Source: Anatilimnocola floriformis (GTDB lineage: Bacteria > Planctomycetota > Planctomycetia > Pirellulales > Pirellulaceae). From it: DNA of 64,000 nucleotides. Location of the stretch: assembly GCF_024256385.1 (NCBI RefSeq), contig NZ_JAMLFW010000002.1:682001-746000 (forward strand). Direction: 5' to 3'. The notes under the pieces are model-generated. The model had not been told where the DNA came from. It searched no databases and saw nothing but the letters and a program-made list of their open reading frames with translations. The translations under genes were made by a program, and so were the position numbers. Below, one piece after another: positions 1 through 64,000 of the stretch. The stretch's first letter is position 1, and the number at the start of each line of letters is the position of its first letter.

Positions 1-1128
1 TTTGACATCCGGCAGTTGCTTGAATTCGCGGTGGGCATGAATCAAAAAATTACACAGGTAAATCGCGCCGGCGCTATGCCCAACGAGTGTCACCCGCGGC
101 GGGTTTGCAACGTTTTCAAACCGTTTCACCAGTCGGCGCAAGAATGCGGTGCCGCCGTACAGTCGATCGTCGTCGCCGAACGCATCGAGCGTGTCGCGCT
201 TCATTTGATTCCAGAACAATTCCGCGCCGAGCTTGCCAACGTACAGATCGCGCAGCACCTCCTCGACAACGGTCGTGTAGAGTCCATGGTCGCGGCCCTT
301 GGAATAGCGGCGAATGACTCGATAGCCGATGCGGGCGGCTGCCACCGCAACGCGACCGACGGTGATCCCGATGCCGATCAGCGATTCTTCTGCTGACACC
401 GGGGGCGGAACGTGAGGGGTTCTTTCTGGCCGCTCGGCAATACCGCTCAGTTCCTGCAGTGCGCTGGCCGTGAGATGGCCCGGCGTCTTGTAGCCCAGGC
501 CGCTTTCATTGGCCTCGGCGGACGAGGGAGGCGCAAACAACTGCCTGTTCAGCTCATCGATTTCCTTCTGCAGTTCGGCATCGCCGCGCATCGCAGCCGC
601 CAATTCCTGCTCATCGGCTTCGTTCCCCGTTAGGCCTGCGCGAGCTTCTTCATTGCGAATCTCGTCAAAGGGAGCCTGCTGCGGCACTGGGCTGGTGGGA
701 GCCTTTTGCTGGTCGATCCACTCTTCCACTTGTTCCTGCGGCGATTTGCCAACGGCGACCGACTCGAGCGCGAACGACGAAGAATCCACTCCCAGCTTCT
801 TCAAGAGATGGTCAACCAGATAACTCACAATTTTCTTAAAGAGCGTCTCTTGCGCGATCTCCGTCAGGTTATTGCGAAACGTCTCCCATAGGCCTGTCTC
901 CCACACGAAGAAAAAGGGATAGGCGCCCGTTTCGGAAAATGTTTTGAACAACGCTTCGGCCGAGGTCATCGCGGCCTTTTCGTTGACCAAGCCGCCGTGA
1001 AAGTGAATCACCAAGCCCGAGCTCGGTTTGCTGGCATCAAAGCTCTCAAACGCAGCGTCGAGATCGCTCAATTGCGTGTTATCAAAACGGCCGCTGGCCA
1101 GATTGATGTAATGGTTCTTGCTGAACAT
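1..1128 (-). CDS. Partial alpha/beta hydrolase (lipase-like), C-terminus outside window
   Basis: The frame starts at ATG 1128 and stays open for exactly 376 codons to base 1, so the C-terminal end lies left of the window. Residues 42-46 read HFHGG, the usual oxyanion-loop HG motif of alpha/beta hydrolases. Residues 348-354 read LVGHSAG, a nucleophile elbow of the G-x-S-x-G type. Between them is a long acidic, Gln/Glu-rich insert (about residues 130-240) that is probably a cap or linker. There is no signal peptide, so the protein is probably cytoplasmic. The catalytic Asp and His would lie beyond the edge. The substrate cannot be told; esterase or lipase is the family-level guess. Confidence 0.75.
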   Translation of the reverse strand, partial: MFSKNHYINLASGRFDNTQLSDLDAAFESFDASKPSSGLVIHFHGGLVNEKAAMTSAEALFKTFSETGAYPFFFVWETGLWETFRNNLTEIAQETLFKKIVSYLVDHLLKKLGVDSSSFALESVAVGKSPQEQVEEWIDQQKAPTSPVPQQAPFDEIRNEEARAGLTGNEADEQELAAAMRGDAELQKEIDELNRQLFAPPSSAEANESGLGYKTPGHLTASALQELSGIAERPERTPHVPPPVSAEESLIGIGITVGRVAVAAARIGYRVIRRYSKGRDHGLYTTVVEEVLRDLYVGKLGAELFWNQMKRDTLDAFGDDDRLYGGTAFLRRLVKRFENVANPPRVTLVGHSAGAIYLCNFLIHAHREFKQLPDVK

Positions 1129-1719
1129 GGCAGAATTCCTGAGGCAAGCAGGATGATTAACGACTGAAGAATCTTTACAGCTTAAAGATTCGTACGCCGC
1201 AAGCCTAGCAATTCCGCGACTGAATGCAATCATCGCAACGCGATGGTTTTAATGTGAGCTTCACATAAATTAGGAGACCGGTGGCAGTGCTGACAGCGTG
1301 TGTCAGACCCTGGACCATTGGAAGCTCATCGGCTCGAACCGCCAGGGATCTATCAAATTGAACTGGAGCGGCCTGGACAGGAGATAATTAATTATGACTT
1401 CTGACTACATCATCTGCAGAGCAGTATCAGGTCGACTCTAGCAATCTGTCGACAGGGATCTTGAATTGGCCGCCAGTCAGCTTCGAAGGCGTTCCGCACG
1501 CATTTGAAGAACGGCGAATTATTCCCCACAGCGAACTGCCGATCGGCTTACGATTGCGATGATCGCCGAGTATTTGGCGTCGCTGGGAATTGAATGCATC
1601 TGCTGCGACTGAATTCAGATACAGCAAGCAATTTTACTGCCCAACTGGCTGGGCTTCATAAGTCGTTGCGGCAAATGCGGCAGTCGGCGGCGCTGTGAGG
1701 GCGCACCCAGACCGTTGGT
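1129..1719. other. Intergenic stretch without a recognisable gene
   Basis: About 590 bases lie between the truncated hydrolase start and the end of the next minus-strand gene. The only open frame (minus, 1427-1627, 66 codons) has no family resemblance and no ribosome binding site that I can see. Base composition is more AT-rich near 1140-1260, which fits an upstream control region for the hydrolase gene. A decayed gene is possible in 1300-1700 but I could not identify one. Confidence 0.5.
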
Positions 1720-3054
1720 TTACTTGAGCGACGGTCCAGGCAGAGTCGCCGTGTTAGCACCACCACTGATGAGTTTGCCGGTGCCGTCGTAAACCAATCG
1801 CTTCCAGCCGTGTGGTGTTTCGACTTGAAAGAATTGCCGGGTAAACAGATTGAGTGGATCGAGCAATGTCTGCGCCACCTTCGCGTCGTTTTCATTGCGG
1901 TCGTCGAAGCGATAAGCCGTGCGGTGCGGATTCACCGGGCTCCAGTCCCCTTCGAAAATCTGCATGCGAGTGGGGAGGTACTGTTTCTCGTCAAGAACGA
2001 TCTGCACCATCTTGAAGTTGGCTGCATCCTGCCGACCTTTCGGAACGGCTTCGAGGCAATACTCGCCGGCTTGTTCGGCTTTCAGCGGGCGGATCCAGTA
2101 GCGAGCGCGAATCGTTTCGGCCCGTGCACCAAACATGAACGGCAACGGGCCATCGGCGAGCGACTTTCCTTGCATTTCCGGCGGCAGCTGCGATTCGGTG
2201 AGCGTCTTTTGGCTGGCATCAAAGGCGAACACGCGTTTGCCGTCGGTCACCCAATGCTCGCCGTTTTCCTTCGGCTGCGGGTTGAATTTCTGCGTGCCAT
2301 CGGGGTTCTTCTCGCCGACGGCGATAGTCATCAGCTCTTCGACTTTGAATAGGCCTTTGTCCGGACCGGCGTACTTGATCACGCCGCGGGCATACTTGCT
2401 GAAGGGGAGCTCATTCAATTTGCCGAGGGCTTTGAGTTGCTGGAACTGATTGGGAATCGCGCCCGGATCGTATTCCCACTTCTGAAATTTGCACTCGAGC
2501 GTCTTGACCTTGTTGCTTCGCTCTTCCCAATAGCGGAGCACGTTATCGACCCACTCTTGCACCTTGGGATCGAGCGGAAACCACTCGGGCTGCTGCGGCA
2601 TGGGTTGCACGATGGCAGCTCGCGGCACGTTGTTCAGCGCTGCGGGACCAGCGGGGCCGCCAGGCTGACCAACGCCTGGCTGATTGAAACCAGGTTGGCC
2701 GACCGCGCCATTCTGCGGCTGGCGAATGGGCTGATCGCCCGAGACGGGACGCACCTGGCCGGCAGCGGCAGGTTGTTGTCCTTGCGCGGGCTGAACCTGA
2801 TAGTTCTGTCGCGGCGCGGCTTGTGGATTTTGTTGTTGAGGCTGACCTTGCGCAGGTTGGGCCGCAGTGGAACCGAGCGCGGGACCATACACGCTGGTGC
2901 GAGCTGGTTGAGCGCCCGGTTGAGCAGCACCCGGCTGCGGTTGTTGCGCTGCTGGGCCGGCCGGTTGATAGTTTTGAGCGACGAGTTCGCGGCCGGTGAG
3001 AGCGACGACGAACAAACAACTGGCAGCAAATACAAAGCGGGTCGCGCGAGTCAT
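1720..3054 (-). CDS. Secreted planctomycete-specific protein, TIGR03009 type
   Basis: This is a 444-residue exported protein. The start at ATG 3054 is chosen because an AGGAAG ribosome binding site lies just upstream and the N-terminus (MTRATRFVFAASCLFVVALT) is a signal peptide; the frame stays open further upstream to 3249 without signal character. Residues about 25-145 are Gln/Pro/Ala-rich low complexity with repeated PGxGQPG-like units. The C-terminal 290 residues match my memory of the planctomycete domain TIGR03009 (VLRYWEERSNKVKTLECKF, then a beta-rich part ending in GTGKLISGG). The fold resembles outer-membrane lipoprotein carrier-like proteins, but the function is unknown. It is transcribed divergently from the gene at 3251. 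Confidence 0.8.
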   Translation of the reverse strand: MTRATRFVFAASCLFVVALTGRELVAQNYQPAGPAAQQPQPGAAQPGAQPARTSVYGPALGSTAAQPAQGQPQQQNPQAAPRQNYQVQPAQGQQPAAAGQVRPVSGDQPIRQPQNGAVGQPGFNQPGVGQPGGPAGPAALNNVPRAAIVQPMPQQPEWFPLDPKVQEWVDNVLRYWEERSNKVKTLECKFQKWEYDPGAIPNQFQQLKALGKLNELPFSKYARGVIKYAGPDKGLFKVEELMTIAVGEKNPDGTQKFNPQPKENGEHWVTDGKRVFAFDASQKTLTESQLPPEMQGKSLADGPLPFMFGARAETIRARYWIRPLKAEQAGEYCLEAVPKGRQDAANFKMVQIVLDEKQYLPTRMQIFEGDWSPVNPHRTAYRFDDRNENDAKVAQTLLDPLNLFTRQFFQVETPHGWKRLVYDGTGKLISGGANTATLPGPSLK

Positions 3055-3250
3055 CCGTGACTTCCTGCGAATGGGTGGGCCTGTAGATTGGTCGGGCAAT
3101 GATACTGCAACAGGCGTTGATCGAACCAGAGCAAGTCTCAGCTGATTTACACGGCTGCTAGCGGGAATTTGGCTAGCAAGTGCGGCGGAAGTTGCGTGCC
3201 ACGTCGCAGCCGAACACAATGTCGACGGGCTACTCCAGGAGCAAACCATA

Positions 3251-4036
3251 ATGTCGGCAGCCGTTTATCTGACTCTTCTGCATATGACACTTGGCATCAT
3301 CGGCACGGGCATCGATGCCCGGCAGGGCCTGTTCATTCAGGAATTTCACCAAGGCGACAAGGTGAAATATCTGCTCGCGAACACCGCCACCAAGCCGGCA
3401 GAAATCAGCGTCGTGAAGTTCGATGAGTCATGGCGAATCGGCCAACCGATCGGCAAGGTGATTGCGGGGCCTTGGGAAATTCCGGCCAAGGGCACACTGG
3501 AAGTCGACGTCGGTGACCTCGCTGGCGAAGAACTGATTCGCTTCTTCAATGCGGATAAATCACCGCTCGGCGTGCTCAACGCGCCGCGCAAACCGACAGC
3601 CAAGACGGACGAGAAGGCGCGAACGGCTGCGGGTGGACTGAATGGCCTGGGTAACTATGTGGATGGCGTGAGCATGCAATTCCCAGCCGCTGCCGTGAAG
3701 GCCGGTGAAGAAGTGACGGTTCGCATCACTTTCAGCAGTGAGGTTCGCGGCCTGCTGAAGTTCACACCACTGGCCACACCGAATGCCGCGGCTGGGCCGA
3801 AACTGCATCCGGAAAAAGTCACAGCGAACTCGGTTCCCGTGCGCCAGGAAGGAAAGATCTGGGTCATCGACCTCAATAAGCCGACGAAGGCTGAAGACCA
3901 CGTCATGGAACTCACTTTCAAAGTTCCTGCCGATCACGCCGAGCCGATTTTCGTCTGCAGCGCTTGGCTGGCCAACGATCGCGGGGGCGGCGTGACGCTT
4001 GCCCGCGCAGTTGAAGTGAAACCGGCGGCGAAATAG
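3251..4036 (+). CDS. Secreted protein of unknown function
   Basis: A 261-residue protein starting at ATG 3251 with an AGGAG site ten bases upstream. The first 25 residues are hydrophobic and could be a signal peptide or anchor. The rest is two beta-rich halves: residues 28-110 (QGLFIQEFHQGDKVKYLL onward) and residues 130-255 with immunoglobulin-like spacing. I do not recognise the family. It stops two bases before the end of the convergent rpoN gene, so no room is left for a separate terminator between them. Confidence 0.65.
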   Translation: MSAAVYLTLLHMTLGIIGTGIDARQGLFIQEFHQGDKVKYLLANTATKPAEISVVKFDESWRIGQPIGKVIAGPWEIPAKGTLEVDVGDLAGEELIRFFNADKSPLGVLNAPRKPTAKTDEKARTAAGGLNGLGNYVDGVSMQFPAAAVKAGEEVTVRITFSSEVRGLLKFTPLATPNAAAGPKLHPEKVTANSVPVRQEGKIWVIDLNKPTKAEDHVMELTFKVPADHAEPIFVCSAWLANDRGGGVTLARAVEVKPAAK

Positions 4037-4037
4037 C

Positions 4038-5531
4038 TTACGTCTTCGACCAGTCGCGCCGTTGACGGCTGCTGGGGATCGACATTTTTTGGCGGTACTT
4101 GGTGACCGTGCGGCGGGCGACTTCGAGGCCGAGCTTTTTCAGTTCGTGAACGATGTCGTCATCGCTCAGCGGGCTCGACTTGTCCTCCTTGTCGATGATT
4201 TCCTGCAAGCGAATGCGGATGATGTCCCACGCCACATCTTCGCCGTCGTCCGATTGCGTGCCGCCGACGAAGAACCGCCGCAACGGATAAATGCCGCGGG
4301 GCGTTTGAATGTACTTGTCGTCAACCGCCCGGCTGACGGTGGTGACGTGCACCTTTACTTTGTCGGCGATCTGCTGCATCTTGAGCGGATGAATGTGCTC
4401 GGGGCCTTCCTCGAGAAATTCGTTCTGATGCTCGACGATGGCTTGGGCGACCTTCATCAGCGTGTTGCGGCGTTGCTCGATCGATTCGATGAGCCACTGC
4501 GCGGCTTGCACCTTGCGCTTGATGTATTCGCGCTCTTCCGGCGTGGCTTCGCCACTGGCGAGACGCTCGCGATAGTACTTGCTGATGAAGAGCTGCGGCG
4601 TGCGACTCTCCTCAACGATCACTTTCCACTTGCCGTCTTCGCCGCGCTCGACTTCCACGTCGGGCTCGACCGAGGGCACGTGGACTTCGGCAAACTGAGC
4701 GGCCGGCTTGGGATTGAGTTTCTTCAGCTCTTCCCAGGCTTCCTTGATGCGATCGAAGCTGTAGCCCGTGGCCTTCATGATCTGCGGCATGCGGTTGTCG
4801 CGCAGATCTTCCAGGTGGTTGCTGATCAGCGTTTTTTGTTCGTCGTACAAATCGATTTCAGGCCGTAACTGTTTGAGCAAGCACTCGCGCAGATCGCGGG
4901 CCGCAATGCCCGGCGGATCAAGACTTTGCACTAGCTCGAGCGCCTTCTCGGCTAACGACAAATCTTCGGGCGGAGCATCGGCAGGGAGCAGATCGCGCAG
5001 GCTGCTACGGAGATATCCGCCGTCCTTCGCATCAAGGGCGGAGATGATTCGTTCGCACATGGTCATCGTGCGAGGATCGACATCGAGCTCACCGAGCTGA
5101 TGCATCAAATAATCTTGCAGCGATTCAGGCCGTTCGGCGACATTCGAAATCGTGTCGTGCGCGCGGTCGGAATCTTCGTCCATCCGGTTAGCGCTGCGAC
5201 GTGTTGTTTCGTCGAAATAATCCGGCACATCGCGATCGAGCTGCAACAACCGTTCGAAGTCGTCGGCGTTGTTGTGAGCTTCGTCGACAACGAGCGGCTT
5301 TTCTTCGATGCTTCGTTCGTTGGCGCCGAGGTCGGGTTCCGAAGTCGATTCTTCGGGCAACGTCGGATCGCGCTCTTGCAACTCGAGGAGTGGATTTTCC
5401 GACAGCTCTTGCTCGATCCGTTCTTGCAGCGCCTGCAACGGCAACTGCAGGATTTCCATCGACTGGATCATCCGCGGCGCAAGGATCTGCTTTTGCAGCT
5501 GCCGGGCTTCAAGACCAAAGGATAATCGCAT
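4038..5531 (-). CDS. rpoN: RNA polymerase sigma-54 factor
   Basis: The 497-residue product carries all three sigma-54 parts. The N-terminal activator-interacting region starts at residue 5 (GLEARQLQKQILAPRMIQSM), followed by an acidic region II (about 50-130). The core-binding domain covers about 140-300. The DNA-binding part contains a helix-turn-helix near IADKVKVHVTTVSRAV and the RpoN box ARRTVTKYR at residues 472-480, which contacts the -24 promoter element. It directs RNA polymerase to -24/-12 promoters and needs an AAA+ activator such as the one at 18091-19167. It lies downstream of recR on the same strand, separated by a long inverted repeat. Confidence 0.97.
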   Translation of the reverse strand: MRLSFGLEARQLQKQILAPRMIQSMEILQLPLQALQERIEQELSENPLLELQERDPTLPEESTSEPDLGANERSIEEKPLVVDEAHNNADDFERLLQLDRDVPDYFDETTRRSANRMDEDSDRAHDTISNVAERPESLQDYLMHQLGELDVDPRTMTMCERIISALDAKDGGYLRSSLRDLLPADAPPEDLSLAEKALELVQSLDPPGIAARDLRECLLKQLRPEIDLYDEQKTLISNHLEDLRDNRMPQIMKATGYSFDRIKEAWEELKKLNPKPAAQFAEVHVPSVEPDVEVERGEDGKWKVIVEESRTPQLFISKYYRERLASGEATPEEREYIKRKVQAAQWLIESIEQRRNTLMKVAQAIVEHQNEFLEEGPEHIHPLKMQQIADKVKVHVTTVSRAVDDKYIQTPRGIYPLRRFFVGGTQSDDGEDVAWDIIRIRLQEIIDKEDKSSPLSDDDIVHELKKLGLEVARRTVTKYRQKMSIPSSRQRRDWSKT

Positions 5532-5574
5532 GGTTGGGTGGTTGCTTTGTTAAGTGGCGGACAGCAATCGTCTG

Positions 5575-5645
5575 GTAGCTGAATTCGCCAGAATTCAGAC
5601 TGCCAACATCATTCGAACGCTCTGAATTCTGGCGAATTCAGCTAC
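5575..5645. repeat. Perfect 25-bp inverted repeat with nested palindromes
   Basis: Bases 5575-5599 and 5621-5645 are exact reverse complements with a 21-base loop. Each arm is itself a palindrome: CTGAATTC and GAATTCAG flank a four-base centre (GCCA or TGGC). The element fills the gap between recR and rpoN, both minus-strand. There is no T-run on either side, so it is not a standard intrinsic terminator. It could be a REP-like element, a processing site or an attenuating hairpin. Confidence 0.9.
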
Positions 5646-5652
5646 TGAAAAA

Positions 5653-6252
5653 TTACAATCGCTGCCGACCTGCAAGGGCGTCGGCGAGGATCTCTTTGTT
5701 CGTGTATTCCAAAACGCTGCCGGTTGTGATTCCCCGCGCCAGGCGAGTCATACTTACCGGGAACTCTGCGAGCAAGTTCGAAATGTGGAGCGCCGTGCCG
5801 TCGCCTTCGACAGTAGGGTTCGTCGCCATCACGATTTCGCTGAACGTTCCTTGCCGCACCCGTTGCACGAGTTGCGGCAGGGTCAATTGATCGGGGCCGA
5901 TGCCGTCGAGCGGCGCGATACGGCCAAGCAGCACGTGATACAAGCCGCGAAAGACGCCGGCTTGCTCGAGGGCCATCAGGTCGCGTGGCTGCTCGACGAC
6001 GCATAGCTGCGTGCGGTCGCGACGCGAGTCCGCACAAATGCTGCACTCTTCGCTCTCGGCCAGGTTGAAGCAAGTCGCGCAGTAGCGGACGTTTTCGCGA
6101 ACCGCGCGAATGGCGTCGGCCAGGGCGAAGGCTTCGCTCTTGGGAACCCGCAGCACGTGATACGCGAGCCGCTCGGCGCTTTTGCGACCGATGCCGGGGA
6201 GTTTGGCAAACTCCTCGATGACTTTGCTCACGGAATCAGTGACTTGGGCCAT
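5653..6252 (-). CDS. recR: Recombination mediator protein RecR
   Basis: The 199-residue length is standard for RecR. Residues 18-30 form the helix-hairpin-helix ([13 protein letters not shown]). A zinc finger follows with Cys58, Cys61, Cys70 and Cys73. The Toprim domain starts near residue 80 ([14 protein letters not shown]) and ends with the [10 protein letters not shown] stretch. RecR works with RecO and RecF to load RecA onto SSB-coated gapped DNA. It follows dnaX by 23 bases, so co-transcription is likely. The ybaB/ebfC gene usually found between dnaX and recR is absent here. Confidence 0.97.
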
Positions 6253-6275
6253 GCGAGAAGTAAGAGATGGGTGGT

Positions 6276-8165
6276 TTATGGATCAGGGTTGGGAATGTCG
6301 GACGCTGAGGACTCCGGTTCCTCGGCGGCGGGCGGCGCGTCGATGACGTCGACAATCTCGGCATCAAAAACGGCGATCGCCTGCTGGACGAGCAAGTTGC
6401 GTTCCAATTCCTTAATTCGTTGCCTGCGGCGCGCTGCCGTGGGCTGTGGTTTCGCCGTCGTAGCCGCCGCTTGGGGCTCATCTGGCAATAAATCGAATTC
6501 CACACGAATTTGGCGACCGGCGACTTCAGCCAGCGTTTGTTCCAGCTTCTGCCGCCGCTCGGGACGCTCTAGCTGATCCTTGAAATGACTATACGCTTTT
6601 CTAAACGACGCAACTAGTCTGTTTGGCCCGGAAATTGCTATTGCGACGACTTTGCGGGCGTAATCCGCCGTCATATCTTGAATGGCTTCAACGGCTTGCG
6701 ACCAGATCTGCTGGGCTACCGCATTTGTCCAAGGAATGTCGCTGGGGGCTTCGACTGGGGGCGAAATGTCCCGTTCAGTTACGTCGGCCGTTTTTTTTTG
6801 ATCGGCGGCGCTTGGAGGCGGATTCGGCAGTGGCTGAGCTCGGGGTTGGCTGACCGGCGGTCCCACTGACTGCGAAACGTGCGCGACTGGCGCGCTGCTT
6901 GCACTGGGCACTGGCTGCGCGAAAGCCGGAGGCGGCGGCGAATATGCCGGTCGCGACGGAACTGCGGGGACCGCAAGAGGAGCGCCACTTTGCAATTGGG
7001 CGATGAGCGCCGGCAGCGATTGCAACTGCTCGAGCCGGGCGATCCGCACGAGGGCCATTTCGACAAGCGTGCGCGTTTGTGTGCTTTGCTTCATCCGGAC
7101 GAGAGACTGATCTAGGATCTGCGCTGCAGCCAATAGAGTATCGAGTCCGAGCGCTTCGCCGAGGCGAGCCATCTCGGCGGCATCGCTGGCTTCGGTTGTC
7201 AAAAACAAATCGGGCGAACAACCGAGATGCGCCGCCATCGCGTCGCGCAAGTAACCAAGCAACTGCTCGGCCAATTGTCCCGCATCGACTCCTTCGCGAA
7301 TCGCCGTGTCGAGCAACGTCAGCGCTGTTGCCGCGTCGCGATTGGCCAGCGCGCCGGCGATCGCCGCGAGGCGTCCGGCTTGGGCCGTGCCAAGCAACCG
7401 ATGCACGTCGGCTGCGGTAAGTGCTTTGCCGCTGAACGAAAGGAGCTGTTCGAGCAGCGACTGGCTGTCGCGCATCGAACCGTTGGCGCGTCGCGCCAAG
7501 ATCTGCAGGGCCTGCGGCTCTGCCGACACGCCTTCCTGCGTGCAGATGTGGGCAAGTCGCTCGACGATGGCCTGCGATTGCAACGGCGCGAAGTCGAAGC
7601 GCTGGCAGCGCGACAGTACCGTGATCGGGATCTTGTCGGCTTCGGTGGTGCAGAAGATGAACTTCACATGCTCGGGCGGTTCCTCGAGCGTTTTCAGCAG
7701 CGCGTTGAACGCCTGCATCGTGAGCATGTGAACTTCGTCGATGATGTAGATCTTGTACCGCGCCCGGCTCGGCCGAACGTTGACGTTCGATCGCAACTGG
7801 CGGATTTCATCGATGCCGCGATTACTCGCGCCGTCGATTTCAATCACATCCACATCGCTTCCCGCCGCGATTCCCTGGCAAATGTCGCACTCGCCACAGG
7901 GCTCTGTCGTCGGACCTTTGACGCAATCGAGGGCCTTGGCGAAAATCCGCGCGGTGCTGGTTTTGCCGACTCCGCGAGCGCCGGTGAACAGATAAGCATG
8001 GCCAACGCGGTTCGTATGAATCGCCGTTCCCAGCGCCTGCGAGACCTGTGGCTGGCCGACGAGTTGCTGAAAGTCCTGCGGGCGATAGCGACGAGCAACG
8101 ACGACGTAATTGCCAGCATCGGCGGCGCTAGAGTCGCCTGCCGGATCGTCAGGAAGCAGAGCCAT
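6276..8165 (-). CDS. dnaX: DNA polymerase III subunit gamma/tau
   Basis: This 629-residue AAA+ clamp-loader subunit has Walker A at residues 62-70 (GARGVGKTS), the zinc-binding cysteines 81, 90, 93 and 96, Walker B near 140 ([10 protein letters not shown]) and the SRC sensor motif near 185 (LSRCQRFDF). Domain III runs to about 370, then a Pro/Ala/Gln-rich linker (about 385-470) leads to a tau-specific C-terminal domain of about 150 residues. The N-terminus has about 18 extra residues before the conserved [14 protein letters not shown] run of nine A bases lies in the linker at codons 456-459 (see separate entry). ffs lies upstream and recR downstream, the common bacterial order. Confidence 0.97.
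6791..6799 (-). other. A9 slippage run inside dnaX (possible gamma-form switch)
   Basis: On the coding strand the frame reads CAA AAA AAA ACG, with nine A bases, codons 456-459. Adding one A gives N-G-R-R-N then TGA; losing one A gives R-P-T then TAA. Both outcomes end the protein within a few codons right after the AAA+ part, giving about 461 residues. This is the arrangement known from Thermus thermophilus dnaX, where transcriptional slippage on A9 makes gamma. A ribosomal -1 shift as in E. coli would end at the same TGA. Confidence 0.7.
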
Positions 8166-8283
8166 ACGCGCCTCGGGCGAGAGAGAAAGAGATCAAGGGG
8201 TTAGAGATGAAGCAGAGCCCGGCAGACTGAACGCCGCATTTCCCTAGTCCCTAACCTCTAGCCCCTTCATCCCTTCCAAGCCG

Positions 8284-8390
8284 CTGCCAGAAAGAGGCCC
8301 CCGCACAAGAGTACGTCGCTTATGGCTGCTCCAATTACGGCCTGACCAGGTTCACGCTTCCCCCTCGCGAGGGCCCCTTTCGGGCAGAGG
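8284..8390 (-). ncRNA. ffs: Signal recognition particle RNA, small bacterial (4.5S) type
   Basis: The minus strand carries the conserved SRP core: ACCTGGTCAGG, an 11-base apical part, then GCAGCCATAAGCG. The 5' arm (CTGCCCGAAAGGGGCCCTCGC) pairs with the 3' arm (GTGCGGGGGCCTCTTTCTGGCAG is split here as GTGCGGGGGCCT and CTTTCTGGCAG) over about 20 positions, giving a hairpin of about 104 bases. The apical loop reads CCGTAATTGGA rather than the common TCCGGAAGGAA, of equal length. The RNA binds Ffh to target nascent membrane proteins. The place just upstream of dnaX is common for ffs. Exact ends are not fixed. Confidence 0.88.
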
Positions 8391-8395
8391 CCCCT

Positions 8396-8438
8396 CCTTG
8401 CTGGTGTTTTCCAACCGTCGTTGGAATGGCCAGCAAGG
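8396..8438. other. Hairpin between surface-protein gene and SRP RNA
   Basis: Arms CCTTGCTGG (8396-8404) and CCAGCAAGG (8430-8438) pair perfectly and enclose a second small stem, CCAAC with GTTGG. It lies right upstream of the SRP RNA on the minus strand and downstream of the large surface-protein gene. No T-run follows, so it may be a processing hairpin for the RNA precursor or a terminator of non-standard form. Confidence 0.65.
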
Positions 8439-8523
8439 GAAGCACTCATTTGTAGGCGAACTGGCCCCTTTCAGCAATCGGGCATCGCAGTCGGCGAACC
8501 GCTCCGCGGTCGATGAATCGCAA

Positions 8524-11500
8524 CTAGGACAACCGCCGCACCATCGATCGCCGCGGGGTCGACGCTGCGCTCGCGTCGCTATGATCCTGCTGCCAGGCAG
8601 ACAGAATTTGCAGCAGCGCTTGTTCGTGCAGACTTAACGGCGTGCTGGAGTCACTGGCAGCAGGATCGTGCGCGTGCAACACAACCTTGCTGCTCTCACC
8701 GCCGAAGATTTGATCGAGGGCATCGATATTGGCTGCGATGACAACTGCCGGGGCCGTGGGAGCAACATAAACAAAGTCATCGCCGCCCTGCGCGTCGATC
8801 GCCACGCCGGTCGCGGCGAAGTCGCCCAAGTGCTGATTGCCGACGCGGACGCGAAGCCGGCCATCGGGCAAGTGACCTACGATGATCCGATCGTTCGCCG
8901 CGCTGCCCGTGATGAGAAGTTGCTCGCCAACCAACTGAGCGATGTTCGTCGTCACTGGAGTGGCGACCGAACGGATCGTCACACGGCCGTCGATCGGATC
9001 ATTGGCGGCGTCGGTGGGCGCGGGGATCAGCGTGAGAAAACCTTCGTTGAGTTGCGTCGACCGCTGGCGCGAGGTAGCCGCCAGATTGATCGCTGAAGCG
9101 CCGGGTCGCGCGGCTGCTTTCACCGTGGCTTGCAGTTGGGCGAGTTCTCCGCGGAAGGTCCCCTCGAGTGGTTTCAACCCGGCTAGCGACAGATCGATCC
9201 GCCCGGCCAGTGGATTGATGTGCGACGACAGCAGCCAGCCGCGGCTGGCAACCAACTTGCCAAGCGCTGCCTCGGTAATTTCAAGAACCGACGGATCGTA
9301 GTAAATGACCAGATCCGCCGAAGCCAAGCCGTTGCCGGTCAGATTCACAATACTATCGATATCGACCGGAATGATGAGCGATTCGCCCGGTGATGCGACG
9401 AGGTTCTGCGGAATGCTTAGCTTCGGATCGGGCCCGCCCTGCAAGAACGAACCGGTCGGCAGCGGCGTGGGAACCTCGGCCACAGGAATAGAAACGGCGA
9501 GCTGCAACATTAGCGACACATCTTGCGAGGTGATGTCGCCGTTGCCAGTGATATCGCCAAGGATCAAGGGGTCGAGCAATTTGAATTGTTCCAAGCCGCT
9601 ATCGATGCCGACGGAAAGGCGCGCGAGGTACGACGCATCCTGACCGGTGTAATCGCCGTTGCCGCTCACATCGGCAAAGTACGCAACCAGTTGCACGCCA
9701 TCGTCATCAATCGCAGCCACCGCGCCGGCGTTGAGCGAGATGTTCGCAATGTCGAGCACTTGCTTCGTTCGATAGGGAGCCGTCGCCGGCACATCGGCTT
9801 GCAGATCTACAAACCGAGTTGTCCCTGCCGTGAGCGGCGTGGGGCTGTTGAACTGAATCAGCGCGATGCCCGCCGTGGTCGTATCGAGATTCACCGTCGC
9901 ACCAACAGGCAAACCCGGAGCAACCGTGGCAGCGGAAATATTGAGGAGCGTGGGATCGTAATGCACTTCAAATGTCGCCGAGGTGATCCCACCGCCGTTG
10001 CTGAACGAGAGCGGAATGCCGGTCGTGCCGCTCGCTGGCAGATTCACCGGCTGACCCGGACCGCGTGAAAAATTCGGCACAGTGATCGTCACTGCGCTCG
10101 CCGGAGCGGCAGCCACCGTGACGCCGTACACAAAGTCGCCGCCGGCCAGGCCGTCACCATCGCCATCAAGCAACTCTCCAGTCGCGTCATGAAAACCGTT
10201 TGCCGCACTCCGCAGCGTCAGCGTGTAATTATCCGCTGGCAATCGACCCGTTGTCGAAACAAACGTCAGCCGCTGCAAACCAGGATCGACCACAAGTGAA
10301 CCACGAATCACGCCGCTACTCGCCCCTTGAATCACCACATCGGCAGCACCAAAGCGATTCCCTTGCACGTCGTACAGATTGAGTACACTCGGATCGATGG
10401 GCTGGCTCAAGTGCACCACGCCGCCGGTTGTCGTCGGCAGAAACGCCAACACCTGCAGCGACTGCGGCGGCGAAACATCGATCGTGAACGTCTGCGTTTC
10501 GCTCGTGTCGACACCGCCGAGCGCAGTTCCACCGTTATCGTGCAACCGCAGGGTGACCGTTGCCGAGCCGTACTGCCCCAGTGCCGGAGTGAACGTTAGC
10601 GTCCCATTGGCTGCCATGGCTGGCAGTACAGAGAACAATTCAGGCTTCGTGTTTCCCGTGATCTGAAAATCGACCACCTGCGCACTCTCATTGGCGCCCG
10701 GCGAAATCGACGTAGCCCAACCCGGCCGCGTTTGCGCAAACGCACTTGTCACGCTGATGTCGGATCCTTTGACAAAGCTCGGTGCATCATTGACGGCGGC
10801 GACTGTGATGGTGAACTTCGTCGCATTCGTACTATCGTCGAGCGTGCCGAACACGCCATCGAGTCCGGCATCGCGCACGGTGACATCAATGGTCGACGTG
10901 CCATTCCGATTCGGTTCGGGCGTGAACGTTAACGTTCCGGTCGTGGCTGGCGATGCGTAGCTAATCGCCGGATTGGCAATCAGCGTGGTATTGTTCGAAG
11001 TCGCCGTTACTTGCAGCGCCTGCGGCGTGATGCCTCCCGACGTGATGCCACTCAAGTTGATCGTCGTAGCCGCGGCATCCTCATTCACCGTTTGATCGGC
11101 GAGGATATTGATCGTCGGTCTGTTATTGATGGTGATTTCGACATCGTTGCCATCACCGCCGACATAACTGATCGTGGCTGCCATGCCCGAAGTCAAGAAG
11201 TTACCCGTGATTGCAGCGCCTTCGGGCAATACGGTTCCCACGGGCAATGAGCTGCCGAAGCCCGCTGTGAAGAAACCATCAATGGGGTCATTGCCATCGT
11301 TTTGCATCAGGATGTATTTGCCGGAAGCAGAAATCGCGAAGCCAGTGCTCCTGATCAGGTCCAAACGCGGATAAACGCCCGCCGAACCAAGCGTAATACT
11401 GCCGTTGACGGTCAGCGAGGTGTTGGTGCCTGCGGCAAAAGACGAAGTCAATTTGGCTCCTCCGTTGATCGCCAGTGCAGGCAATCCTGGCCGATTGATT

Positions 11501-14500
11501 GTCAGCGTTGCATCGAGCGCACCGCCGGAGTTCACGGTCAGCTGATGGTGAATGGTGCCGCTGCCATAGAGCGATGCCGTTGCTTCGACGGTGGTGGGGC
11601 TTTTGATCGAACCGTTGATTTGCAGGTAGCCTTCGCGTACGGTCGTCGGCCCATCATAAAGATTGATACCGTTCAGAACGACGGCAGAGCCTCCCGTCTT
11701 CTGCAAACCATACGCAAAATTCCCGTCGTCAATGACGCCTCCCACGATAATGGTCCCCATTGGACCACCCATGCTGGCGTCGCCTTCAAGCGTGATCGGT
11801 CCATTGAACCTCATCGCGCCCGTGATTGAATTCACGCTCAGCGCCGCATCGGTCAGATAACCCATACCGCTCAGTCGCAAAGGCTCCGACGCAATCGCGA
11901 CGGAAGTGTTATTCAATCGCAACGAACCACCAGGGAGCACGCGTGTGTAAGCGGTAGAAGACCCTAGCGAGGTGCTGAGCTGAGCGACCAGCACTCCCCC
12001 TTCAATTCGTGTGACGGTCTTCAAATCGCTAAGACCACTGATGAGCAGCGTGCTGCCGCCGCGCTTCACGATTTCGAACAAGCCAAGGTTGTAGCTGTTG
12101 ATGTCGCCCAAATAGGACTTGAGATCATAGGTCCCCGTTTCGCCAGCGATAGTTAGCCGCGGCAACGTCCCTCCTTCGTCCCCCAGATAGCTGGCGATCC
12201 TGCTGCCAAGGTCGCCAGCAATGCTGTACACCGTGTCCTGATAGTTGAACGCCAGACCCAGCGTGGCATTCTGCCCAAGATACAAAGAGGTGGTGTCGCT
12301 GATCGAATTCGACGCCATCAGTTGAAACACGCCTGAAACCAGGAAAGCCACTCCACCAGCCGATATCCCGAGAGAGCCCGTCGTCATCGAATAGGTTGAA
12401 GTGAAATAGACCGAACCAGCCGTCTGTGCATTGAAATAGCTGGCGAGAACCGAGATGGGCGCCGCCTGGCTGCCGATGTTGCCGCTCTCTGCCAAAACCG
12501 TGACTGTGTTGGCAGACAGCCCACCGTTCCCCACAATCGCTCCTGTTCCTGTCACGCTGGCGGTCAATAAGGATGTGTTACTTTGGGTCGCCTGCAGGTT
12601 GAATCCAAATCCGTTCAAGCCAAAGTTCTTGTTCGTTCCGGGCGACAATTTGATGTTGGCTTTGGAATTGTTCGTATTTGTGACGGTGGCGCCCAGCGTA
12701 ATGTCGCCGGAATTGCTATCGCCAATTTGGAACGTGCCTGTCGAGACCGCACTCAATTCAGCCGGCCAAATTCCCAACCACTGATCGGGCGAGTCGGCGA
12801 CACCAAGGTTAATGCGAAACCCGGGAGTGAGCGGCCTGACGACGACCATGCCGGTCTGGCCGGTAGAAATGTTGTTGTTGGTATTCAAGCTCATCGAATC
12901 GGCAATCAATTCGATTCCCACCGGAACGTTGGCCGAACCCAAGACACCGCCCGACGCGATAGCGATGCCGAAGTTGCTAGTCGATTTCGTGGCGACGCTT
13001 CCAGTCACTCGTACTGTGTTGAATAAGGATTGCGCATAGCCTGTGAACTCAACGCCCATGGAGCCGGATGTTCCAGCGCCACCGGTTCCGTTAAGCATGA
13101 GCAAGCCCCTAGTCGACATGCCGCCGAGCAGAATTCCGCTGTTGCCAGATGTGAAGCTGCCCGCACCGCCGCCGGTGCCGGTAATGGTGATTGTCCCCGT
13201 CAATGCAGTGACATTGGCAGCAGACAAACGCACGCCGACATTGCGCTGGCCAGATAAGGTGCCGGTTTGATTGCCGCCCGTGCCTGTAATGCTGATCGAC
13301 GCGTTGCTCACCGCGACAACAGCGCCGCCCGACACACTCACTCCCTCGTTCGTGCCGCTTGCCGAACCCACACCGCCACCCCAGCCTCGCAGCACGATAT
13401 CACCGCCGCTGGAAGTAACTACTCCCGCGTTGTAGATGCCGGTGTTATCTGATGTCGTCGCCGCTGCGTTGGTCGCTCCCCAACCTTCGACTGTCACACC
13501 AGCCAGTCCTCCGGCAGTGATCGTCGCGTTGTTCGTGAGCACAACTCCCCGCGATGATCGCCCCGCGGAACCCGCTCCCGCCATTCCTTGCACCAGCACC
13601 GGCCCGCCCCCGGAAGTGACCTTGGCCTGGCTGTTGATCAACACGCCCTCACCGGCTCCGCTGGCCACCGCAGCTCCATTGCCAACAACGGTCACACTGC
13701 CGGTTCCCCCCGCAGTGATTTCGGCTTGCGAATTTAGATACACGCCCGCGTTGCTGATCGAAGTGCTGCGACCACCGCCGGTGCCCGCTACCGAAACCGC
13801 GCCGCCCCCTGAAGTGATGCGCGAGCCGGAATCGGACAGGTACACGCCGTAGTTAGTGTTGCCCGAGTTGCTGTCGAGATAGTCTCCCTTGCCCATGACG
13901 GTGGTAGTTCCCAATCCGCCGGCTGCAATCGTTCCGCCCCCTGTGACCCACACGCCAAAGTTATTGGCAGTCGCCGCGCCGCCGCCACCGCGACCTTCGA
14001 CGCGCACTTTGCCACCCGCCGAAGCAATACGTGCGAGCGGGCCATTCAAAGCCACACCTACCTTGGTTGGAGCCTCGGCATTGCCCCCCACACCCAGGAC
14101 ATTCACATCGCCGCTGCCACTCGCCGCAATCTCGCCTCCCATCGACAAGATCACGCCGTGATAACCATTACCACCATTACCAGTGACGGTGAGCGAACCA
14201 TCAACCGAACTAATCCGCGAACCGATGCTTTCCACGCGCACGCCATCGTTGGTGCTGCCGGCTTGGGTTGTCATGCCGCCGCCCGTGCCGTTGATGGTTA
14301 CCGCGCCGCTGCCGCCGGTAATCGAGCCACCGGCATTGACCATCACACCCACGTTGTAGCCGCTGCCAGTCGATGTTCGACCACCACCCAAACCCGTGAC
14401 ATTCAGCGTGCCGGTCGCGGCTGCAATGCGGGCATTGGCCCCTATCACCAGCACACCGTAATTGAAACTGCTAAATGGCTGCTCGCCTCCCTTGCCGTAA

Positions 14501-15594
14501 ATGGACACGTTCCCGCGCCCTGTCGATTGCAACACCGCGTTGCCGGCCAGCGACACACCGGCCCCAATCGAATTTCCGCCAGTCGTTTCATTGGCAGACA
14601 GCAGCAGATTGCCGTCGACCGTGCTGAGCCCAGACGCCGTCAAAAATTCAATCTGCGACAGTGTGGTCAGACTTGCACTCCCGCTGCCATCGAGGGCCAG
14701 CTTGATTCCATTTTCGAAGCGAATCCGGTTCTTGGCGAAACCACTCAAATTGCGATCGGTGGCAAAAGTTGTCCCGCCGTTGAAGGTAATCGTTTGCAGC
14801 AGATCGCCACTCGCTCCCAAAGTTAGGTTCGCGCCGAATTGCGGCAGCGTACCGACCGTCAGCGCATCTCCCGTCACGTTGGGATCGATGGCCAAGGTGG
14901 TGCTCGGGCTGCGAAATGTCGTGGAGACAAAGGTCGCACTAACCGAATTCAACACCAACAGATTATTGTCATCATCGCCATCGTCCTTGAGTTCCAGCGA
15001 GTTCGCGCCCGTTGGCATCTTGAACGTCGAGGTTGTCGCCGTGCCGGTATTTGTCAGCGACTCGAGCGCGGTGTAACTCACCGCGCCGAAGTTCTCCAGC
15101 TGAACGCTTCCTCCCTCGGCGCTGGTGTAATCGTAGAGAGCCGCGCCTTGATCGCCGCCGAACAAAAGCAAGCTGTCGTTCTCTGCCGACTCGCCCGCGT
15201 CGTAGCTCAGTCCCAAATTCGGCACCACGTCGCCGCTGGCCAGGTCAAGCGTCAACGTATCGCCGCCACCGCCGAGATTAACCGCCAAGTTATTGAACAG
15301 ACTCGCCGGCGCGCGCAGCGTGAGATCGCCATTTTCGAGCGACATGCCAGCTGGCGCAGGCGTGATGAATTGCTCGGCCGCATCGGTGATCAAGAAATCG
15401 TTGCCGTCACGAACGATCGTTAGCGCGTTGTTCACGCCCAGTGCCGATGCATCCGAGATGGTCAGCACACCAGCGAGATTGAACGCGCTGAGCGTGGCCA
15501 GCATCTGCCGTTGCTCAAGCTCTTCCAGGCGAATGCGCCGTCGTCGCTGCGCAGCAGCCGGCCGCTTCCAAAGACGGGAGAATGATAAGGACAT
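8524..15594 (-). CDS. Giant surface/adhesin-like protein with repeats, cohesin- and dockerin-like parts
   Basis: This 2356-residue protein starts with a basic segment and LEELEQRQMLA (residues 23-33), the planctomycete LEPR-type export/anchor motif. Residues about 330-880 hold about a dozen degenerate glycine-rich repeats of about 40-45 residues (pattern GVxVxxGxxIxxGGGxVxVxGxGGG), which suggest a long beta-helix. An autotransporter-associated beta-strand repeat follows (GGVIDDGNFAYGLQKTGG region). Cadherin-like repeats include VNEDAAATTINL and VAAVNDAPSF. Near the C-terminus a cohesin-like domain (about 1835-1965), a dockerin-like pair (DVSGNGDYTGQDASYLARL and DITGNGDITSQDVSLMLQL) and a second cohesin-like domain (about 2050-2220) follow each other. 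It is probably exported and used in adhesion or matrix assembly. No C-terminal barrel is obvious. Confidence 0.85.
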   Translation of the reverse strand: MSLSFSRLWKRPAAAQRRRRIRLEELEQRQMLATLSAFNLAGVLTISDASALGVNNALTIVRDGNDFLITDAAEQFITPAPAGMSLENGDLTLRAPASLFNNLAVNLGGGGDTLTLDLASGDVVPNLGLSYDAGESAENDSLLLFGGDQGAALYDYTSAEGGSVQLENFGAVSYTALESLTNTGTATTSTFKMPTGANSLELKDDGDDDNNLLVLNSVSATFVSTTFRSPSTTLAIDPNVTGDALTVGTLPQFGANLTLGASGDLLQTITFNGGTTFATDRNLSGFAKNRIRFENGIKLALDGSGSASLTTLSQIEFLTASGLSTVDGNLLLSANETTGGNSIGAGVSLAGNAVLQSTGRGNVSIYGKGGEQPFSSFNYGVLVIGANARIAAATGTLNVTGLGGGRTSTGSGYNVGVMVNAGGSITGGSGAVTINGTGGGMTTQAGSTNDGVRVESIGSRISSVDGSLTVTGNGGNGYHGVILSMGGEIAASGSGDVNVLGVGGNAEAPTKVGVALNGPLARIASAGGKVRVEGRGGGGAATANNFGVWVTGGGTIAAGGLGTTTVMGKGDYLDSNSGNTNYGVYLSDSGSRITSGGGAVSVAGTGGGRSTSISNAGVYLNSQAEITAGGTGSVTVVGNGAAVASGAGEGVLINSQAKVTSGGGPVLVQGMAGAGSAGRSSRGVVLTNNATITAGGLAGVTVEGWGATNAAATTSDNTGIYNAGVVTSSGGDIVLRGWGGGVGSASGTNEGVSVSGGAVVAVSNASISITGTGGNQTGTLSGQRNVGVRLSAANVTALTGTITITGTGGGAGSFTSGNSGILLGGMSTRGLLMLNGTGGAGTSGSMGVEFTGYAQSLFNTVRVTGSVATKSTSNFGIAIASGGVLGSANVPVGIELIADSMSLNTNNNISTGQTGMVVVRPLTPGFRINLGVADSPDQWLGIWPAELSAVSTGTFQIGDSNSGDITLGATVTNTNNSKANIKLSPGTNKNFGLNGFGFNLQATQSNTSLLTASVTGTGAIVGNGGLSANTVTVLAESGNIGSQAAPISVLASYFNAQTAGSVYFTSTYSMTTGSLGISAGGVAFLVSGVFQLMASNSISDTTSLYLGQNATLGLAFNYQDTVYSIAGDLGSRIASYLGDEGGTLPRLTIAGETGTYDLKSYLGDINSYNLGLFEIVKRGGSTLLISGLSDLKTVTRIEGGVLVAQLSTSLGSSTAYTRVLPGGSLRLNNTSVAIASEPLRLSGMGYLTDAALSVNSITGAMRFNGPITLEGDASMGGPMGTIIVGGVIDDGNFAYGLQKTGGSAVVLNGINLYDGPTTVREGYLQINGSIKSPTTVEATASLYGSGTIHHQLTVNSGGALDATLTINRPGLPALAINGGAKLTSSFAAGTNTSLTVNGSITLGSAGVYPRLDLIRSTGFAISASGKYILMQNDGNDPIDGFFTAGFGSSLPVGTVLPEGAAITGNFLTSGMAATISYVGGDGNDVEITINNRPTINILADQTVNEDAAATTINLSGITSGGITPQALQVTATSNNTTLIANPAISYASPATTGTLTFTPEPNRNGTSTIDVTVRDAGLDGVFGTLDDSTNATKFTITVAAVNDAPSFVKGSDISVTSAFAQTRPGWATSISPGANESAQVVDFQITGNTKPELFSVLPAMAANGTLTFTPALGQYGSATVTLRLHDNGGTALGGVDTSETQTFTIDVSPPQSLQVLAFLPTTTGGVVHLSQPIDPSVLNLYDVQGNRFGAADVVIQGASSGVIRGSLVVDPGLQRLTFVSTTGRLPADNYTLTLRSAANGFHDATGELLDGDGDGLAGGDFVYGVTVAAAPASAVTITVPNFSRGPGQPVNLPASGTTGIPLSFSNGGGITSATFEVHYDPTLLNISAATVAPGLPVGATVNLDTTTAGIALIQFNSPTPLTAGTTRFVDLQADVPATAPYRTKQVLDIANISLNAGAVAAIDDDGVQLVAYFADVSGNGDYTGQDASYLARLSVGIDSGLEQFKLLDPLILGDITGNGDITSQDVSLMLQLAVSIPVAEVPTPLPTGSFLQGGPDPKLSIPQNLVASPGESLIIPVDIDSIVNLTGNGLASADLVIYYDPSVLEITEAALGKLVASRGWLLSSHINPLAGRIDLSLAGLKPLEGTFRGELAQLQATVKAAARPGASAINLAATSRQRSTQLNEGFLTLIPAPTDAANDPIDGRVTIRSVATPVTTNIAQLVGEQLLITGSAANDRIIVGHLPDGRLRVRVGNQHLGDFAATGVAIDAQGGDDFVYVAPTAPAVVIAANIDALDQIFGGESSKVVLHAHDPAASDSSTPLSLHEQALLQILSAWQQDHSDASAASTPRRSMVRRLS
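12955..14610 (-). repeat. Degenerate in-frame tandem repeats of the giant surface protein
   Basis: About a dozen coding repeats of about 120-140 bases encode glycine-rich beta-helix turns (residues about 330-880). Copies keep the pattern of a G-V pair, a hydrophobic turn, a Gly-Gly-Gly turn and a V-x-V strand, but the DNA copies have diverged. That points to old amplification under selection for protein shape, not recent duplication. Confidence 0.75.
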
Positions 15595-15771
15595 CGGGTG
15601 GGCGGTGGCGGCTGAGATGGGGAGATCGAAAGCTTACAGAAAAGCCATCTTGCCCCTCAGAATAGTCACAATCGCCCCAAGCCACAACGGAAATGCGGCT
15701 GCAGTGATGCAGTCTTCACAAACCGACGAAGCAATGATTTTTCGGCAGAAAAATGCGTTTTTTACCGACGT

Positions 15772-17046
15772 TCAGTCTTTGAGCTTGAATAGCCGCTTCA
15801 GCGCATCGAGCAAGCCGTGCGGCGCTCCATGTTGGGCTTCGTCACGGAGCGATTCCAGCGGCGGGTGGAGGAGCTTGTTCACCAGGCGATCGAAGGCCTG
15901 GCGGATTTCGCTCTCGGTTTTGGGATCAAGTTTGCCGAGCTTGTTGAGGAGGCGGGCCAGTTCGTCGGCTTTCACTTCGTCGGCGCGGAGTTTCAAACGG
16001 CGAATCGTTGGCGCTGTTGCTCGGTGATTCAGATCGGTCATGAACCGTTGCGTTTCATCCTCAATGATTCGCTCGGCTTGAGGCCATTCCTTTTCGCGCT
16101 CGCGACGGTTGCGAGCGCACGCTTCCTGTAGATCGTCCACGGCGTACAGATACACTCCCTGAAGCTTGCTGATGTCCGGATCGAAGTCGCGAGGAATCGC
16201 GAGATCGAGCACCAGCAACGGTCGTTGGTAACGGGCTTCGACAATTGGCTTGAAATTGGCGACCGTCAGAATCGGTTCCGTGGCGCCGGTCGCGCTCACC
16301 ACCAGATCGGCTTCGGCGAGCAACTTGTGGAGGGACTCCCACTTCTCGGCCCGACCGGTCATCCGCTGCGCGAGTTCCTCGGCGCGGCTGAAGTTGCGAT
16401 TGCAGATCGAAATCTTCTTTACGCCGGCGTCGATCAAGTAGCGGAGCGTTTCTTCGCCCATCTCGCCCGCGCCGATGACGAGCACGTGCTTGTCATCGAA
16501 CCGCTCGAAGAACTGACTGGCAAAATCACCGACGGCCACGCTGGGAATGCTCACGCGGCGCTGCTGAATGGTCGTCTCGGTCGCCACGCGCTTGGCCACC
16601 TTCAGCGCGGCTTGGAAGGCAGCGTTGGTGAGTGGGCCAACGGTGCTGGTCGCCGTGGCGAGTTCGTAGGCTTGCTTCACTTGCGCGAGGATTTGCGCTT
16701 CGCCGACGACCATGCTGTCGAGGCTCGCGGCGACGGTGAACAGATGGCGGACAAAATCTTCGCCAGTTCGTTCAAACAGATCGTTGAAGACCTCAATCGG
16801 ATCGAGGCCGTGGAACTCCGCCAGGAACGACACCATATCGTGATGACTGGGGCACTCGGCGGGGGTTTCGCTGGCGACGTAGAGTTCGACGCGGTTGCAA
16901 GTGCTCAGCAACACCGCTTCGGCCGCGGGATATCGTTCGCGGAGGCGTTGCAGCGCGAGGGCAGCTTGGATTTTGTCGAAAGCCAGCCGTTCGCGCACTT
17001 CCAAAGAAGCGGTGTGATGGCTGCAACCGATCATTTGCAGCTTCAT
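15772..17046 (-). CDS. hemA: Glutamyl-tRNA reductase
   Basis: HemA reduces glutamyl-tRNA(Glu) to glutamate-1-semialdehyde, the first step of C5-pathway haem synthesis. The 424-residue product starts at ATG 17046, which overlaps the stop of the upstream membrane gene (ATGA). The frame is open further upstream to 17214 but that part lies within the upstream gene. Catalytic Cys50 sits in STCNRVELY, SMVVGEAQIL is present, and the NADPH-binding motif is VLVIGAGEMGEETL near residue 185. The C-terminal dimerisation domain is complete. Confidence 0.97.
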   Translation of the reverse strand: MKLQMIGCSHHTASLEVRERLAFDKIQAALALQRLRERYPAAEAVLLSTCNRVELYVASETPAECPSHHDMVSFLAEFHGLDPIEVFNDLFERTGEDFVRHLFTVAASLDSMVVGEAQILAQVKQAYELATATSTVGPLTNAAFQAALKVAKRVATETTIQQRRVSIPSVAVGDFASQFFERFDDKHVLVIGAGEMGEETLRYLIDAGVKKISICNRNFSRAEELAQRMTGRAEKWESLHKLLAEADLVVSATGATEPILTVANFKPIVEARYQRPLLVLDLAIPRDFDPDISKLQGVYLYAVDDLQEACARNRREREKEWPQAERIIEDETQRFMTDLNHRATAPTIRRLKLRADEVKADELARLLNKLGKLDPKTESEIRQAFDRLVNKLLHPPLESLRDEAQHGAPHGLLDALKRLFKLKD

Positions 17047-17927
17047 GGCGACGCCCCTGCATTCGGGGCCGCGACTGCCGCGTTGGATGCCTGCTTGGGC
17101 GCGTGCTGCGAAGCGCCGGTCGCGAGCATGATTAGCACGATGGCGAGGAAGGCAAAATTCGCCACGGTCAAATAAGCAACTTTGCGCCCTTGTTGCGCGG
17201 GCTTGTAAGTCCATTCAAAGATCGTCGCCGCCAGCAGCCAGGCCACGAGCACGCCGGAAGAGATCACCACCGGATCGGTCCACGGCACGAAACCTTTACC
17301 CGCCGTGCGAATCAAGTTCATCACAATGCCCGCGCCCATGCCGAGCAGAATGAGCAGTAGTGAGTGCAGCAGCATGTGCTTGTTGGCCTCTTGCAGCCAT
17401 TCGAGCGAGGGCAGACGCAGCAGCGTGTTCGGCTGCATTTTGTGTTTCAAGCGATACGATTGCACGAGATACATCACGCCGGCGACAAATCCGAAAGAGA
17501 CGACAACCACTCCCAGCATCAGCAGCACACCGTGCGCGAGGCCCCAGAGTTGTAGCGCCTGATCGCGGCGAAAGGCTTGTGCATTTTGCAACGAATAACC
17601 CAAACCGATCAGAGCGAGTACTAGCGGCAGCATGAACAGCCCGACCGGCGAGTTCGGCCGGCGAATCGCCCAGCCGAGATACAAAAACGTGAGAATCCAG
17701 GCGGCCAGCAGCGACCAGTCGTACCAACTCGACAGCGGCACGCCGGTGGCCAGCCCCGCTTCGGTCCGATGCCACAGATGAACCGTGTGGGCAAACAGCC
17801 CGGCAATCGTAAAACCAAGTATCAAAAAGAACCGCACCGGCATGCGAAAGAACAGCCGCGTCACTTCCATCGCCAGCGCGACGGCGTAACTAGCCGTGAA
17901 ACAAACGATGGTGATGCCGGAGAGCAT
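17043..17927 (-). CDS. CcsA/HemX-type cytochrome c assembly membrane protein
   Basis: A 294-residue protein with about eight membrane helices. The start at ATG 17927 (MLSGITIVCF) fits family N-termini; an in-frame start at 17999 would add 24 residues. The segment LWGLAHGVLLMLGVVVVSFGF and HMLLHSLLLILLG contain the histidines expected of haem-handling CcsA/HemX proteins. The tryptophan-rich WGxxWxWDP signature of true CcsA is not seen, so the HemX side of the family is more likely. It overlaps hemA by four bases, so translational coupling and a role in haem synthesis or delivery are likely. Confidence 0.8.
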   Translation of the reverse strand: MLSGITIVCFTASYAVALAMEVTRLFFRMPVRFFLILGFTIAGLFAHTVHLWHRTEAGLATGVPLSSWYDWSLLAAWILTFLYLGWAIRRPNSPVGLFMLPLVLALIGLGYSLQNAQAFRRDQALQLWGLAHGVLLMLGVVVVSFGFVAGVMYLVQSYRLKHKMQPNTLLRLPSLEWLQEANKHMLLHSLLLILLGMGAGIVMNLIRTAGKGFVPWTDPVVISSGVLVAWLLAATIFEWTYKPAQQGRKVAYLTVANFAFLAIVLIMLATGASQHAPKQASNAAVAAPNAGASP

Positions 17928-18090
17928 GGATAGGTGGGGAGGGTTATGGATCGTAGTACGAAGCCATGCTTCGTACCCGTGGGCAAGTGGAGACGGCAAT
18001 GAGCAAGGAGGCTGATCTTATTGTTGGACGTCACTCGATCCGCTCGAACGAAGCAGGGCTTCGTTCTTACGCGATCCCGCCATCGGCATC

Positions 18091-19167
18091 CTACTCGTCG
18101 GCCTTCTCGTCCTTCTCTTCTAGATTGTACTCGACGAGCTTGCTCCGCAGCGTATTTCGGTTGATGCCGAGGCGATTGGCGGCCTTGGTTTGCACGCTAT
18201 TGCAGAGCTGCATAACCTGCACAATCAGCTCTTTCTCCACGCGGTTGACGATCTTCTCGTGCAAATGATGCTCGTCCGTGCCGAGCTGGTTTACTCCCTG
18301 CTGCACCACTTCGTAAACGAGCGTGTCGAGATCGACACCTCGAATTTTGCCGCCGCGGCGTTCACGCTTGCCCAGCACCGTTTCCGGCAGCAGCTCGACC
18401 GTCAGTTCATCGCCATCCGCCATCGCCACGGCCCGCTCGACGTAGTTTTGCAGCTCGCGAACGTTCCCTGGCCAGTGATAATCCTGCAATGCTTCGATGG
18501 CTTGCGGCTGAATATGTACGACGTGCTTTTCATTCCGCTCGCTATAGATCCGCAGGAAATGCGCGATCAGCGAAGGGACATCCTCGCGGCGCATGCGGAG
18601 CGGCGGGATGACGATCGGCACCACGTTGAGCCGCCAGTACAAGTCCTCGCGAAACCGCTCGGACTCCACCGCTTCGTACAGATTGACGTTGCTTGCCGCG
18701 ACGATGCGGGTGTCGACGCGAATGGTCGCCGTATCGCCCACGCGCTCGAACTCACGCTCTTGCAGCACGCGCAACAGCTTCACTTGCAGGAACAGGCTAG
18801 TGCTGTTGATTTCGTCGAGAAAGATCGTGCCGGTATGAGCCGCTTCGAAACGGCCGGTGCGGTTGTTCACGGCGCCGGTGAATGCGCCGCGCACGTGGCC
18901 GAAGAGTTCGCTCTCGAGCAGGCTCTCGCTCAGTGCGCCGCAGTTGACGCGGACGAACGGGCCACTCGAGCGACTGCTGAGGCGATGGATCGCCGTGGCG
19001 ATCATTTCCTTACCGGTGCCGGTTTCGCCCATCAGCAACACCGAAGCGTTGGTCCGCGCGACTTTGCGCGTAAGCTGATAGACGGCTTCCATCGCCGGGC
19101 TGGCCCCGATCAGACCCGGAATCGGCGGGCCGGTATCCGGTGTGGGTTGCAGGCGATTGGGGTACAT
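18091..19167 (-). CDS. Sigma-54-dependent activator, AAA+ plus Fis-type HTH, no sensor domain
   Basis: The 358-residue protein begins almost directly with the AAA+ domain: Walker A at 47-54 (GETGTGKE), the sigma-54 contact loop GAFTGA at 94-99, Walker B at about 113-120 (GTIFLDEI) and the arginine-finger region. The C-terminus has a Fis-type helix-turn-helix (QTKAANRLGINRNTLRSKL). It remodels sigma-54 RNA polymerase at -24/-12 promoters. There is no receiver, GAF or PAS domain, so control must come from expression, a partner protein or the short linker (about 255-315). The rpoN gene lies 13 kb away on the same strand. Confidence 0.93.
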   Translation of the reverse strand: MYPNRLQPTPDTGPPIPGLIGASPAMEAVYQLTRKVARTNASVLLMGETGTGKEMIATAIHRLSSRSSGPFVRVNCGALSESLLESELFGHVRGAFTGAVNNRTGRFEAAHTGTIFLDEINSTSLFLQVKLLRVLQEREFERVGDTATIRVDTRIVAASNVNLYEAVESERFREDLYWRLNVVPIVIPPLRMRREDVPSLIAHFLRIYSERNEKHVVHIQPQAIEALQDYHWPGNVRELQNYVERAVAMADGDELTVELLPETVLGKRERRGGKIRGVDLDTLVYEVVQQGVNQLGTDEHHLHEKIVNRVEKELIVQVMQLCNSVQTKAANRLGINRNTLRSKLVEYNLEEKDEKADE

Positions 19168-19241
19168 GGATCCTTCCAGCGCGAGTTGTCGCTGCGAGCC
19201 GCATTGGTTGCGAGAACGCAGTAGGAGCTCGCAACCTTCAC

Positions 19242-21611
19242 TCAGGGTTTGGCGGGGGCGGATGTGGGAACAGCGGGACGGCGCGACTCGAGTGCATCGA
19301 GCACGCCGGAGAGAACGGCCTGCGTTTCGGAATCGAGATTTTCGCTGGCGTTGTAGCGAGCGTACTGATCAAGGATCTGTTGTTTCGTCAAGCCAATGCC
19401 GCGACTCTTGATCGCCACTTGCAGGCCTGCGAGGGCGGCCTGACGATCCGACAGCGGTCGCAACACCTGACTAGCCACATCGACGAGCGCGGTTTGCGCT
19501 TTCGGCGAAGCGATCATGCCGAGAACCTCGGCGGCCGGCGCGAGGAGCGTTGGGTTGTTCAACGCGGCGATGAGTGCGGGTTCGGTGCGCAACACGCCGT
19601 AGCGATTAAGTGTGTCTTTGTCGCTCGCCAACGTTTTGAGAGCAGCCAGCGCGGCCCGGCCGTTGGCAAGGCGTTCTTCACGCGAGGTCCAATCGCGACC
19701 TGCTCGCTTGCGAACTTCGCCGGTCAGGAACGAAACGGTCTCGGCATTGTGTGGCCGTGGCGCAACGTAGGTCCGGCTGTCATTGGCCAGTAGCACGGCG
19801 ACGTCGTCGACACTGCGCGAACGGATCTTGCCGACGGGATCGCGATAGTTGCGGTCGTGAATGATCTTCGGCACGTCGGCGACCGTGTCGGTGCCTACGA
19901 TCACGCCGATCGGGAGCAGCGCGGTGCGACGATCACGCCGCAGCAGCTGCACCATTTCGGTAACGGGCAAATCGAGCACGTCGCTGACGAGAATGAATTC
20001 ATAATCGGTGCCGTTGGTCGCTTTGCGAAACGCGTCATGGCTGCCGACGGCGATCTCGGCCAGGTAACCTTGATCGGCGAGCAGGCCGGCAATCGTCTGG
20101 GCATAATCGCCGCGGCCATCGATGACGAGCGCGCGATCGACACCCGCCGTGCGAACCGCATCGCCGAGGACTTCGACGACGTGACTCGAACCGGGAAAAG
20201 CCTTCTGTGGCTGATACTTCACAATGGCGAGCGCCGCTGCATTCCGCACCCGGCGATCGGCATGCGTGAGCGCGGTCGACAGCACGCTCATGTACGGGCT
20301 GTCCTCACTCAACAACTTGGCATCGCCCGTCAGGCTGAGAATCTCGGTCGCGCCGATGGCAGCTGCATGCATCTTTTGCGTCATCGCCAGCGACAGCACA
20401 TCGACAACCATGTCGGGCCCGGCTTCTTTGGCGAGCACAACGACCGGCGAAGTTGGTGCGAGAGGCCGGCCTTGTCCGCCGATTGCTTTGGCAAACTCCA
20501 GCTGATGCAACAGCCGCAGCCGTTGATACTCCGGGTTCTTAGCATTGATCTTCACCAGGTCAGTAGCCAGCCGCGCGTACAACTGACGCAGCGCGTCCTG
20601 CAACGGCAATGTGCTCGCTTTGGGAGCCTTGGAAGCATCGTCCCACTGCCAAACGATAGTGTTGTTATCGGCATCGACCGTGAACGGTTGCTGGCCGTCC
20701 TTCAATTGTTCAAATTGCCGCAGTAGATAGAGTTCGCTCTCATGCAGCTTCGGCACGCCACCCATGATCTTGGTCAGAGCGCGGCGAGCAGCGGCTTGCA
20801 ATGGCGGAGAGGCTTCCGGCGCAAGAGCCGGCGCCAAGAGATGACGAACCGCATCGCGTGAACGGAGTTCACCGAGGACATTGGCTGCAATGATTTGCTG
20901 CGCCTCCGGCGCCGCAGCAAGCGTGCCGAGGAGCGGCGCGGTGGTTGTATCCGCGAGATCGATGAGCGCCGCATAGAGTCGCTGATGTTCAGCACTGCGG
21001 GCCGGATCGGCAATGGCTTGCAAAACAGGCCCCACGAGGTTGGGACCTGCTTGCTCGAGTTTCGTAAGAGCCGTCGAAGCGGCTTCGAAGTTTGTATCGC
21101 TGACAGCTTTCACCAGCGCTGCTAGACGGGCGGGGTCTTCGGAGGCTTTCTTGGCCGCGGTCAAAACTTGCGTTGAGACCTGAGCCCCTTCGGGCTGCAG
21201 CTTTTCATTGCTGCCGAGATCGACAAAGAACGCGCTGCCATAAGTTGCCGGCAGAGCGGCGAGTTGATCATCAGGAAATTTACCGGCGACGAACTTCTCA
21301 AGATACTTTTTGCACTCGTCAGGACGGCCGAAGTTGAGCACCGATTGCGCGGCGCCAATGATCTGTAGCGCAGTGGTGGGATTCGATTCGCGAATCTGCT
21401 GGATGACGATCGATTCTGCGCGGCGGATTTCGTCGGGAGCAACTGGCGGCGCGCCTGGCTTGCGCGGCCCAGCCGGTGGTGCTCCACCCGCGCCGAAAGG
21501 ATCACCGCCGCCCATCGGTGGCTGTGCGGCTGCGTGCGCGAGCAACAATGCGGTCACCAGCAAGGTGCCGAGCAGCTTCAAGGTCAGCGATCGAGCGAAA
21601 GACATGGTCAT
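19242..21611 (-). CDS. Exported HEAT-repeat protein with a receiver-like insert
   Basis: The product is about 789 residues when started at ATG 21611 (21605 is equally possible); the frame extends upstream to 21761 without signal character. A signal peptide (SFARSLTLKLLGTLLVTALL) is followed by a Pro/Gly linker. Residues about 60-480 and 620-750 have HEAT-like helical pairs (e.g. RRVRNAAALAIVKYQPQKAF). Residues about 488-590 look like a response-regulator receiver fold: ALVIDGRGDYAQTIAGLLAD, then EFILVSDVLDLPVTEMVQLL, then LLPIGVIVGTD. The second Asp of the acidic pair is not clear. Role unknown; a periplasmic scaffold is a guess. Confidence 0.75.
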   Translation of the reverse strand: MTMSFARSLTLKLLGTLLVTALLLAHAAAQPPMGGGDPFGAGGAPPAGPRKPGAPPVAPDEIRRAESIVIQQIRESNPTTALQIIGAAQSVLNFGRPDECKKYLEKFVAGKFPDDQLAALPATYGSAFFVDLGSNEKLQPEGAQVSTQVLTAAKKASEDPARLAALVKAVSDTNFEAASTALTKLEQAGPNLVGPVLQAIADPARSAEHQRLYAALIDLADTTTAPLLGTLAAAPEAQQIIAANVLGELRSRDAVRHLLAPALAPEASPPLQAAARRALTKIMGGVPKLHESELYLLRQFEQLKDGQQPFTVDADNNTIVWQWDDASKAPKASTLPLQDALRQLYARLATDLVKINAKNPEYQRLRLLHQLEFAKAIGGQGRPLAPTSPVVVLAKEAGPDMVVDVLSLAMTQKMHAAAIGATEILSLTGDAKLLSEDSPYMSVLSTALTHADRRVRNAAALAIVKYQPQKAFPGSSHVVEVLGDAVRTAGVDRALVIDGRGDYAQTIAGLLADQGYLAEIAVGSHDAFRKATNGTDYEFILVSDVLDLPVTEMVQLLRRDRRTALLPIGVIVGTDTVADVPKIIHDRNYRDPVGKIRSRSVDDVAVLLANDSRTYVAPRPHNAETVSFLTGEVRKRAGRDWTSREERLANGRAALAALKTLASDKDTLNRYGVLRTEPALIAALNNPTLLAPAAEVLGMIASPKAQTALVDVASQVLRPLSDRQAALAGLQVAIKSRGIGLTKQQILDQYARYNASENLDSETQAVLSGVLDALESRRPAVPTSAPAKP

Positions 21612-21715
21612 GGCGAGAGCGAACCCAAGGCCGGGGAAATCGTGCGCGGCAATGGTTCTAGCGTAGTTACTCCGAGTCGTAAGTTCCAAGGTTTCAAAGG
21701 CTTTTCGGCCCGCCT

Positions 21716-23119
21716 TTAGCCGAGCGGCAGGCCTTCCTGCCCATACAATATGCCCCGCCAACGTTCGATCTGACGGCGCACTTCGACCGGCGCGGTCGAA
21801 CCGTAACTCTTAAAGGCCTCGACGGCGTTTTTCACACCTAAAATCGAGCGCACATTTTCATCGAGATCGGGATGCGCGGCTTGTAGGGCTTCGAGCGGCA
21901 ATTCCGCCAATGACACGCCCCGCTGCATCGCATCCTTCACCAGCGCACCGACCAAGTGATGAGCCGTGCGCTGGGCGATCCCCTTCTGAAAGATCAGATA
22001 TTCCATCAGCGTGGTTGCATCGAGGTAGCCCTTCTCGAGCTTTTCGGCGATGCCTTCGCGATTGAGCGTTGCTCCGGCAACCAGCGGCGCGGCGAGTTCC
22101 AGGCAGAGTTCGACCGTCTCGAACGAATCGAACAGCGGCGGTTTGTCTTCTTGCAAGTCGCGGTTGTAGGCGAGTGGCAGGCCTTTGATCAGCACCAGCA
22201 GGTGCTGCAGATGGCCGATCACGCGGGCGCTCTTGCCGCGAGTGAGTTCGAGCACGTCGGGATTGATCTTCTGCGGCATGATCGACGAGCCAGTGCAGAA
22301 CTGGTGCGGCAACTTGAGGAAATTGAATTCCACCGTCGACCACAGAATCCACTCCTCGGCCCACGTGCTGAGATGCGCGGCGATGAGCGACAGGACAAAC
22401 GCCGACTCCACGACGAAGTCGCGATCGCTGCTCACATCGAGGCTGTTGGCAGCGACCTCTGCAAATTGCAGCCGCTCGGCGACGTCATGGCGATCGATCG
22501 GCAGGGTCGTTCCCGCAAGGGCAGCCACGCCGAGAGAGCAAACATTGGTTCGTCGGCGGCAATCTCGCACCCGGCCCCGATCGCGCTCGAGTTTTTCGCA
22601 ATAAGCCAGCCAGTAGTGCGGCGCGAGAACCGGCTGAGCGCGCTGCAAATGCGTGTACCCCGGCAGGATGACATCGGCATCGGCTTCGCAGCGTTCGAAA
22701 AAGGCCCGCTGCAGATTGAGCAGCCCAGCATCGATTCGGTCGAGGGCATCGCGGACCCACAGGCGGATATCGGTCGCGACCTGGTCGTTTCGACTGCGGC
22801 CCGTGTGCAGCTTTCGCCCGACATCGCCGAGCCGCTCGATCAGCGCGCTCTCGATGTGCATATGAATGTCTTCGAGGGCGATGTTGAACGGGAAGATGTC
22901 GTTCTCGATCTCCTTGCCGATCTGCTTCAGCGTGACGCTGATCTGTTCGCACTCTTCAGCCGTGAGAATGCCGACCTTGGCCAGCATTTGGGCGTGAGCG
23001 ATCGAGCCCTGGATATCGTGCGCGTAGAGGCGGCGGTCGAAGCTAATGCTTTCGGTAAAGCGTTCCACCCGGCGGTCCGTCGCCTGCGAAAAGACCCCGC
23101 TACGGGAAGGAGTTGCCAA
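21716..23119 (-). CDS. argH: Argininosuccinate lyase
   Basis: ArgH splits argininosuccinate to arginine and fumarate, the last step of arginine synthesis. The 467-residue length is normal. The fumarate-lyase signature [10 protein letters not shown] lies near residue 280, [10 protein letters not shown] near 106 and the general acid/base region YTHLQRAQP near 155. The start codon is TTG at 23119 with an AAGG eight bases upstream; the N-terminus [17 protein letters not shown] aligns with family starts. One segment ([18 protein letters not shown]) differs slightly from the usual RRVNVCPLGAGALAG. Confidence 0.96.
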
Positions 23120-23469
23120 TCGACGACCTTTTACTTGGCCGACGCTGCCAGCGTCGGTCTGGATTTTTGGTTTGGTGAAATCGCTGTTGGCTGCAGCGGA
23201 CGAACCGGCAAGTCATGCTAGAAACGGCCTGCCGGGTTGTCAATCAACGATTGACGAACAGAGCTTAAAGAATAGGCACGCCATCGCGTCGCAAGGTTCG
23301 CGGGCACTGCGACTAGCTCCGTCTCGCCCACCCAATCGAGGCAGGCGGCAATGAATGTCACGCTCGACCAGCTGTCAGCTTTAGAAGCTGACAGCCAGGC
23401 GAATTCATCGCTTGCCTTAATGCGGGCATCCGCGGGCGAATGTCAGGCAAGTGAATTACTCTGGCCGGA
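23120..23469. other. Intergenic stretch with several small palindromes
   Basis: No gene is supported here. Three perfect hairpins are visible: CCGACGCT/AGCGTCGG at 23139-23157, just upstream of argH; GTCAATC/GATTGAC near 23240-23256; and an 11-bp stem GCTGTCAGCTT/AAGCTGACAGC with a 3-base loop at 23371-23395, downstream of the MFS gene on the minus strand. The last could end transcription of the transporter gene but lacks a T-run. Confidence 0.6.
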
Positions 23470-24861
23470 TTAGTGTCCGACCTCCACCGTCGATTCGTCA
23501 ATGTCCTTCGGCGGATGGAAGAAGAACAACAGCAGCAACGCGGCCACAATCGCAGCCCCCGAGGGAAAGAGAAGGAGCGGGTTGTACTGAATCGTCTGGA
23601 TAGCGTTGCCCGCTTTGTCGACGACAGGCACCGTGTACATACTCTGCAGCGCCGGCCAAACGTAGCGCGAGGCGATTGGCCCCATGCCGAGAATCAAAAA
23701 GTTGAACAACCCCTGAGCGCTGGTGCGAGCGTCCTTCGGAAACACGGCATCGACAAAGATGTAGAGTGTGGCGAAGAAGAACGCATAGCACACACCGTGG
23801 ACGATATTCACGGCAACGGCGACGTAGGGATTGGGAATCATAGCAAAGACCGCAAACCGCAACGCGTGACCGAGCACGCCGATGACCATCGTGTACCGCC
23901 AGCCGAGCGACTTCAGCACGTAGCCGAGAATCGCCATCGTAAGAATTTCGGAAATCTGTCCGACGGTCATGGCCGGCTGAATCCAGTTCGACGGCACGCC
24001 GACTTTTTCCAGATACGTAAAGCCATAAAAGAAAAAGCCGTCATGCACCGTGGCATCGATAAAGGTCACGATGAACAGCACGAACAAGAACGGATGCCGC
24101 AGCAGCTTCATCGCTTCGAGCCAGGCGAGCGAGCTATCGTTGCTCTTGAGAGGATCGCTCCCCTTGCCGGTTTCGACTCGCTTTGGCGGTGTGTGCGGCA
24201 ACGCCAGGCTGAAGGCCGCGAGCAGCAGCGAGGCAATGCCCGCCGTGATAAATGCAAAGCTCTTGCCGGCGTTCAGATCGATGCCTGTTTTGCCCGTGCC
24301 GAGCGCCATGCCCAGCCATTTCACAAAACCACCTGCCGCCTCGACGCTGGGAATCTTCGCCCAGTCGGCGAGGATGAAAATGAACGGCCAACTTGCGGCG
24401 ATCCAGCCGATGGTGCCCCACAAGCGCACCGGGCCGAAGTCCTTTTGCGGATCCTTGAGATTCGCAAAGGCCATCGTGTTCGTCACCGAAATGGTCGGCA
24501 CGTAGAAGAAGCAGTGAACTGCCATGCAGAGGAAGTACAGCCAGAAGCTCTGCACGTGCGCCGTTTCTCCTTGAAACGCCATGTACGACATCACGCCAAA
24601 GCCGAGAATCGCGAGGCCGCCAATCAGATGGCTGAAGGCCAGGTAGCGCTCGGCGGCAAAGTTGCGATCGACAAACTGGTTGGCGCCGAACATCGCAATG
24701 ATGGCCGCAATCGGGAAACAGAAATTCAGCAAGTTCTGCTGCCAGTCCGTAAAGCCAAGAGCGCCAGCGCCAAAGAAACCAAAGCTCGGCGGCAGCCAGG
24801 CTCCCCAGATGAAGAACTGGAGGAACATCATCACGCCAAGCTTGAAGCGGATCGAATTCAT
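23470..24861 (-). CDS. MFS transporter, nucleoside:H+ symporter type
   Basis: A 463-residue protein with twelve predicted membrane helices. The N-terminus (KLGVMMFLQFFIWGAWLPP) and VRLWGTIGWIAASWPF fit the nucleoside/H+ symporter (NupG-like) family common in Bacteroidetes and planctomycetes. It would import nucleosides or a related sugar across the inner membrane. The neighbours (argH upstream, a HEAT protein further upstream) do not name the substrate. Confidence 0.82.
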   Translation of the reverse strand: MNSIRFKLGVMMFLQFFIWGAWLPPSFGFFGAGALGFTDWQQNLLNFCFPIAAIIAMFGANQFVDRNFAAERYLAFSHLIGGLAILGFGVMSYMAFQGETAHVQSFWLYFLCMAVHCFFYVPTISVTNTMAFANLKDPQKDFGPVRLWGTIGWIAASWPFIFILADWAKIPSVEAAGGFVKWLGMALGTGKTGIDLNAGKSFAFITAGIASLLLAAFSLALPHTPPKRVETGKGSDPLKSNDSSLAWLEAMKLLRHPFLFVLFIVTFIDATVHDGFFFYGFTYLEKVGVPSNWIQPAMTVGQISEILTMAILGYVLKSLGWRYTMVIGVLGHALRFAVFAMIPNPYVAVAVNIVHGVCYAFFFATLYIFVDAVFPKDARTSAQGLFNFLILGMGPIASRYVWPALQSMYTVPVVDKAGNAIQTIQYNPLLLFPSGAAIVAALLLLFFFHPPKDIDESTVEVGH

Positions 24862-25049
24862 GGAGCAAAACCAGCGGGAGCAGCCAAGGACCAGAACAAC
24901 ACAAGGCGGATTGTAATCAACCCGCTGTGACGTTCGCCACTGGTTTTGAAATGGCCGTAGCCGAAGCGCGATCGGCCAAGCGCGGGCAGAAAGCAGCTAC
25001 CCGCTATGCGAGGAGGGAGAGTAGAGAAGAGTGAGTAGATAGTAGATGA

Positions 25050-26276
25050 CTATTCCACTCGCCGAAAATCGAGTACTGCCGAGCCCTTTTGCGACATGAG
25101 CCACTGTCGCCACTTCTCTTTGTCGTAGCTGTGATTGACGCCCGGATGCAGGCTAAGCAGAGCGCTCAGCACTTCGTCGTTTTTTTGGTGATCGATGATG
25201 ACTTGCGTCTTTGAGCCCATGCTCAAGCCGCCCAAACCACCGTTGTCGCCACCGCCGCCGAACGATGCTCCCATCTGGCCGGGGTTGCCTTGCTTCACGG
25301 TTTTGTGCGTCGTTACCAGTGCGTCGATCAACGGTTTCGTAGCCGACGTGGCGCCCAGCACCTGCAGGCCGACCGCGGCGCGGCGGACAACCTTGTTGTC
25401 TTTATTAGTCAGAGCTTTCACGAAGACTGGAATCGCCAGATGTCCTCCCTGGCGACGAAGCTCGGCCAGGCAGCGCTCGCGGAGGTTTTCGTTGCTGTCG
25501 TGCAGCGCGAGCTGAATCAGCTGGCTGGTGGCCATGCCCGGCGGCAACTTGCCGATCACGTCGAGGCACATCTGGCGCACGTCGATGGGATTCTTCTCAT
25601 CAGCGAGAATATCGGCCAGAGCGTTTGCCGCCGCGGGATCGCGAATGCCTTGGATGCTCTGCGCGGCATCGGCGCCCCGCTTCTCGCTATCGAGATTGCC
25701 GATCCAGATTTTCAGCTGCTTTCGCCATTGCTTGTCGGCAAGTTCAAACTCGCGCTCGCGGGCAGCGAGCTCGATCTCCTGCGGCAGCTTCCAAGCGCCG
25801 TGATATTTCACATAGCCTTGCCGCAGCATGAACTCGTCCGGCGTCATCCAGCCGCCGGTGGCAAACTTGCCGTAGCCCAGCGCGAGGCGGGCTTCTTCGT
25901 GATTGGTGTCGAGTTTCAAAATCTCTTCGAGATGAAACTTTCGTTGCTGCGTCAGCCCGGCATCGCGGCACCACTGGGCCAGTTGCCAATGGCCGGTAAC
26001 GGTCTGCGGCATTTTGTGCAGCAGATCTTCGTATTGCTTTTGCACGTCCGAAGTGGCCAGCACGCGCTGCACTTGCGGCCCGGCGAGCGAAATCTGCACG
26101 CCAGCCAGATTGCGGAGCAGATAGTTGTCGGTCACGGCCCGCTGCGGGTTAAGCCACTGCCCTTCGACGCGGCCGCCGCTGCGGAGCAGAAAAACTTCAG
26201 CCGACGCTGAATCAATCAAGGCAAACAGACCGCAGGCCAGCGAAAGCGCACCGAAAAGATGTTTGCGGGTAAGCAT
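25050..26276 (-). CDS. Exported HEAT-repeat protein, planctomycete type
   Basis: A 408-residue protein with a clear signal peptide (MLTRKHLFGALSLACGLFAL, cut near SASA). Residues 27-80 are a short beta-rich domain (EVFLLRSGGRVEGQW). Residues about 95-180 are helical with TPR-like spacing and the motif GYVKYHGAWKLPQEIE, seen in many planctomycete exported proteins. Residues 200-330 contain HEAT-like repeats (NLRERCLAELRRQGGHLAI). A glycine-rich loop lies at about 343-365. Function unknown; probably a periplasmic scaffold. Confidence 0.72.
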   Translation of the reverse strand: MLTRKHLFGALSLACGLFALIDSASAEVFLLRSGGRVEGQWLNPQRAVTDNYLLRNLAGVQISLAGPQVQRVLATSDVQKQYEDLLHKMPQTVTGHWQLAQWCRDAGLTQQRKFHLEEILKLDTNHEEARLALGYGKFATGGWMTPDEFMLRQGYVKYHGAWKLPQEIELAAREREFELADKQWRKQLKIWIGNLDSEKRGADAAQSIQGIRDPAAANALADILADEKNPIDVRQMCLDVIGKLPPGMATSQLIQLALHDSNENLRERCLAELRRQGGHLAIPVFVKALTNKDNKVVRRAAVGLQVLGATSATKPLIDALVTTHKTVKQGNPGQMGASFGGGGDNGGLGGLSMGSKTQVIIDHQKNDEVLSALLSLHPGVNHSYDKEKWRQWLMSQKGSAVLDFRRVE

Positions 26277-26616
26277 GGCCGATTTTCCGCTGCCGCATTG
26301 GCGAGCCCTGATTCGCCGTGGCGACTACGCCCTAAGTATAGTCGAGCGTTTCCGACCAGGCGAATTTGTTTTCGGGAAGGGAGGAAGAGAGGAAGAGGTT
26401 AGAGATTAGGGGGAAGACAATTCTTAATTCTCTAACCTCTTCCTCTCTTCCTCTCCTCCTCCGATTGTGCGGAAAATGCGGGTCAAACGGCCCAGAGATG
26501 GATCTGAGAGCGGTGTTTCTCCCTGATCCCTGGCCCCTAACCTCTGGCCCCTTCTACAATAGGGCAACGGGCTCTGGACGAGCAGAACCGGCCACGCAAC
26601 CCAAGAGGGACGAACG
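26277..26616. other. Intergenic stretch with long inverted repeat and purine/pyrimidine patches
   Basis: Between the divergent HEAT gene and the ACT gene no coding frame is supported. It contains the perfect inverted repeat at 26381-26453 (separate entry) and, at 26521-26553, a patch of short CCCCTAACCTCTGGCCCC-like units that resemble the repeat arms. Promoters for both divergent genes must lie here but no clear -35/-10 pair was seen. Confidence 0.6.
26381..26453. repeat. Perfect 25-bp inverted repeat, purine-rich arms
   Basis: Bases 26381-26405 and 26429-26453 are exact reverse complements with a 23-base loop. One arm is all purine except two T bases (GAGGAAGAGAGGAAGAGG then TTAGAGA). Arm and loop lengths are close to those of the element at 5575-5645, although the sequences differ. 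No T-run follows on either strand. Confidence 0.9.
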
Positions 26617-27108
26617 ATGAGCATCGGCGAAGGAGTGGATACTCCGTATGTGACAGCCCGTGGCCGAGGGTTTCCCACGATCCGGCAGTTCACCGTCTTT
26701 CTGGAGAACCGCGTCGGCCAACTGATGGAAGTCATCCGCCGCTTCGAAGGAAGCAAAGTGCGGATCGTCGCTCTCTCGATCAACGACGCCACCGAGTGCG
26801 CGTTCGTCCGCTTCCTCCTCAGCCATCCCGAGCAAGGGCGAGAAATCTTGGAACGGGCCGGCCTGGCCATCATCGAGAGCGAGCTGATCGGCGTCGAACT
26901 GCCGCAAACCAATCAGCCGCTGCTGGAAGTCTGCACCGCGCTGCTGCAAGCCGAAGTCAACATCGTGCAGGCCTATCCGCTGCTGATCCGTCCCCACGGC
27001 AAACCCGCCGTGGCGCTGATGGTCGACAATCTCGACATGGCCATGGCCACGCTCAACAACAAAGGCTTCTCGATGATCCACGAAGTGGATCTCGCCGACG
27101 AGGATTAA
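26617..27108 (+). CDS. Protein with two ACT domains
   Basis: The 163-residue product is almost entirely two ACT domains: residues about 22-90 (QFTVFLENRVGQLMEVIRRF) and about 95-160 (LEVCTALLQAEVNIVQAYPL). ACT domains bind amino acids or similar small ligands and control enzymes or transporters. The protein has no catalytic domain, so it is a stand-alone sensor that probably acts on a partner. A GAGGGA site lies just upstream of ATG 26617. The neighbours give no partner. Confidence 0.85.
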   Translation: MSIGEGVDTPYVTARGRGFPTIRQFTVFLENRVGQLMEVIRRFEGSKVRIVALSINDATECAFVRFLLSHPEQGREILERAGLAIIESELIGVELPQTNQPLLEVCTALLQAEVNIVQAYPLLIRPHGKPAVALMVDNLDMAMATLNNKGFSMIHEVDLADED

Positions 27109-27124
27109 AGAGTCGCCATTGTCG

Positions 27125-27196
27125 CCGAATATTCCATATTCGGTGGTGGCGGTCGCAGGCCGAGAACCGCTGGAATAAGCGTCAGCGATATTCCAG
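27125..27196. repeat. Two short palindromes after the ACT gene
   Basis: CCGAATA/TATTCGG (27125-27131 with 27137-27143) and CTGGAATA/TATTCCAG (27170-27177 with 27189-27196) are perfect stems in the gap between the ACT gene and the convergent TIM-barrel gene. Both share the ATATTCC core. They could serve as two-way termination hairpins, but there is no T-run. Confidence 0.6.
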
Positions 27197-27251
27197 CAAG
27201 TTCGGCGCGTTGAGCGTGCGCAATTGTGCCGCAGCTAAAGCGGATCGACGA

Positions 27252-28001
27252 CTACAGCAAGCTCTCGAGCAACAGCCGCAGTTTGCGCAATTCACCGGCG
27301 TGGTCGACCCCTTCGGTCTCGCTGATGTAAACGCTGAGGGCGCGGTTGTACTTCACCTTTTGCAGCTGCGAAATCAGCTTGCCGTATTCCACATCGCCCT
27401 GCCCGACGCGAACCTGAAAGCCATTTTTGTTGGTGTCGCGCAGCTGCGTGCTGAACGTGTACTTCATCAGCTTGTCGATGGCGCGGCCCTGGGCATTGCC
27501 ATAGATGTAAACGCTCGGGTCGAGCGTCAGGCCGAGCCCCTTCACGTTGTCGCAGAGGACGGTGACGGTATCCATGTCTTCGCTCAGTCGGCCGATCTGG
27601 CTCTTGAGCGCAACGCGTACGCCTTGCAGCGTGGCGATGTCGACCAGCTTGCGAAGGTGATCGACCTCTTCGTTGAACGGCGTGCCGACCTCAGCCGACG
27701 GAATTGTGAGCGTAACCACCTTCACCGCTTTGGCCAGGCGGCAGAGGGCGAGAAATTGTTCGTAGTGCGCTTCACCGGTGGCGGTGATGCGGGTGTCGAA
27801 GGCGACGACGTCGAGCCGGTGCGTGTTGCGACAGGTATCGATCGCCTGGTCGAGATTGGCCAGCACGTACGAAGGCTTGAACTGGTCACGATCTTCGAAC
27901 ATCGCGATCTCAACCGCGGTGTACTCGAGGTCGCCGAGGCGATCGAGGGCGCCGCGAAAAGACAAATCGGGAAAGCAATCGGTAGAGGCCGAGACAAACA
28001 C
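27252..28001 (-). CDS. Sugar phosphate isomerase/epimerase-like TIM-barrel protein
   Basis: A 249-residue protein whose strand order fits the xylose-isomerase-like/AP-endonuclease 2 fold: FVSASTDCFPDLSFRGALDR at the start, YTAVEIAM for the second strand, VKVVTLTIPSAE, then GLGLTLDPSVYIYG, and LSVYISETEG near the end. The start is GTG 28001, with CAGGAG ten bases upstream. The usual metal-binding Glu/His set is only partly visible, so the substrate and even activity are uncertain. It converges on the ACT gene. Confidence 0.75.
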   Translation of the reverse strand: MFVSASTDCFPDLSFRGALDRLGDLEYTAVEIAMFEDRDQFKPSYVLANLDQAIDTCRNTHRLDVVAFDTRITATGEAHYEQFLALCRLAKAVKVVTLTIPSAEVGTPFNEEVDHLRKLVDIATLQGVRVALKSQIGRLSEDMDTVTVLCDNVKGLGLTLDPSVYIYGNAQGRAIDKLMKYTFSTQLRDTNKNGFQVRVGQGDVEYGKLISQLQKVKYNRALSVYISETEGVDHAGELRKLRLLLESLL

Positions 28002-28171
28002 CTTAACACGCTCCTGACTGAGAACCGTCCGTGACGGAGCCGCCCGCCCGCGCTAGCAAAATCGCGAGCCGACTCCTGCCGCCGTAGCTTAGCTGTTTTG
28101 CCTACAAACGAGCAACACCATGTGCCGCAGTGCTAGCGGCGCGGCACGTCAGTTCCCGCCAATCCGTCCAC

Positions 28172-28912
28172 TCAGGGCATTGGCCGATCGCTGGGGCGTG
28201 GGTCACCAAAATCTCCCGCGGCGATCTTGCGCCAAGCCCTGTCAATTCTCTCGATGTTCGTCCGAAAGGGCAGGTCGCGGTTGATCTCGTAGGCAAGCAA
28301 GGGCTCCGCGAGATTTGCGCGGCGATGATGTTTGTTGCCCAAGCAGTTCTCGATAATCCCGGCAGCGAGCTTGATCTCCAGGTCAGATACTTTATCGGGC
28401 GGCGTCTCGCGGTAATGTCCCAGCAGCGCGCTGATTGCAGGCCGGCTCCACAGGGCACGGCAGTAGGGATACTCTTGCCACGGATTATCGCTCATGGCGA
28501 TCGGACAGGCCGAATATGTTGAGACGTTCCTGACCAGCATCGTGATTTCCTCGTCTTCTGGCGACATCTTGCTCAGCACGGCGAGGGAAATCTGCTGCTT
28601 GTTATTCATGCTCGAAACAATCGGCGCAGCGGCTGTTTTCACGAGTTGGGACTTCCAATCTTCCAATACGGAAATCATGGCGTCGCCAGCAGACGTACGC
28701 GCCAGATTGACCGACTTGTCGGGAGCATCCTCCTGAGAAATCCTTTCCATCAATTTTGCGATCGCAATCTTGGCGTCTCTGGCCAGCTCAGCCGCCGTGG
28801 GTTCGGCCACAGATTGGGACTGTGCGAGCAGCGAGGAAATCCCCGCCGCGCAGATCAGAACCACCGCCAGACCAACGATCGCAGCCACACTTGGTCGCAA
28901 ATTTATCTTCAT
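28172..28912 (-). CDS. Exported or membrane-anchored protein of unknown function
   Basis: A 246-residue protein. ATG 28912 is preferred because GGAGG lies seven bases upstream; the TTG three bases earlier is less likely. Residues 8-31 form a hydrophobic segment (VAAIVGLAVVLICAAGISSL) that is a signal anchor or signal peptide. The rest is helical with several Cys (STYSACPIAM, YCRALW, IIENCLGNKHH). I do not recognise the family. The gene is followed by a non-coding gap of 170 bases. Confidence 0.65.
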   Translation of the reverse strand: MKINLRPSVAAIVGLAVVLICAAGISSLLAQSQSVAEPTAAELARDAKIAIAKLMERISQEDAPDKSVNLARTSAGDAMISVLEDWKSQLVKTAAAPIVSSMNNKQQISLAVLSKMSPEDEEITMLVRNVSTYSACPIAMSDNPWQEYPYCRALWSRPAISALLGHYRETPPDKVSDLEIKLAAGIIENCLGNKHHRRANLAEPLLAYEINRDLPFRTNIERIDRAWRKIAAGDFGDPRPSDRPMP

Positions 28913-28976
28913 CAAACAACCTCCGTGCCGTTGCGCCGCGGGCGCTCCATACTCATCCGCAGGGCAATCCTAGCCA

Positions 28977-29222
28977 CTATTCTTTGTCATCATCCAGATC
29001 AGTTTCTTCTTCATCCCAACGGACTCGTCGTGGCGGCGGCGACTGCGGCATATAGCGGGCGACGTTCATCAGCACGATGCCGGTGCCACCCAGGATCATC
29101 GCCGACCAGCGCGTGCCGGTGAGGTCAATCCCCCAAATTTTGTTCAGCGCCACGTCGGCGATTCCCAGCAACATCAGGATGATGCCGAGGACATAAAGGA
29201 AGCGGGCGGTTTGACTGGACAT
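28977..29222 (-). CDS. Small membrane protein with two helices
   Basis: An 81-residue protein with two membrane segments (FLYVLGIILMLLGIADVAL and WSAMILGGTGIVLMNVARYM) and an acidic C-terminal tail (WDEEETDLDDDKE). The start at ATG 29222 gives a short basic-polar N-terminus. Such small proteins are common in planctomycetes; the role is unknown. It shares its strand with the upstream exported protein at 28172. Confidence 0.65.
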   Translation of the reverse strand: MSSQTARFLYVLGIILMLLGIADVALNKIWGIDLTGTRWSAMILGGTGIVLMNVARYMPQSPPPRRVRWDEEETDLDDDKE

Positions 29223-29297
29223 GAAAATTCGGCGGAGAGGTAATGGCGAGTGACGGGGCTCTTATCATATCCTCATTGTCATCGAGATTCACACGCC

Positions 29298-29579
29298 ATG
29301 GCCGAACGCCTCACTACGAAGATCCGTCGCTACTGCGAAACCAACGGCATTGAAATCCCCATCGGGTTCGGCCGGAACTCCGCTAGCCGATATGCGATTG
29401 TGGAGTTGTCGAACCCGCCCAAGCTCATCGCGCGCACTTGGTTCAAACAGGCCGATGTGACCTACTACCTCGAAAACCTGGCCGACAGTACGCCGCGGCG
29501 GATTCTCGATTTTCGAGAGCTGGATGAGTTGTCGTTCGACGGCCAGCGATTGGAACGCCTCGGCAAGTTTGCAGTTTGA
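29298..29579 (+). CDS. Small conserved-looking hypothetical protein
   Basis: A 93-residue protein started at ATG 29298 (MAERLTTKIRRYCETNG); an in-frame GTG/ATG region upstream would add 16 residues of poor quality. The product mixes helix and strand (YAIVELSNPPKLIARTWFK, RRILDFRELDEL) and looks like a soluble domain. An overlapping minus-strand frame of equal size is its shadow. No family is recognised. Confidence 0.5.
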   Translation: MAERLTTKIRRYCETNGIEIPIGFGRNSASRYAIVELSNPPKLIARTWFKQADVTYYLENLADSTPRRILDFRELDELSFDGQRLERLGKFAV

Positions 29580-29649
29580 GCGGTTGACGAGTCGCATGAT
29601 ACGATAGGCGTCCCGCATTCACCTCCCACCAACTGCCTAGGCTTTTTGC

Positions 29650-32600
29650 ATGTTGTCACGCTTTCCTCTCGCCACTACCGTCTGGAGTGTGATCGTTCTG
29701 CTCGAGGCCACAGCAGGCGCTCGGGCACAATCGGTTGAGAATCAAACACCGGAGAAACAGACTCTCGAAAAGCAACTGCTTGCCGAAACGCATCCAGTGC
29801 TGGCTGCCGACGCCCGGAAGCTGGGCGATCCGGTTCGTGGCGCAGCGATTTTTTATGCTCGGGCGCTGGCCTGTGCGACTTGCCACAGCGTGGGCGATCG
29901 GGCCGGAGCGATCGGCCCCGACTTGGCTCGGCTCGATAAGAAGACAACCGATGCTGCTCTCGTGGAGTCGCTGCTGGAACCGTCAAAGGTCATTGCGCCG
30001 CTGTATGCGACGGTCGTTTTGGAAATGAACGATGGGCGGATCATCACAGGGCTGCCGGTCGAAGAATATGGCGAGCGGCTGGTGCTCCGCGATCCGGCTC
30101 AACTGGAAAAACTGATTACGCTCCGGAAGGCCGATATCGCCGATCGAAAGAAGACCGAGCAATCGATCATGCCGGCCGGGCAAGTCAATCAACTCGCCAA
30201 TCGGCAGCAGTTCCTCGACCTCGTGCGGTATCTCATCGAACTGCGCGACGGCGGCGCGCAGCGCGCTCGCGAATTGCAGCCGCCGAATTCGCTCGATGTG
30301 CCCGAGCGGCCGTTGCCGTGGCAACCTGTGGTGCAGCGCGGCGAAGTGGAAGTCGACGGCGACTCGAAATATCCGCATGCCGTGGCCCTTGGTTTCGACG
30401 GCGGCACGGTGCTCTTCGATGCCAATCGCCTGGGCATAGTGGCGTGGTGGAGCGACGGCTTCGTCAAACCACGGCCGCAAAACTACTTCGGCCTGTGGTG
30501 GAATCGCGAAGGGAATCTGCTGGAACAACAGAAGCTCGCGACGCCAGAATTGAGCTTTCAATTGACCGAACAAGGTGAGTGGCAATCGTTCGAGCCGGCC
30601 GCCACAAGCGATCCCAACACAGGCACGCGGTTCGACGGTTATCAAATCGGCAAGTCGGCCGTGCGTCTGCATTACCGCGTCCGCGTCGGCCAGCAACGAA
30701 TCACGGTGACGGAAGATGTGCGGGCAGAACTTCGTCCTCAATGGCATTGCTACGTGCGCGAACTCCGCTTCACGGGTTTGCCGGCAGGTGCACGAGCTGG
30801 GCTCACGTTGTCAGGCAAAACAACGTGTTCAACCAATGCTGTCTCAATAACTGAACTGGAAGCGAAAACGTTGGAACAGCGTTTCGTTTCTGCGGCGGCA
30901 GCGGATGACAGACCAGTAGTGCTGCGCGTCGACCAATGCATGTATCGCGGCACGAATCCCGCGCCAACGGTACTCGATCGCGCTCGGCTGTTGAAAGCGC
31001 CGGTACTCGACGACAAGTTCGATCGACCCGTGACGCCGCCGAAGCCGTTGCCCGAGTTGGCTGCGAACGAGCCTGCCCCGCCGCCCGTTTCATTGCGGTC
31101 CGGCGTGACTCCCAAAGAAAACGTCGATGAGTTTCCTGCCGCGACGGCGAGGTTCCTGCGCTTTGTCGTGACGCGCACCAACGACGGCTCGGCGCCGGGT
31201 GTCGATGAACTCGAAATCTACGGCCCCGATTCCAAGGACAACTTGAGCCTGACTGGCAAGGCAACGGCATCGAGTGTGATCTCGGGACACGCGATTCACC
31301 AAATCCCGCACCTCAACGACGGCAAGCTAGGCAACAACCACAGCTGGATCAGCGCCGAGAACGGCGGCGGTTGGGCGCAAATCGAATTCGAACAGCCGAC
31401 GAAAATGAACCGCATCGTGTGGGCTCGCGATCGCACGGGCGTTTGCCGAGATCGGCTCGCCGTGGCGTATCGCATCGAAGTCTCCGACGACGGTAAAACG
31501 TGGAAGAAGGTCGGCGATGAAGCAGGACGCGCCGCGCCGGAAAATCTGGTCGGAGCAGTGCGCCGCGATGCAGCGCCGGGGTACGTGCTCGAATCAATTC
31601 CCACGCCGTTCTCGAGTTGCCGGCCGTCGGATGTCGCGTTTCGTGATGACGGCGTGATGTTTGTCACCGCGATGACGGAAGGTCAGATCTGGGCGTCGCG
31701 CATTCCGCCGCCCGGCCAACCGGAGCGCGTGAAGTGGCAGCTCTATGCGACCGGCCTGTATCATCCCCTCGGCCTGGCCATTGTCGACGGCCGGCTGTAC
31801 GTCGCGCAGAAAACGGAAATCACCGAGATCATCGACAGCGATGGCGACCTCCGCGCCGATCACTATCGTACGGCGGCGACCGGCTGGGGATTGTCGACGG
31901 GCTGGCACGAGTACTGCTTCGGCCTGGCCGTCGATCCGCAGAAGAATCTCTGGTTCGCGCTCAACACGGGTTACTTCTGGACGAACCCGGGCTACGTGAA
32001 TCCGGGGCGTTGGCGCGGCTCGATTCTGCGTGTCGCTCACGGCAGCGAGAAACTCGAAGAGATGGCGAAGGGCTGTCGCGTGCCGAACGGCATCGCGCGC
32101 GGGCCGGAAGGAAACATCTTCTATACCGACAATCAAGGCGACTGGATTCAAGCCTGCAAGCTCGCGCACATCGTGCCGAACCGTTTCTATGGCCATCCGG
32201 AAACCAAGGCCGATGCGCTGCCGCAGGGAACTTATCCCGACGGCAGGAGCGCGATCTGGTTGCCGTATGAGCGCTCGCGCAGCACTTCCGGTCCCGTGCA
32301 TGATGCCACGCAAGGCCGCTTTGGCCCGTACGCCGATCAAATGTTCGTCGGCGACGTCGGCTACGGCGCGAACGCGGGGGTCATGCGGATCGCGCTCGAA
32401 AAAGTGAAGGGCGAATATCAGGGCGCTTGCTTCCGCTTCATCGACGGTCAGCCGTCGGGCTGTGAGCGGATGAAGTTCGGCCCCGACGATCAGCTGTACA
32501 TGGCTTCGCTTTCAACGGGCCTGACGCGCTTGAAGTACGAAGGCAAAACGCCGGCGGCGCTGCAAGCAATTCACATTCGGCCGCGCGGCGTGGGCTTTAC

Positions 32601-32901
32601 GGTGAAGCTCACCCAGCCGCTTGCCGAAGATGCGAACCTCGCGCCCGAGCGCTTCAAAGTTCGTCGTTACCATTATCTCTACACCGGCAACTACGGCTCG
32701 CCCAATGCGGACGAAACCAACGTGCCGGTGGAGAAAGTCGAACTCAACGCCGAACGAACCGAGCTCACGCTGACGCTCCCTGTCGAGACCTACCCGATCG
32801 GCATGGTCTACGCGTTTCAGTTCGGCGAGCTGAAGTTCGCCAGTGGCGACCGCCTCGCGCAAAACGAGGCGTGGTATACGGTGCAGCAGATTCCGGAGTA
32901 G
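29650..32901 (+). CDS. Exported cytochrome c / discoidin / beta-propeller protein (PVC type)
   Basis: A 1083-residue multidomain protein with a signal peptide (about 1-27). A cytochrome c domain carries the haem site Cys75-Ala-Thr-Cys78-His79 and runs to about residue 200. A beta-rich domain of DUF6797 type follows (YPHAVALGFDGGTVLF). Residues about 490-640 form an F5/8 type C (discoidin-like) domain (ATARFLRFVVTRTNDGSAPG, GGGWAQIEFEQPTKMNRIVW). Residues about 650-960 form a glucose/sorbosone dehydrogenase-like propeller (VAFRDDGVMFVTAM, CFGLAVDPQKNLWFALNTGY). It probably oxidises a sugar or polysaccharide part in the periplasm and passes electrons to the haem. The C-terminal 100 residues are beta-rich. 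Confidence 0.85.
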   Translation: MLSRFPLATTVWSVIVLLEATAGARAQSVENQTPEKQTLEKQLLAETHPVLAADARKLGDPVRGAAIFYARALACATCHSVGDRAGAIGPDLARLDKKTTDAALVESLLEPSKVIAPLYATVVLEMNDGRIITGLPVEEYGERLVLRDPAQLEKLITLRKADIADRKKTEQSIMPAGQVNQLANRQQFLDLVRYLIELRDGGAQRARELQPPNSLDVPERPLPWQPVVQRGEVEVDGDSKYPHAVALGFDGGTVLFDANRLGIVAWWSDGFVKPRPQNYFGLWWNREGNLLEQQKLATPELSFQLTEQGEWQSFEPAATSDPNTGTRFDGYQIGKSAVRLHYRVRVGQQRITVTEDVRAELRPQWHCYVRELRFTGLPAGARAGLTLSGKTTCSTNAVSITELEAKTLEQRFVSAAAADDRPVVLRVDQCMYRGTNPAPTVLDRARLLKAPVLDDKFDRPVTPPKPLPELAANEPAPPPVSLRSGVTPKENVDEFPAATARFLRFVVTRTNDGSAPGVDELEIYGPDSKDNLSLTGKATASSVISGHAIHQIPHLNDGKLGNNHSWISAENGGGWAQIEFEQPTKMNRIVWARDRTGVCRDRLAVAYRIEVSDDGKTWKKVGDEAGRAAPENLVGAVRRDAAPGYVLESIPTPFSSCRPSDVAFRDDGVMFVTAMTEGQIWASRIPPPGQPERVKWQLYATGLYHPLGLAIVDGRLYVAQKTEITEIIDSDGDLRADHYRTAATGWGLSTGWHEYCFGLAVDPQKNLWFALNTGYFWTNPGYVNPGRWRGSILRVAHGSEKLEEMAKGCRVPNGIARGPEGNIFYTDNQGDWIQACKLAHIVPNRFYGHPETKADALPQGTYPDGRSAIWLPYERSRSTSGPVHDATQGRFGPYADQMFVGDVGYGANAGVMRIALEKVKGEYQGACFRFIDGQPSGCERMKFGPDDQLYMASLSTGLTRLKYEGKTPAALQAIHIRPRGVGFTVKLTQPLAEDANLAPERFKVRRYHYLYTGNYGSPNADETNVPVEKVELNAERTELTLTLPVETYPIGMVYAFQFGELKFASGDRLAQNEAWYTVQQIPE

Positions 32902-32917
32902 TGCCTTTTTTGTCTTG

Positions 32918-33088
32918 CTCCCCTCGCCCCGCTTCGGGGAGAGGGGCTGGGGGTGAGGGGCGAACTGAAGTGAGATTTTGCCTTTGAGCCTGCGCTGCAC
33001 AAGGCCAAGCAACTTCACCAGAAAATTAAGTTCAAACTCGCTTCACCCCTCACCCCCGCCCCCTCTCCCCGAGGCGGGGCGAGGGGAG
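32918..33088. repeat. Two inverted copies of a CCCTCACCC/GGGGAGAGGGG intergenic repeat
   Basis: Copy A (32918-32963) reads CTCCCCTCGCCCCGCTTCGG then GGAGAGGGGCTGGGGGTGAG. Copy B (33041-33088) is its near reverse complement. Each copy is itself a hairpin (CCCCTCGCCCCG pairs with CGGGGAGAGGGG loosely). A third copy lies at 55433-55480. They sit between the ends of convergent genes (propeller protein and pckA), so the pair could form a long stem and end transcription both ways. Confidence 0.85.
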
Positions 33089-33111
33089 AAAAATAATCGC
33101 ACAGACTAGCC

Positions 33112-34743
33112 TTACAACCGCGGCCCGGCAGCGCACACGTCAGGCGAGACATCGGCTGCGTACTTCTTAAAGTTCTCGGTGAAGAGGCCGACGAGCTTCT
33201 TCGCCGTGGCATCGTAGGCAGCGGGATCGGCCCAGGTGTTGCGCGGCTGAAGAATTTCCGTCGGCACATTTGGGCAGGAAGTCGGCACGGCGATGCCGAA
33301 GACGGGATCGATGATCGTCGGCACTTTGGCCAAGCTGCCGTTGTGAATGGCGTCGACGATGGCGCGGGTGATCTTTAGTTTCATCCGTGCGCCGGTGCCG
33401 AACGCGCCGCCGCTCCAACCGGTGTTGACCAGCCAGACGTTGGTTTGATGCTCGAGCATTTTTGCCGCGAGCAGATGCGCGTAGCGCGACGGATGCCAGA
33501 CCAAAAACGGCCCGCCGAAGCAGGGCGAAAACGTCGCCGTCGGTTCAGTCACGCCCATTTCCGTGCCGGCGACTTTTGCCGTGTAACCGCTGATGTAGTG
33601 ATACATGGCTTGGGCTGCCGTTAGTCGGCTGACCGGCGGCAACACGCCGTAGGCATCGCAGGTCAGAAAGATCGCATCGGTGGGATGACCCGCCACGCAC
33701 GGAATTTTCGCGTTCTGAATGAACTCGATCGGATAAGCGCCGCGCGTGTTCTCGGTGATGCTCGTATCGTGAAAATCGACGTGATGCGTCTTCGTGTCGA
33801 AGACGACATTCTCGAGCACGGCGCCGTAGCGGAGAGCTTGAAAAATTTCCGGCTCGCTTTGCGGCGTCAGATCGATGGCCTTCGCGTAGCAGCCACCTTC
33901 GATATTGAAGATGCCGTTGTTCGACCAGCAATGTTCGTCGTCACCGATCAGCAGGCGATTCGGATCGGCAGACAGCGTCGTCTTGCCCGTGCCGGACAAA
34001 CCAAACAGCAGCGACGAACGGCCCGTGGCCTTATCCGCCGTTGCCGAGCAATGCATCGAGAGCACCCCCTGCTTCGGCATGTAGTAGTTCATGAGCGTGA
34101 ACACGCCCTTCTTCATTTCACCAGCGTATTCGGTGCCGAGGATCACCATCTCTCGCCGCGCGAGGCAGAGGTCGACGCTGGTCTTCGAGGTCATTCCTGC
34201 GGTGTGGCGATTAGCGGGAAATTGCCCGGCGTTGTAGATGACTGCATCGGGTTCGCCGAAATTGGCCAGCTCTGCCGCCGTCGGACGAATCAGCATGATG
34301 TGCATGAAGAGCGCGTGATATGGCCGGCTGCAAACAACCCGGATCTTGATGCGCGTCTCAGGATCCCAACCGGCAAAGGCATCGACGACGTAGAGCTTTT
34401 TCCGCGTGTTGAGATAATCCTTGGCCCGTTCGAGATTGATGTTGAACGTGTCGTCGTCGATGGCGATGTTGATATTGCCCCACCACACATCGTTTTCGGA
34501 CGCCGGCTCGCGGACGATCCGTTTGTCCTTCGGCGAGCGGCCCGTTTTTTCGCCCGAGTAAGCGATGAGCGCGCCGCTGTCGGCCATGGCGCACTTGGGA
34601 TCTTCGCGAATCGCCAGCGTGTAGAGTTCGGCCGGCGCCAGGTTGCGGCGGATGTCTTCGACGGTGATGCCGAATTTTTTGAGATCAAAACCGCTGGGGG
34701 AATTCCCCGTCTCGACGACCGACACCACCGAATCCTGAGGCAT
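33112..34743 (-). CDS. pckA: Phosphoenolpyruvate carboxykinase (ATP)
   Basis: PckA turns oxaloacetate and ATP into phosphoenolpyruvate, ADP and CO2, the gluconeogenic step. ATG 34743 gives 543 residues, the normal length; AGGGA lies twelve bases upstream, and starts at 34767 or 34809 would add 8 or 22 residues. The kinase P-loop is GLSGTGKTTLS, the metal site LIGDDEHCW, and the ATP-type signature FSPCFGGPF/NTGWSGGAFGTG is present. The substrate Arg-Asn region PANRHT is intact. Confidence 0.97.
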   Translation of the reverse strand: MPQDSVVSVVETGNSPSGFDLKKFGITVEDIRRNLAPAELYTLAIREDPKCAMADSGALIAYSGEKTGRSPKDKRIVREPASENDVWWGNINIAIDDDTFNINLERAKDYLNTRKKLYVVDAFAGWDPETRIKIRVVCSRPYHALFMHIMLIRPTAAELANFGEPDAVIYNAGQFPANRHTAGMTSKTSVDLCLARREMVILGTEYAGEMKKGVFTLMNYYMPKQGVLSMHCSATADKATGRSSLLFGLSGTGKTTLSADPNRLLIGDDEHCWSNNGIFNIEGGCYAKAIDLTPQSEPEIFQALRYGAVLENVVFDTKTHHVDFHDTSITENTRGAYPIEFIQNAKIPCVAGHPTDAIFLTCDAYGVLPPVSRLTAAQAMYHYISGYTAKVAGTEMGVTEPTATFSPCFGGPFLVWHPSRYAHLLAAKMLEHQTNVWLVNTGWSGGAFGTGARMKLKITRAIVDAIHNGSLAKVPTIIDPVFGIAVPTSCPNVPTEILQPRNTWADPAAYDATAKKLVGLFTENFKKYAADVSPDVCAAGPRL

Positions 34744-34902
34744 GGAAGCAACGTCCCTGGGGCGCATGACAATGAAGCGAAGCGCGGAATCACCCGAATC
34801 CGCGCGCAAGCGCCCTGCGCGAAACGAACCTCCGCCTCAGGTGGTTCGCACGACGACGCGCGGTCATTTTCGCACGCGCGCGAGAAATCGGAAAGAGCGG
34901 GT

Positions 34903-35697
34903 TTACTTTCCGTTACGGACCAATGCGCAGAATTGATTGAAGTCAATCGTTTCGAACTTTTGATCAACCAGGTAGCCGCACGCCGTGTCGATGCGCTTGC
35001 GGTCTTCTTGCGATAGCTTCCACACCACCAGATGCTGCGTGCGAACTTCGCTTTTTCCAAACCGGGTTTCTTGAATGATGCGTTCGACTTCCGTCGGCAG
35101 CAAACCGTGCTTGGCAATTTCGGCATTCACTTCCAATCGAGCCCCGGCTGGCAAACCGCCGACGCGCAGCGAACTAAGGCGGGCCGAAAGATCGCTAAAG
35201 TAACGATAATCGTTGGCCGCGCCCGGAGTATGGGCCTGTTGTCCGGTCACGGTGTACTTCAGCGTGTTGCCGGTGAACACCAGCTTGGTGAAGTCGCTGT
35301 TGTTCTGTTTGAACTCGCTGCTCTTCACTTCAAACGCAGGCTGGGCCGCGGCAGCGAAGACAGGATTGCTGCCGGCCGCGGCAGCCGCTTGCATGCTGAT
35401 GGCGGCGTTGATTAGTTCCAGCGTTTCGACGACGGCTTTCTTTTTGTGCTCGACATTGAGCAGCGTCACCACTCCTCGCCGCGGCTCAAAGATGGTGATC
35501 TCTTGCGGCCCGGCCAATTGAAAGTCATAGACGTTGCCGCTCTGAAAGATTGTCAGGATTTCGGCAATCGGTTCTTTGCTGTTGCCGCGAAAGACTTCGG
35601 TATCGACCCGAAAATCCTCGCCGTGGGCAGACTGCCGCGCAGCAGTCAAACCAACGAACAGCAGTCCCACGATCAGCCACGCCAGATTGCGACGCAT
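34903..35697 (-). CDS. Exported protein of unknown function, planctomycete type
   Basis: ATG 35697 is chosen for an AAGGAT site upstream and a clean signal peptide ([20 protein letters not shown]); the frame runs on to 35874 without signal character. The 264-residue product has a beta-rich N-terminal half ([40 protein letters not shown]) and an Ala-rich middle ([20 protein letters not shown]). I recall similar exported planctomycete proteins but no named function. It is divergent from purA. Confidence 0.68.
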
Positions 35698-35796
35698 GAC
35701 AGCATCCTTGCCAGAAAAGACAATCCACCCATTAGCGCGGGGAGAATAGAAAAAGGGAATCGGCGTGACCAGAGGAAAATGGGCGAAATTTGCACA

Positions 35797-35894
35797 AAGA
35801 GCCACGCACGCGGTAAGTGGAATCGCGGCGAATTCGCCAAATGCCGGCACCGTATGTATCCACCGCCGTGCCACTTACTGCGTGCGTGGCTCTT
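35797..35894. repeat. 24-bp inverted repeat between divergent genes
   Basis: Bases 35797-35820 (AAGAGCCACGCACGCGGTAA then GTGG) and 35871-35894 are reverse complements with one mismatch; the loop is 50 bases. A shorter palindrome GGCGAATTCGCC lies in the loop (35827-35838). The element sits between the divergent starts of the exported protein and purA and may be a mobile intergenic repeat or an operator. Confidence 0.88.
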
Positions 35895-36042
35895 GGCGGG
35901 CTATTTCGCCCCCTTCCTCCGCCTTGACCGCTCCAGCCTCGCCCGTCAGAGTAATATGTTTGCCATCAGCTTTCGGGGCCTCGAATCGGCCTGTCTGGAG
36001 GGTTGCTGGCCGGGTATTTCGCTTTTTGCAAAGGTGCCTCGC

Positions 36043-37341
36043 GTGGCTGGGACGTGCGTGATTGGGTTGCAGTGGGGTGACGAAGCCAAGGGCAAACTCG
36101 TCGACTTGCTGACTTCGCGGTTCGATGTGGTGGTGCGATATCAGGGCGGAGCCAATGCCGGTCACACGGTGGTGGTGGGCGATAAGACGTACAAATTGCA
36201 CCACATTCCCAGCGGCATCTTGAACGCCAACGTGATGAACGTCGTCACCCCCGGCGTGGTGATCAATCCGCCGACCATCCTGCAAGAGCTCGACTCACTC
36301 GCTTCGCAGGGTGTGAAGGTTGCCGAAAATCTGATGTTGAGCGACCGCGCCCACGTCGTCTTTCCGTGGCACATCGCCGAAGACCGCCTGCGCAACGAAG
36401 GTGGCAGCGGCGAGCGCGAAAGCATCGGCACGACCATGCGCGGCATCGGACCCTGTTATGGCGACAAAGTGGGCCGCATGAACGCCGTTCGCCTCGGCGA
36501 TATGTTCCGTCCTGATTTCCGCGAGCGCGTGAATATCATCACGGCTGGCAAGAATCGCCTCCTTTCGGCGCTCGGCAGCACTGCTGATCAGCTCGATGCG
36601 GCAGCGATCTTCGATCAATACAGCGGCTACGCGGCCCGCCTCAAGCCGTTTGTGACCGACACCACGCATTACCTGCTCGACCAGGTCGAAGCCGGTAAGA
36701 AGATGCTGTTCGAGGGGGCGCAAGGTTCGCTTCTCGACATCGATCACGGCACGTTCCCCTACGTAACGAGCAGCAATGCCTCGGGCGTAGGCGTGTCGGC
36801 TGGTTCGGGCGTCCCCGGCAAGTGGATCACAAAAGTGCTCGGCGTGTGCAAGGCGTACACGACGCGCGTCGGCGGTGGACCGTTCCCGACTGAGCTCAAC
36901 AACGAGATGGGCAACAAGATCCGTGAACTGGGCCGCGAATACGGCACGACCACCGGTCGGCCGCGACGCTGCGGCTGGTTCGATGCAGTTGCCGTACGTT
37001 ACACCTCGCGTCTCAGCGGCATTGATGCCATCTCGCTGATGATGATGGACGTGCTGAGCTTGCTCCCTGAAATCAAGATCTGCACGGCTTACGAAATCGA
37101 CGGTGAGCGGACGAACAAATTCCCGAGTCATGTCGACGACCTGCGGAAGGTCGTGCCCGTGTACGAAACGATTCCCGGCTGGGAAACCGACGTGACGAAG
37201 GTTCGCAAGATCGCCGACCTGCCAACCGGCGCTCGCAAGTACATCGATCGCGTTGCCGAGCTCGTCGGCAAACCGGTCGAGGTCGTCTCGGTCGGTCCCG
37301 ATCGCGCACAGACCATGTTCGCTGGTTCGTTGGCACAATAA
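36043..37341 (+). CDS. purA: Adenylosuccinate synthetase
   Basis: PurA joins IMP and aspartate with GTP to form adenylosuccinate, the first committed step to AMP. GTG 36043 gives 432 residues, exactly the E. coli length, and AAGG lies eight bases upstream; GTG 36034 or ATG 35956 are possible, but the 35446 frame start is not. The P-loop [11 protein letters not shown] is at about residues 8-18, then [10 protein letters not shown], the IMP site [10 protein letters not shown], the GTP/Asp sites ([14 protein letters not shown]) and GPDRAQT at the end. The Lys/Gly pattern of the loop has Ala (GDEAKG) where most have Gly. Confidence 0.96.
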
Positions 37342-37372
37342 GCAGTGACGTAGTCACTCGCAGCAAAAGCAT

Positions 37373-38437
37373 ATGCCCGGCACTGAAGTTTTCGATCCGT
37401 ATCTCCAGTGGCTGGGGATCGAGCCGTCGGCCAGGCCGGCGAACCATTATTCACTGCTGGGTCTGCAACTCTTCGAAGGCGACCCGGCCAAGATCGCCGC
37501 CGCTGCCGACGAGCGGATGGGTTTGATCCGGCAGTTTCAATCGGGCCCGCGCGGCATGCACACGCAGCGGCTGTTGAACGAACTTTCGGTAGCAAAACTT
37601 TGTTTGCTCTCGGAAGCCAGCAAATCCGCTTACGACGTCGAGCTGCATCGGCAAATGTTTCCGGCTCGGTCTGCTCCACCGCTGAATGCAGCCGCCCCGC
37701 TGCCGCGACGCGCGCCGGTCCCGTATGCGACTCCCGCACCGGCCCCGGCTGCACCTGCCAGAGCTGCCGCTAGACCAGCAGTCCCTGCGCCCGCCGAGCG
37801 CCGTCGCATTTTCACGCCGTTCAACATCGTCTTCTGCGGCGGCCTGCTGGTCCTTATTGGCGGCTTTGGTGGTTACTCGCTCTATCAGCAGAAATTTGCA
37901 AAAGTTCGCCAAGTCGCCGTTGAGACCGAAGAGCCAGAAGCAGCGCCAAAACCGAAGACCAAGCCCAAAGCGAAGCCGACCAAACCAGCCAAGCCCGCCA
38001 AACCGAACCCGGCAGCTTCCGTAGCCGTCGTGATTCTGCAAGAAGGTTCCGGCGAAGTGAACCTCACTCCTTCCACTGCGCAAGTGACGCCGAACCTGGT
38101 TCGCGAAGTGATTGGCACTCAGGAAGTTCTTTCCGGTTGGCGATCGTCCGAAGACGTCGCCGAATGGCAATTCAAACTAGTGAAGCCCGGCTTCTTTGAG
38201 CTCGAGTTGCAGTACTTCAGCGAGTCGGGAATTTCAGGCCAGCGTGTGAAAGTGGATTGGGGCGCCAACAGCCAGATCGTACGCCTGAAGAATCAAATCG
38301 AAGTCAATCGCGACCGGCACGCCATCGTCATTCAAAACGACGGTCAGCACACCATCACGGTCAGCCCTGCCGACAAATGGCCGAACGACAACTTTCGTCT
38401 GGTCAGCGTCCGCCTCATCCCCGGCCAATCGCCGTAG
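37373..38437 (+). CDS. J-domain-like N-terminus with membrane helix and C-terminal beta domain
   Basis: The 354-residue product starts with FDPYLQWLGIEPSARPANHY and YSLLGLQLFEGDPAKI (residues 7-40), a helical domain that planctomycetes carry on many membrane proteins and that resembles a J domain without the HPD motif. A Pro/Ala linker precedes one membrane helix (150-171, FNIVFCGGLLVLIGGFGGYS). A Lys/Pro-rich stretch (about 186-210) leads to a C-terminal beta domain (VLSGWRSSEDVAEWQFKLVK). Function unknown; it could link a cytoplasmic event to the cell envelope. It lies 31 bases after purA. Confidence 0.75.
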   Translation: MPGTEVFDPYLQWLGIEPSARPANHYSLLGLQLFEGDPAKIAAAADERMGLIRQFQSGPRGMHTQRLLNELSVAKLCLLSEASKSAYDVELHRQMFPARSAPPLNAAAPLPRRAPVPYATPAPAPAAPARAAARPAVPAPAERRRIFTPFNIVFCGGLLVLIGGFGGYSLYQQKFAKVRQVAVETEEPEAAPKPKTKPKAKPTKPAKPAKPNPAASVAVVILQEGSGEVNLTPSTAQVTPNLVREVIGTQEVLSGWRSSEDVAEWQFKLVKPGFFELELQYFSESGISGQRVKVDWGANSQIVRLKNQIEVNRDRHAIVIQNDGQHTITVSPADKWPNDNFRLVSVRLIPGQSP

Positions 38438-38598
38438 ATATTTCTCGGCGAGTTAGCGCGACAGCGAAGTGATCCGCTGGCAATAGGCAGCGCCGCGCTA
38501 CCGTCGCTCGCCAAAAGCGGAACTTCGCGGGGCTCGTTCCTTAGGACGCTTCAGGTCAACCTTAACCATTGTTTTCGGAGAAAACGACGACAGTGGGG

Positions 38599-38874
38599 CT
38601 AAATGCCGATTTGACCCAGCATGTCGATGAAGCGGGCGAGGGCAGATGACACTTCTGGGTGCGAGGCTTCGAATTCCAGCACCTTTTGTTCGATCAAGTT
38701 TCGCGAGGCGGCTGTATCGGCGGGCTTGGCGTCGGGCTTTTGCAGCGCGAGCGAGAGGTCGGAGGCAGCGCCGTGAAGACTAGCGCGGGTTTCTGGATCT
38801 GATTCCTCCAGCTGACGAAGTTCTCGTTCGAGTTCGGCAATCGCGGCCCGGAGACGTTCGGCTCGGTCAGTCAT
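38599..38874 (-). CDS. DUF4404 family small protein
   Basis: The 91-residue product is nearly all helical, with a coiled-coil N-terminus (ERLRAAIAELERELRQLE) and a C-terminal conserved part (FEASHPEVSSALARFIDMLG). This matches DUF4404 from memory. Function unknown. It is separated from the upstream degenerate S1C gene by a strong hairpin. Confidence 0.82.
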   Translation of the reverse strand: MTDRAERLRAAIAELERELRQLEESDPETRASLHGAASDLSLALQKPDAKPADTAASRNLIEQKVLEFEASHPEVSSALARFIDMLGQIGI

Positions 38875-38920
38875 GGTCGCGATCCTTGTGAAGAGAAAGA
38901 GGAGACAAGGGAAAATAAAG

Positions 38921-38960
38921 CGGCCCGGTCCATTCTAACAGCGAATGGCCGGGCCGTTTT
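38921..38960 (-). terminator. Strong hairpin, probably terminator of the degenerate S1C gene
   Basis: CGGCCCGG (38921-38928) pairs with CCGGGCCG (38949-38956), with an inner CCATT/AATGG stem. On the minus strand it follows the stop of the gene at 38996 and is followed by CTTTATTTTCC. On the plus strand it is followed by TTTTGGTTT. It can act in either direction; the minus-strand gene upstream makes that direction the likely one. Confidence 0.75.
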
Positions 38961-38995
38961 GGTTTGTGGATGTTTGTCGTCGAGCGAAGGCGAAC

Positions 38996-40054
38996 TTACT
39001 GGGTCTTCGTTGCTTCCGAAGGAGCCGAAACGTCGGTCAGTTTTTTCTGAGCGGCATCGGCTGCCGTTTTCAGTTTGTCGACCACCTGGCGGACGAGCGA
39101 AGCCGGTAGGAAGTAGCTTTCGACGCGGCCGGCGCGAGCGATGTTGATGCCCAGGCACTTGCCATCGAGATCGACAATCGGGCCGCCGCAGTCGGTCGGC
39201 TTGAGGACGGTGTCGTGTTGAACGGCCGACGAGAAGCCGGCTTTGCGTTCGCTCAACTGACCGCCGAGGTTATTCTGAAAGTCGGCCCGGTCGTGACCAC
39301 CGCTGAAGAGCTGAGCCAGATTGCCGAGCGTGACCGTGAGCGTCATCTCTTTGTCGCCCCGTTTGACGAGCAGATTGATCCGTTCGCCGGGCATGAAATT
39401 GCGGACCGTTTCGATCAGGTTTTGGCGACCCTTGATCTCTTTTTCATTGACCTTCAGCACGGTGTCGCCGGCCAGCACGCCGGCACGCTCCGCGGCGCTG
39501 TCGGGCATCACCTTTTCGATGCGAGCAACGTCGTCTTTTTGATCGAGTTGCACGCCCATCGCGCCCGAGGGAGCAGCGATCTTGCGAGCGCCAACGCTTA
39601 CCACACCGATCGCAACCGGATCCACTTCGAGGCCGGTCGTGATCAACCAGCTGCCGACAGTCGCGTCGGACGAGTCGGCCCAGTTGATGGTGTGCAGTTT
39701 GTTGGCATCGATCTTGAGCAGCGCGAGATCGACAGCGGTGTCCTTGCCGACGATGTCCGCCGCCACGCGACGGCCGTCTTGCAACTGGCACTCGATCTTT
39801 CCCTTCAGTTCGCTGGCCTTGGTGATCACAAAGCCCTGCTGATCTACCACCGCGCCGAGAGCGGCTTTACGGCCGTCAGCAAAAATGCGAACGGTGCTTT
39901 GAGCGGGGTCCTTTACTACGTCGCGAAACGCAGCCAGCACCTTGGCGTGCGACCGTTCGGCTGCGGGAGCGGCAACCGCTCCGAGCAACATCACGGGCAT
40001 CACCAGGGGAATCAACACAGTCCATCGCCACGATCCGCCGGCTGACAACTTCAT
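38996..40054 (-). CDS. Degenerate S1C protease with PDZ inserted between the two halves
   Basis: The 352-residue protein has a signal peptide (about 1-32). The first half of an HtrA-like fold covers about 37-160: GFVITKASELKG stands where DegP has GYVVTNNHVVDN, so the catalytic His is Ser, while the Asp (DTAVDLALLKI) remains. A PDZ domain follows at about 165-250 (VARIEKVMPDSAAERAGVLA). Only then comes the second half with KPTDCGGPIVDLDGKCLGIN, where the nucleophile Ser is Cys. This order differs from normal HtrA, where PDZ lies after the protease. It is probably a non-proteolytic binding protein. An intact S1C gene follows upstream on the same strand (40308-41378). Confidence 0.85.
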   Translation of the reverse strand: MKLSAGGSWRWTVLIPLVMPVMLLGAVAAPAAERSHAKVLAAFRDVVKDPAQSTVRIFADGRKAALGAVVDQQGFVITKASELKGKIECQLQDGRRVAADIVGKDTAVDLALLKIDANKLHTINWADSSDATVGSWLITTGLEVDPVAIGVVSVGARKIAAPSGAMGVQLDQKDDVARIEKVMPDSAAERAGVLAGDTVLKVNEKEIKGRQNLIETVRNFMPGERINLLVKRGDKEMTLTVTLGNLAQLFSGGHDRADFQNNLGGQLSERKAGFSSAVQHDTVLKPTDCGGPIVDLDGKCLGINIARAGRVESYFLPASLVRQVVDKLKTAADAAQKKLTDVSAPSEATKTQ

Positions 40055-40307
40055 ATTCTTGTTCCCGAAGATCTACTTAACTGCGAACTGCTTTCTACTA
40101 TCGATGCTCTTTCGCATCACCAGATCATCTTGCGCAAACTATCGTCCTTTGTTTCAAGAAGGACTAAGCCAATCATACAGTGCTGGGGGATGCAGGTCTA
40201 ATTTTTCGTGGTTGGCGGCTTTTGTCACGCTAGCGAGCTGCCGTTGCGATTGACAACGGCTTCGTTCGCCGCGCGGCGCAGGTGCCGAGCAAGCTCAACA
40301 CCGAGGC

Positions 40308-41378
40308 TTATTCCCCCTTCTTTCCCAGCACCAAACGAAGTTCGACGCTCTCCTCGCCCCGCTTCACTTTTACTTTGATGCGGTCGCCAGGCTGGCGCTC
40401 CTGAACGTGCGTGGAAAGAGATGGAAAATCCGTAATGTCGTGCTCGCCAAACTTCTCGATCACGTCGCCCACCTTTAAACCCGCTTTGTCTGCCGGAGAG
40501 CTCGGAAAGATGTGAGCGATTTTGGCATTTTTGGCATCCTTCTCGCCACGGACGCCCAGATAAGGCTCTTGTCCGGGAAAATGCCCCCAGGCCTCACCTT
40601 TGTTCAGACGGTCCCAGGTTTCCTTGAACGTATTGACCGGCACATGCATGTTGGCCGTCAGCGGCGTGGCGATGCGGCTGTTGATACCGATGATTTTGCC
40701 TTCCATATCGAACAGTGGGCCGCCCGAATCGCCGCCGACGAGCGTGCAATCGGTCGTCAGCACTGTGCGCTCAACGAGCAGCAATCGCCCCAACCGCAGC
40801 ACCGGCTGACGATCGGATTGAAAGCCGCCGGGATGCCCGGTGGCGAGCACCCATTGGCCCTCACGCAAGGCCGCCGAGTCGCCCATGTCGAGATGTGGAA
40901 AATCTTTGCCCTCGGTGATTTTCATCAGCCCGCCGTCGGTGCTGCGATCGAGACCGAGCGTTTCGCCCGACAATTTGCGGCCATCCGCCAGCTGAAAAAT
41001 CACTTGCCGCTTGGGCTGACCCGACACGTGGGCCGCCGTCAGCACAAAGCCTTCTTTATTCATGATCACGCCGCTTCCTTGCGCATTGCCGACAGTCACG
41101 CCGACGGTGGCGGCTTGCAGCTTGGCGGTGATCTTACGGACGTGGTCCTGCATCAACTTCAGATCGGCCGTGCCGGTCGGATTGCTGCCGGCAAAGATTT
41201 TGGCCAGCTTGGGATCGATGACCTCTGGCGCCGCAGCATCGGCCGGTTTGACTTCGGCGGCCACCGGTTGCGGCGGCGCTGCCGGCTTCTCTTGAGCCAA
41301 GAGAGCGGAATGAAAGGCCGGAATCGCGAGCAAAGCCCAGCAACCCAGCAACCAACTGCGGCACAAGGGCCGCGACAT
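40308..41378 (-). CDS. HtrA/DegP-like S1C serine protease with PDZ
   Basis: ATG 41378 gives 356 residues, a clean signal peptide (MSRPLCRSWLLGCWALLAIP) and AGG eight bases upstream; starts at 41396 and 41429 are possible. The triad is intact: His in FVLTAAHV, Asp in LDRSTDGGLMKI, Ser in VGGDSGGPLFDM. A single PDZ domain is at the C-terminus (IAHIFPSSPADKAGLKVGDV). It would cut misfolded proteins in the periplasm. The N-terminal mature part has a Pro/Ala linker and a helical segment. It is the likely active partner of the degenerate protein next to it. Confidence 0.9.
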   Translation of the reverse strand: MSRPLCRSWLLGCWALLAIPAFHSALLAQEKPAAPPQPVAAEVKPADAAAPEVIDPKLAKIFAGSNPTGTADLKLMQDHVRKITAKLQAATVGVTVGNAQGSGVIMNKEGFVLTAAHVSGQPKRQVIFQLADGRKLSGETLGLDRSTDGGLMKITEGKDFPHLDMGDSAALREGQWVLATGHPGGFQSDRQPVLRLGRLLLVERTVLTTDCTLVGGDSGGPLFDMEGKIIGINSRIATPLTANMHVPVNTFKETWDRLNKGEAWGHFPGQEPYLGVRGEKDAKNAKIAHIFPSSPADKAGLKVGDVIEKFGEHDITDFPSLSTHVQERQPGDRIKVKVKRGEESVELRLVLGKKGE

Positions 41379-41662
41379 CCATTTACCTGCCGTCATCGGC
41401 GTGAATCCAATTGGAGCGCGAGAGAACAAAGGAGAAGTGTGCCAGGCTGGCTCCTGGAGAAGACTTCTGCATCATATCCGAAGCAAATCCGGAATTCCTC
41501 TATCTCGTGTTAAATTTGCTTTTGGATGGCCGCGTCTTCCTGTCCCTCCCCTCCCACCTCCCGCCCCTGTCCTGTGTGGGGACTGGCCGAACGGGCCGCT
41601 GTGAGCAACGATTGAGAGGTACCCCAACCGCAACTCTCTCGGCAATCTGACCTGGGAACACG

Positions 41663-42901
41663 ATGGCACTGGAATTTCGTAAGCAAACGCTCGACAACGG
41701 ACTCACCATCGTCGCCGAATGCAACCCGCAGGCGTACTCGGCTTCGTATGCTTTCTTTGTGAAGACCGGCGCCCGCGACGAAAACGATGCCGTCAGCGGC
41801 GTGAGCCACTTCCTCGAACACATGGTCTTTAAAGGGACGCCGACCCGCACCTCGCTCGACGTGAATCGCGAGCTCGACGAACTCACCAGTTCGAGCAATG
41901 CCTTCACCAACGAAGAGCAAACTGTCTACTACGCCACGACCCTGCCCGAAGATCAGCCGAAGATCGTTGCCCTCCTCGCCGACATCCTCCGCCCCTCGCT
42001 GCGGCAGGATGATTTCGATACCGAGAAGCAAGTCATTCTCAAAGAAATCGCCAAGTACGAAGACGAGCCGCCGTTCAACGCTCATGAAAAGTGCATGGCC
42101 CTCCACTTTGGTCAGCACCCGCTCGGCCGCAGCGTGCTTGGCACGGTCGAGAGCATTGAGAAGCTGCAGCGCGATCAAATGCTGGCTTACTTCGAAGAGC
42201 GTTACAGCCCGCGGAACATCGTGCTCTCTGCCGCCGGCAATGTCGACTTCGCCGGTCTGGTCGCCGCAGCAGAGAAGAACTGTGGCAGTTGGAAAGCCTT
42301 TCCCACGCAGCGCAAGCTCGAAGCCGCCGTGCCACAGCAGCGCTTTGCCATCTATGAAAAGAGCACTGCCGTTCAGCAGTACGTGATCCAAGCCGGCAGT
42401 GCCCCCGCCGCCGAAGACGATGAGCGTTACGCCGCCCGCCTGATGACCACGATCATCGGCGACGACAGCGGCAGCCGACTCTTCTGGGAACTCGTCGACA
42501 CCGGTGCCGCCGAGTGCGCCGCCATCAGCGCCGCCGAGTATCAAGGGTCCGGCATGTATATGTCGTTCCTCTGCTGTGCTCCCGATGAAGCGCAAGACAA
42601 TTTCGATCACATGACCGAAGTTCTCGCCGAAGCTCAGGACGGCGGCGTAACCGAGGAGGAACTCGAGCAAGCCAAGAACAAAGTCTGCGCCCAAATCGTC
42701 CTGCAAGCCGAACGCCCCGCCAGCCGCATGTTCAGCGTCGGCAACGGCTGGGTGCAACGCCAACAATACAAAACCGTTCGCGAAACGGTGGCTGCCTATC
42801 GCAACGTCACCGTCGCCGACATCCGCCGCATTCTCGACCGCTATCCGCTCAACAAAATGTCGACGGTCGCCATCGGGCCATGCAAGACGCTTAAAGTTTA
42901 G
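41663..42901 (+). CDS. M16 family zinc peptidase
   Basis: The 412-residue protein carries the inverted zinc motif H49-F-L-E52-H53 (SGVSHFLEHMVFKG), with the distal Glu in QVILKEIAKYEDEP. The C-terminal R/Y-type half is complete (GTVESIEKL; QRQQYKTVRETVAAYRNV). Such single-subunit M16 proteins resemble PqqL or mitochondrial processing peptidase. No signal peptide is visible, so it is probably cytoplasmic. Its stop overlaps the stop of the convergent DUF1559 gene by three bases. Confidence 0.93.
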   Translation: MALEFRKQTLDNGLTIVAECNPQAYSASYAFFVKTGARDENDAVSGVSHFLEHMVFKGTPTRTSLDVNRELDELTSSSNAFTNEEQTVYYATTLPEDQPKIVALLADILRPSLRQDDFDTEKQVILKEIAKYEDEPPFNAHEKCMALHFGQHPLGRSVLGTVESIEKLQRDQMLAYFEERYSPRNIVLSAAGNVDFAGLVAAAEKNCGSWKAFPTQRKLEAAVPQQRFAIYEKSTAVQQYVIQAGSAPAAEDDERYAARLMTTIIGDDSGSRLFWELVDTGAAECAAISAAEYQGSGMYMSFLCCAPDEAQDNFDHMTEVLAEAQDGGVTEEELEQAKNKVCAQIVLQAERPASRMFSVGNGWVQRQQYKTVRETVAAYRNVTVADIRRILDRYPLNKMSTVAIGPCKTLKV

Positions 42902-43941
42902 TCATCGCCGCATGCCCCGCCATTATCGTCGCGGGTGACGAGCCGTTTCTGGATATACAGGTCAGTCTGCTTCGAAAGCAGCAACGTGTGGCCATCAAGA
43001 AATGCCACCATCACGCCCCCCGCATGCGCCGAGACGAGTGGATTGTTTGCGCCGTGATCTTCGGCAATGCCCGTGTCGCCGCTGCCGATCCGCGGCGAAT
43101 TCAACGCCGTCCCATCGGTGCCGACCGGAAACCGCAGCGCAGTGAGATTGTAGGCCTTGCCGGGAAACTTACCCTCACGAAACTCAGGCCGTCCCGGTAA
43201 GTTCGTTCCCGACATCCAGTGCGCGCCCCGTGCGCCATCGATCCGATAATTCTTTCCATCTTGCTGATACCAGTTCGATGTCTCGCCGAGCACGACCGTA
43301 TTCGCAATCCCATCGATGCAAGCGGCGAAGGTGAAGCTCTCGTTGATCGTCAGCATGCCGCCAGAGCTGAACTGATCGCCGTTGCTCACGCCTCGTGCAA
43401 TCCGCCCTTCCGTGAAGGCTTTGTCTCCCATGCTTGGCGAAAGCTCCTCACTGCTGGGCAAGCGCGGATCTGCGCCCATCAAACCAACGTACGAAGGGAT
43501 GGTGGCCTCGACTCCCTGCACCAACTCGAGCGCAGGGAGTGGACTCGACGGGCAGAGGAAGATGCCGATCTTGGGCCGGTCGAGCGCACGCAGCACGGCT
43601 GCGCTGGCATAGTCGTTCTTCACATCCGCCACTTCCGCGGCAACGGCCTGGTCATAAATCTTGCGGTTGCCATCCAAGAACGGCGAACTGGCCAGCAACC
43701 ACGATTTGCCCATGCTCAACTCTTCACCGCTCTGGCGCGACTGCGCCCCGTACGGCAAATATAAAAACGTGTCGTGATAATTCTGCAAACCAATCATGAG
43801 CCCTTTGAGATTGTCGCCGCAGGCATTGCGGCGCTGTAGCTCGCGAGCACGCAGGATGAGCGGCGGGCTCAGCGCGAAGAAAACCAACACAATCAAGCCA
43901 ATGACAACCCATTCCCAGCGCCAAGAAGTTGCGCGTTGCAT
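42898..43941 (-). CDS. DUF1559 protein without the pilin-type methylation motif
   Basis: ATG 43941 (MQRATSWRWEWVVIGLIVLV) is supported by GGGAG seven bases upstream; the frame runs on to 44067. The 347-residue product has the DUF1559 body (ARELQRRNACGDNLKGLMIG, then IANTVVLGETSNWY and the end HAGGVMVAFLDGHTLLLSKQ). Unlike most family members it lacks GFTLVELLVVIAIIG and has a plain membrane helix instead. Its C-terminus ends DDNGGACGDD. It may be a derived, non-processed member. The stop overlaps the M16 gene stop. Confidence 0.85.
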   Translation of the reverse strand: MQRATSWRWEWVVIGLIVLVFFALSPPLILRARELQRRNACGDNLKGLMIGLQNYHDTFLYLPYGAQSRQSGEELSMGKSWLLASSPFLDGNRKIYDQAVAAEVADVKNDYASAAVLRALDRPKIGIFLCPSSPLPALELVQGVEATIPSYVGLMGADPRLPSSEELSPSMGDKAFTEGRIARGVSNGDQFSSGGMLTINESFTFAACIDGIANTVVLGETSNWYQQDGKNYRIDGARGAHWMSGTNLPGRPEFREGKFPGKAYNLTALRFPVGTDGTALNSPRIGSGDTGIAEDHGANNPLVSAHAGGVMVAFLDGHTLLLSKQTDLYIQKRLVTRDDNGGACGDD

Positions 43942-44176
43942 GAGAGAACTCCCATGATGATGAAGAAAACAGTATGAAAAGATGAGAACTGCCGGTCGGG
44001 AGAGATGAGATATAAAATTCCCGAGCCAGCAATTGCCAGCATCTCTCCGCGTGCTGCGGTCTGTCAAGAAGAAACTCGCTGCACCTCGCTCCCATCGAGA
44101 TCAGTACCGAGCGCCAGTCAAAACTGCTACAACAGCAGGCTGCAAACCGTCCCTTCCCGCCTGCGAGATCATTGCC

Positions 44177-44758
44177 ATGTTCTCCCCTCGTTCACTTCAT
44201 CGCCTTGCGGTGATTGCTATCTGCTGCCTGCTCCCCATCGCAGCCGTCGCGCAAGACAAATCTTTCCCCGTCGCCGTCATCAATCTCGATAAGGTTTTCA
44301 ACAACTACAAGAAGCACGCCCTGCGTTTGCAGCCGCTGCGTGAGAACGCCAAGGAACTCGACGAGTCGGTGCAAGTGCGCCAAGTCGAAATCGAAACCAC
44401 GCTCAACCAACTCCGCAAAGCCATGCCCGGCTCGCAGGAACAAGTTCGCATCCAGCAGACGCTCCTCAAGCTGCAAAACGACCTCCGCATCTTTGTCGAA
44501 ACCGAACGGGCAAAATTGCAAAAGCGAGAAGTCGGCATCCTTATCACCACGCAAAAAGACGTCGACGAACAGATCAAAAAAATCTGCCAGGACCGCGGCC
44601 TCAAGCTTGTCCTCCGCCAGAACAGTGCAGCCGACGAGAGTCAGCCGCTGCCGGAGATCCTCAAGAATCTCAATCGCGACGTCGTTTATCAGGACGGCCT
44701 CGACATTACCGACGACGTCCTCAATGCACTAAACGAAAAGAAGCCTGACGGAACTTAA
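44177..44758 (+). CDS. OmpH/Skp-like periplasmic chaperone (first of two)
   Basis: ATG 44177 starts a signal peptide (MFSPRSLHRLAVIAICCLLP), giving 193 residues; the frame is open from 44033 but that part is poor. The mature part begins with VAVINLDKVFNNYKKHALRL, the conserved OmpH start, followed by a long coiled coil (about 50-130) and a C-terminal strand (KLVLRQNSAADESQPLP). Skp-type trimers hold unfolded outer-membrane proteins. A second gene of the same family follows 35 bases downstream. Confidence 0.85.
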   Translation: MFSPRSLHRLAVIAICCLLPIAAVAQDKSFPVAVINLDKVFNNYKKHALRLQPLRENAKELDESVQVRQVEIETTLNQLRKAMPGSQEQVRIQQTLLKLQNDLRIFVETERAKLQKREVGILITTQKDVDEQIKKICQDRGLKLVLRQNSAADESQPLPEILKNLNRDVVYQDGLDITDDVLNALNEKKPDGT

Positions 44759-44793
44759 TTCGGAATCGAATACTCTCGCGCAAGGAGGTTGCC

Positions 44794-45393
44794 ATGCGTC
44801 AGTTATCCTGGAAGGTTCTGTGTCTGGCTGCGCTCGCAGCCGCTGTTGCCTGGAAGCTCGCCGATCTGGCGCAGGCCGCGCCCGAGGGCGCCGATACAGT
44901 GAAGTTGCCGCCTTCTGTGGTCGCGGTCATCGACGTCGCCAAGGTCTTCGAAAAGGCGGACAGTCAGATCACGAAGATGAAGGAACTCAAAGCGGACGTC
45001 GACACCTTCGACGCCGCCGTAAAAACCGCCGCCGCTGAAATCAAAGAGTCCGAAGAGAAACGCAAGTTATTACCGGCCGGCAGCGACGAAGCGGCGCAGG
45101 CCGAATTGCAGAACAAGCAGCAAGTCCTGGCGATGCAATCCAAGATCGCACAAAAAAAAGCCGAGTTTCTCAAACGCGAGGGCGAAGTCTATTTCGATAC
45201 TTACACCGAAATGGAACGGGCCATCAAACTGGTCGCCCGCAAGCGTGGCGTGACCATGGTCATTCGCCAGGGGAACGAAACCATGAACCGCGGCGACCGC
45301 GACAGCGTCCTCAAAGGAGTCAACCGCGCGATCGTCTATGCGCACGAAGACAACGATGTGACCGAAGCGGTTATTGCTGCCATGAAGCCGTAA
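44794..45393 (+). CDS. OmpH/Skp-like periplasmic chaperone (second of two)
   Basis: The start is clear: AAGGAGG seven bases before ATG 44794. A signal peptide (about 1-28) precedes VVAVIDVAKVFEKADSQITK, the OmpH start, and a coiled coil (about 60-135) with KKAEFLKREGEVYFDTY at its end; the C-terminus is GVTMVIRQGNETMN. At 199 residues it is a distinct paralogue of the upstream gene, so two different trimers or a mixed one may exist. An A8 run codes for QKK but no useful truncated product results. Confidence 0.87.
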   Translation: MRQLSWKVLCLAALAAAVAWKLADLAQAAPEGADTVKLPPSVVAVIDVAKVFEKADSQITKMKELKADVDTFDAAVKTAAAEIKESEEKRKLLPAGSDEAAQAELQNKQQVLAMQSKIAQKKAEFLKREGEVYFDTYTEMERAIKLVARKRGVTMVIRQGNETMNRGDRDSVLKGVNRAIVYAHEDNDVTEAVIAAMKP

Positions 45394-45528
45394 ATGTTTG
45401 CTTGCTGCGGCCGAAAATCTTCGCGAATTGCCGCAATCAGCCTCTACTGCAAACGTTCAGAGAAACCCGTGTGAAGTTCTCGCGAAGAACGATTCGCGCC
45501 CCTGGCCACTGCGCCTAAAGTGGTCGGC

Positions 45529-45990
45529 ATGTTGAATGCCACCATCAATCTGACCGTCGCTGTTCGCCGCTTTTCGCTCGTTACTGCGCTGCTTTTGTTA
45601 GCCGGTTGTGGCGGCTCAACGCACCCCAAAACCTACCCCGTTCGCGGTGAACTCTTTGTCCAGGGTCAGCCCGCCGCTGGCGCTCGCGTGATTCTGCACC
45701 CCGAAGTGGCCGGCGACCAAACACTCTGGCCCCATGGTTTTCCGCAAGCGGTGGTAAATCCCGAAGGCAAATTTCAGTTTGGTTGTTTCGCCGATGCCGA
45801 TGGTGCTCCGGCCGGCAACTATAAGCTCCTCGCGCGCTGGGACGAAGACAACGGCGGCGCTACGGAAGATTCGACGCGACCGCCCCCCAAGAATCGCTTG
45901 GCCGATTCTTTTTTTGATGCCGCCCGCTCTCCCTGGTCGGTGACGGTTGAACCCAAAACCAATCAACTCACCCGCTTTGAGGTCCCCTAA
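45529..45990 (+). CDS. Small lipoprotein paired with DUF1559 gene
   Basis: A 153-residue product from ATG 45529 (GTG 45520 is also possible). The N-terminus has a lipobox LLAGCGG ending in the modified Cys. The mature part has a carboxypeptidase regulatory-like fold (YPVRGELFVQGQPAAGARVI, GKFQFGCFADADGAPAGNYK), common in planctomycete lipoproteins. The stop TAA overlaps the ATG of the downstream DUF1559 gene by one base, so the two are translated together. Confidence 0.82.
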   Translation: MLNATINLTVAVRRFSLVTALLLLAGCGGSTHPKTYPVRGELFVQGQPAAGARVILHPEVAGDQTLWPHGFPQAVVNPEGKFQFGCFADADGAPAGNYKLLARWDEDNGGATEDSTRPPPKNRLADSFFDAARSPWSVTVEPKTNQLTRFEVP

Positions 45991-46913
45991 TGTCTCGCCC
46001 GAATTTGTCTCGCCGCGCATTCACGCTGGTCGAGTTGCTTGTCGTCATCGCCATTATCGGCGTGCTGGTCGCGCTGCTGCTTCCCGCCGTGCAATCGGCT
46101 CGCGAAGCCGCGCGGCGAATGCAGTGCAGCAACAACGTCAAGCAGATCATGCTCTCGATGCACCATTTTCACGATACGTACCTGGTGCTGCCGCCCGGCG
46201 CCGTGCGCGGTGCGTCGATTACTCCTGCACACAGCAAGTTCAACATTCCGGTGAACATCAAGCACGGCTGGGCGCCGTTCATCTTGCCGTTCATGGAACA
46301 GAAGAATTTGTCCGACAAGTATCGTTACGATCTCGATTGGACCGACGCCGGCAACTTGCCAGTTGTCGAAACGCACCTCAAAGTTTTCATCTGCCCCTCG
46401 ACCCCCGACCAGAAGCGCTACGATGTGCCCCGCTCGTCAGTTTCGGACTACGGCATTTTGAACGGCATTGATGCTGCTGGCCTGAATCCTTACGGCCTGG
46501 TCGATCGCGGCACGGTGGCCGTGAGCGGCCAAGGCGTGATGAAGGTAAATGAAATGATCCGCTTCGCCGAGATCACCGACGGCTTGTCGAATACCTTCTG
46601 GCTCGATGAAGATTGCGGTCGGCCGAAGCGCTATCGCCGCGGCTTGAAACTGCAGCCCACCCTGCAAAACGGCAACGGCAGCGCCTTTGCCGACACCAAC
46701 GAGCACATCATTCACGGCGCGACGGTCACGGGCAGCCCACAAACCGGGCCCTATGCCATCAACGCGACTAACGAAGACGAAATGTTCAGCTTTCATCCTG
46801 CCGGCGTGATGGCTGGCTTTGGCGATGGCTCGGTTCGGTTCTTGCAAGACTCCATCGACATAAAAGTGGCCGGCGCGATGGTCACTCGTGGCGGCGGCGA
46901 AATCATCCCGTAG
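45990..46913 (+). CDS. DUF1559 pilin-like protein
   Basis: The 307-residue protein has the type IV pilin-like N-terminus FTLVELLVVIAIIGVLVALL with the cleavage Gly replaced by Ala (RRAFTLVE), then LPAVQSAREAARRMQCSNNV, the family signature. The body ends with SFHPAGVMAGFGDGSVRFLQ, the DUF1559 H-x-G-G-like motif. It is probably a pseudopilin or surface protein. It is co-translated with the lipoprotein upstream. The domain function is unknown. Confidence 0.92.
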   Translation: MSRPNLSRRAFTLVELLVVIAIIGVLVALLLPAVQSAREAARRMQCSNNVKQIMLSMHHFHDTYLVLPPGAVRGASITPAHSKFNIPVNIKHGWAPFILPFMEQKNLSDKYRYDLDWTDAGNLPVVETHLKVFICPSTPDQKRYDVPRSSVSDYGILNGIDAAGLNPYGLVDRGTVAVSGQGVMKVNEMIRFAEITDGLSNTFWLDEDCGRPKRYRRGLKLQPTLQNGNGSAFADTNEHIIHGATVTGSPQTGPYAINATNEDEMFSFHPAGVMAGFGDGSVRFLQDSIDIKVAGAMVTRGGGEIIP

Positions 46914-46920
46914 CCAAAAC

Positions 46921-47859
46921 TCAAGGGCTCTGCTTTTCAATCAGTAAGGGATGTCGCCGCTGGGCTTCATCCCGTTTGAAGATCGGTCCTACTTCCACCA
47001 CGCAGGCATCGCCGACGGCCTTTACGTTCGCGCAGTCAGGCGAGCCCGGTGAGCCCTTGGTGGGATCGGGATAATATGCCGACGCTTTCTTCACTGCCGC
47101 GGGCTTGTCGTTGAGTCGCGGCCAACCGAAGGTAATGTTCACTAGCGGAATGTTCGAGCGGGGAATCTTGCTCGTCGAATAAACTTCGACAAACGCCGAG
47201 TGCCGGTTCCAGAACTGAAACTTTTCTCCCTCGAACAGCAGGCTGCCGATGTCGGTCGTCGTGCCGGTCGCATGTTCTTTCACGCGGCAAGTGAACCACG
47301 TCGCCCGGGCATCTTTGTGATCGATCGTGTCACCCTTGGTGATGCTCCAGGTGTACTTCCCTTTCTTCCAAACATACGGCCGCCGCACGCTGGCGAACTC
47401 TCCTTCGTAGCCAGCGCTTTCCATCAGGCAGTCATCAGCAGCGACTCGCACGTGCTCGAGGCCAATCTTGGTCTTCTTATCGGCTGACCAGCGCGAGAAG
47501 ATCGCGCCGAGCCCACGATGCACGCGAGTGCGACTTTCCTTGTCGGCCCAGCCGTTGATATTGGTCTGCAATCCACCATAAAACTGCAAGCCGTTGATCT
47601 TGGCAATGCCGCAGGGCGAGACATACAGGTTGTATTTCTCGGGCACGTCGCGATCGATCGTCACATCCATTTCGAGCGACGTGAAATCATCGGTGGGCAT
47701 TTCAAAGTCCCACCAAATATTGGCGACATGCCAAGGCGACGGCGGCAACTTCACGCCAACCTTATCGGCCATCTCCTGCGGTGTGGGTTGTTCGCACGGA
47801 TCGTCGGCGGCGGTGATCAGCAGCAACGACAGGAAAATGACTCGCAACATATTTCTCAT
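46921..47859 (-). CDS. Secreted protein of unknown function (DUF3472-like?)
   Basis: A 312-residue protein with a short signal peptide (MRNMLRVIFLSLLLITAADD); the Met at 47850 has better spacing from an AGGA site and would remove three residues. The body is beta-rich and has two parts: FEMPTDDFTSLEMDVTIDRD with VPEKYNLYVSPCGIAKINGL, then YVWKKGKYTWSITKGDTID. It resembles DUF3472 as I remember it, but this is not certain. It lies in a minus-strand group with the sialidase-like and SASA-type genes and may act on the same glycans. Confidence 0.6.
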   Translation of the reverse strand: MRNMLRVIFLSLLLITAADDPCEQPTPQEMADKVGVKLPPSPWHVANIWWDFEMPTDDFTSLEMDVTIDRDVPEKYNLYVSPCGIAKINGLQFYGGLQTNINGWADKESRTRVHRGLGAIFSRWSADKKTKIGLEHVRVAADDCLMESAGYEGEFASVRRPYVWKKGKYTWSITKGDTIDHKDARATWFTCRVKEHATGTTTDIGSLLFEGEKFQFWNRHSAFVEVYSTSKIPRSNIPLVNITFGWPRLNDKPAAVKKASAYYPDPTKGSPGSPDCANVKAVGDACVVEVGPIFKRDEAQRRHPLLIEKQSP

Positions 47860-48078
47860 TCCTCGTAGGTCACTTCATTCAGAAAGCCCGACGCGTTAGC
47901 GAGGGATTTGGACGCGAGGACATCAGATCCGCCAACGTGCGACAGCACCAAGGACAGCGGGAACGAACTCGAAATCGCTTACCAATCCTTGCACAACTCA
48001 GCCGCCGCGAATGGTGCTACCGCACGTTACCAAAAGTTGCGTCCACACGCCCAATCCCTCGCTCACGCTGCGGGCTTC

Positions 48079-50376
48079 CTACTTCGCCAACGGCGGCAGC
48101 TTCGCGCTGTAATGCACGGCCCGATGCCGGTTGTCGTCGAAGGCAAAATGCAACCACTGTTTATCCGCACTCACAAAGCCATCGGGATAATTCATGCGCC
48201 CCTTCGGCCCATCGACGCTCTCGGCTTGCAGCACGCGCTGATACGGCCAGGTCTTCATGCCGTCGAAACTGATCCACAACGCCATCGGACTGCGATGTTT
48301 CGAGTTCGGGTTGTGCAACAGCGCGACAGTGTCGCCGCCGAGTGAATAGAGCGTCGCCTTGCTGCCGGGATTCGGAATCTTCGTCGCGCTCGCGTACTCC
48401 GGCCATGCCTTACCGTCTTTTGAATATGCGGCGTAAAGAAATCCGCCGAGACCATCGCCGCGAATGATCATGCCGATCTTGCCGCTGGCGAGTTCGACGA
48501 GATTACTCTCGGCCCAGCCGAAGTAACGATCGTTGGGCGTGAGTCGCACGTTGCCATGCTCGCTCCAAGTCTTCCCGCCGTCGCTGCTCAGCAGTACGCC
48601 GTTGCGCGGGTTGGTGAAATCGCGATCCAGCGGCGGCCGATCCTGCTGATCTTCCGGGCCGATGTAATGCTGAAACGGCAACAGAATCCTGCCATCGCGT
48701 GTGACGATGTGATTTCGAATGAATGTTCGCTCTTTCAATCGACCCGGCACTTCAAACGGCTTGCTCCGAGTCTTAAACGAATCGTCGCTCGTCAGAAACC
48801 AACTTCGCCAATCGCTGTTCCAGTGCTTCGAATGCGTCGAGAAGAACAAAGTCGCCCGACCATCGCGAATCATCAGCTCCGTTGGACCCTGGCCGATCGT
48901 TTTTCCTTCGCGTGGAAAGCCAACGTCGAATCGCTCCAGCTTCGACCACGTTTTGCCTTTGTCATTGCTGCGCGTCACGCCGGTGTAGTTATCCGGCGAC
49001 GGCTCTTTGTCGCCGCCGGCGAGCATAAACAGAATCCACGAGCCATCGGGCAGCTCGCGCAGCGTCGTGTCGCACACCATGCTATTCGGTTTCACGCCGT
49101 CGTACGGGATGCTCGAGAAATCTTCCTTGGCATCGATGGCTGCCTGCGCAGTCCACTTCGGATCAGGCACAATCTCCTTCGGCGCGTGCGGCGAATGGGC
49201 TTTGTTGACGAGCATCTTCGCCTTCGCGCCCGGTGAAGAAAACTTGCCAGCCACGATGTCTTCCTCGCGGAACTTGGCGAGCAGAATCTCCGCATCGGTG
49301 TGACGGTTCCAGTCGTAGAGAATATGGATCTGTCCATCCGGCGCCTGAAAGCCATCGGGGTAACTCACCAGCCCGCGGTCATCGAGCAGCAGCGGCTTGC
49401 TCCAGGTCTCGCCGTCGTCGCTCGAAAGATAAGCGCACATGTTCGACCGTCGCGTCAGACGCACGTCGACAGGACCATTCTTCACCAGCAACAGCTTGCC
49501 CGACTGTAATCGGCGAATGAAAAAACGCGCACTTAGATTCTTGATCTCCGATTGCTGCGGCGCGCTCCAAGTTTTCCCCTGATCGCTGGAAAAACTTTCG
49601 TGCAGTCCTTCTTTCGTCCGCGCAAGCATCCAGAGTTTGCTGTCGTTCTTTTCGACGATCATGTGCTCGTCGAAATGCGATTCCGGAAACGCCACGCCGC
49701 CGCGTCGCGTCCAAGTCTTTCCCTGATCGGCCGAGGCATAGACGTTGGCCATTCGAATGACATCGAGATCGCGATGCGATTCTTTAAACAGCTCCGGGCC
49801 GATGCGATCGCGGGTCCAGAGCGAAACGGGCAACAGCCAATCGCCATTTTTCAGCACCGTGGGTTTGCAAAGCGTGCAGCCATCGGCAAATCGCACCGGC
49901 TCGGTCCACTTCGGCTCGTCGGCATCGGGATTATCACAGCGAATGTACCAATCACCGCCCCGGCCATCGAAGTAACCGAGGCTTTGATCGAAGAACAACC
50001 ACAACCGCCCCTGCGGATCGGTCCACAGATTGCCAACCAGCGCTCGTCGCTGCGGCGCGTTCGGCGGATCGGTCGGATCAATCACGAGTCTGGGCTTTGA
50101 CCACGTGCTGCCGCCATCATCGCTGGTGGCGAGCATGAAGAAGCCATTCGGATTATCGCCATTGCCGACCCAGCACGCCCACAACCGCCCCTTCGGCGTG
50201 CGATCGATGCCGATGATCATGTTGCCCGTTCGCACCTGATCGTCGTACTGCGGCCCAGGCTTGTAATTGAGTTCGGGCGGCACGAGCGAAAGATCGAGCA
50301 GAGCCTTATCGGGCTCCGCGGCAACGAGTGACGAAGTTGCAAGCAGCAATGCGCAAAGAGCGATATGAATTTTCAT
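48079..50376 (-). CDS. Exported protein with two sialidase-like (BNR) domains
   Basis: The 765-residue product has a signal peptide (MKIHIALCALLLATSSLVAA) and two propeller domains of about 370 residues each (about 25-390 and 395-760). At least six Asp boxes are visible (ATSDDGGSTWSKP, SADQGKTWTRR, SSDQGKTWSAP, SSDDGETWSKP, SNDKGKTWSKL, SSDGGKTWSEH). Exo-sialidases and related glycoside hydrolases share this fold, but planctomycete members often act on other sugars. The duplication is unusual and could join a catalytic and a binding domain. The SASA-type esterase gene lies upstream in the same direction. Confidence 0.87.
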   Translation of the reverse strand: MKIHIALCALLLATSSLVAAEPDKALLDLSLVPPELNYKPGPQYDDQVRTGNMIIGIDRTPKGRLWACWVGNGDNPNGFFMLATSDDGGSTWSKPRLVIDPTDPPNAPQRRALVGNLWTDPQGRLWLFFDQSLGYFDGRGGDWYIRCDNPDADEPKWTEPVRFADGCTLCKPTVLKNGDWLLPVSLWTRDRIGPELFKESHRDLDVIRMANVYASADQGKTWTRRGGVAFPESHFDEHMIVEKNDSKLWMLARTKEGLHESFSSDQGKTWSAPQQSEIKNLSARFFIRRLQSGKLLLVKNGPVDVRLTRRSNMCAYLSSDDGETWSKPLLLDDRGLVSYPDGFQAPDGQIHILYDWNRHTDAEILLAKFREEDIVAGKFSSPGAKAKMLVNKAHSPHAPKEIVPDPKWTAQAAIDAKEDFSSIPYDGVKPNSMVCDTTLRELPDGSWILFMLAGGDKEPSPDNYTGVTRSNDKGKTWSKLERFDVGFPREGKTIGQGPTELMIRDGRATLFFSTHSKHWNSDWRSWFLTSDDSFKTRSKPFEVPGRLKERTFIRNHIVTRDGRILLPFQHYIGPEDQQDRPPLDRDFTNPRNGVLLSSDGGKTWSEHGNVRLTPNDRYFGWAESNLVELASGKIGMIIRGDGLGGFLYAAYSKDGKAWPEYASATKIPNPGSKATLYSLGGDTVALLHNPNSKHRSPMALWISFDGMKTWPYQRVLQAESVDGPKGRMNYPDGFVSADKQWLHFAFDDNRHRAVHYSAKLPPLAK

Positions 50377-50447
50377 AGTCCGCTCATCATAACCGGGTCG
50401 GCGCGCATCGCGTTCCGCCTAGATACAGCGTCGATGCGAGTTCCACT

Positions 50448-51242
50448 TCACTTCGTCAGCTTCGTAAACGCTTCCGCATAACGTTTGCCAAACTCACGCA
50501 GACTGGCGCTGTCGAAGTGGACTTTGTCTCCCTTGTGCTTCAGGCCGGCAGCGGAGACGTAAGCCGCGTTGACGACGTGCTTGGACAAGTTCTGGTGGGC
50601 CTGGTCGACCTGGCGGTTGTATTCGTCCCACGGCACGTCTTCAAATTGGCCAATCTGACCGACGAGGAACGGCACGTCGCTGCCGAGCTCGGCGCGGAAA
50701 CGTTTCACCAAGTCCTGCAGCTTGGCATCGTAGGTCGGCGCGAGTTTGGCATTCGAGTCCGATTCGCCTTGATGCCAGAGAATGCCCTTGAGCGTTCCCT
50801 TCTCCACGGCAAGCTTGGCGCGCTTGATGGCGTCGTCCCAGGGATGGCTGTTGGTCGGTTTGTAAAACTCCCCCGGCTTCCAGCTGTCGATAGGCGAGCC
50901 GCCGACCGCGCAGGGAATGAGACCAATCGTAATGCCGGGGTTGGCCTCGGCGATCTGCAAACCGAACGATTTCCCCAGACCGACGCCGGCGGCGCCTTTG
51001 TCGAAATGGATCGGGTCGACGGCGGGAACCCATTCGCCCGCTTTGTTCAACGCGAGGACGCGCGGGTCCGGCCGTTTGTCTTCATCCTCGACCTTGCCGC
51101 GGCCGGCCATGTTCGATTGACCAACGAGCAGAAAGAGGTGGAACTTGTCCTTGGCGGGAAGTTTCGTTTCAGCCGAGGCGAAATTGGCGGCGGCGATAAC
51201 GGCTAGGGCGGCGAACGCAGCGAAGAAGCGGCGGGTGAGCAT
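50448..51242 (-). CDS. SASA-type carbohydrate O-acetylesterase
   Basis: The 264-residue exported protein has a signal peptide (about 1-24) and the SGNH-like signature GQSNMAG at residues 41-47 with the nucleophile Ser43. The Gly/Asn region is AVGGSPIDSW, the HQGESDS block follows, and the catalytic Asp/His pair is in KGDKVHFDSASLREF near the end. The family removes acetyl groups from sialic acids or xylan. GGAGTTACC precedes ATG 51242. With the sialidase-like gene it forms a plausible glycan-use pair. Confidence 0.9.
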   Translation of the reverse strand: MLTRRFFAAFAALAVIAAANFASAETKLPAKDKFHLFLLVGQSNMAGRGKVEDEDKRPDPRVLALNKAGEWVPAVDPIHFDKGAAGVGLGKSFGLQIAEANPGITIGLIPCAVGGSPIDSWKPGEFYKPTNSHPWDDAIKRAKLAVEKGTLKGILWHQGESDSNAKLAPTYDAKLQDLVKRFRAELGSDVPFLVGQIGQFEDVPWDEYNRQVDQAHQNLSKHVVNAAYVSAAGLKHKGDKVHFDSASLREFGKRYAEAFTKLTK

Positions 51243-51446
51243 GGTAACTCCGAGGGAAATAGCGTGGGAGAGTTAGCCGTGATTCTGCCGCATGCCGTAG
51301 CCGAAAACAACTTGCGCTCTGCGACCCATTCGATGCGGCGCGACGTTTGCGATCTATCCAGGCCGATGGACCGAGTTGGAAAAGCCAGATCCGCGGACAT
51401 CTTGAAACCTCCCCAATGCAGAGCCTGAGAGTTTAGGAGCAAGTCG

Positions 51447-52178
51447 ATGAGAACGCGGGAGTTAGAACAATATCGTCAGCAATTGCACATCCTCCGCGAG
51501 CGATTGCTAGGGGTTGTAACTGCGGTTACCGCGCAAGCAATGCAGCCGAGCGGCGGCCAGGGTGAATCAGAATTGTCCAATGCCCCCATGCATTTAGCCG
51601 ATATGGGAACCGAAGAATACCTGCACGATTTGAACGCGACGTTGCTCGAAAACGAAGAAGACCTCGCTGCTGAAGTACAAGCTGCCATCGAGCGCCTCGA
51701 CGATGGCACCTTCGGCGTGTGCGACAACTGCGATCAAGACATTGTTCCCGAGCGGCTCCAAGCCATGCCGTTTGTGCGACATTGTGTCGTGTGTGCCGAA
51801 GCCATCGATCATCGCGAGCGAAGCAACTTTAATCTCGGCCGGCCAATGTCGCCGCGCGATACGCTCGCGCCCGAAGGCGAGATGCACGAGAATCGCTCGG
51901 GAATTGCAGCCACGCTAGCAGACTTCGATTCGCAGGATGCTCAAGAGTATCTCGACGACATCCACGCAGCAGGAACCGCCGGCGGCGGCACTGCAGTCGG
52001 CGGCTTGGCCGGTACGAACATCGGTCGCGGTGAACCAAGTATCAGCGATCTACAAGAAGCGACCGGCAGTGGCGACTTCGATCGTGTCGATGCACGTGAT
52101 GAAGATGATGACGCACCACTTGCCGCGCGGAATGGCTCTGCGATTCGTGGAGCGCCGAAGAATCAACGGCCGCGGTGA
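51447..52178 (+). CDS. DksA/TraR-type zinc-finger protein with long C-terminal tail
   Basis: The 243-residue product has the coiled-coil start (ELEQYRQQLHILRERLLGVV) and the C4 zinc finger with Cys92, Cys95, Cys113 and Cys116 (GVCDNCDQDI, VRHCVVCAEAI). The family binds RNA polymerase near the secondary channel and alters promoter use with ppGpp. A tail of about 110 residues (after 135) is Gly/Asp-rich and probably disordered; it is much longer than in E. coli DksA (151 residues total). AGGAG precedes ATG 51447. Confidence 0.88.
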   Translation: MRTRELEQYRQQLHILRERLLGVVTAVTAQAMQPSGGQGESELSNAPMHLADMGTEEYLHDLNATLLENEEDLAAEVQAAIERLDDGTFGVCDNCDQDIVPERLQAMPFVRHCVVCAEAIDHRERSNFNLGRPMSPRDTLAPEGEMHENRSGIAATLADFDSQDAQEYLDDIHAAGTAGGGTAVGGLAGTNIGRGEPSISDLQEATGSGDFDRVDARDEDDDAPLAARNGSAIRGAPKNQRPR

Positions 52179-52198
52179 ACTCGGCAGCAGAGAGCGAG

Positions 52199-54181
52199 TT
52201 ACTTCAGCCAATACTCCAGAAACGCCAACTCGAGTTCCAGCGCTTCCGTCGTCGGAATATGTCCCTTGCGCGCCGTCATCGCCACGCGGTTTTCGGCGCC
52301 GAGGAGTTGATTCACCGCGATGAGATGTTGCAATGGTTGCCAGTTGCGCGGCGGATCTTCCGTTCCTCCGGAAACGAGGACAGGCCGTGGCGCCATGAGG
52401 GCGTGCAGATCGACGAGATCTTCGTGAGCGTCTGCCATTCGCTTGTATAAACCCGTGCGTGGATTATCAGCCGAGGGAACTCCCGGTTTGCGTGTCGTTT
52501 GCGGATCGTAGCCGAGGTACCAAGGCTCCCAATAGTTGACGTTCGAATTCTTCTCATTGAAGACGATGCCCGGGTCGGACCAAACCGCGCAGGCGAAGGG
52601 TTCGTGCAGGCAGGAGGCGAACATCGACCACTTGCCGCCATAGGAAAGGCCGATCACGCCGATTCGTTTCGGGTCGACGTTTGGCAGTTGGGCGAGCGCG
52701 GTGTGACAGTTGGCTGCGACGTAGGCGAGCAACGTGAGTGGTTGCCGACGTTGTTCTTTGCCGGCTTGGGTGAGTAGCTCGCGCGTTTCGACGCCGATGT
52801 TTTCAAAACTCCCCGGCGTGCCGATTGAGAGCGTGACGAAACCGCGCTTCACGAGCTGCAAACCGTAGTCGTGCGTACCTTGCCCTTTCTTTCCTTCACC
52901 GATGCTTGTCTGCGGTTCGTAGAAAGGTACGAACACCGCGGGGAACGGACCGGCCCCGTTCGGTGTGAGCAAATACCCATCGGCCTGTTTGCCGTCGGCA
53001 GAGATTTGCACGTTTACGTGCTGCTGCGTGTAGCCATCTTTCTCAACGGTTTCTAGTTTTTTGAGAACCGGCTTCTCAAGCAGCGGCGGCCACGGCCCGA
53101 GTCGCTCGTGCCACTGCTGGAGAATCTCCGCGCGACGTTTTTGCCAGACCTCTTTCGTCTCCACGCGCGAGCCATCAGCAAACAGCAACGGCGAACGATA
53201 GTCGCCAAGCTTCCCCGCGAACTCAGCCGGTGGTTTGGTAAACGGCTCGAGTTGTTTCCAGAGTTCGTCCTTCTCTGCGGCGCAGAGGAAAGACACCGTG
53301 AACAGAAAGATGGCAGAGGCGAGGAGAAGAATGCGCATCGGAAGTCCTCCGTAGGTGAGACCGAATATAACCAGCGGCGTGAAAAGTGCGAAATCGGCCA
53401 GAGCGCGTACCGCATCGCCACAGAACTGCTGCGCAGCACGATGCAGGAGCGTGAGGAGCGCAAATGCTGTAGCGAGCGCGATGTAAAACAACTGATCGAC
53501 AGAGAACATCGCCAGCGCAACGGCTGTGATGGTGAGAAGTACTCCTCCGATCGCCAAATCGCGCGCGAGCGTCGGCCACCAATTCGACGCTGCGCCGCCG
53601 TCATTCAAGCGATCGCTGTCGGCATCGCGAGCAGCAATCACCAGGCAATTAAAAGCCACGACAAGCGCAATTGAAATCAGCAACGGCAATGAGCGCGCGG
53701 TTGCTCCCAAGCAGGCAAACGCGCCAAGCGCGAAGAATATCCCCACACCAAATTCCTTGCCGGGAAGTTTGCGCGGGAGAATCGGAGTAATGAAGAGGAG
53801 TATGTGGAGCAGCATTCCGAACGCCACGACGACCCCACGTCTCCAAACATCGCGCGGAAGTCCTCGCCAGAACAGCACATCGATTAGACACGCGGCGCCA
53901 ACGGCGAGACAGACTAAAAAGAGCCAGCGATAGTCACGCCCGAAGCGGAGTCTGCCGGTCGCGCGCGACCAATCGCGACAACGGGCCACGTCGACGAGTC
54001 GGTCGGAAAGGTAGATACACCAGACGACCAAAAACATCGCCGCAGCAACTTCGGGGAGCAACGATTGCCCCAGCGATCGGCTGAGCGCCCAGGTCCAAGT
54101 CGTCACCACGCATGGCGCGTCGAGCCCCAACCAACTCGGCAAGAACCACCAGCGAAAGCTTGCGCGGTCGTCGTTCGTCAC
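52199..54181 (-). CDS. UbiA-like membrane domain joined in frame to an exported acetyl-xylan-esterase-like hydrolase
   Basis: One frame of 660 residues starts at GTG 54181, two bases after the dgkA stop. Residues about 20-280 have eight or nine membrane helices with two Asp-rich loops (YLSDRLVDVAR and AARDADSDRLND), as in UbiA-type prenyltransferases. No stop intervenes before residue 282, where MRILLLASAIFLFTVSFLCA looks like a signal peptide with its own GGAGG site (see next entry). The C-terminal part (about 380 residues) is an alpha/beta hydrolase: IGVIGLSYGGKWS holds the nucleophile, KGHIPTTEALELE the His. Either a true fusion, a lost stop codon or a joint frame of two genes is possible. 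The membrane part would work with lipids; the esterase part would be exported. Confidence 0.8.
   Translation of the reverse strand: MTNDDRASFRWWFLPSWLGLDAPCVVTTWTWALSRSLGQSLLPEVAAAMFLVVWCIYLSDRLVDVARCRDWSRATGRLRFGRDYRWLFLVCLAVGAACLIDVLFWRGLPRDVWRRGVVVAFGMLLHILLFITPILPRKLPGKEFGVGIFFALGAFACLGATARSLPLLISIALVVAFNCLVIAARDADSDRLNDGGAASNWWPTLARDLAIGGVLLTITAVALAMFSVDQLFYIALATAFALLTLLHRAAQQFCGDAVRALADFALFTPLVIFGLTYGGLPMRILLLASAIFLFTVSFLCAAEKDELWKQLEPFTKPPAEFAGKLGDYRSPLLFADGSRVETKEVWQKRRAEILQQWHERLGPWPPLLEKPVLKKLETVEKDGYTQQHVNVQISADGKQADGYLLTPNGAGPFPAVFVPFYEPQTSIGEGKKGQGTHDYGLQLVKRGFVTLSIGTPGSFENIGVETRELLTQAGKEQRRQPLTLLAYVAANCHTALAQLPNVDPKRIGVIGLSYGGKWSMFASCLHEPFACAVWSDPGIVFNEKNSNVNYWEPWYLGYDPQTTRKPGVPSADNPRTGLYKRMADAHEDLVDLHALMAPRPVLVSGGTEDPPRNWQPLQHLIAVNQLLGAENRVAMTARKGHIPTTEALELELAFLEYWLK
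53336..53350 (-). promoter_or_regulatory. Internal ribosome binding site and start for the esterase half
   Basis: The minus strand reads GGAGG (53350-53346), seven spacer bases, then ATG (53338-53336), inside the joint UbiA-esterase frame. Starting there gives 379 residues with a complete signal peptide, the normal size of an exported esterase. This suggests the hydrolase is made as its own protein even though the frame is continuous. Confidence 0.75.
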
Positions 54182-54182
54182 A

Positions 54183-54551
54183 TCACCACCCCAGTCGCAC
54201 AAGCACCTTCGGCACAAAGATCAATCCACCAATCACCGCAGCAGTCATGGCGGCCACGAGCACCGCAGCCGAACTGCAATCCTTGGCTTGGCCAATGAGG
54301 GGATCCTGCTCGCGCGTTATGCGATCGGCGAGGCACTCGAGCGCAGTATTGAAACACTCGAGCGCGATCACAGTTCCCACGCACCCGACGACGGCAGCCC
54401 ATTCCCAAGTTGCCAACTGGAAATAAACGGCAGCGGCAAGGACGCCGATCGCGGCCACCAGATGCAGTCGCATGTTCTGCTCGCGATGGAGCGCGTGGAA
54501 GAATCCGGTGGCGCCAATTCGAAAGCTCCGCAGAAATTTTGAGACGTTCAT
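54183..54551 (-). CDS. dgkA: Undecaprenol/diacylglycerol kinase
   Basis: ATG 54551 gives 122 residues, the normal length; the open frame to 54830 adds a poor N-terminus. Conserved parts are EQNMRLH (24-30), the catalytic ALECFNTALE (63-72) and QAKDCSSAAVL near 88-98, with three membrane helices. It phosphorylates undecaprenol or diacylglycerol at the inner membrane, feeding the carrier lipid of cell-wall and polysaccharide synthesis. The next gene (UbiA-like) starts two bases after its stop, which suggests joint translation and a link to isoprenoid lipids. Confidence 0.93.
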   Translation of the reverse strand: MNVSKFLRSFRIGATGFFHALHREQNMRLHLVAAIGVLAAAVYFQLATWEWAAVVGCVGTVIALECFNTALECLADRITREQDPLIGQAKDCSSAAVLVAAMTAAVIGGLIFVPKVLVRLGW

Positions 54552-54939
54552 GAAGGCGGTTTCCGACGAATCAACAAATTTGGCTAACTCACTTACGTCA
54601 AATGACCATTTCGAGCATGGATAATACCCCCATCCAACATTGAATGCGTTCCCGCAACCAAAACAGCCGTTATTCCCGGCATTGGCTGCAGTAGTTGTCT
54701 GGCGAGGCGATCTATTTATGGACATTTTGGCCGTCAGTGACAGCGGCCGGGATTGGAACAGTGAGACGTAAGTGTCGCTACGACTTGCCGGTGAATTCTT
54801 CTCAAAAAGATTTTCCAGGAATCCAAGCAACTCGCGGCGACAAGTCCAGAGAATAGTGTTGTAAAGCCCAAGCTGAAACCAACAGGGGATTCGAAGGGCG
54901 AACCAAACTCACACGATTGCAAGCACAGGGAGAACGATC
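54552..54939. promoter_or_regulatory. Divergent control region of dgkA and hcp
   Basis: No gene is supported in this 388-base stretch. An AT-richer part at 54560-54620 and 54780-54830 could carry promoters. A GGGAGAA site lies before the hcp ATG. I see no clear -24/-12 element, although hcp genes are sometimes sigma-54 dependent. Confidence 0.5.
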
Positions 54940-55422
54940 ATGGCCGTTGACATGTTTTTGAAGTTGGAAGGTATCAAGGGCGAATCGAAGGACGACAAGC
55001 ACAAGGACGAAATCCACATCGAATCGTTCAGCTGGGGCGTGACTCAGCAGGGTGGTTTCAACGTCGGTGGTGGTGGTGGCGCCGGCAAGGTCAATGTCCA
55101 CGACATCTCGATCTCGAAGTACCTCGACAAGTCGTCGGCCCTGCTGATGTCGCACGTCTGCACCGGCAAGCACATCCCCAGCGGCCTGGTCACCTTCCGC
55201 AAAGCGGGCGACAAGCCGCTCGAATACCTCAAGATCAAGCTGACCGACATTCTGGTCTCGAGCGTGCAACACAGCGGTTCGGGCCACGGCGACGCCCTCA
55301 GCGAAAACCTGAGCCTCAACTTTGCCAAGTTCGAAGTCGAATACTACGAACAAAAGCCAGACGGCAGCGGCACGAAGGCCGGTGCGATGAACTACGACAT
55401 CAAGGCCAACAAGGGTGGCTAG
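54940..55422 (+). CDS. hcp: Hcp family type VI secretion tube protein
   Basis: The 160-residue protein matches the Hcp fold: MAVDMFLKLEGIKGES at the start, IHIESFSWGVTQ, ISKYLDKSSALLMSHVCTGK, and YLKIKLTDILVSSVQHSGSG near the C-terminal strands. A glycine-rich loop (GGGGGAGKVN) and a short tail (DGSGTKAGAMNYDIKANKGG) are extras. Hcp forms the hexameric tube of the type VI system. No other tube, sheath or baseplate gene is in the window, so it is an orphan here except for tagJ downstream. A strong terminator follows, which suggests it is transcribed alone and strongly. Confidence 0.93.
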   Translation: MAVDMFLKLEGIKGESKDDKHKDEIHIESFSWGVTQQGGFNVGGGGGAGKVNVHDISISKYLDKSSALLMSHVCTGKHIPSGLVTFRKAGDKPLEYLKIKLTDILVSSVQHSGSGHGDALSENLSLNFAKFEVEYYEQKPDGSGTKAGAMNYDIKANKGG

Positions 55423-55432
55423 TCGAATCGTC

Positions 55433-55480
55433 CTCACTCCCTCTCCTCGGTACTCCGGGGAGAGGGTTGGGGTGAGGGGC
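55433..55480. repeat. Third copy of the CCCTCACCC/GGGGAGAGGG repeat
   Basis: The stretch CTCACTCCCTCTCCTCGGTA then CTCCGGGGAGAGGGTTGGGG matches the two copies at 32918-33088. It starts ten bases after the hcp stop. The arms pair as an imperfect hairpin. The same unit between unrelated genes shows that it is a spread intergenic element. Confidence 0.82.
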
Positions 55481-55540
55481 CGAACGGCGAGTGGTGCGAC
55501 CATTCAGTGCGGCCCTTCACCCCAACGTAGCGATCAAGGC

Positions 55541-55574
55541 ACAGGGGGCGTGATTGCCCCCTGTTTTCGTTTTT
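55541..55574 (+). terminator. Intrinsic terminator after hcp
   Basis: CAGGGGGC (55542-55549) pairs with GCCCCCTG (55556-55563) around a six-base loop, followed by TTTTCGTTTTT. This is the clearest Rho-independent terminator in the window. It lies after hcp and before tagJ, so tagJ probably has its own promoter or is read only at a low level from hcp. Confidence 0.85.
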
Positions 55575-55625
55575 GCGACATTGATTCCAAATCATCTAAA
55601 AACTTCCCCCGCGGAATCTTGCACC

Positions 55626-56411
55626 ATGGATGCCAAACAAGCCTTCGACGCCGGTGATCTGCAAGGAGCGATCGATGCTCAAATTCAATTCGTGAAAGCC
55701 AACCCCGCCGATACGCGCGGCCGCACTTTCCTCTTCGAACTCTATTCCTTTGCCGGCCTGTGGGACAAAGCCGACAAGCAGCTCGAAGTGCTCGCCGTGC
55801 AAAAAGCCCAAGCCGCGTGGGGTGTTTCGGTTTATCAAAACATCGTCGCTGCCGAACAATCGCGGATCAAAGTCTTTCGCGATGCCGCCAAGCCCGAGAC
55901 CTTCATCGATCCCCCGGCCTGGTTTCAGCTGCATCTCGATGCCATCGCCAAATTGCGATTGGGCGAAGAAGCCGCCGCCATGCAACTGCTCGAACAATCG
56001 GCCGCTCAGCAAACGAGCGTCGACGGCGAACTGAACGGCCAACAAGTCACCGGTCTGAAAAACGCGGATGAACTCCTCGCGCCGTTTCTCGAAGTGGTGG
56101 TGATGAAGGATTACGTCTGGGTCCCCTGGGAACAAGTCAAATCCCTTTCGGTCATGCCGCCGCAACTGCCGCGCGATTTGATCTGGGCTGCGGCGAAACT
56201 CACGCTCACCGACGGTGTGCAGCGGAGTTGCTACCTCCCCGCGCTCTATGTGAATTCAAGTCAGTCGGCCAACAACGATGCCAAGCTCGGCCGTTTGACC
56301 GATTGGGCCACGACCGAAAACGGCCCGGTCCGCGGCGTGGGGCAAGAATTGCTCGTCGCTGGCGATGCCGATTTTGGTTTGCTCGACGTGCGAATGTTCA
56401 CGCGGGCGTAA
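55626..56411 (+). CDS. tagJ: Type VI secretion accessory protein TagJ/ImpE
   Basis: ATG 55626 gives 261 residues (MDAKQAFDAGDLQGAIDAQI); an upstream in-frame start at 55554 overlaps the terminator. The N-terminal half is TPR-like (DTRGRTFLFELYSFAGLWDK) and the C-terminal half has the ImpE signature (VMKDYVWVPWEQVKSLSVMP, RDLIWAAAKLTLTDG). TagJ binds the sheath component and helps disassembly in some systems. No sheath genes are in the window. Its place after hcp supports the family calls for both. Confidence 0.88.
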   Translation: MDAKQAFDAGDLQGAIDAQIQFVKANPADTRGRTFLFELYSFAGLWDKADKQLEVLAVQKAQAAWGVSVYQNIVAAEQSRIKVFRDAAKPETFIDPPAWFQLHLDAIAKLRLGEEAAAMQLLEQSAAQQTSVDGELNGQQVTGLKNADELLAPFLEVVVMKDYVWVPWEQVKSLSVMPPQLPRDLIWAAAKLTLTDGVQRSCYLPALYVNSSQSANNDAKLGRLTDWATTENGPVRGVGQELLVAGDADFGLLDVRMFTRA

Positions 56412-56473
56412 CAAAGCTCGCGATTGTGCGCTCTTCACTTCGCTCATTCATTTCAGGTCGAAGGAGAAGTCCG

Positions 56474-57271
56474 ATGGTCGACGCAACGGCTCAACCGCGC
56501 ACCCAAGAACTCGCCACCGCAGACATCGCGCTCCGCATAGGCGATCACACGCTCAAAACCAAAGTCACCGTTCCCACGGCGAACGTCAGTCTCAAAAGTC
56601 TGCTGCCAATGATGCAGTCGATCAGCAGCACCATCGTGCAGATCGGCGAAAAGAACGTCGAAGAAAAAGGTCTGACAATCTCGTGTCAAAAAGGTTGCGG
56701 CGCGTGCTGTCGCCAACTCGTGCCGATCGCGCCGGTCGAAACGCACGGCATTCGCGACCTGGTCGACGCCATGCCCGAGCCGCGCAAGACCGAAATCCTT
56801 CGCCGCTTTGCCGATGCCAAAGAAAAGCTGACCACGGCCGGCATGTGGCAAACGCTCGACGAGCGCGCCGAGTGGCCTGAAGACGAAGTCCTCAAAATCG
56901 GCGTCGACTATTTCCGCCTCGGCGTGGCTTGCCCGTTTCTGGAAGACGAATCCTGCTCAATCCATCTCGACCGCCCGATGGCCTGCCGCGAGTATCTTGT
57001 CACTTCGCCGGCTGCCAACTGTGCAAACCCGACTCCCGAAGGCGTCGAATGGGTCCCGATCCCCACCAAAACCTGGCCCGTCGCCTCCAAGATCGAACAA
57101 CAAGGCCCGCCGCAGCGCTACCTTCCCTGGGTCCCTCTGATCCAAGCTCTCGACTTCGCCGCCGAACACGAAGAAGGCCCCGAACGTCCAGGAACTGAAT
57201 GGGTGCGGGATATTTTCAATGGGATTGCGCGCGAGAGCACGACGCCGGCGAAGAAACAACCGGCTCAATAG
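56474..57271 (+). CDS. YkgJ family cysteine-cluster protein
   Basis: ATG 56474 follows AAGGAG by eight bases and gives 265 residues; the frame is open further upstream but runs over tagJ. The Cys cluster is ISCQKGCGACCRQL (about 76-88), and the second block is ACPFLEDESCSIHLDRPMAC then REY, as in YkgJ-type proteins thought to bind zinc or an iron-sulphur cluster. The N-terminal 60 residues are extra. Function unknown. It lies between tagJ and a methyltransferase and may modify or deliver a cofactor. Confidence 0.85.
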   Translation: MVDATAQPRTQELATADIALRIGDHTLKTKVTVPTANVSLKSLLPMMQSISSTIVQIGEKNVEEKGLTISCQKGCGACCRQLVPIAPVETHGIRDLVDAMPEPRKTEILRRFADAKEKLTTAGMWQTLDERAEWPEDEVLKIGVDYFRLGVACPFLEDESCSIHLDRPMACREYLVTSPAANCANPTPEGVEWVPIPTKTWPVASKIEQQGPPQRYLPWVPLIQALDFAAEHEEGPERPGTEWVRDIFNGIARESTTPAKKQPAQ

Positions 57272-57334
57272 TTGTCTTCTCGCATTTCCCCAGCCCCCAG
57301 CCCCCAGTTCCCAGCCCCTAGCCCCCTTCCCCCC

Positions 57335-58849
57335 ATGAACACCTCCTACGAAGAAGTCCCCTACGAAAGCAAGCCGCACTATCCGATGCATCCGGATGGT
57401 TTGAGTACGCTCGGGCTTCTCTTCGGCATGCAGCCGGCGAAGGCGAGCAGCTGTCGCGTGCTGGAACTTGGCTGCGCGACGGGGATGAACGTGATTTGTC
57501 TCGCCGAAGCGCTGCCGAACAGCGAGTTCGTCGGTATGGATCTCTCGCCGTCGCAGATCGCGGCCGGCAATCGCCTGGTAGAGCAAGCCGGGCTGAAAAA
57601 TGTGACACTCCGCGCGGCGAGCATTACTGATGTCGACGACTCCTGGGGAAAGTTCGACTACATCCTCTCGCACGGCGTGTTTTCCTGGGTGCCGGAGTTC
57701 GTGCAGGAGAAAACGTTCGCTGTCTGCCGTCAGTTGCTCAATCCGCAGGGCATCGCCTACATCAGTTACAACGCTTATCCCGGTTGGCATCTAAGGTCGA
57801 TTGTTCGCGACCTGATGCGATACTACGGCAACTCTTTCAGCGATCCGAAGCAACGCGTCGAACAAGCCCGCGCGCTACTCAGCTTTATGGCCAAGAGCAC
57901 GCCCGATGCCAGCAGCCCTTACTCGCAGCTTCTCGCCGGCGAAGCCGAGGGCCTGAGTCACGCCCCGGACAGCTACTTGTTTCACGAGCATCTCGAGGAT
58001 GTGAACCAGCCGCTCTATTTTCATCAGTTCGTCGAGCGGGCGGCGAAGCACCATCTGCAGTTCATGAGCGAAGCCTGGCAGCACACGGTTCTCGACGATC
58101 TGCCGGAAGAGACGCAGAGTGCGTTGCAAGGTATTTCTCAGGATCTCATTCAGCTCGAGCAGTTCGCCGATTTTCTCACCAACCGCACCTTCCGCCGAAC
58201 GCTGCTCGTGCACCACGAAGTTGAACTTGATCGCGCACCGAAAGAAGCGGCCATCGCTTCGCTTTATGTTTCGGCGCTCGCGGAACCCAAAGATGCCGAG
58301 CCCGATGTCCGCTCCACCGAGCCGATTACTTTTCAGCTCGAGAAGGGGCTGTCGATCAAAGTAAACTATCCGATCGTGAAAGCCGCGCTAGCTCGCGTCT
58401 ATCGCGAGTGGCCTCGCGCGATTCCGTTTGAAACGCTCTTTGCGGCAGCGCTACAAGACATTGCCGATCCGGCCGCGAACGTCGCCGAGCAACGGGCGAT
58501 TCTCGCGACGCTGCTCTTGCGGGGGCATCTGTCGCACTTCGTCGCGCTTCATCGCGAGCCATTCAATCTGCAATCGCGAGTTACCGAGCGGCCGACGGCA
58601 AACATCCTGGCACGAGTGCTCGCGCGGCAAAATCATCTGCTGCCAACGCGTCGACACAAACTCGTGCCGCTGCAACCCGCCGAGCGCGCACTCCTCACAT
58701 TGCTCGATGGCAGCCGAACCGAAAGCGAGCTTGTCGAAGCATTGCTCACGCAATCGAGTGAACCGTCTGCCGAAGCGCGCAACGCGATCACCGGCTTCGT
58801 CCGCCAAACCCTGCCGCAATTCGCGCGGCAGGGTTTGCTGACTCAATAA
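57335..58849 (+). CDS. SAM-dependent methyltransferase with regulatory domain
   Basis: ATG 57335 (MNTSYEEVPYESKPHYPMHP) gives 504 residues. The SAM-binding motif I is CRVLELGCATGMNVICLAEA (about 41-60), motif II FVGMDLSPSQIAAGN, and FDYILSHGVFSWVPE follows. Residues about 200-300 match the methyltransferase regulatory domain seen in this family (LLAGEAEGLSHAPDSYLFHE, HHLQFMSEAWQHTVL). The C-terminal 200 residues contain winged-helix-like segments. The substrate is unknown; small molecules or proteins are possible. A CCCCAGCCCC-rich patch precedes the start. Confidence 0.85.
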   Translation: MNTSYEEVPYESKPHYPMHPDGLSTLGLLFGMQPAKASSCRVLELGCATGMNVICLAEALPNSEFVGMDLSPSQIAAGNRLVEQAGLKNVTLRAASITDVDDSWGKFDYILSHGVFSWVPEFVQEKTFAVCRQLLNPQGIAYISYNAYPGWHLRSIVRDLMRYYGNSFSDPKQRVEQARALLSFMAKSTPDASSPYSQLLAGEAEGLSHAPDSYLFHEHLEDVNQPLYFHQFVERAAKHHLQFMSEAWQHTVLDDLPEETQSALQGISQDLIQLEQFADFLTNRTFRRTLLVHHEVELDRAPKEAAIASLYVSALAEPKDAEPDVRSTEPITFQLEKGLSIKVNYPIVKAALARVYREWPRAIPFETLFAAALQDIADPAANVAEQRAILATLLLRGHLSHFVALHREPFNLQSRVTERPTANILARVLARQNHLLPTRRHKLVPLQPAERALLTLLDGSRTESELVEALLTQSSEPSAEARNAITGFVRQTLPQFARQGLLTQ

Positions 58850-58870
58850 ATCGCTCGCGAAGACGACTTT

Positions 58871-59833
58871 CTAAAAATCCGCCACCACATTGCCATCTTC
58901 CCGATCAGCAATGGCAGTAAGAGTGGCAAAGTCGACGGTTTGATTGACCATTCGCACCGAGCCATCAACGAGGACGCACATCACGCCGCCTGGATGGGCC
59001 GAGAAGAGCGGAATGTTCGATTCATAGGGGGCTGTGTTGCCGGCCGCCGCATAACCGCCGCGGATGGGGTAGCGAATGGTTGTGACGTTTTGCGTCCAGT
59101 TTCGCGCGCCCGCGCCGCAGCTCCACGCTCCGCCCCAGTGACCGCTCGAACGGCGATCGGTTTTAACGCCGAGCGCATCGCGCTGAAAGTCGCTTTGCTC
59201 GCTGGCCATCATCACGTTGCTCGTCCCATCGGTCACAGTTTGAAAGCCTACAGGAAATTCGGCGATTTGAATCACGCCGTTGTAAACCGTGCGGCCGTAG
59301 TAATCGACGTAGGTTGCCGTCGAAGCCACCGTGGCCGATCCGCCTTGAAAGTACGAGCCTTCGATGCCGACATAGTGCGGCGTTTGCACGGTCACATCGC
59401 GGAGCAATTTCGTTTTTGGAATTGGCGCCGACGGGCACCACAGTGTGTTCACGCGCAGCGTGTTCATCAGCTCGGTGTTCGGCGAAGGGCCGTCCTGATA
59501 GGACCAGTCACCCGAGAACACGGCTTTGTTAAAGGCTGGCTGCTGCTCCATAAAGGGCAGCAGGCGAAAGAACCACGAGACGCCGCGCTGCATCGTAGCG
59601 CCGCTTCCCGCCTGCGGCACGCCGTTGTACGGCAGGATTTGGTACGTGTCGTGATACATGTGAGCGGCCAGGCCGATCTGCTTGAAATTGTTCGAGCACT
59701 GCGCGCGACGAGCGGCTTCGCGCGCGGCCTGCACGGCGGGCAACAAGAGCGCGACCAGCACACCGATGATGGCGATCACGACGAGCAATTCGACCAGAGT
59801 AAAGCCCAATTGGCGGGCACGCGACGACGTCAT
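58871..59833 (-). CDS. DUF1559 pilin-like protein
   Basis: The 320-residue protein has the full class III signal LGFTLVELLVVIAIIGVLVA with Gly before FTLVE, then LPAVQAAREAARRAQCSNNF and the DUF1559 body (GLAAHMYHDTYQILPYNGVP). It ends with PGGVMCVLVDGSVRMVNQTV. This is a standard pseudopilin-like member, probably processed by a prepilin peptidase. The lipoprotein gene upstream (60047-60460) is its usual partner. Confidence 0.93.
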   Translation of the reverse strand: MTSSRARQLGFTLVELLVVIAIIGVLVALLLPAVQAAREAARRAQCSNNFKQIGLAAHMYHDTYQILPYNGVPQAGSGATMQRGVSWFFRLLPFMEQQPAFNKAVFSGDWSYQDGPSPNTELMNTLRVNTLWCPSAPIPKTKLLRDVTVQTPHYVGIEGSYFQGGSATVASTATYVDYYGRTVYNGVIQIAEFPVGFQTVTDGTSNVMMASEQSDFQRDALGVKTDRRSSGHWGGAWSCGAGARNWTQNVTTIRYPIRGGYAAAGNTAPYESNIPLFSAHPGGVMCVLVDGSVRMVNQTVDFATLTAIADREDGNVVADF

Positions 59834-60046
59834 AGCACCACTCCTCTAACAGAGAACCGAAAGACTGCGTCTGTCTGAACTGCGCCGAGCGCAGCCAGGG
59901 CAAACAATAGGCGGGACCGATGGCGCTGCCCGATCCCGTCAACGACAGGTCGAACGCGCGGAGAGGTTGGTGATTGGCGGCAGGTTGCGAGAGAGGACAG
60001 GGAGAGGATTGAGGCGAGGTGGGGAGGCGGATTACTGGCTGACTTA

Positions 60047-60460
60047 CTAGCGGGTGGTGAGCGGAAAATCGACGACATTCACGCCGGAATTCACCGCGGC
60101 GGTTAGTTTCGATTGCACGTTGTATTGCGGAGGCAATGGTTCGACAAATGGTCTTTCGGTGCCGGGATTCTCCGGCGCTTGATAGCGGGTGGTGATGGCT
60201 ACTGTGTGATCGCCTAACTGCGCGCCTTTCACTTGCGGCAGATACACGAGTTCGAATTTTCCTTCGGCATCGGTCACACCTTCGGAAGGACGACCTTGCG
60301 CGGGCGTGAAGGTAACCTGCGCGTTCGGATAGGGCATGCCGTTGAGCGTGACCACGCCGTTGACCTGCGCGAGGTCGGGGATATTCGAGCCAGAACAGCC
60401 GCTGAAGATGGTCGCGACTGCCGCGACCGAAGCGAATAACAACCGGTGAGCAAGGTTCAC
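60047..60460 (-). CDS. Small lipoprotein paired with DUF1559 gene
   Basis: GTG 60460 is supported by GGGAGAG upstream and gives 137 residues; the listed longer frame to 60574 has no signal character. The N-terminus NLAHRLLFASVAAVATIFSG ends in the lipobox Cys (SGCSGS). The mature part is a carboxypeptidase regulatory-like beta domain (VNGVVTLNGMPYPNAQVTFT, EGKFELVYLPQVKGAQLG). Like the pair at 45.5-46.9 kb, lipoprotein and DUF1559 genes lie together. Confidence 0.85.
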   Translation of the reverse strand: MNLAHRLLFASVAAVATIFSGCSGSNIPDLAQVNGVVTLNGMPYPNAQVTFTPAQGRPSEGVTDAEGKFELVYLPQVKGAQLGDHTVAITTRYQAPENPGTERPFVEPLPPQYNVQSKLTAAVNSGVNVVDFPLTTR

Positions 60461-60752
60461 AGGAGTCTCTCCCAAAGCCAGAGGGCGAATCGTTTGCGGG
60501 AGAGACAAACGAACTACTAAATCTACATATGTCCCAAACGTGAATTTTCGGCAAGGGGATTTGCGCTGTGGCAATCCGCCAAATGCTCAGGAAGTGCGCT
60601 CGCGTCAAAAAACGCCTGAAATCAGCGACTAAATCTGCCTGAGGAGCAAACCGACACTCTCAGGGGAGATTACATACTGAGTGCGGTAGGTGCCGTGCGC
60701 TCAAGCGACAAAGTGTCGCAATGAAAAAAATTCTCAGCTGTTTTTTTGTGAG

Positions 60753-61748
60753 TCACTTCTTCGGCAACTGCAACTGCCGGCGCGCTTGCATCAGCGCGCT
60801 GAGCATCATCCGGCCGATGTCGTCACGGCGTTCGGCGTATTTCGCCGATTCGAGCAGGCTGTTGTCGTAGGCTTTGGGATCGAAGTAAGGCGCCGAGATG
60901 CGAATGCTCGCGCCCTTCACGGTGGGGCACGCTTCATCGGCTTCATCGCAGACGAGGATGGCGGCGAAGTCTTTTTCGGGGAGTGGCGAATCGGTGTAGC
61001 GCTTCGAATATTCTTTCACGGCCGGAAAGGTTCCCCAGCTGACCTGATAAATCAGATTCGCTTCGCCACCTTTGCCGCGTGGCGCTTCTTCAGTTGTATT
61101 GGCGACTTCAATGCCGACTTTTTTGAGGGTTTCGATCGTCCGTGCGTTGAGCGCAGTGGGGGTCGTTCCAGCGCTATAGAACTTCAGATTGGACAGGCCC
61201 CAATAGGCTGCGGCGACGTTCCCCATCGTGGCGCCCATCACGCTACGCCGAGAGTTGCCTGTGCAGATCACGCTTACCCCTCGCTCTTCTTTGGCGGAAT
61301 AATTCTTGGCGATCCAGCCAGCGAACTCGTTCGCAGCGCGTTGATGCGGCTCGTCAATCATGTCGAACTGAGTCGTGAGCAAATCGGTGTGGTCGACCAG
61401 AGCTGGAAAGATCTTGCCCCGTGATTTAGGCAGGGCCTCAGTGAGCAGTACATCCATTCTCGCAATCGTCAACTGATCTTTTGCGTTCCATTCGGCGAAC
61501 TCTTTCTCGTCGAAAATATCTTTCACTTCCGCGAAAGAAATCACCGGCGGTTTTTCCTGCAATGCTTTCAGGATTGTGGCCTTCAGCTGGCGATCATTTT
61601 CGGGCGTGAGCGCAGCCGGCTTGGCGAAGTGCTGAGCAAACGCGAGTGCTTTGAGAAAATCCGGCCCCGACGGCGTAGACCGCGGCGCGTTCTGGGCGAA
61701 AGTGACGTTCGTTGTCATAGCGAGGGCGAGTAGTAATGCAAGACGCAT
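60753..61748 (-). CDS. Exported low-molecular-weight phosphatase / arsenate-reductase-like protein
   Basis: The 331-residue product has a signal peptide (MRLALLLALAMTTNVTFAQN). Residues about 30-150 are helical and unrelated to phosphatases. Residues 158-320 form a low-molecular-weight phosphatase fold with the P-loop Cys162-T-G-N-S-R-Arg168-S (VSVICTGNSRRS) and the acidic loop ILVCDEADEACP, where Asp is the general acid. An exported member is unusual because this family normally works in the cytoplasm. Substrate unknown; phosphotyrosine, arsenate or another phosphate ester are options. Confidence 0.83.
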   Translation of the reverse strand: MRLALLLALAMTTNVTFAQNAPRSTPSGPDFLKALAFAQHFAKPAALTPENDRQLKATILKALQEKPPVISFAEVKDIFDEKEFAEWNAKDQLTIARMDVLLTEALPKSRGKIFPALVDHTDLLTTQFDMIDEPHQRAANEFAGWIAKNYSAKEERGVSVICTGNSRRSVMGATMGNVAAAYWGLSNLKFYSAGTTPTALNARTIETLKKVGIEVANTTEEAPRGKGGEANLIYQVSWGTFPAVKEYSKRYTDSPLPEKDFAAILVCDEADEACPTVKGASIRISAPYFDPKAYDNSLLESAKYAERRDDIGRMMLSALMQARRQLQLPKK

Positions 61749-61767
61749 AGGGATTTTTCTGAGTGAG

Positions 61768-63168
61768 TTACGTCAGCTCCACTGCTTCCTGATAGTGCGG
61801 CACGTAAGTGTGATGACCGAGCTGCTTTTCGGCGTGTTCCGCAAAGGCCAGCGCGACGGCTTCTTCGCCGTGCGTGAAGAAGACGCGTTTGGGCTTCGGC
61901 TCGAAGTGCGTCAGCCACTTCAGCAAGCCGTTGCGATCGGCGTGGCCGGAGAGGCCGTAGACCTGTGCAATCTTGGCGGCGACACGAAAGTCCTGGCCGT
62001 GGATCCGCGCAAACGGTGCGCCGCTCAAAATGTGATGGCCCAGCGTGCCATACGACTGATGGCCGACGAAGAGAATCGTGTTGGCTGGATTGCTGATGTT
62101 TTGCCGGAGGTGATGCTTGATCCGGCCGGCGTTGCACATGCCGGCGCTTGCCATGATGACGCAGGGCTCGCGCACTTCGTTGATCTTTTTCGACTCTGCC
62201 GTTGAGCGTACCATGGTGAGCCCGGGAAAACGGAGCGGCGGCTCGGGGCCGGTGATGAGGGCCCGCATCTCGTCGTCGTAGTACTCGCGGAACCGCTCGA
62301 AGACGGCCGTCACATCGACGGCCATCGGGCTGTCCATGAAGACCTTGATGTTCGGAATGCGGTTCGCGCGGACGAGTCGCGCGAAGTGATACATCAGCTC
62401 TTGAGCGCGCTCGAGAGCAAACGTGGGGATGATCACCTTGCCGCCGCGCCCGATCGTGGTGTTGATCACGTCGGCGAGTTGCGATTCAACATCGCCGGCA
62501 TCCGGATGCAACCGATCGCCGTAGGTGGTTTCCATCACCAGGTAATCGGCTTGTACGAGGAGCGTGGGATCTTGAATGATCGGCTTGTTCCACTGGCCGA
62601 TGTCGCCCGAGAAAACGAGCCGCTTCATCTGGCCGTTCTCGGTCACTTCGAGCGTAATCATCGCCGAGCCGAGAATGTGCCCCGCGTCGTGAAAGATCGC
62701 GCGCACGTTGGGAAAGATCTGCTGCGGCTGGTTGTAATGCACCTCGCGAAACAACGGCACGCAGCGATCGACGTCTTCATCGACATACAACGGCTCCGGC
62801 GCAAACCGGCCGCGTCGGTTTTCGCGGGCGTGCCGCTTCTTTTTGTAGTCGGCATCTTCGGTTTGAATTTTCGCCGCATCGCGGAGCATGATTTCGACGA
62901 GTGCAGCCGTCGGACGCGTGCAGTGGATCGGCCCGGCAAAGCCCTCGCGCACAAAGCGCGGAATCAAACCGCTGTGATCGATGTGCACGTGCGTCAGCAA
63001 CATCGCATCGACCCGCTCGGCAGGAATCGGACACGGGTCCCAATTGCGATCTTGAAACTGCCGCTCCTGAAAGAGCCCGCAATCGATCAACAGCTCTCGC
63101 CCCTCGGTCTCCAGACAATAACGACTGCCCGTGACCTGGCGATTGGCTCCGAGGAAGTGGAGTTTCAT
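61768..63168 (-). CDS. MBL-fold beta-CASP nuclease
   Basis: ATG 63168 (MKLHFLGANRQVTGSRYCLE) gives 466 residues; the frame runs on to 63213. The zinc motif is H60-V-H62-I-D64-H65 (THVHIDHSGL), further metal ligands lie in IFHDAGHILGSAM and FSGDIG. The beta-CASP part holds VIIPTFALERAQELMYHF and PCVIMASAGMCNAGRIKHHL. The final metal site is GLSGHADRNGLLKW. Such proteins cut RNA and resemble CPSF-73-like nucleases. It is probably cytoplasmic. Confidence 0.93.
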   Translation of the reverse strand: MKLHFLGANRQVTGSRYCLETEGRELLIDCGLFQERQFQDRNWDPCPIPAERVDAMLLTHVHIDHSGLIPRFVREGFAGPIHCTRPTAALVEIMLRDAAKIQTEDADYKKKRHARENRRGRFAPEPLYVDEDVDRCVPLFREVHYNQPQQIFPNVRAIFHDAGHILGSAMITLEVTENGQMKRLVFSGDIGQWNKPIIQDPTLLVQADYLVMETTYGDRLHPDAGDVESQLADVINTTIGRGGKVIIPTFALERAQELMYHFARLVRANRIPNIKVFMDSPMAVDVTAVFERFREYYDDEMRALITGPEPPLRFPGLTMVRSTAESKKINEVREPCVIMASAGMCNAGRIKHHLRQNISNPANTILFVGHQSYGTLGHHILSGAPFARIHGQDFRVAAKIAQVYGLSGHADRNGLLKWLTHFEPKPKRVFFTHGEEAVALAFAEHAEKQLGHHTYVPHYQEAVELT

Positions 63169-63286
63169 TTGAATGCAGAAGGGAGAAGGCAGAATGCAGA
63201 AATGAAGAGGCAAATGGGATTAGAGGGTGCGGGTGGGGCGGCGTCTATTGGGTAAGATTGTTGTCACCCAACCACAAGGAGGCTCT

Positions 63287-63508
63287 ATGGGCTATTCAGC
63301 AAATGTGGAGATTCGACTCGAGGTCGAGGGCGTGATCCTCGACGTAGCGCAAGTAGGGCGAGATTCGCTGATCCTCCGCGAACCCTATGAATCTCCCATA
63401 ACTGCCGGCGCTCGCGTGGTCATCACGGTTGACGGTCGAGAACATATACATCCCATCTTTCTGCATCAAGGAATCAGCAAGGATTCGCGCGAAGTAAACT
63501 TCTGCTGA
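63287..63508 (+). CDS. Small beta-rich hypothetical protein
   Basis: AAGGAGG lies six bases before ATG 63287, giving 73 residues; the upstream part of the frame is not supported. The product is a compact beta domain (YSANVEIRLEVEGVILDVAQ, LILREPYESPITAGARVVIT). It has no signal peptide and looks like a small soluble barrel. No family is recognised. Confidence 0.72.
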   Translation: MGYSANVEIRLEVEGVILDVAQVGRDSLILREPYESPITAGARVVITVDGREHIHPIFLHQGISKDSREVNFC

Positions 63509-63642
63509 ACGCCGGTCCTTGAGCCCTTTTTCCTTGCGGCTTTCCGTTTGTAACGATCTTGCGGCTTCTCCGCCTCTCGGCGGATTGGCGGGAGGGATTA
63601 GACTGAAGGTTTAGTCCCAAGCTCCGTTCGCAGCGCCGCCGC

Positions 63643-64000
63643 ATGTCCACTGGCCCATCCATATCCGCCAAGCCCACACCGCTGGGGCAATTGTGGTGGC
63701 TCAACCCTTCGTGGGTGTTTGGGATGGGAACGGTCGGCACGTTCTTTCTCGCACTCATGCTGTCGAATAAGGCGTACGACCTTTACGAGTCGCCGAAGTA
63801 TTTGAAGTTTGAGCATGTCTGGATCCCGCTCACGGCCTGGCTGGCGCTGGAGATCGGCCGGCGGATCGGCAGCAGTTGGCAACGGGGACGCGGCGACACC
63901 GGTGAGGGGATCATCGAAGATGTGAACTGGTGGTTCTTTGCGACGTTCAGCTTGACGCTGGCGGCCTGTTCGCTGCTCGTGCTGAACGGCTTGCGGAATG
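63643..64000 (+). CDS. Partial membrane protein, C-terminus outside window
   Basis: ATG 63643 opens a frame of 119 codons that stays open to the window edge. It has membrane segments PSWVFGMGTVGTFFLALMLS, HVWIPLTAWLALEIGRRIG and, near the edge, WFFATFSLTLAACSLLVLNG. The start MSTGPSISAKPTPLGQLWWL is cytoplasmic and polar. The pattern fits polymerase- or ligase-type polysaccharide membrane proteins, but that is a guess. Confidence 0.6.
   Translation, partial: MSTGPSISAKPTPLGQLWWLNPSWVFGMGTVGTFFLALMLSNKAYDLYESPKYLKFEHVWIPLTAWLALEIGRRIGSSWQRGRGDTGEGIIEDVNWWFFATFSLTLAACSLLVLNGLRN

Follow-up and report, generated by a model that had tools for sequence, protein, structure and literature searches.

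The run of nine A residues (A9) in the dnaX coding strand of Anatilimnocola floriformis is very likely a programmed transcriptional slippage site similar to that of Thermus dnaX, and one that most sampled members of the class Planctomycetia retain. The initial annotation of this DNA had suggested that the A9 run allows dnaX to produce both tau and gamma. The sequence comparisons presented here support that interpretation, and we conclude that the original observation was right and understated. Throughout, "the window" refers to the whole 64,000-nucleotide stretch of A. floriformis DNA that was analyzed. Its features relevant to the site are as follows.

6276-8165, minus strand: dnaX, DNA polymerase III subunit tau (gamma/tau), 629 codons plus stop (TIGR02397, Pfam)
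6336-6725, minus strand: C-terminal folded domain, predicted to be absent from gamma, codons 481-610 (AlphaFold2)
6741-6923, minus strand: linker predicted to be disordered, containing the run, codons 415-475, pLDDT below 50 (AlphaFold2)
6775-6777, minus strand: TGA that would close the product when one A is gained, 463 amino acids
6779-6781, minus strand: TAA that would close the product when one A is lost, 461 amino acids
6791-6799, minus strand: candidate A9 slippage site, codons 456-459, CAA AAA AAA ACG, phase 1
6981-8093, minus strand: folded clamp-loader part, domains I-III, predicted to be kept in gamma, codons ca. 25-395 (AlphaFold2, Foldseek)
8287-8381, minus strand: bacterial small SRP RNA, just upstream of dnaX (RF00169, 50.5 bits)

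The dnaX gene was identified by its match to the NCBIfam model TIGR02397 (dnaX_nterm; 441.8 bits, cut-off 250) and by matches to the Pfam clamp-loader domains, with the domain III match ending at residue 388. Its best matches by sequence among solved structures are the E. coli tau/gamma chains. The gene order is SRP RNA, dnaX, recR, and a gene at 4038-5531, which we take from its sequence to be sigma-54-like. The gap between dnaX and recR is 23 bases, and there is therefore no ybaB gene between them. Upstream of the SRP RNA, an open reading frame of 2356 amino acids (8524-15594, minus strand) contains repeated segments that, by eye, resemble those of surface proteins.

The plus strand contains nine T residues at positions 6791-6799, so that the coding strand of dnaX carries A9 at 72% of the gene length, where the codons read GAT CAA AAA AAA ACG GCC. 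The placement of the run at codons 456-459 by the initial annotation was confirmed from the letters. Its further statement, that the run lies right after the AAA+ part, has to be corrected, as the run is located ca. 70 residues past clamp-loader domain III, in the predicted disordered linker. A single A9 in a 64-kb window is unremarkable (shuffled sequences are expected to contain 0.82). The whole genome (8.93 Mb, both strands) contains only 10 A9 sites, versus ca. 114 obtained by merely extrapolating the window shuffle rate. Inspection of open reading frames showed that two of the other nine sites (L037 and L038) are at most 10 codons from the end of a long sense open reading frame; the remainder, apart from dnaX and L041, are outside long open reading frames, antisense, or in short doubtful ones. 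Site L041 (G000:C3:22439-22447) falls at codon 188 within an open reading frame of 690 codons, in the sense orientation, and is a possible second slippage site of the same genome.

Translation of the window dnaX gives a tau protein of 629 amino acids (67.5 kDa) in the zero frame, which runs on through A9; the two-ORF layout of the Chlorobium type is absent from this gene. The gain of one A would produce a protein ending in QKKNGRRN (463 amino acids, 49.2 kDa), and the loss of one A a protein ending in QKKRPT (461 amino acids, 49.0 kDa). The stops are located 5 (gain, TGA) and 3 (loss, TAA) codons past the run. In an AlphaFold2 model built on 29 DnaX sequences (mean pLDDT 82.7, pTM 0.56), the run is located in the predicted disordered linker, and the first folded part matches E. 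coli clamp loader subunits in a Foldseek search. According to this model, the slippage product would retain the loader and drop the C-terminal domain. Judging solely by where it lies in the gene, we take the latter to be the polymerase- (alpha-) binding domain of tau; a comparison of the C-terminal part with PDB sequences returned three matches, none of them related (best E-value 0.12).

The conservation of the run was followed in a non-random sample of relatives, with dnaX loci taken from the best scores of a protein search together with 160 further hand-picked loci. The class is represented by 197 genomes, of which five in which the linker is cut by a contig end (L044, L046, L047, L048, and L049, the last of which has the run) were dropped. 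Linker codons 385-480 contain a run of A9-A11 in 162 of the 192 sampled Planctomycetia genomes with a complete linker. Thus, the disappearance of the run from close relatives, which the initial annotation had named as evidence against its proposal, is the opposite of what was seen. A9 is also kept, at the same place and in the same phase, in the only further representative of the genus that was compared, whose DnaX is 76% identical; GATCAAAAAAAAACG is unbroken there, and the surrounding linker has gained gaps and substitutions. Sorted by kinship, the run is present in 81 of 92 genomes of the same family, 41 of 50 from other families of the order, and 40 of 51 from other families of the class (a split that still counts the contig-end locus L047 as a miss). 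When one genome per 75%-identity cluster was retained, 95 of 115 had the run.

In other classes of the phylum, at least nine A's were found in the dnaX linker of 6 out of 63 genomes (with L142, whose locus is cut by a contig end, additionally left out). Restricting the comparison to loci with a GC content of at least 0.5 gave 149 of 178 class genomes with the run versus 2 of 47 in other classes. Named records with the run include Aporhodopirellula aestuarii (A10), Gemmata sp. (A9), and an uncultured Schlesneria (A10). Among the matches listed, 9 of the 11 named records taken as class members have it (the two without are L242 and L244), and at least nine A's (codons 370-500) were present in 5 of the 66 remaining named records whose linker is complete, which come mostly from other phyla and from which three incomplete records were dropped. 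GC-rich loci with a run occur outside the class in L361 (GC 0.69, A10), L276 (Verrucomicrobia, GC 0.60, A9), and L271 (Phycisphaerae, GC 0.65, A10), and possibly have independent origins. Within the class, dnaX genes of genus g123 (L132, L133, L164, L165, L167, and L169) have two tandem runs of A9/A10 that are separated by a few codons.

The 30 class genomes without the run include all those sampled from family f91 and from certain genera; in these genomes, therefore, gamma would be dispensable or made otherwise. A check of 30 run-less loci (28 from the survey, including contig-end locus L047, plus L242 and L244) for other homopolymers revealed short A, C, G, and T runs but nothing consistent.

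The lengths of the runs are sharply limited. Maximal A runs in the 197 linkers were distributed as follows: A4, 114; A5, 39; A6, 10; A7, 5; A8, 3; A9, 97; A10, 72; A11, 2; none was longer. The remainder of the same dnaX genes (313 kb) has no run of nine or more, and the flanks (336 kb, both strands) have one. Codon phases 0, 1, and 2 are represented by 17, 84, and 70 of the A9-A11 runs, respectively. On a FastTree phylogeny of 198 DnaX N-terminal parts (linker excluded, six rows from other classes), at least 28 changes of phase, 34 of length, and 24 of presence are required, with the starred branches forcing 14 of the presence changes; many forks of this tree are weak and the counts are rough. 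Since all three phases occur and the phase has changed at least 28 times, it is the nucleotide run and not the peptide that is kept. Synonymous recoding with each gene's own codon usage (200 simulations) produced A9 in a mean of 17.4 of 189 linkers (largest value, 26), while 159 of 189 linkers contain it. In 35 class genomes, the number of nine-A windows per genome ranged from 2 to 90 (median 13, fewer than 10 in 14 genomes), and in 6.6 Mb of sequence from one relative there are two nine-A sites, of which dnaX holds one. RNA polymerase should slip on T runs too, but no T run of seven or more was found in the 197 dnaX linkers; that phenylalanine is disfavored in a disordered linker could explain this lack.

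Early stops are enriched in both shifted frames. In the gain frame, a stop is encountered after a median of 2 codons across the class, and within 10 codons in 150 of 159 genomes (24.6% at control positions of the same genes); in the loss frame, the median is 4 codons, and 137 of 159 genomes have a stop within 10 codons (29.0% at control positions). In 141 of the 163 run-bearing genomes, a set that includes L049, neither shifted frame stays open beyond 20 codons. The effect persists in a set thinned to 75%-identity clusters, where a stop within 10 codons is present in 87 of 93 (gain) and 79 of 93 (loss) genomes. For slippage that can go either way, such an excess of stops in the two frames is required.

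Tau is in frame in the window and in 158 other run-bearing genomes. In the other 4 of the 163 (L043, L045, L051, and L052), the arrangement is inverted: the zero frame ends 0-4 codons past the run and a shifted frame is open for 197-279 codons, so that gamma is read in the zero frame and a shift is required for tau. A tblastn search of the inverted loci located the C-terminal domain in L043, L045, and L052; no hit was obtained in L051, where the shifted frame is still open. The genome closest to L052 in the tree, L096, has A10 with tau in frame, and the normal and inverted states are therefore separated by one base. Homopolymer assembly errors could also account for the inverted arrangement.

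The A9 run is about as long as the RNA:DNA hybrid of RNA polymerase. We propose that when RNA polymerase copies the run, the transcript would realign, and some mRNAs would gain or lose A's. Messages with 9 or 9+3n A's would be translated into tau (629 amino acids), and the others would run into a stop 3-5 codons further on, yielding gamma (461-463 amino acids), which would retain the clamp-loading ATPase and lack the C-terminal domain. Selection would maintain 9-10 A's and near stops in both shifted frames across most of the class. We infer that slippage takes place, that RNA polymerase and not the ribosome is its agent, and that the cell produces and uses gamma. Slippage of the polymerase is our proposed explanation for the sharp 9-10 length limit, the indifference to phase, and the stops in both frames, and these sequence features appear to fit it better than ribosomal frameshifting. 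Counted against it are the 30 genomes without the run, the lack of T runs, the fact that the rarity of A9 does not extend to all genomes, and the scattered runs outside the class. The replisome tau/gamma ratio in most Planctomycetia is probably set by RNA polymerase through an old slippage cassette that drifts in phase, has been lost repeatedly, and can be inverted.

The strongest alternative, that gamma is made by ribosomal -1 programmed frameshifting at A_AAA_AAA or A_AAA_AAG, as in E. coli, appears unlikely. Because any A9 contains an in-frame A_AAA_AAA heptamer, whatever its phase, codon phase alone fails to discriminate between ribosome and polymerase, and the minimum run length per phase was therefore used. 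Seven A's would suffice for the ribosome in phase 2, yet phase-2 runs comprise 69 cases of A9 or A10, one A7, and no A8. The 197 class genomes do contain 30 in-frame A_AAA_AAG heptamers, a motif that passages of PMC5009743 describe as far more shift-prone in E. coli than A_AAA_AAA, and all 30 are within runs of at least nine A's; outside such runs, only three in-frame A_AAA_AAR heptamers were found, none of them A_AAA_AAG. In the window, the heptamer is A_AAA_AAA followed by AC, and not A_AAA_AAG. That stops are nearest in the -1 frame (median 2 codons) agrees with ribosomal shifting, but the early stops in the +1 frame are unnecessary for it and yet are present.

Stimulatory elements were also sought. 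In 163 genomes, no excess of upstream Shine-Dalgarno sequences was observed (mean match 1.94 versus 2.07 in control windows). The 60 bases past the run fold no better than shuffled sequences in the window (z +0.54), and no consistent hairpin was found in the 163 genomes (mean z -0.42, with 15 below -2), as judged by the folding energies of structures other than pseudoknots. Compared with four other codons used as controls (mean z -0.12 to -0.22; 8-14 of 191-197 below -2), folding past the run was marginally stronger, a point in favor of the ribosome. Since heptamers sit inside every A9 run, the ribosome may contribute a share alongside polymerase slippage.

Sliding of the ribosome on poly(A), which would also yield truncated products, is very improbable. 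Passages of PMC4363877 describe sliding that ends at out-of-frame stops after AAA codons, and it should, by inference, be independent of phase, both of which suit the loci studied here; but a robust truncated product is described there for A11 and little for A9 or A10, while 169 of the 171 runs here are A9 or A10. Equally improbable is a lysine-rich linker without a recoding role, in which the A run is a by-product of protein sequence: A9 does encode Lys-Lys in a fast-evolving linker predicted to be disordered, but synonymous recoding would yield A9 in 17 of the 189 linkers and 159 contain it, the phase shifts while the run persists, and early stops are present in both shifted frames. DNA-slippage phase variation (an on/off switch) was set aside by argument, as it would shut off tau.

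Few cases are known from experiment in which programmed transcriptional slippage gives two proteins from one cellular gene, and Thermus dnaX, with a gamma of 454 and a tau of 529 amino acids, is the classic one. An essential replication gene of most sampled Planctomycetia appears, judging by sequence, to use the same device at loci that are mostly above 50% GC. If so, few cases in which cells exploit transcriptional slippage would be conserved as widely, and the individual lineages would serve as natural experiments on the run lengths that RNA polymerase tolerates. The sharp 9-10 limit combined with free phase makes a clean case, from the comparison of genomes, for slippage by the polymerase rather than shifting by the ribosome. 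The retention of the run in most lineages, and its lack in several, bears on why bacteria keep gamma.

The known dnaX systems differ in how gamma is obtained. In E. coli, according to passages of PMC3711429, a -1 shift occurs at A_AAA_AAG, flanked by a Shine-Dalgarno-like sequence on the upstream side and a hairpin on the downstream side. Shared with E. coli are the proposed production of tau and gamma from one gene and an A-rich site between the clamp-loader and tau-specific parts; unlike E. coli, the window has A_AAA_AAA followed by AC and no hairpin, and the class has no Shine-Dalgarno excess. The survey of Antonov 2013 (PMC3711429), in the passages that concern dnaX, included two planctomycete genomes, with a dnaX cluster made up of genes across two adjacent ORFs; two-ORF dnaX genes are described in Chlorobium, Chloroherpeton, and others, and a poly-A of 7-10 in 12 of 17 dnaX genes, with nine A10 species. 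The Chlorobium-type layout resembles the inverted loci L043, L045, L051, and L052, whereas in the window tau is in frame. No report of dnaX slippage in planctomycetes was found among the titles and abstract openings of open-licence literature, and a planctomycete may be one of the A10 species of Antonov 2013.

In Thermus thermophilus, transcriptional slippage at dnaX was shown by experiment (Larsen 2000, as described in passages of PMC1088944, PMC5009743, and PMC4320859). Like Thermus dnaX as described there, the window gene carries A9 in its coding strand, encodes tau in the zero frame, and has near stops in both other frames. Thermus gamma is made from mRNAs with an altered number of A's, and the same origin is proposed here from sequence. 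The initial annotation placed the two runs at almost the same position; this holds for the residue number but not for the share of the gene, as the Thermus run is described as lying seven-eighths through the gene and the window run is at 72%. The stops are two and sixteen codons off in the Thermus descriptions and 3 and 5 codons off in the window. On these sequence features, we file the window site, as a candidate, with the Thermus kind.
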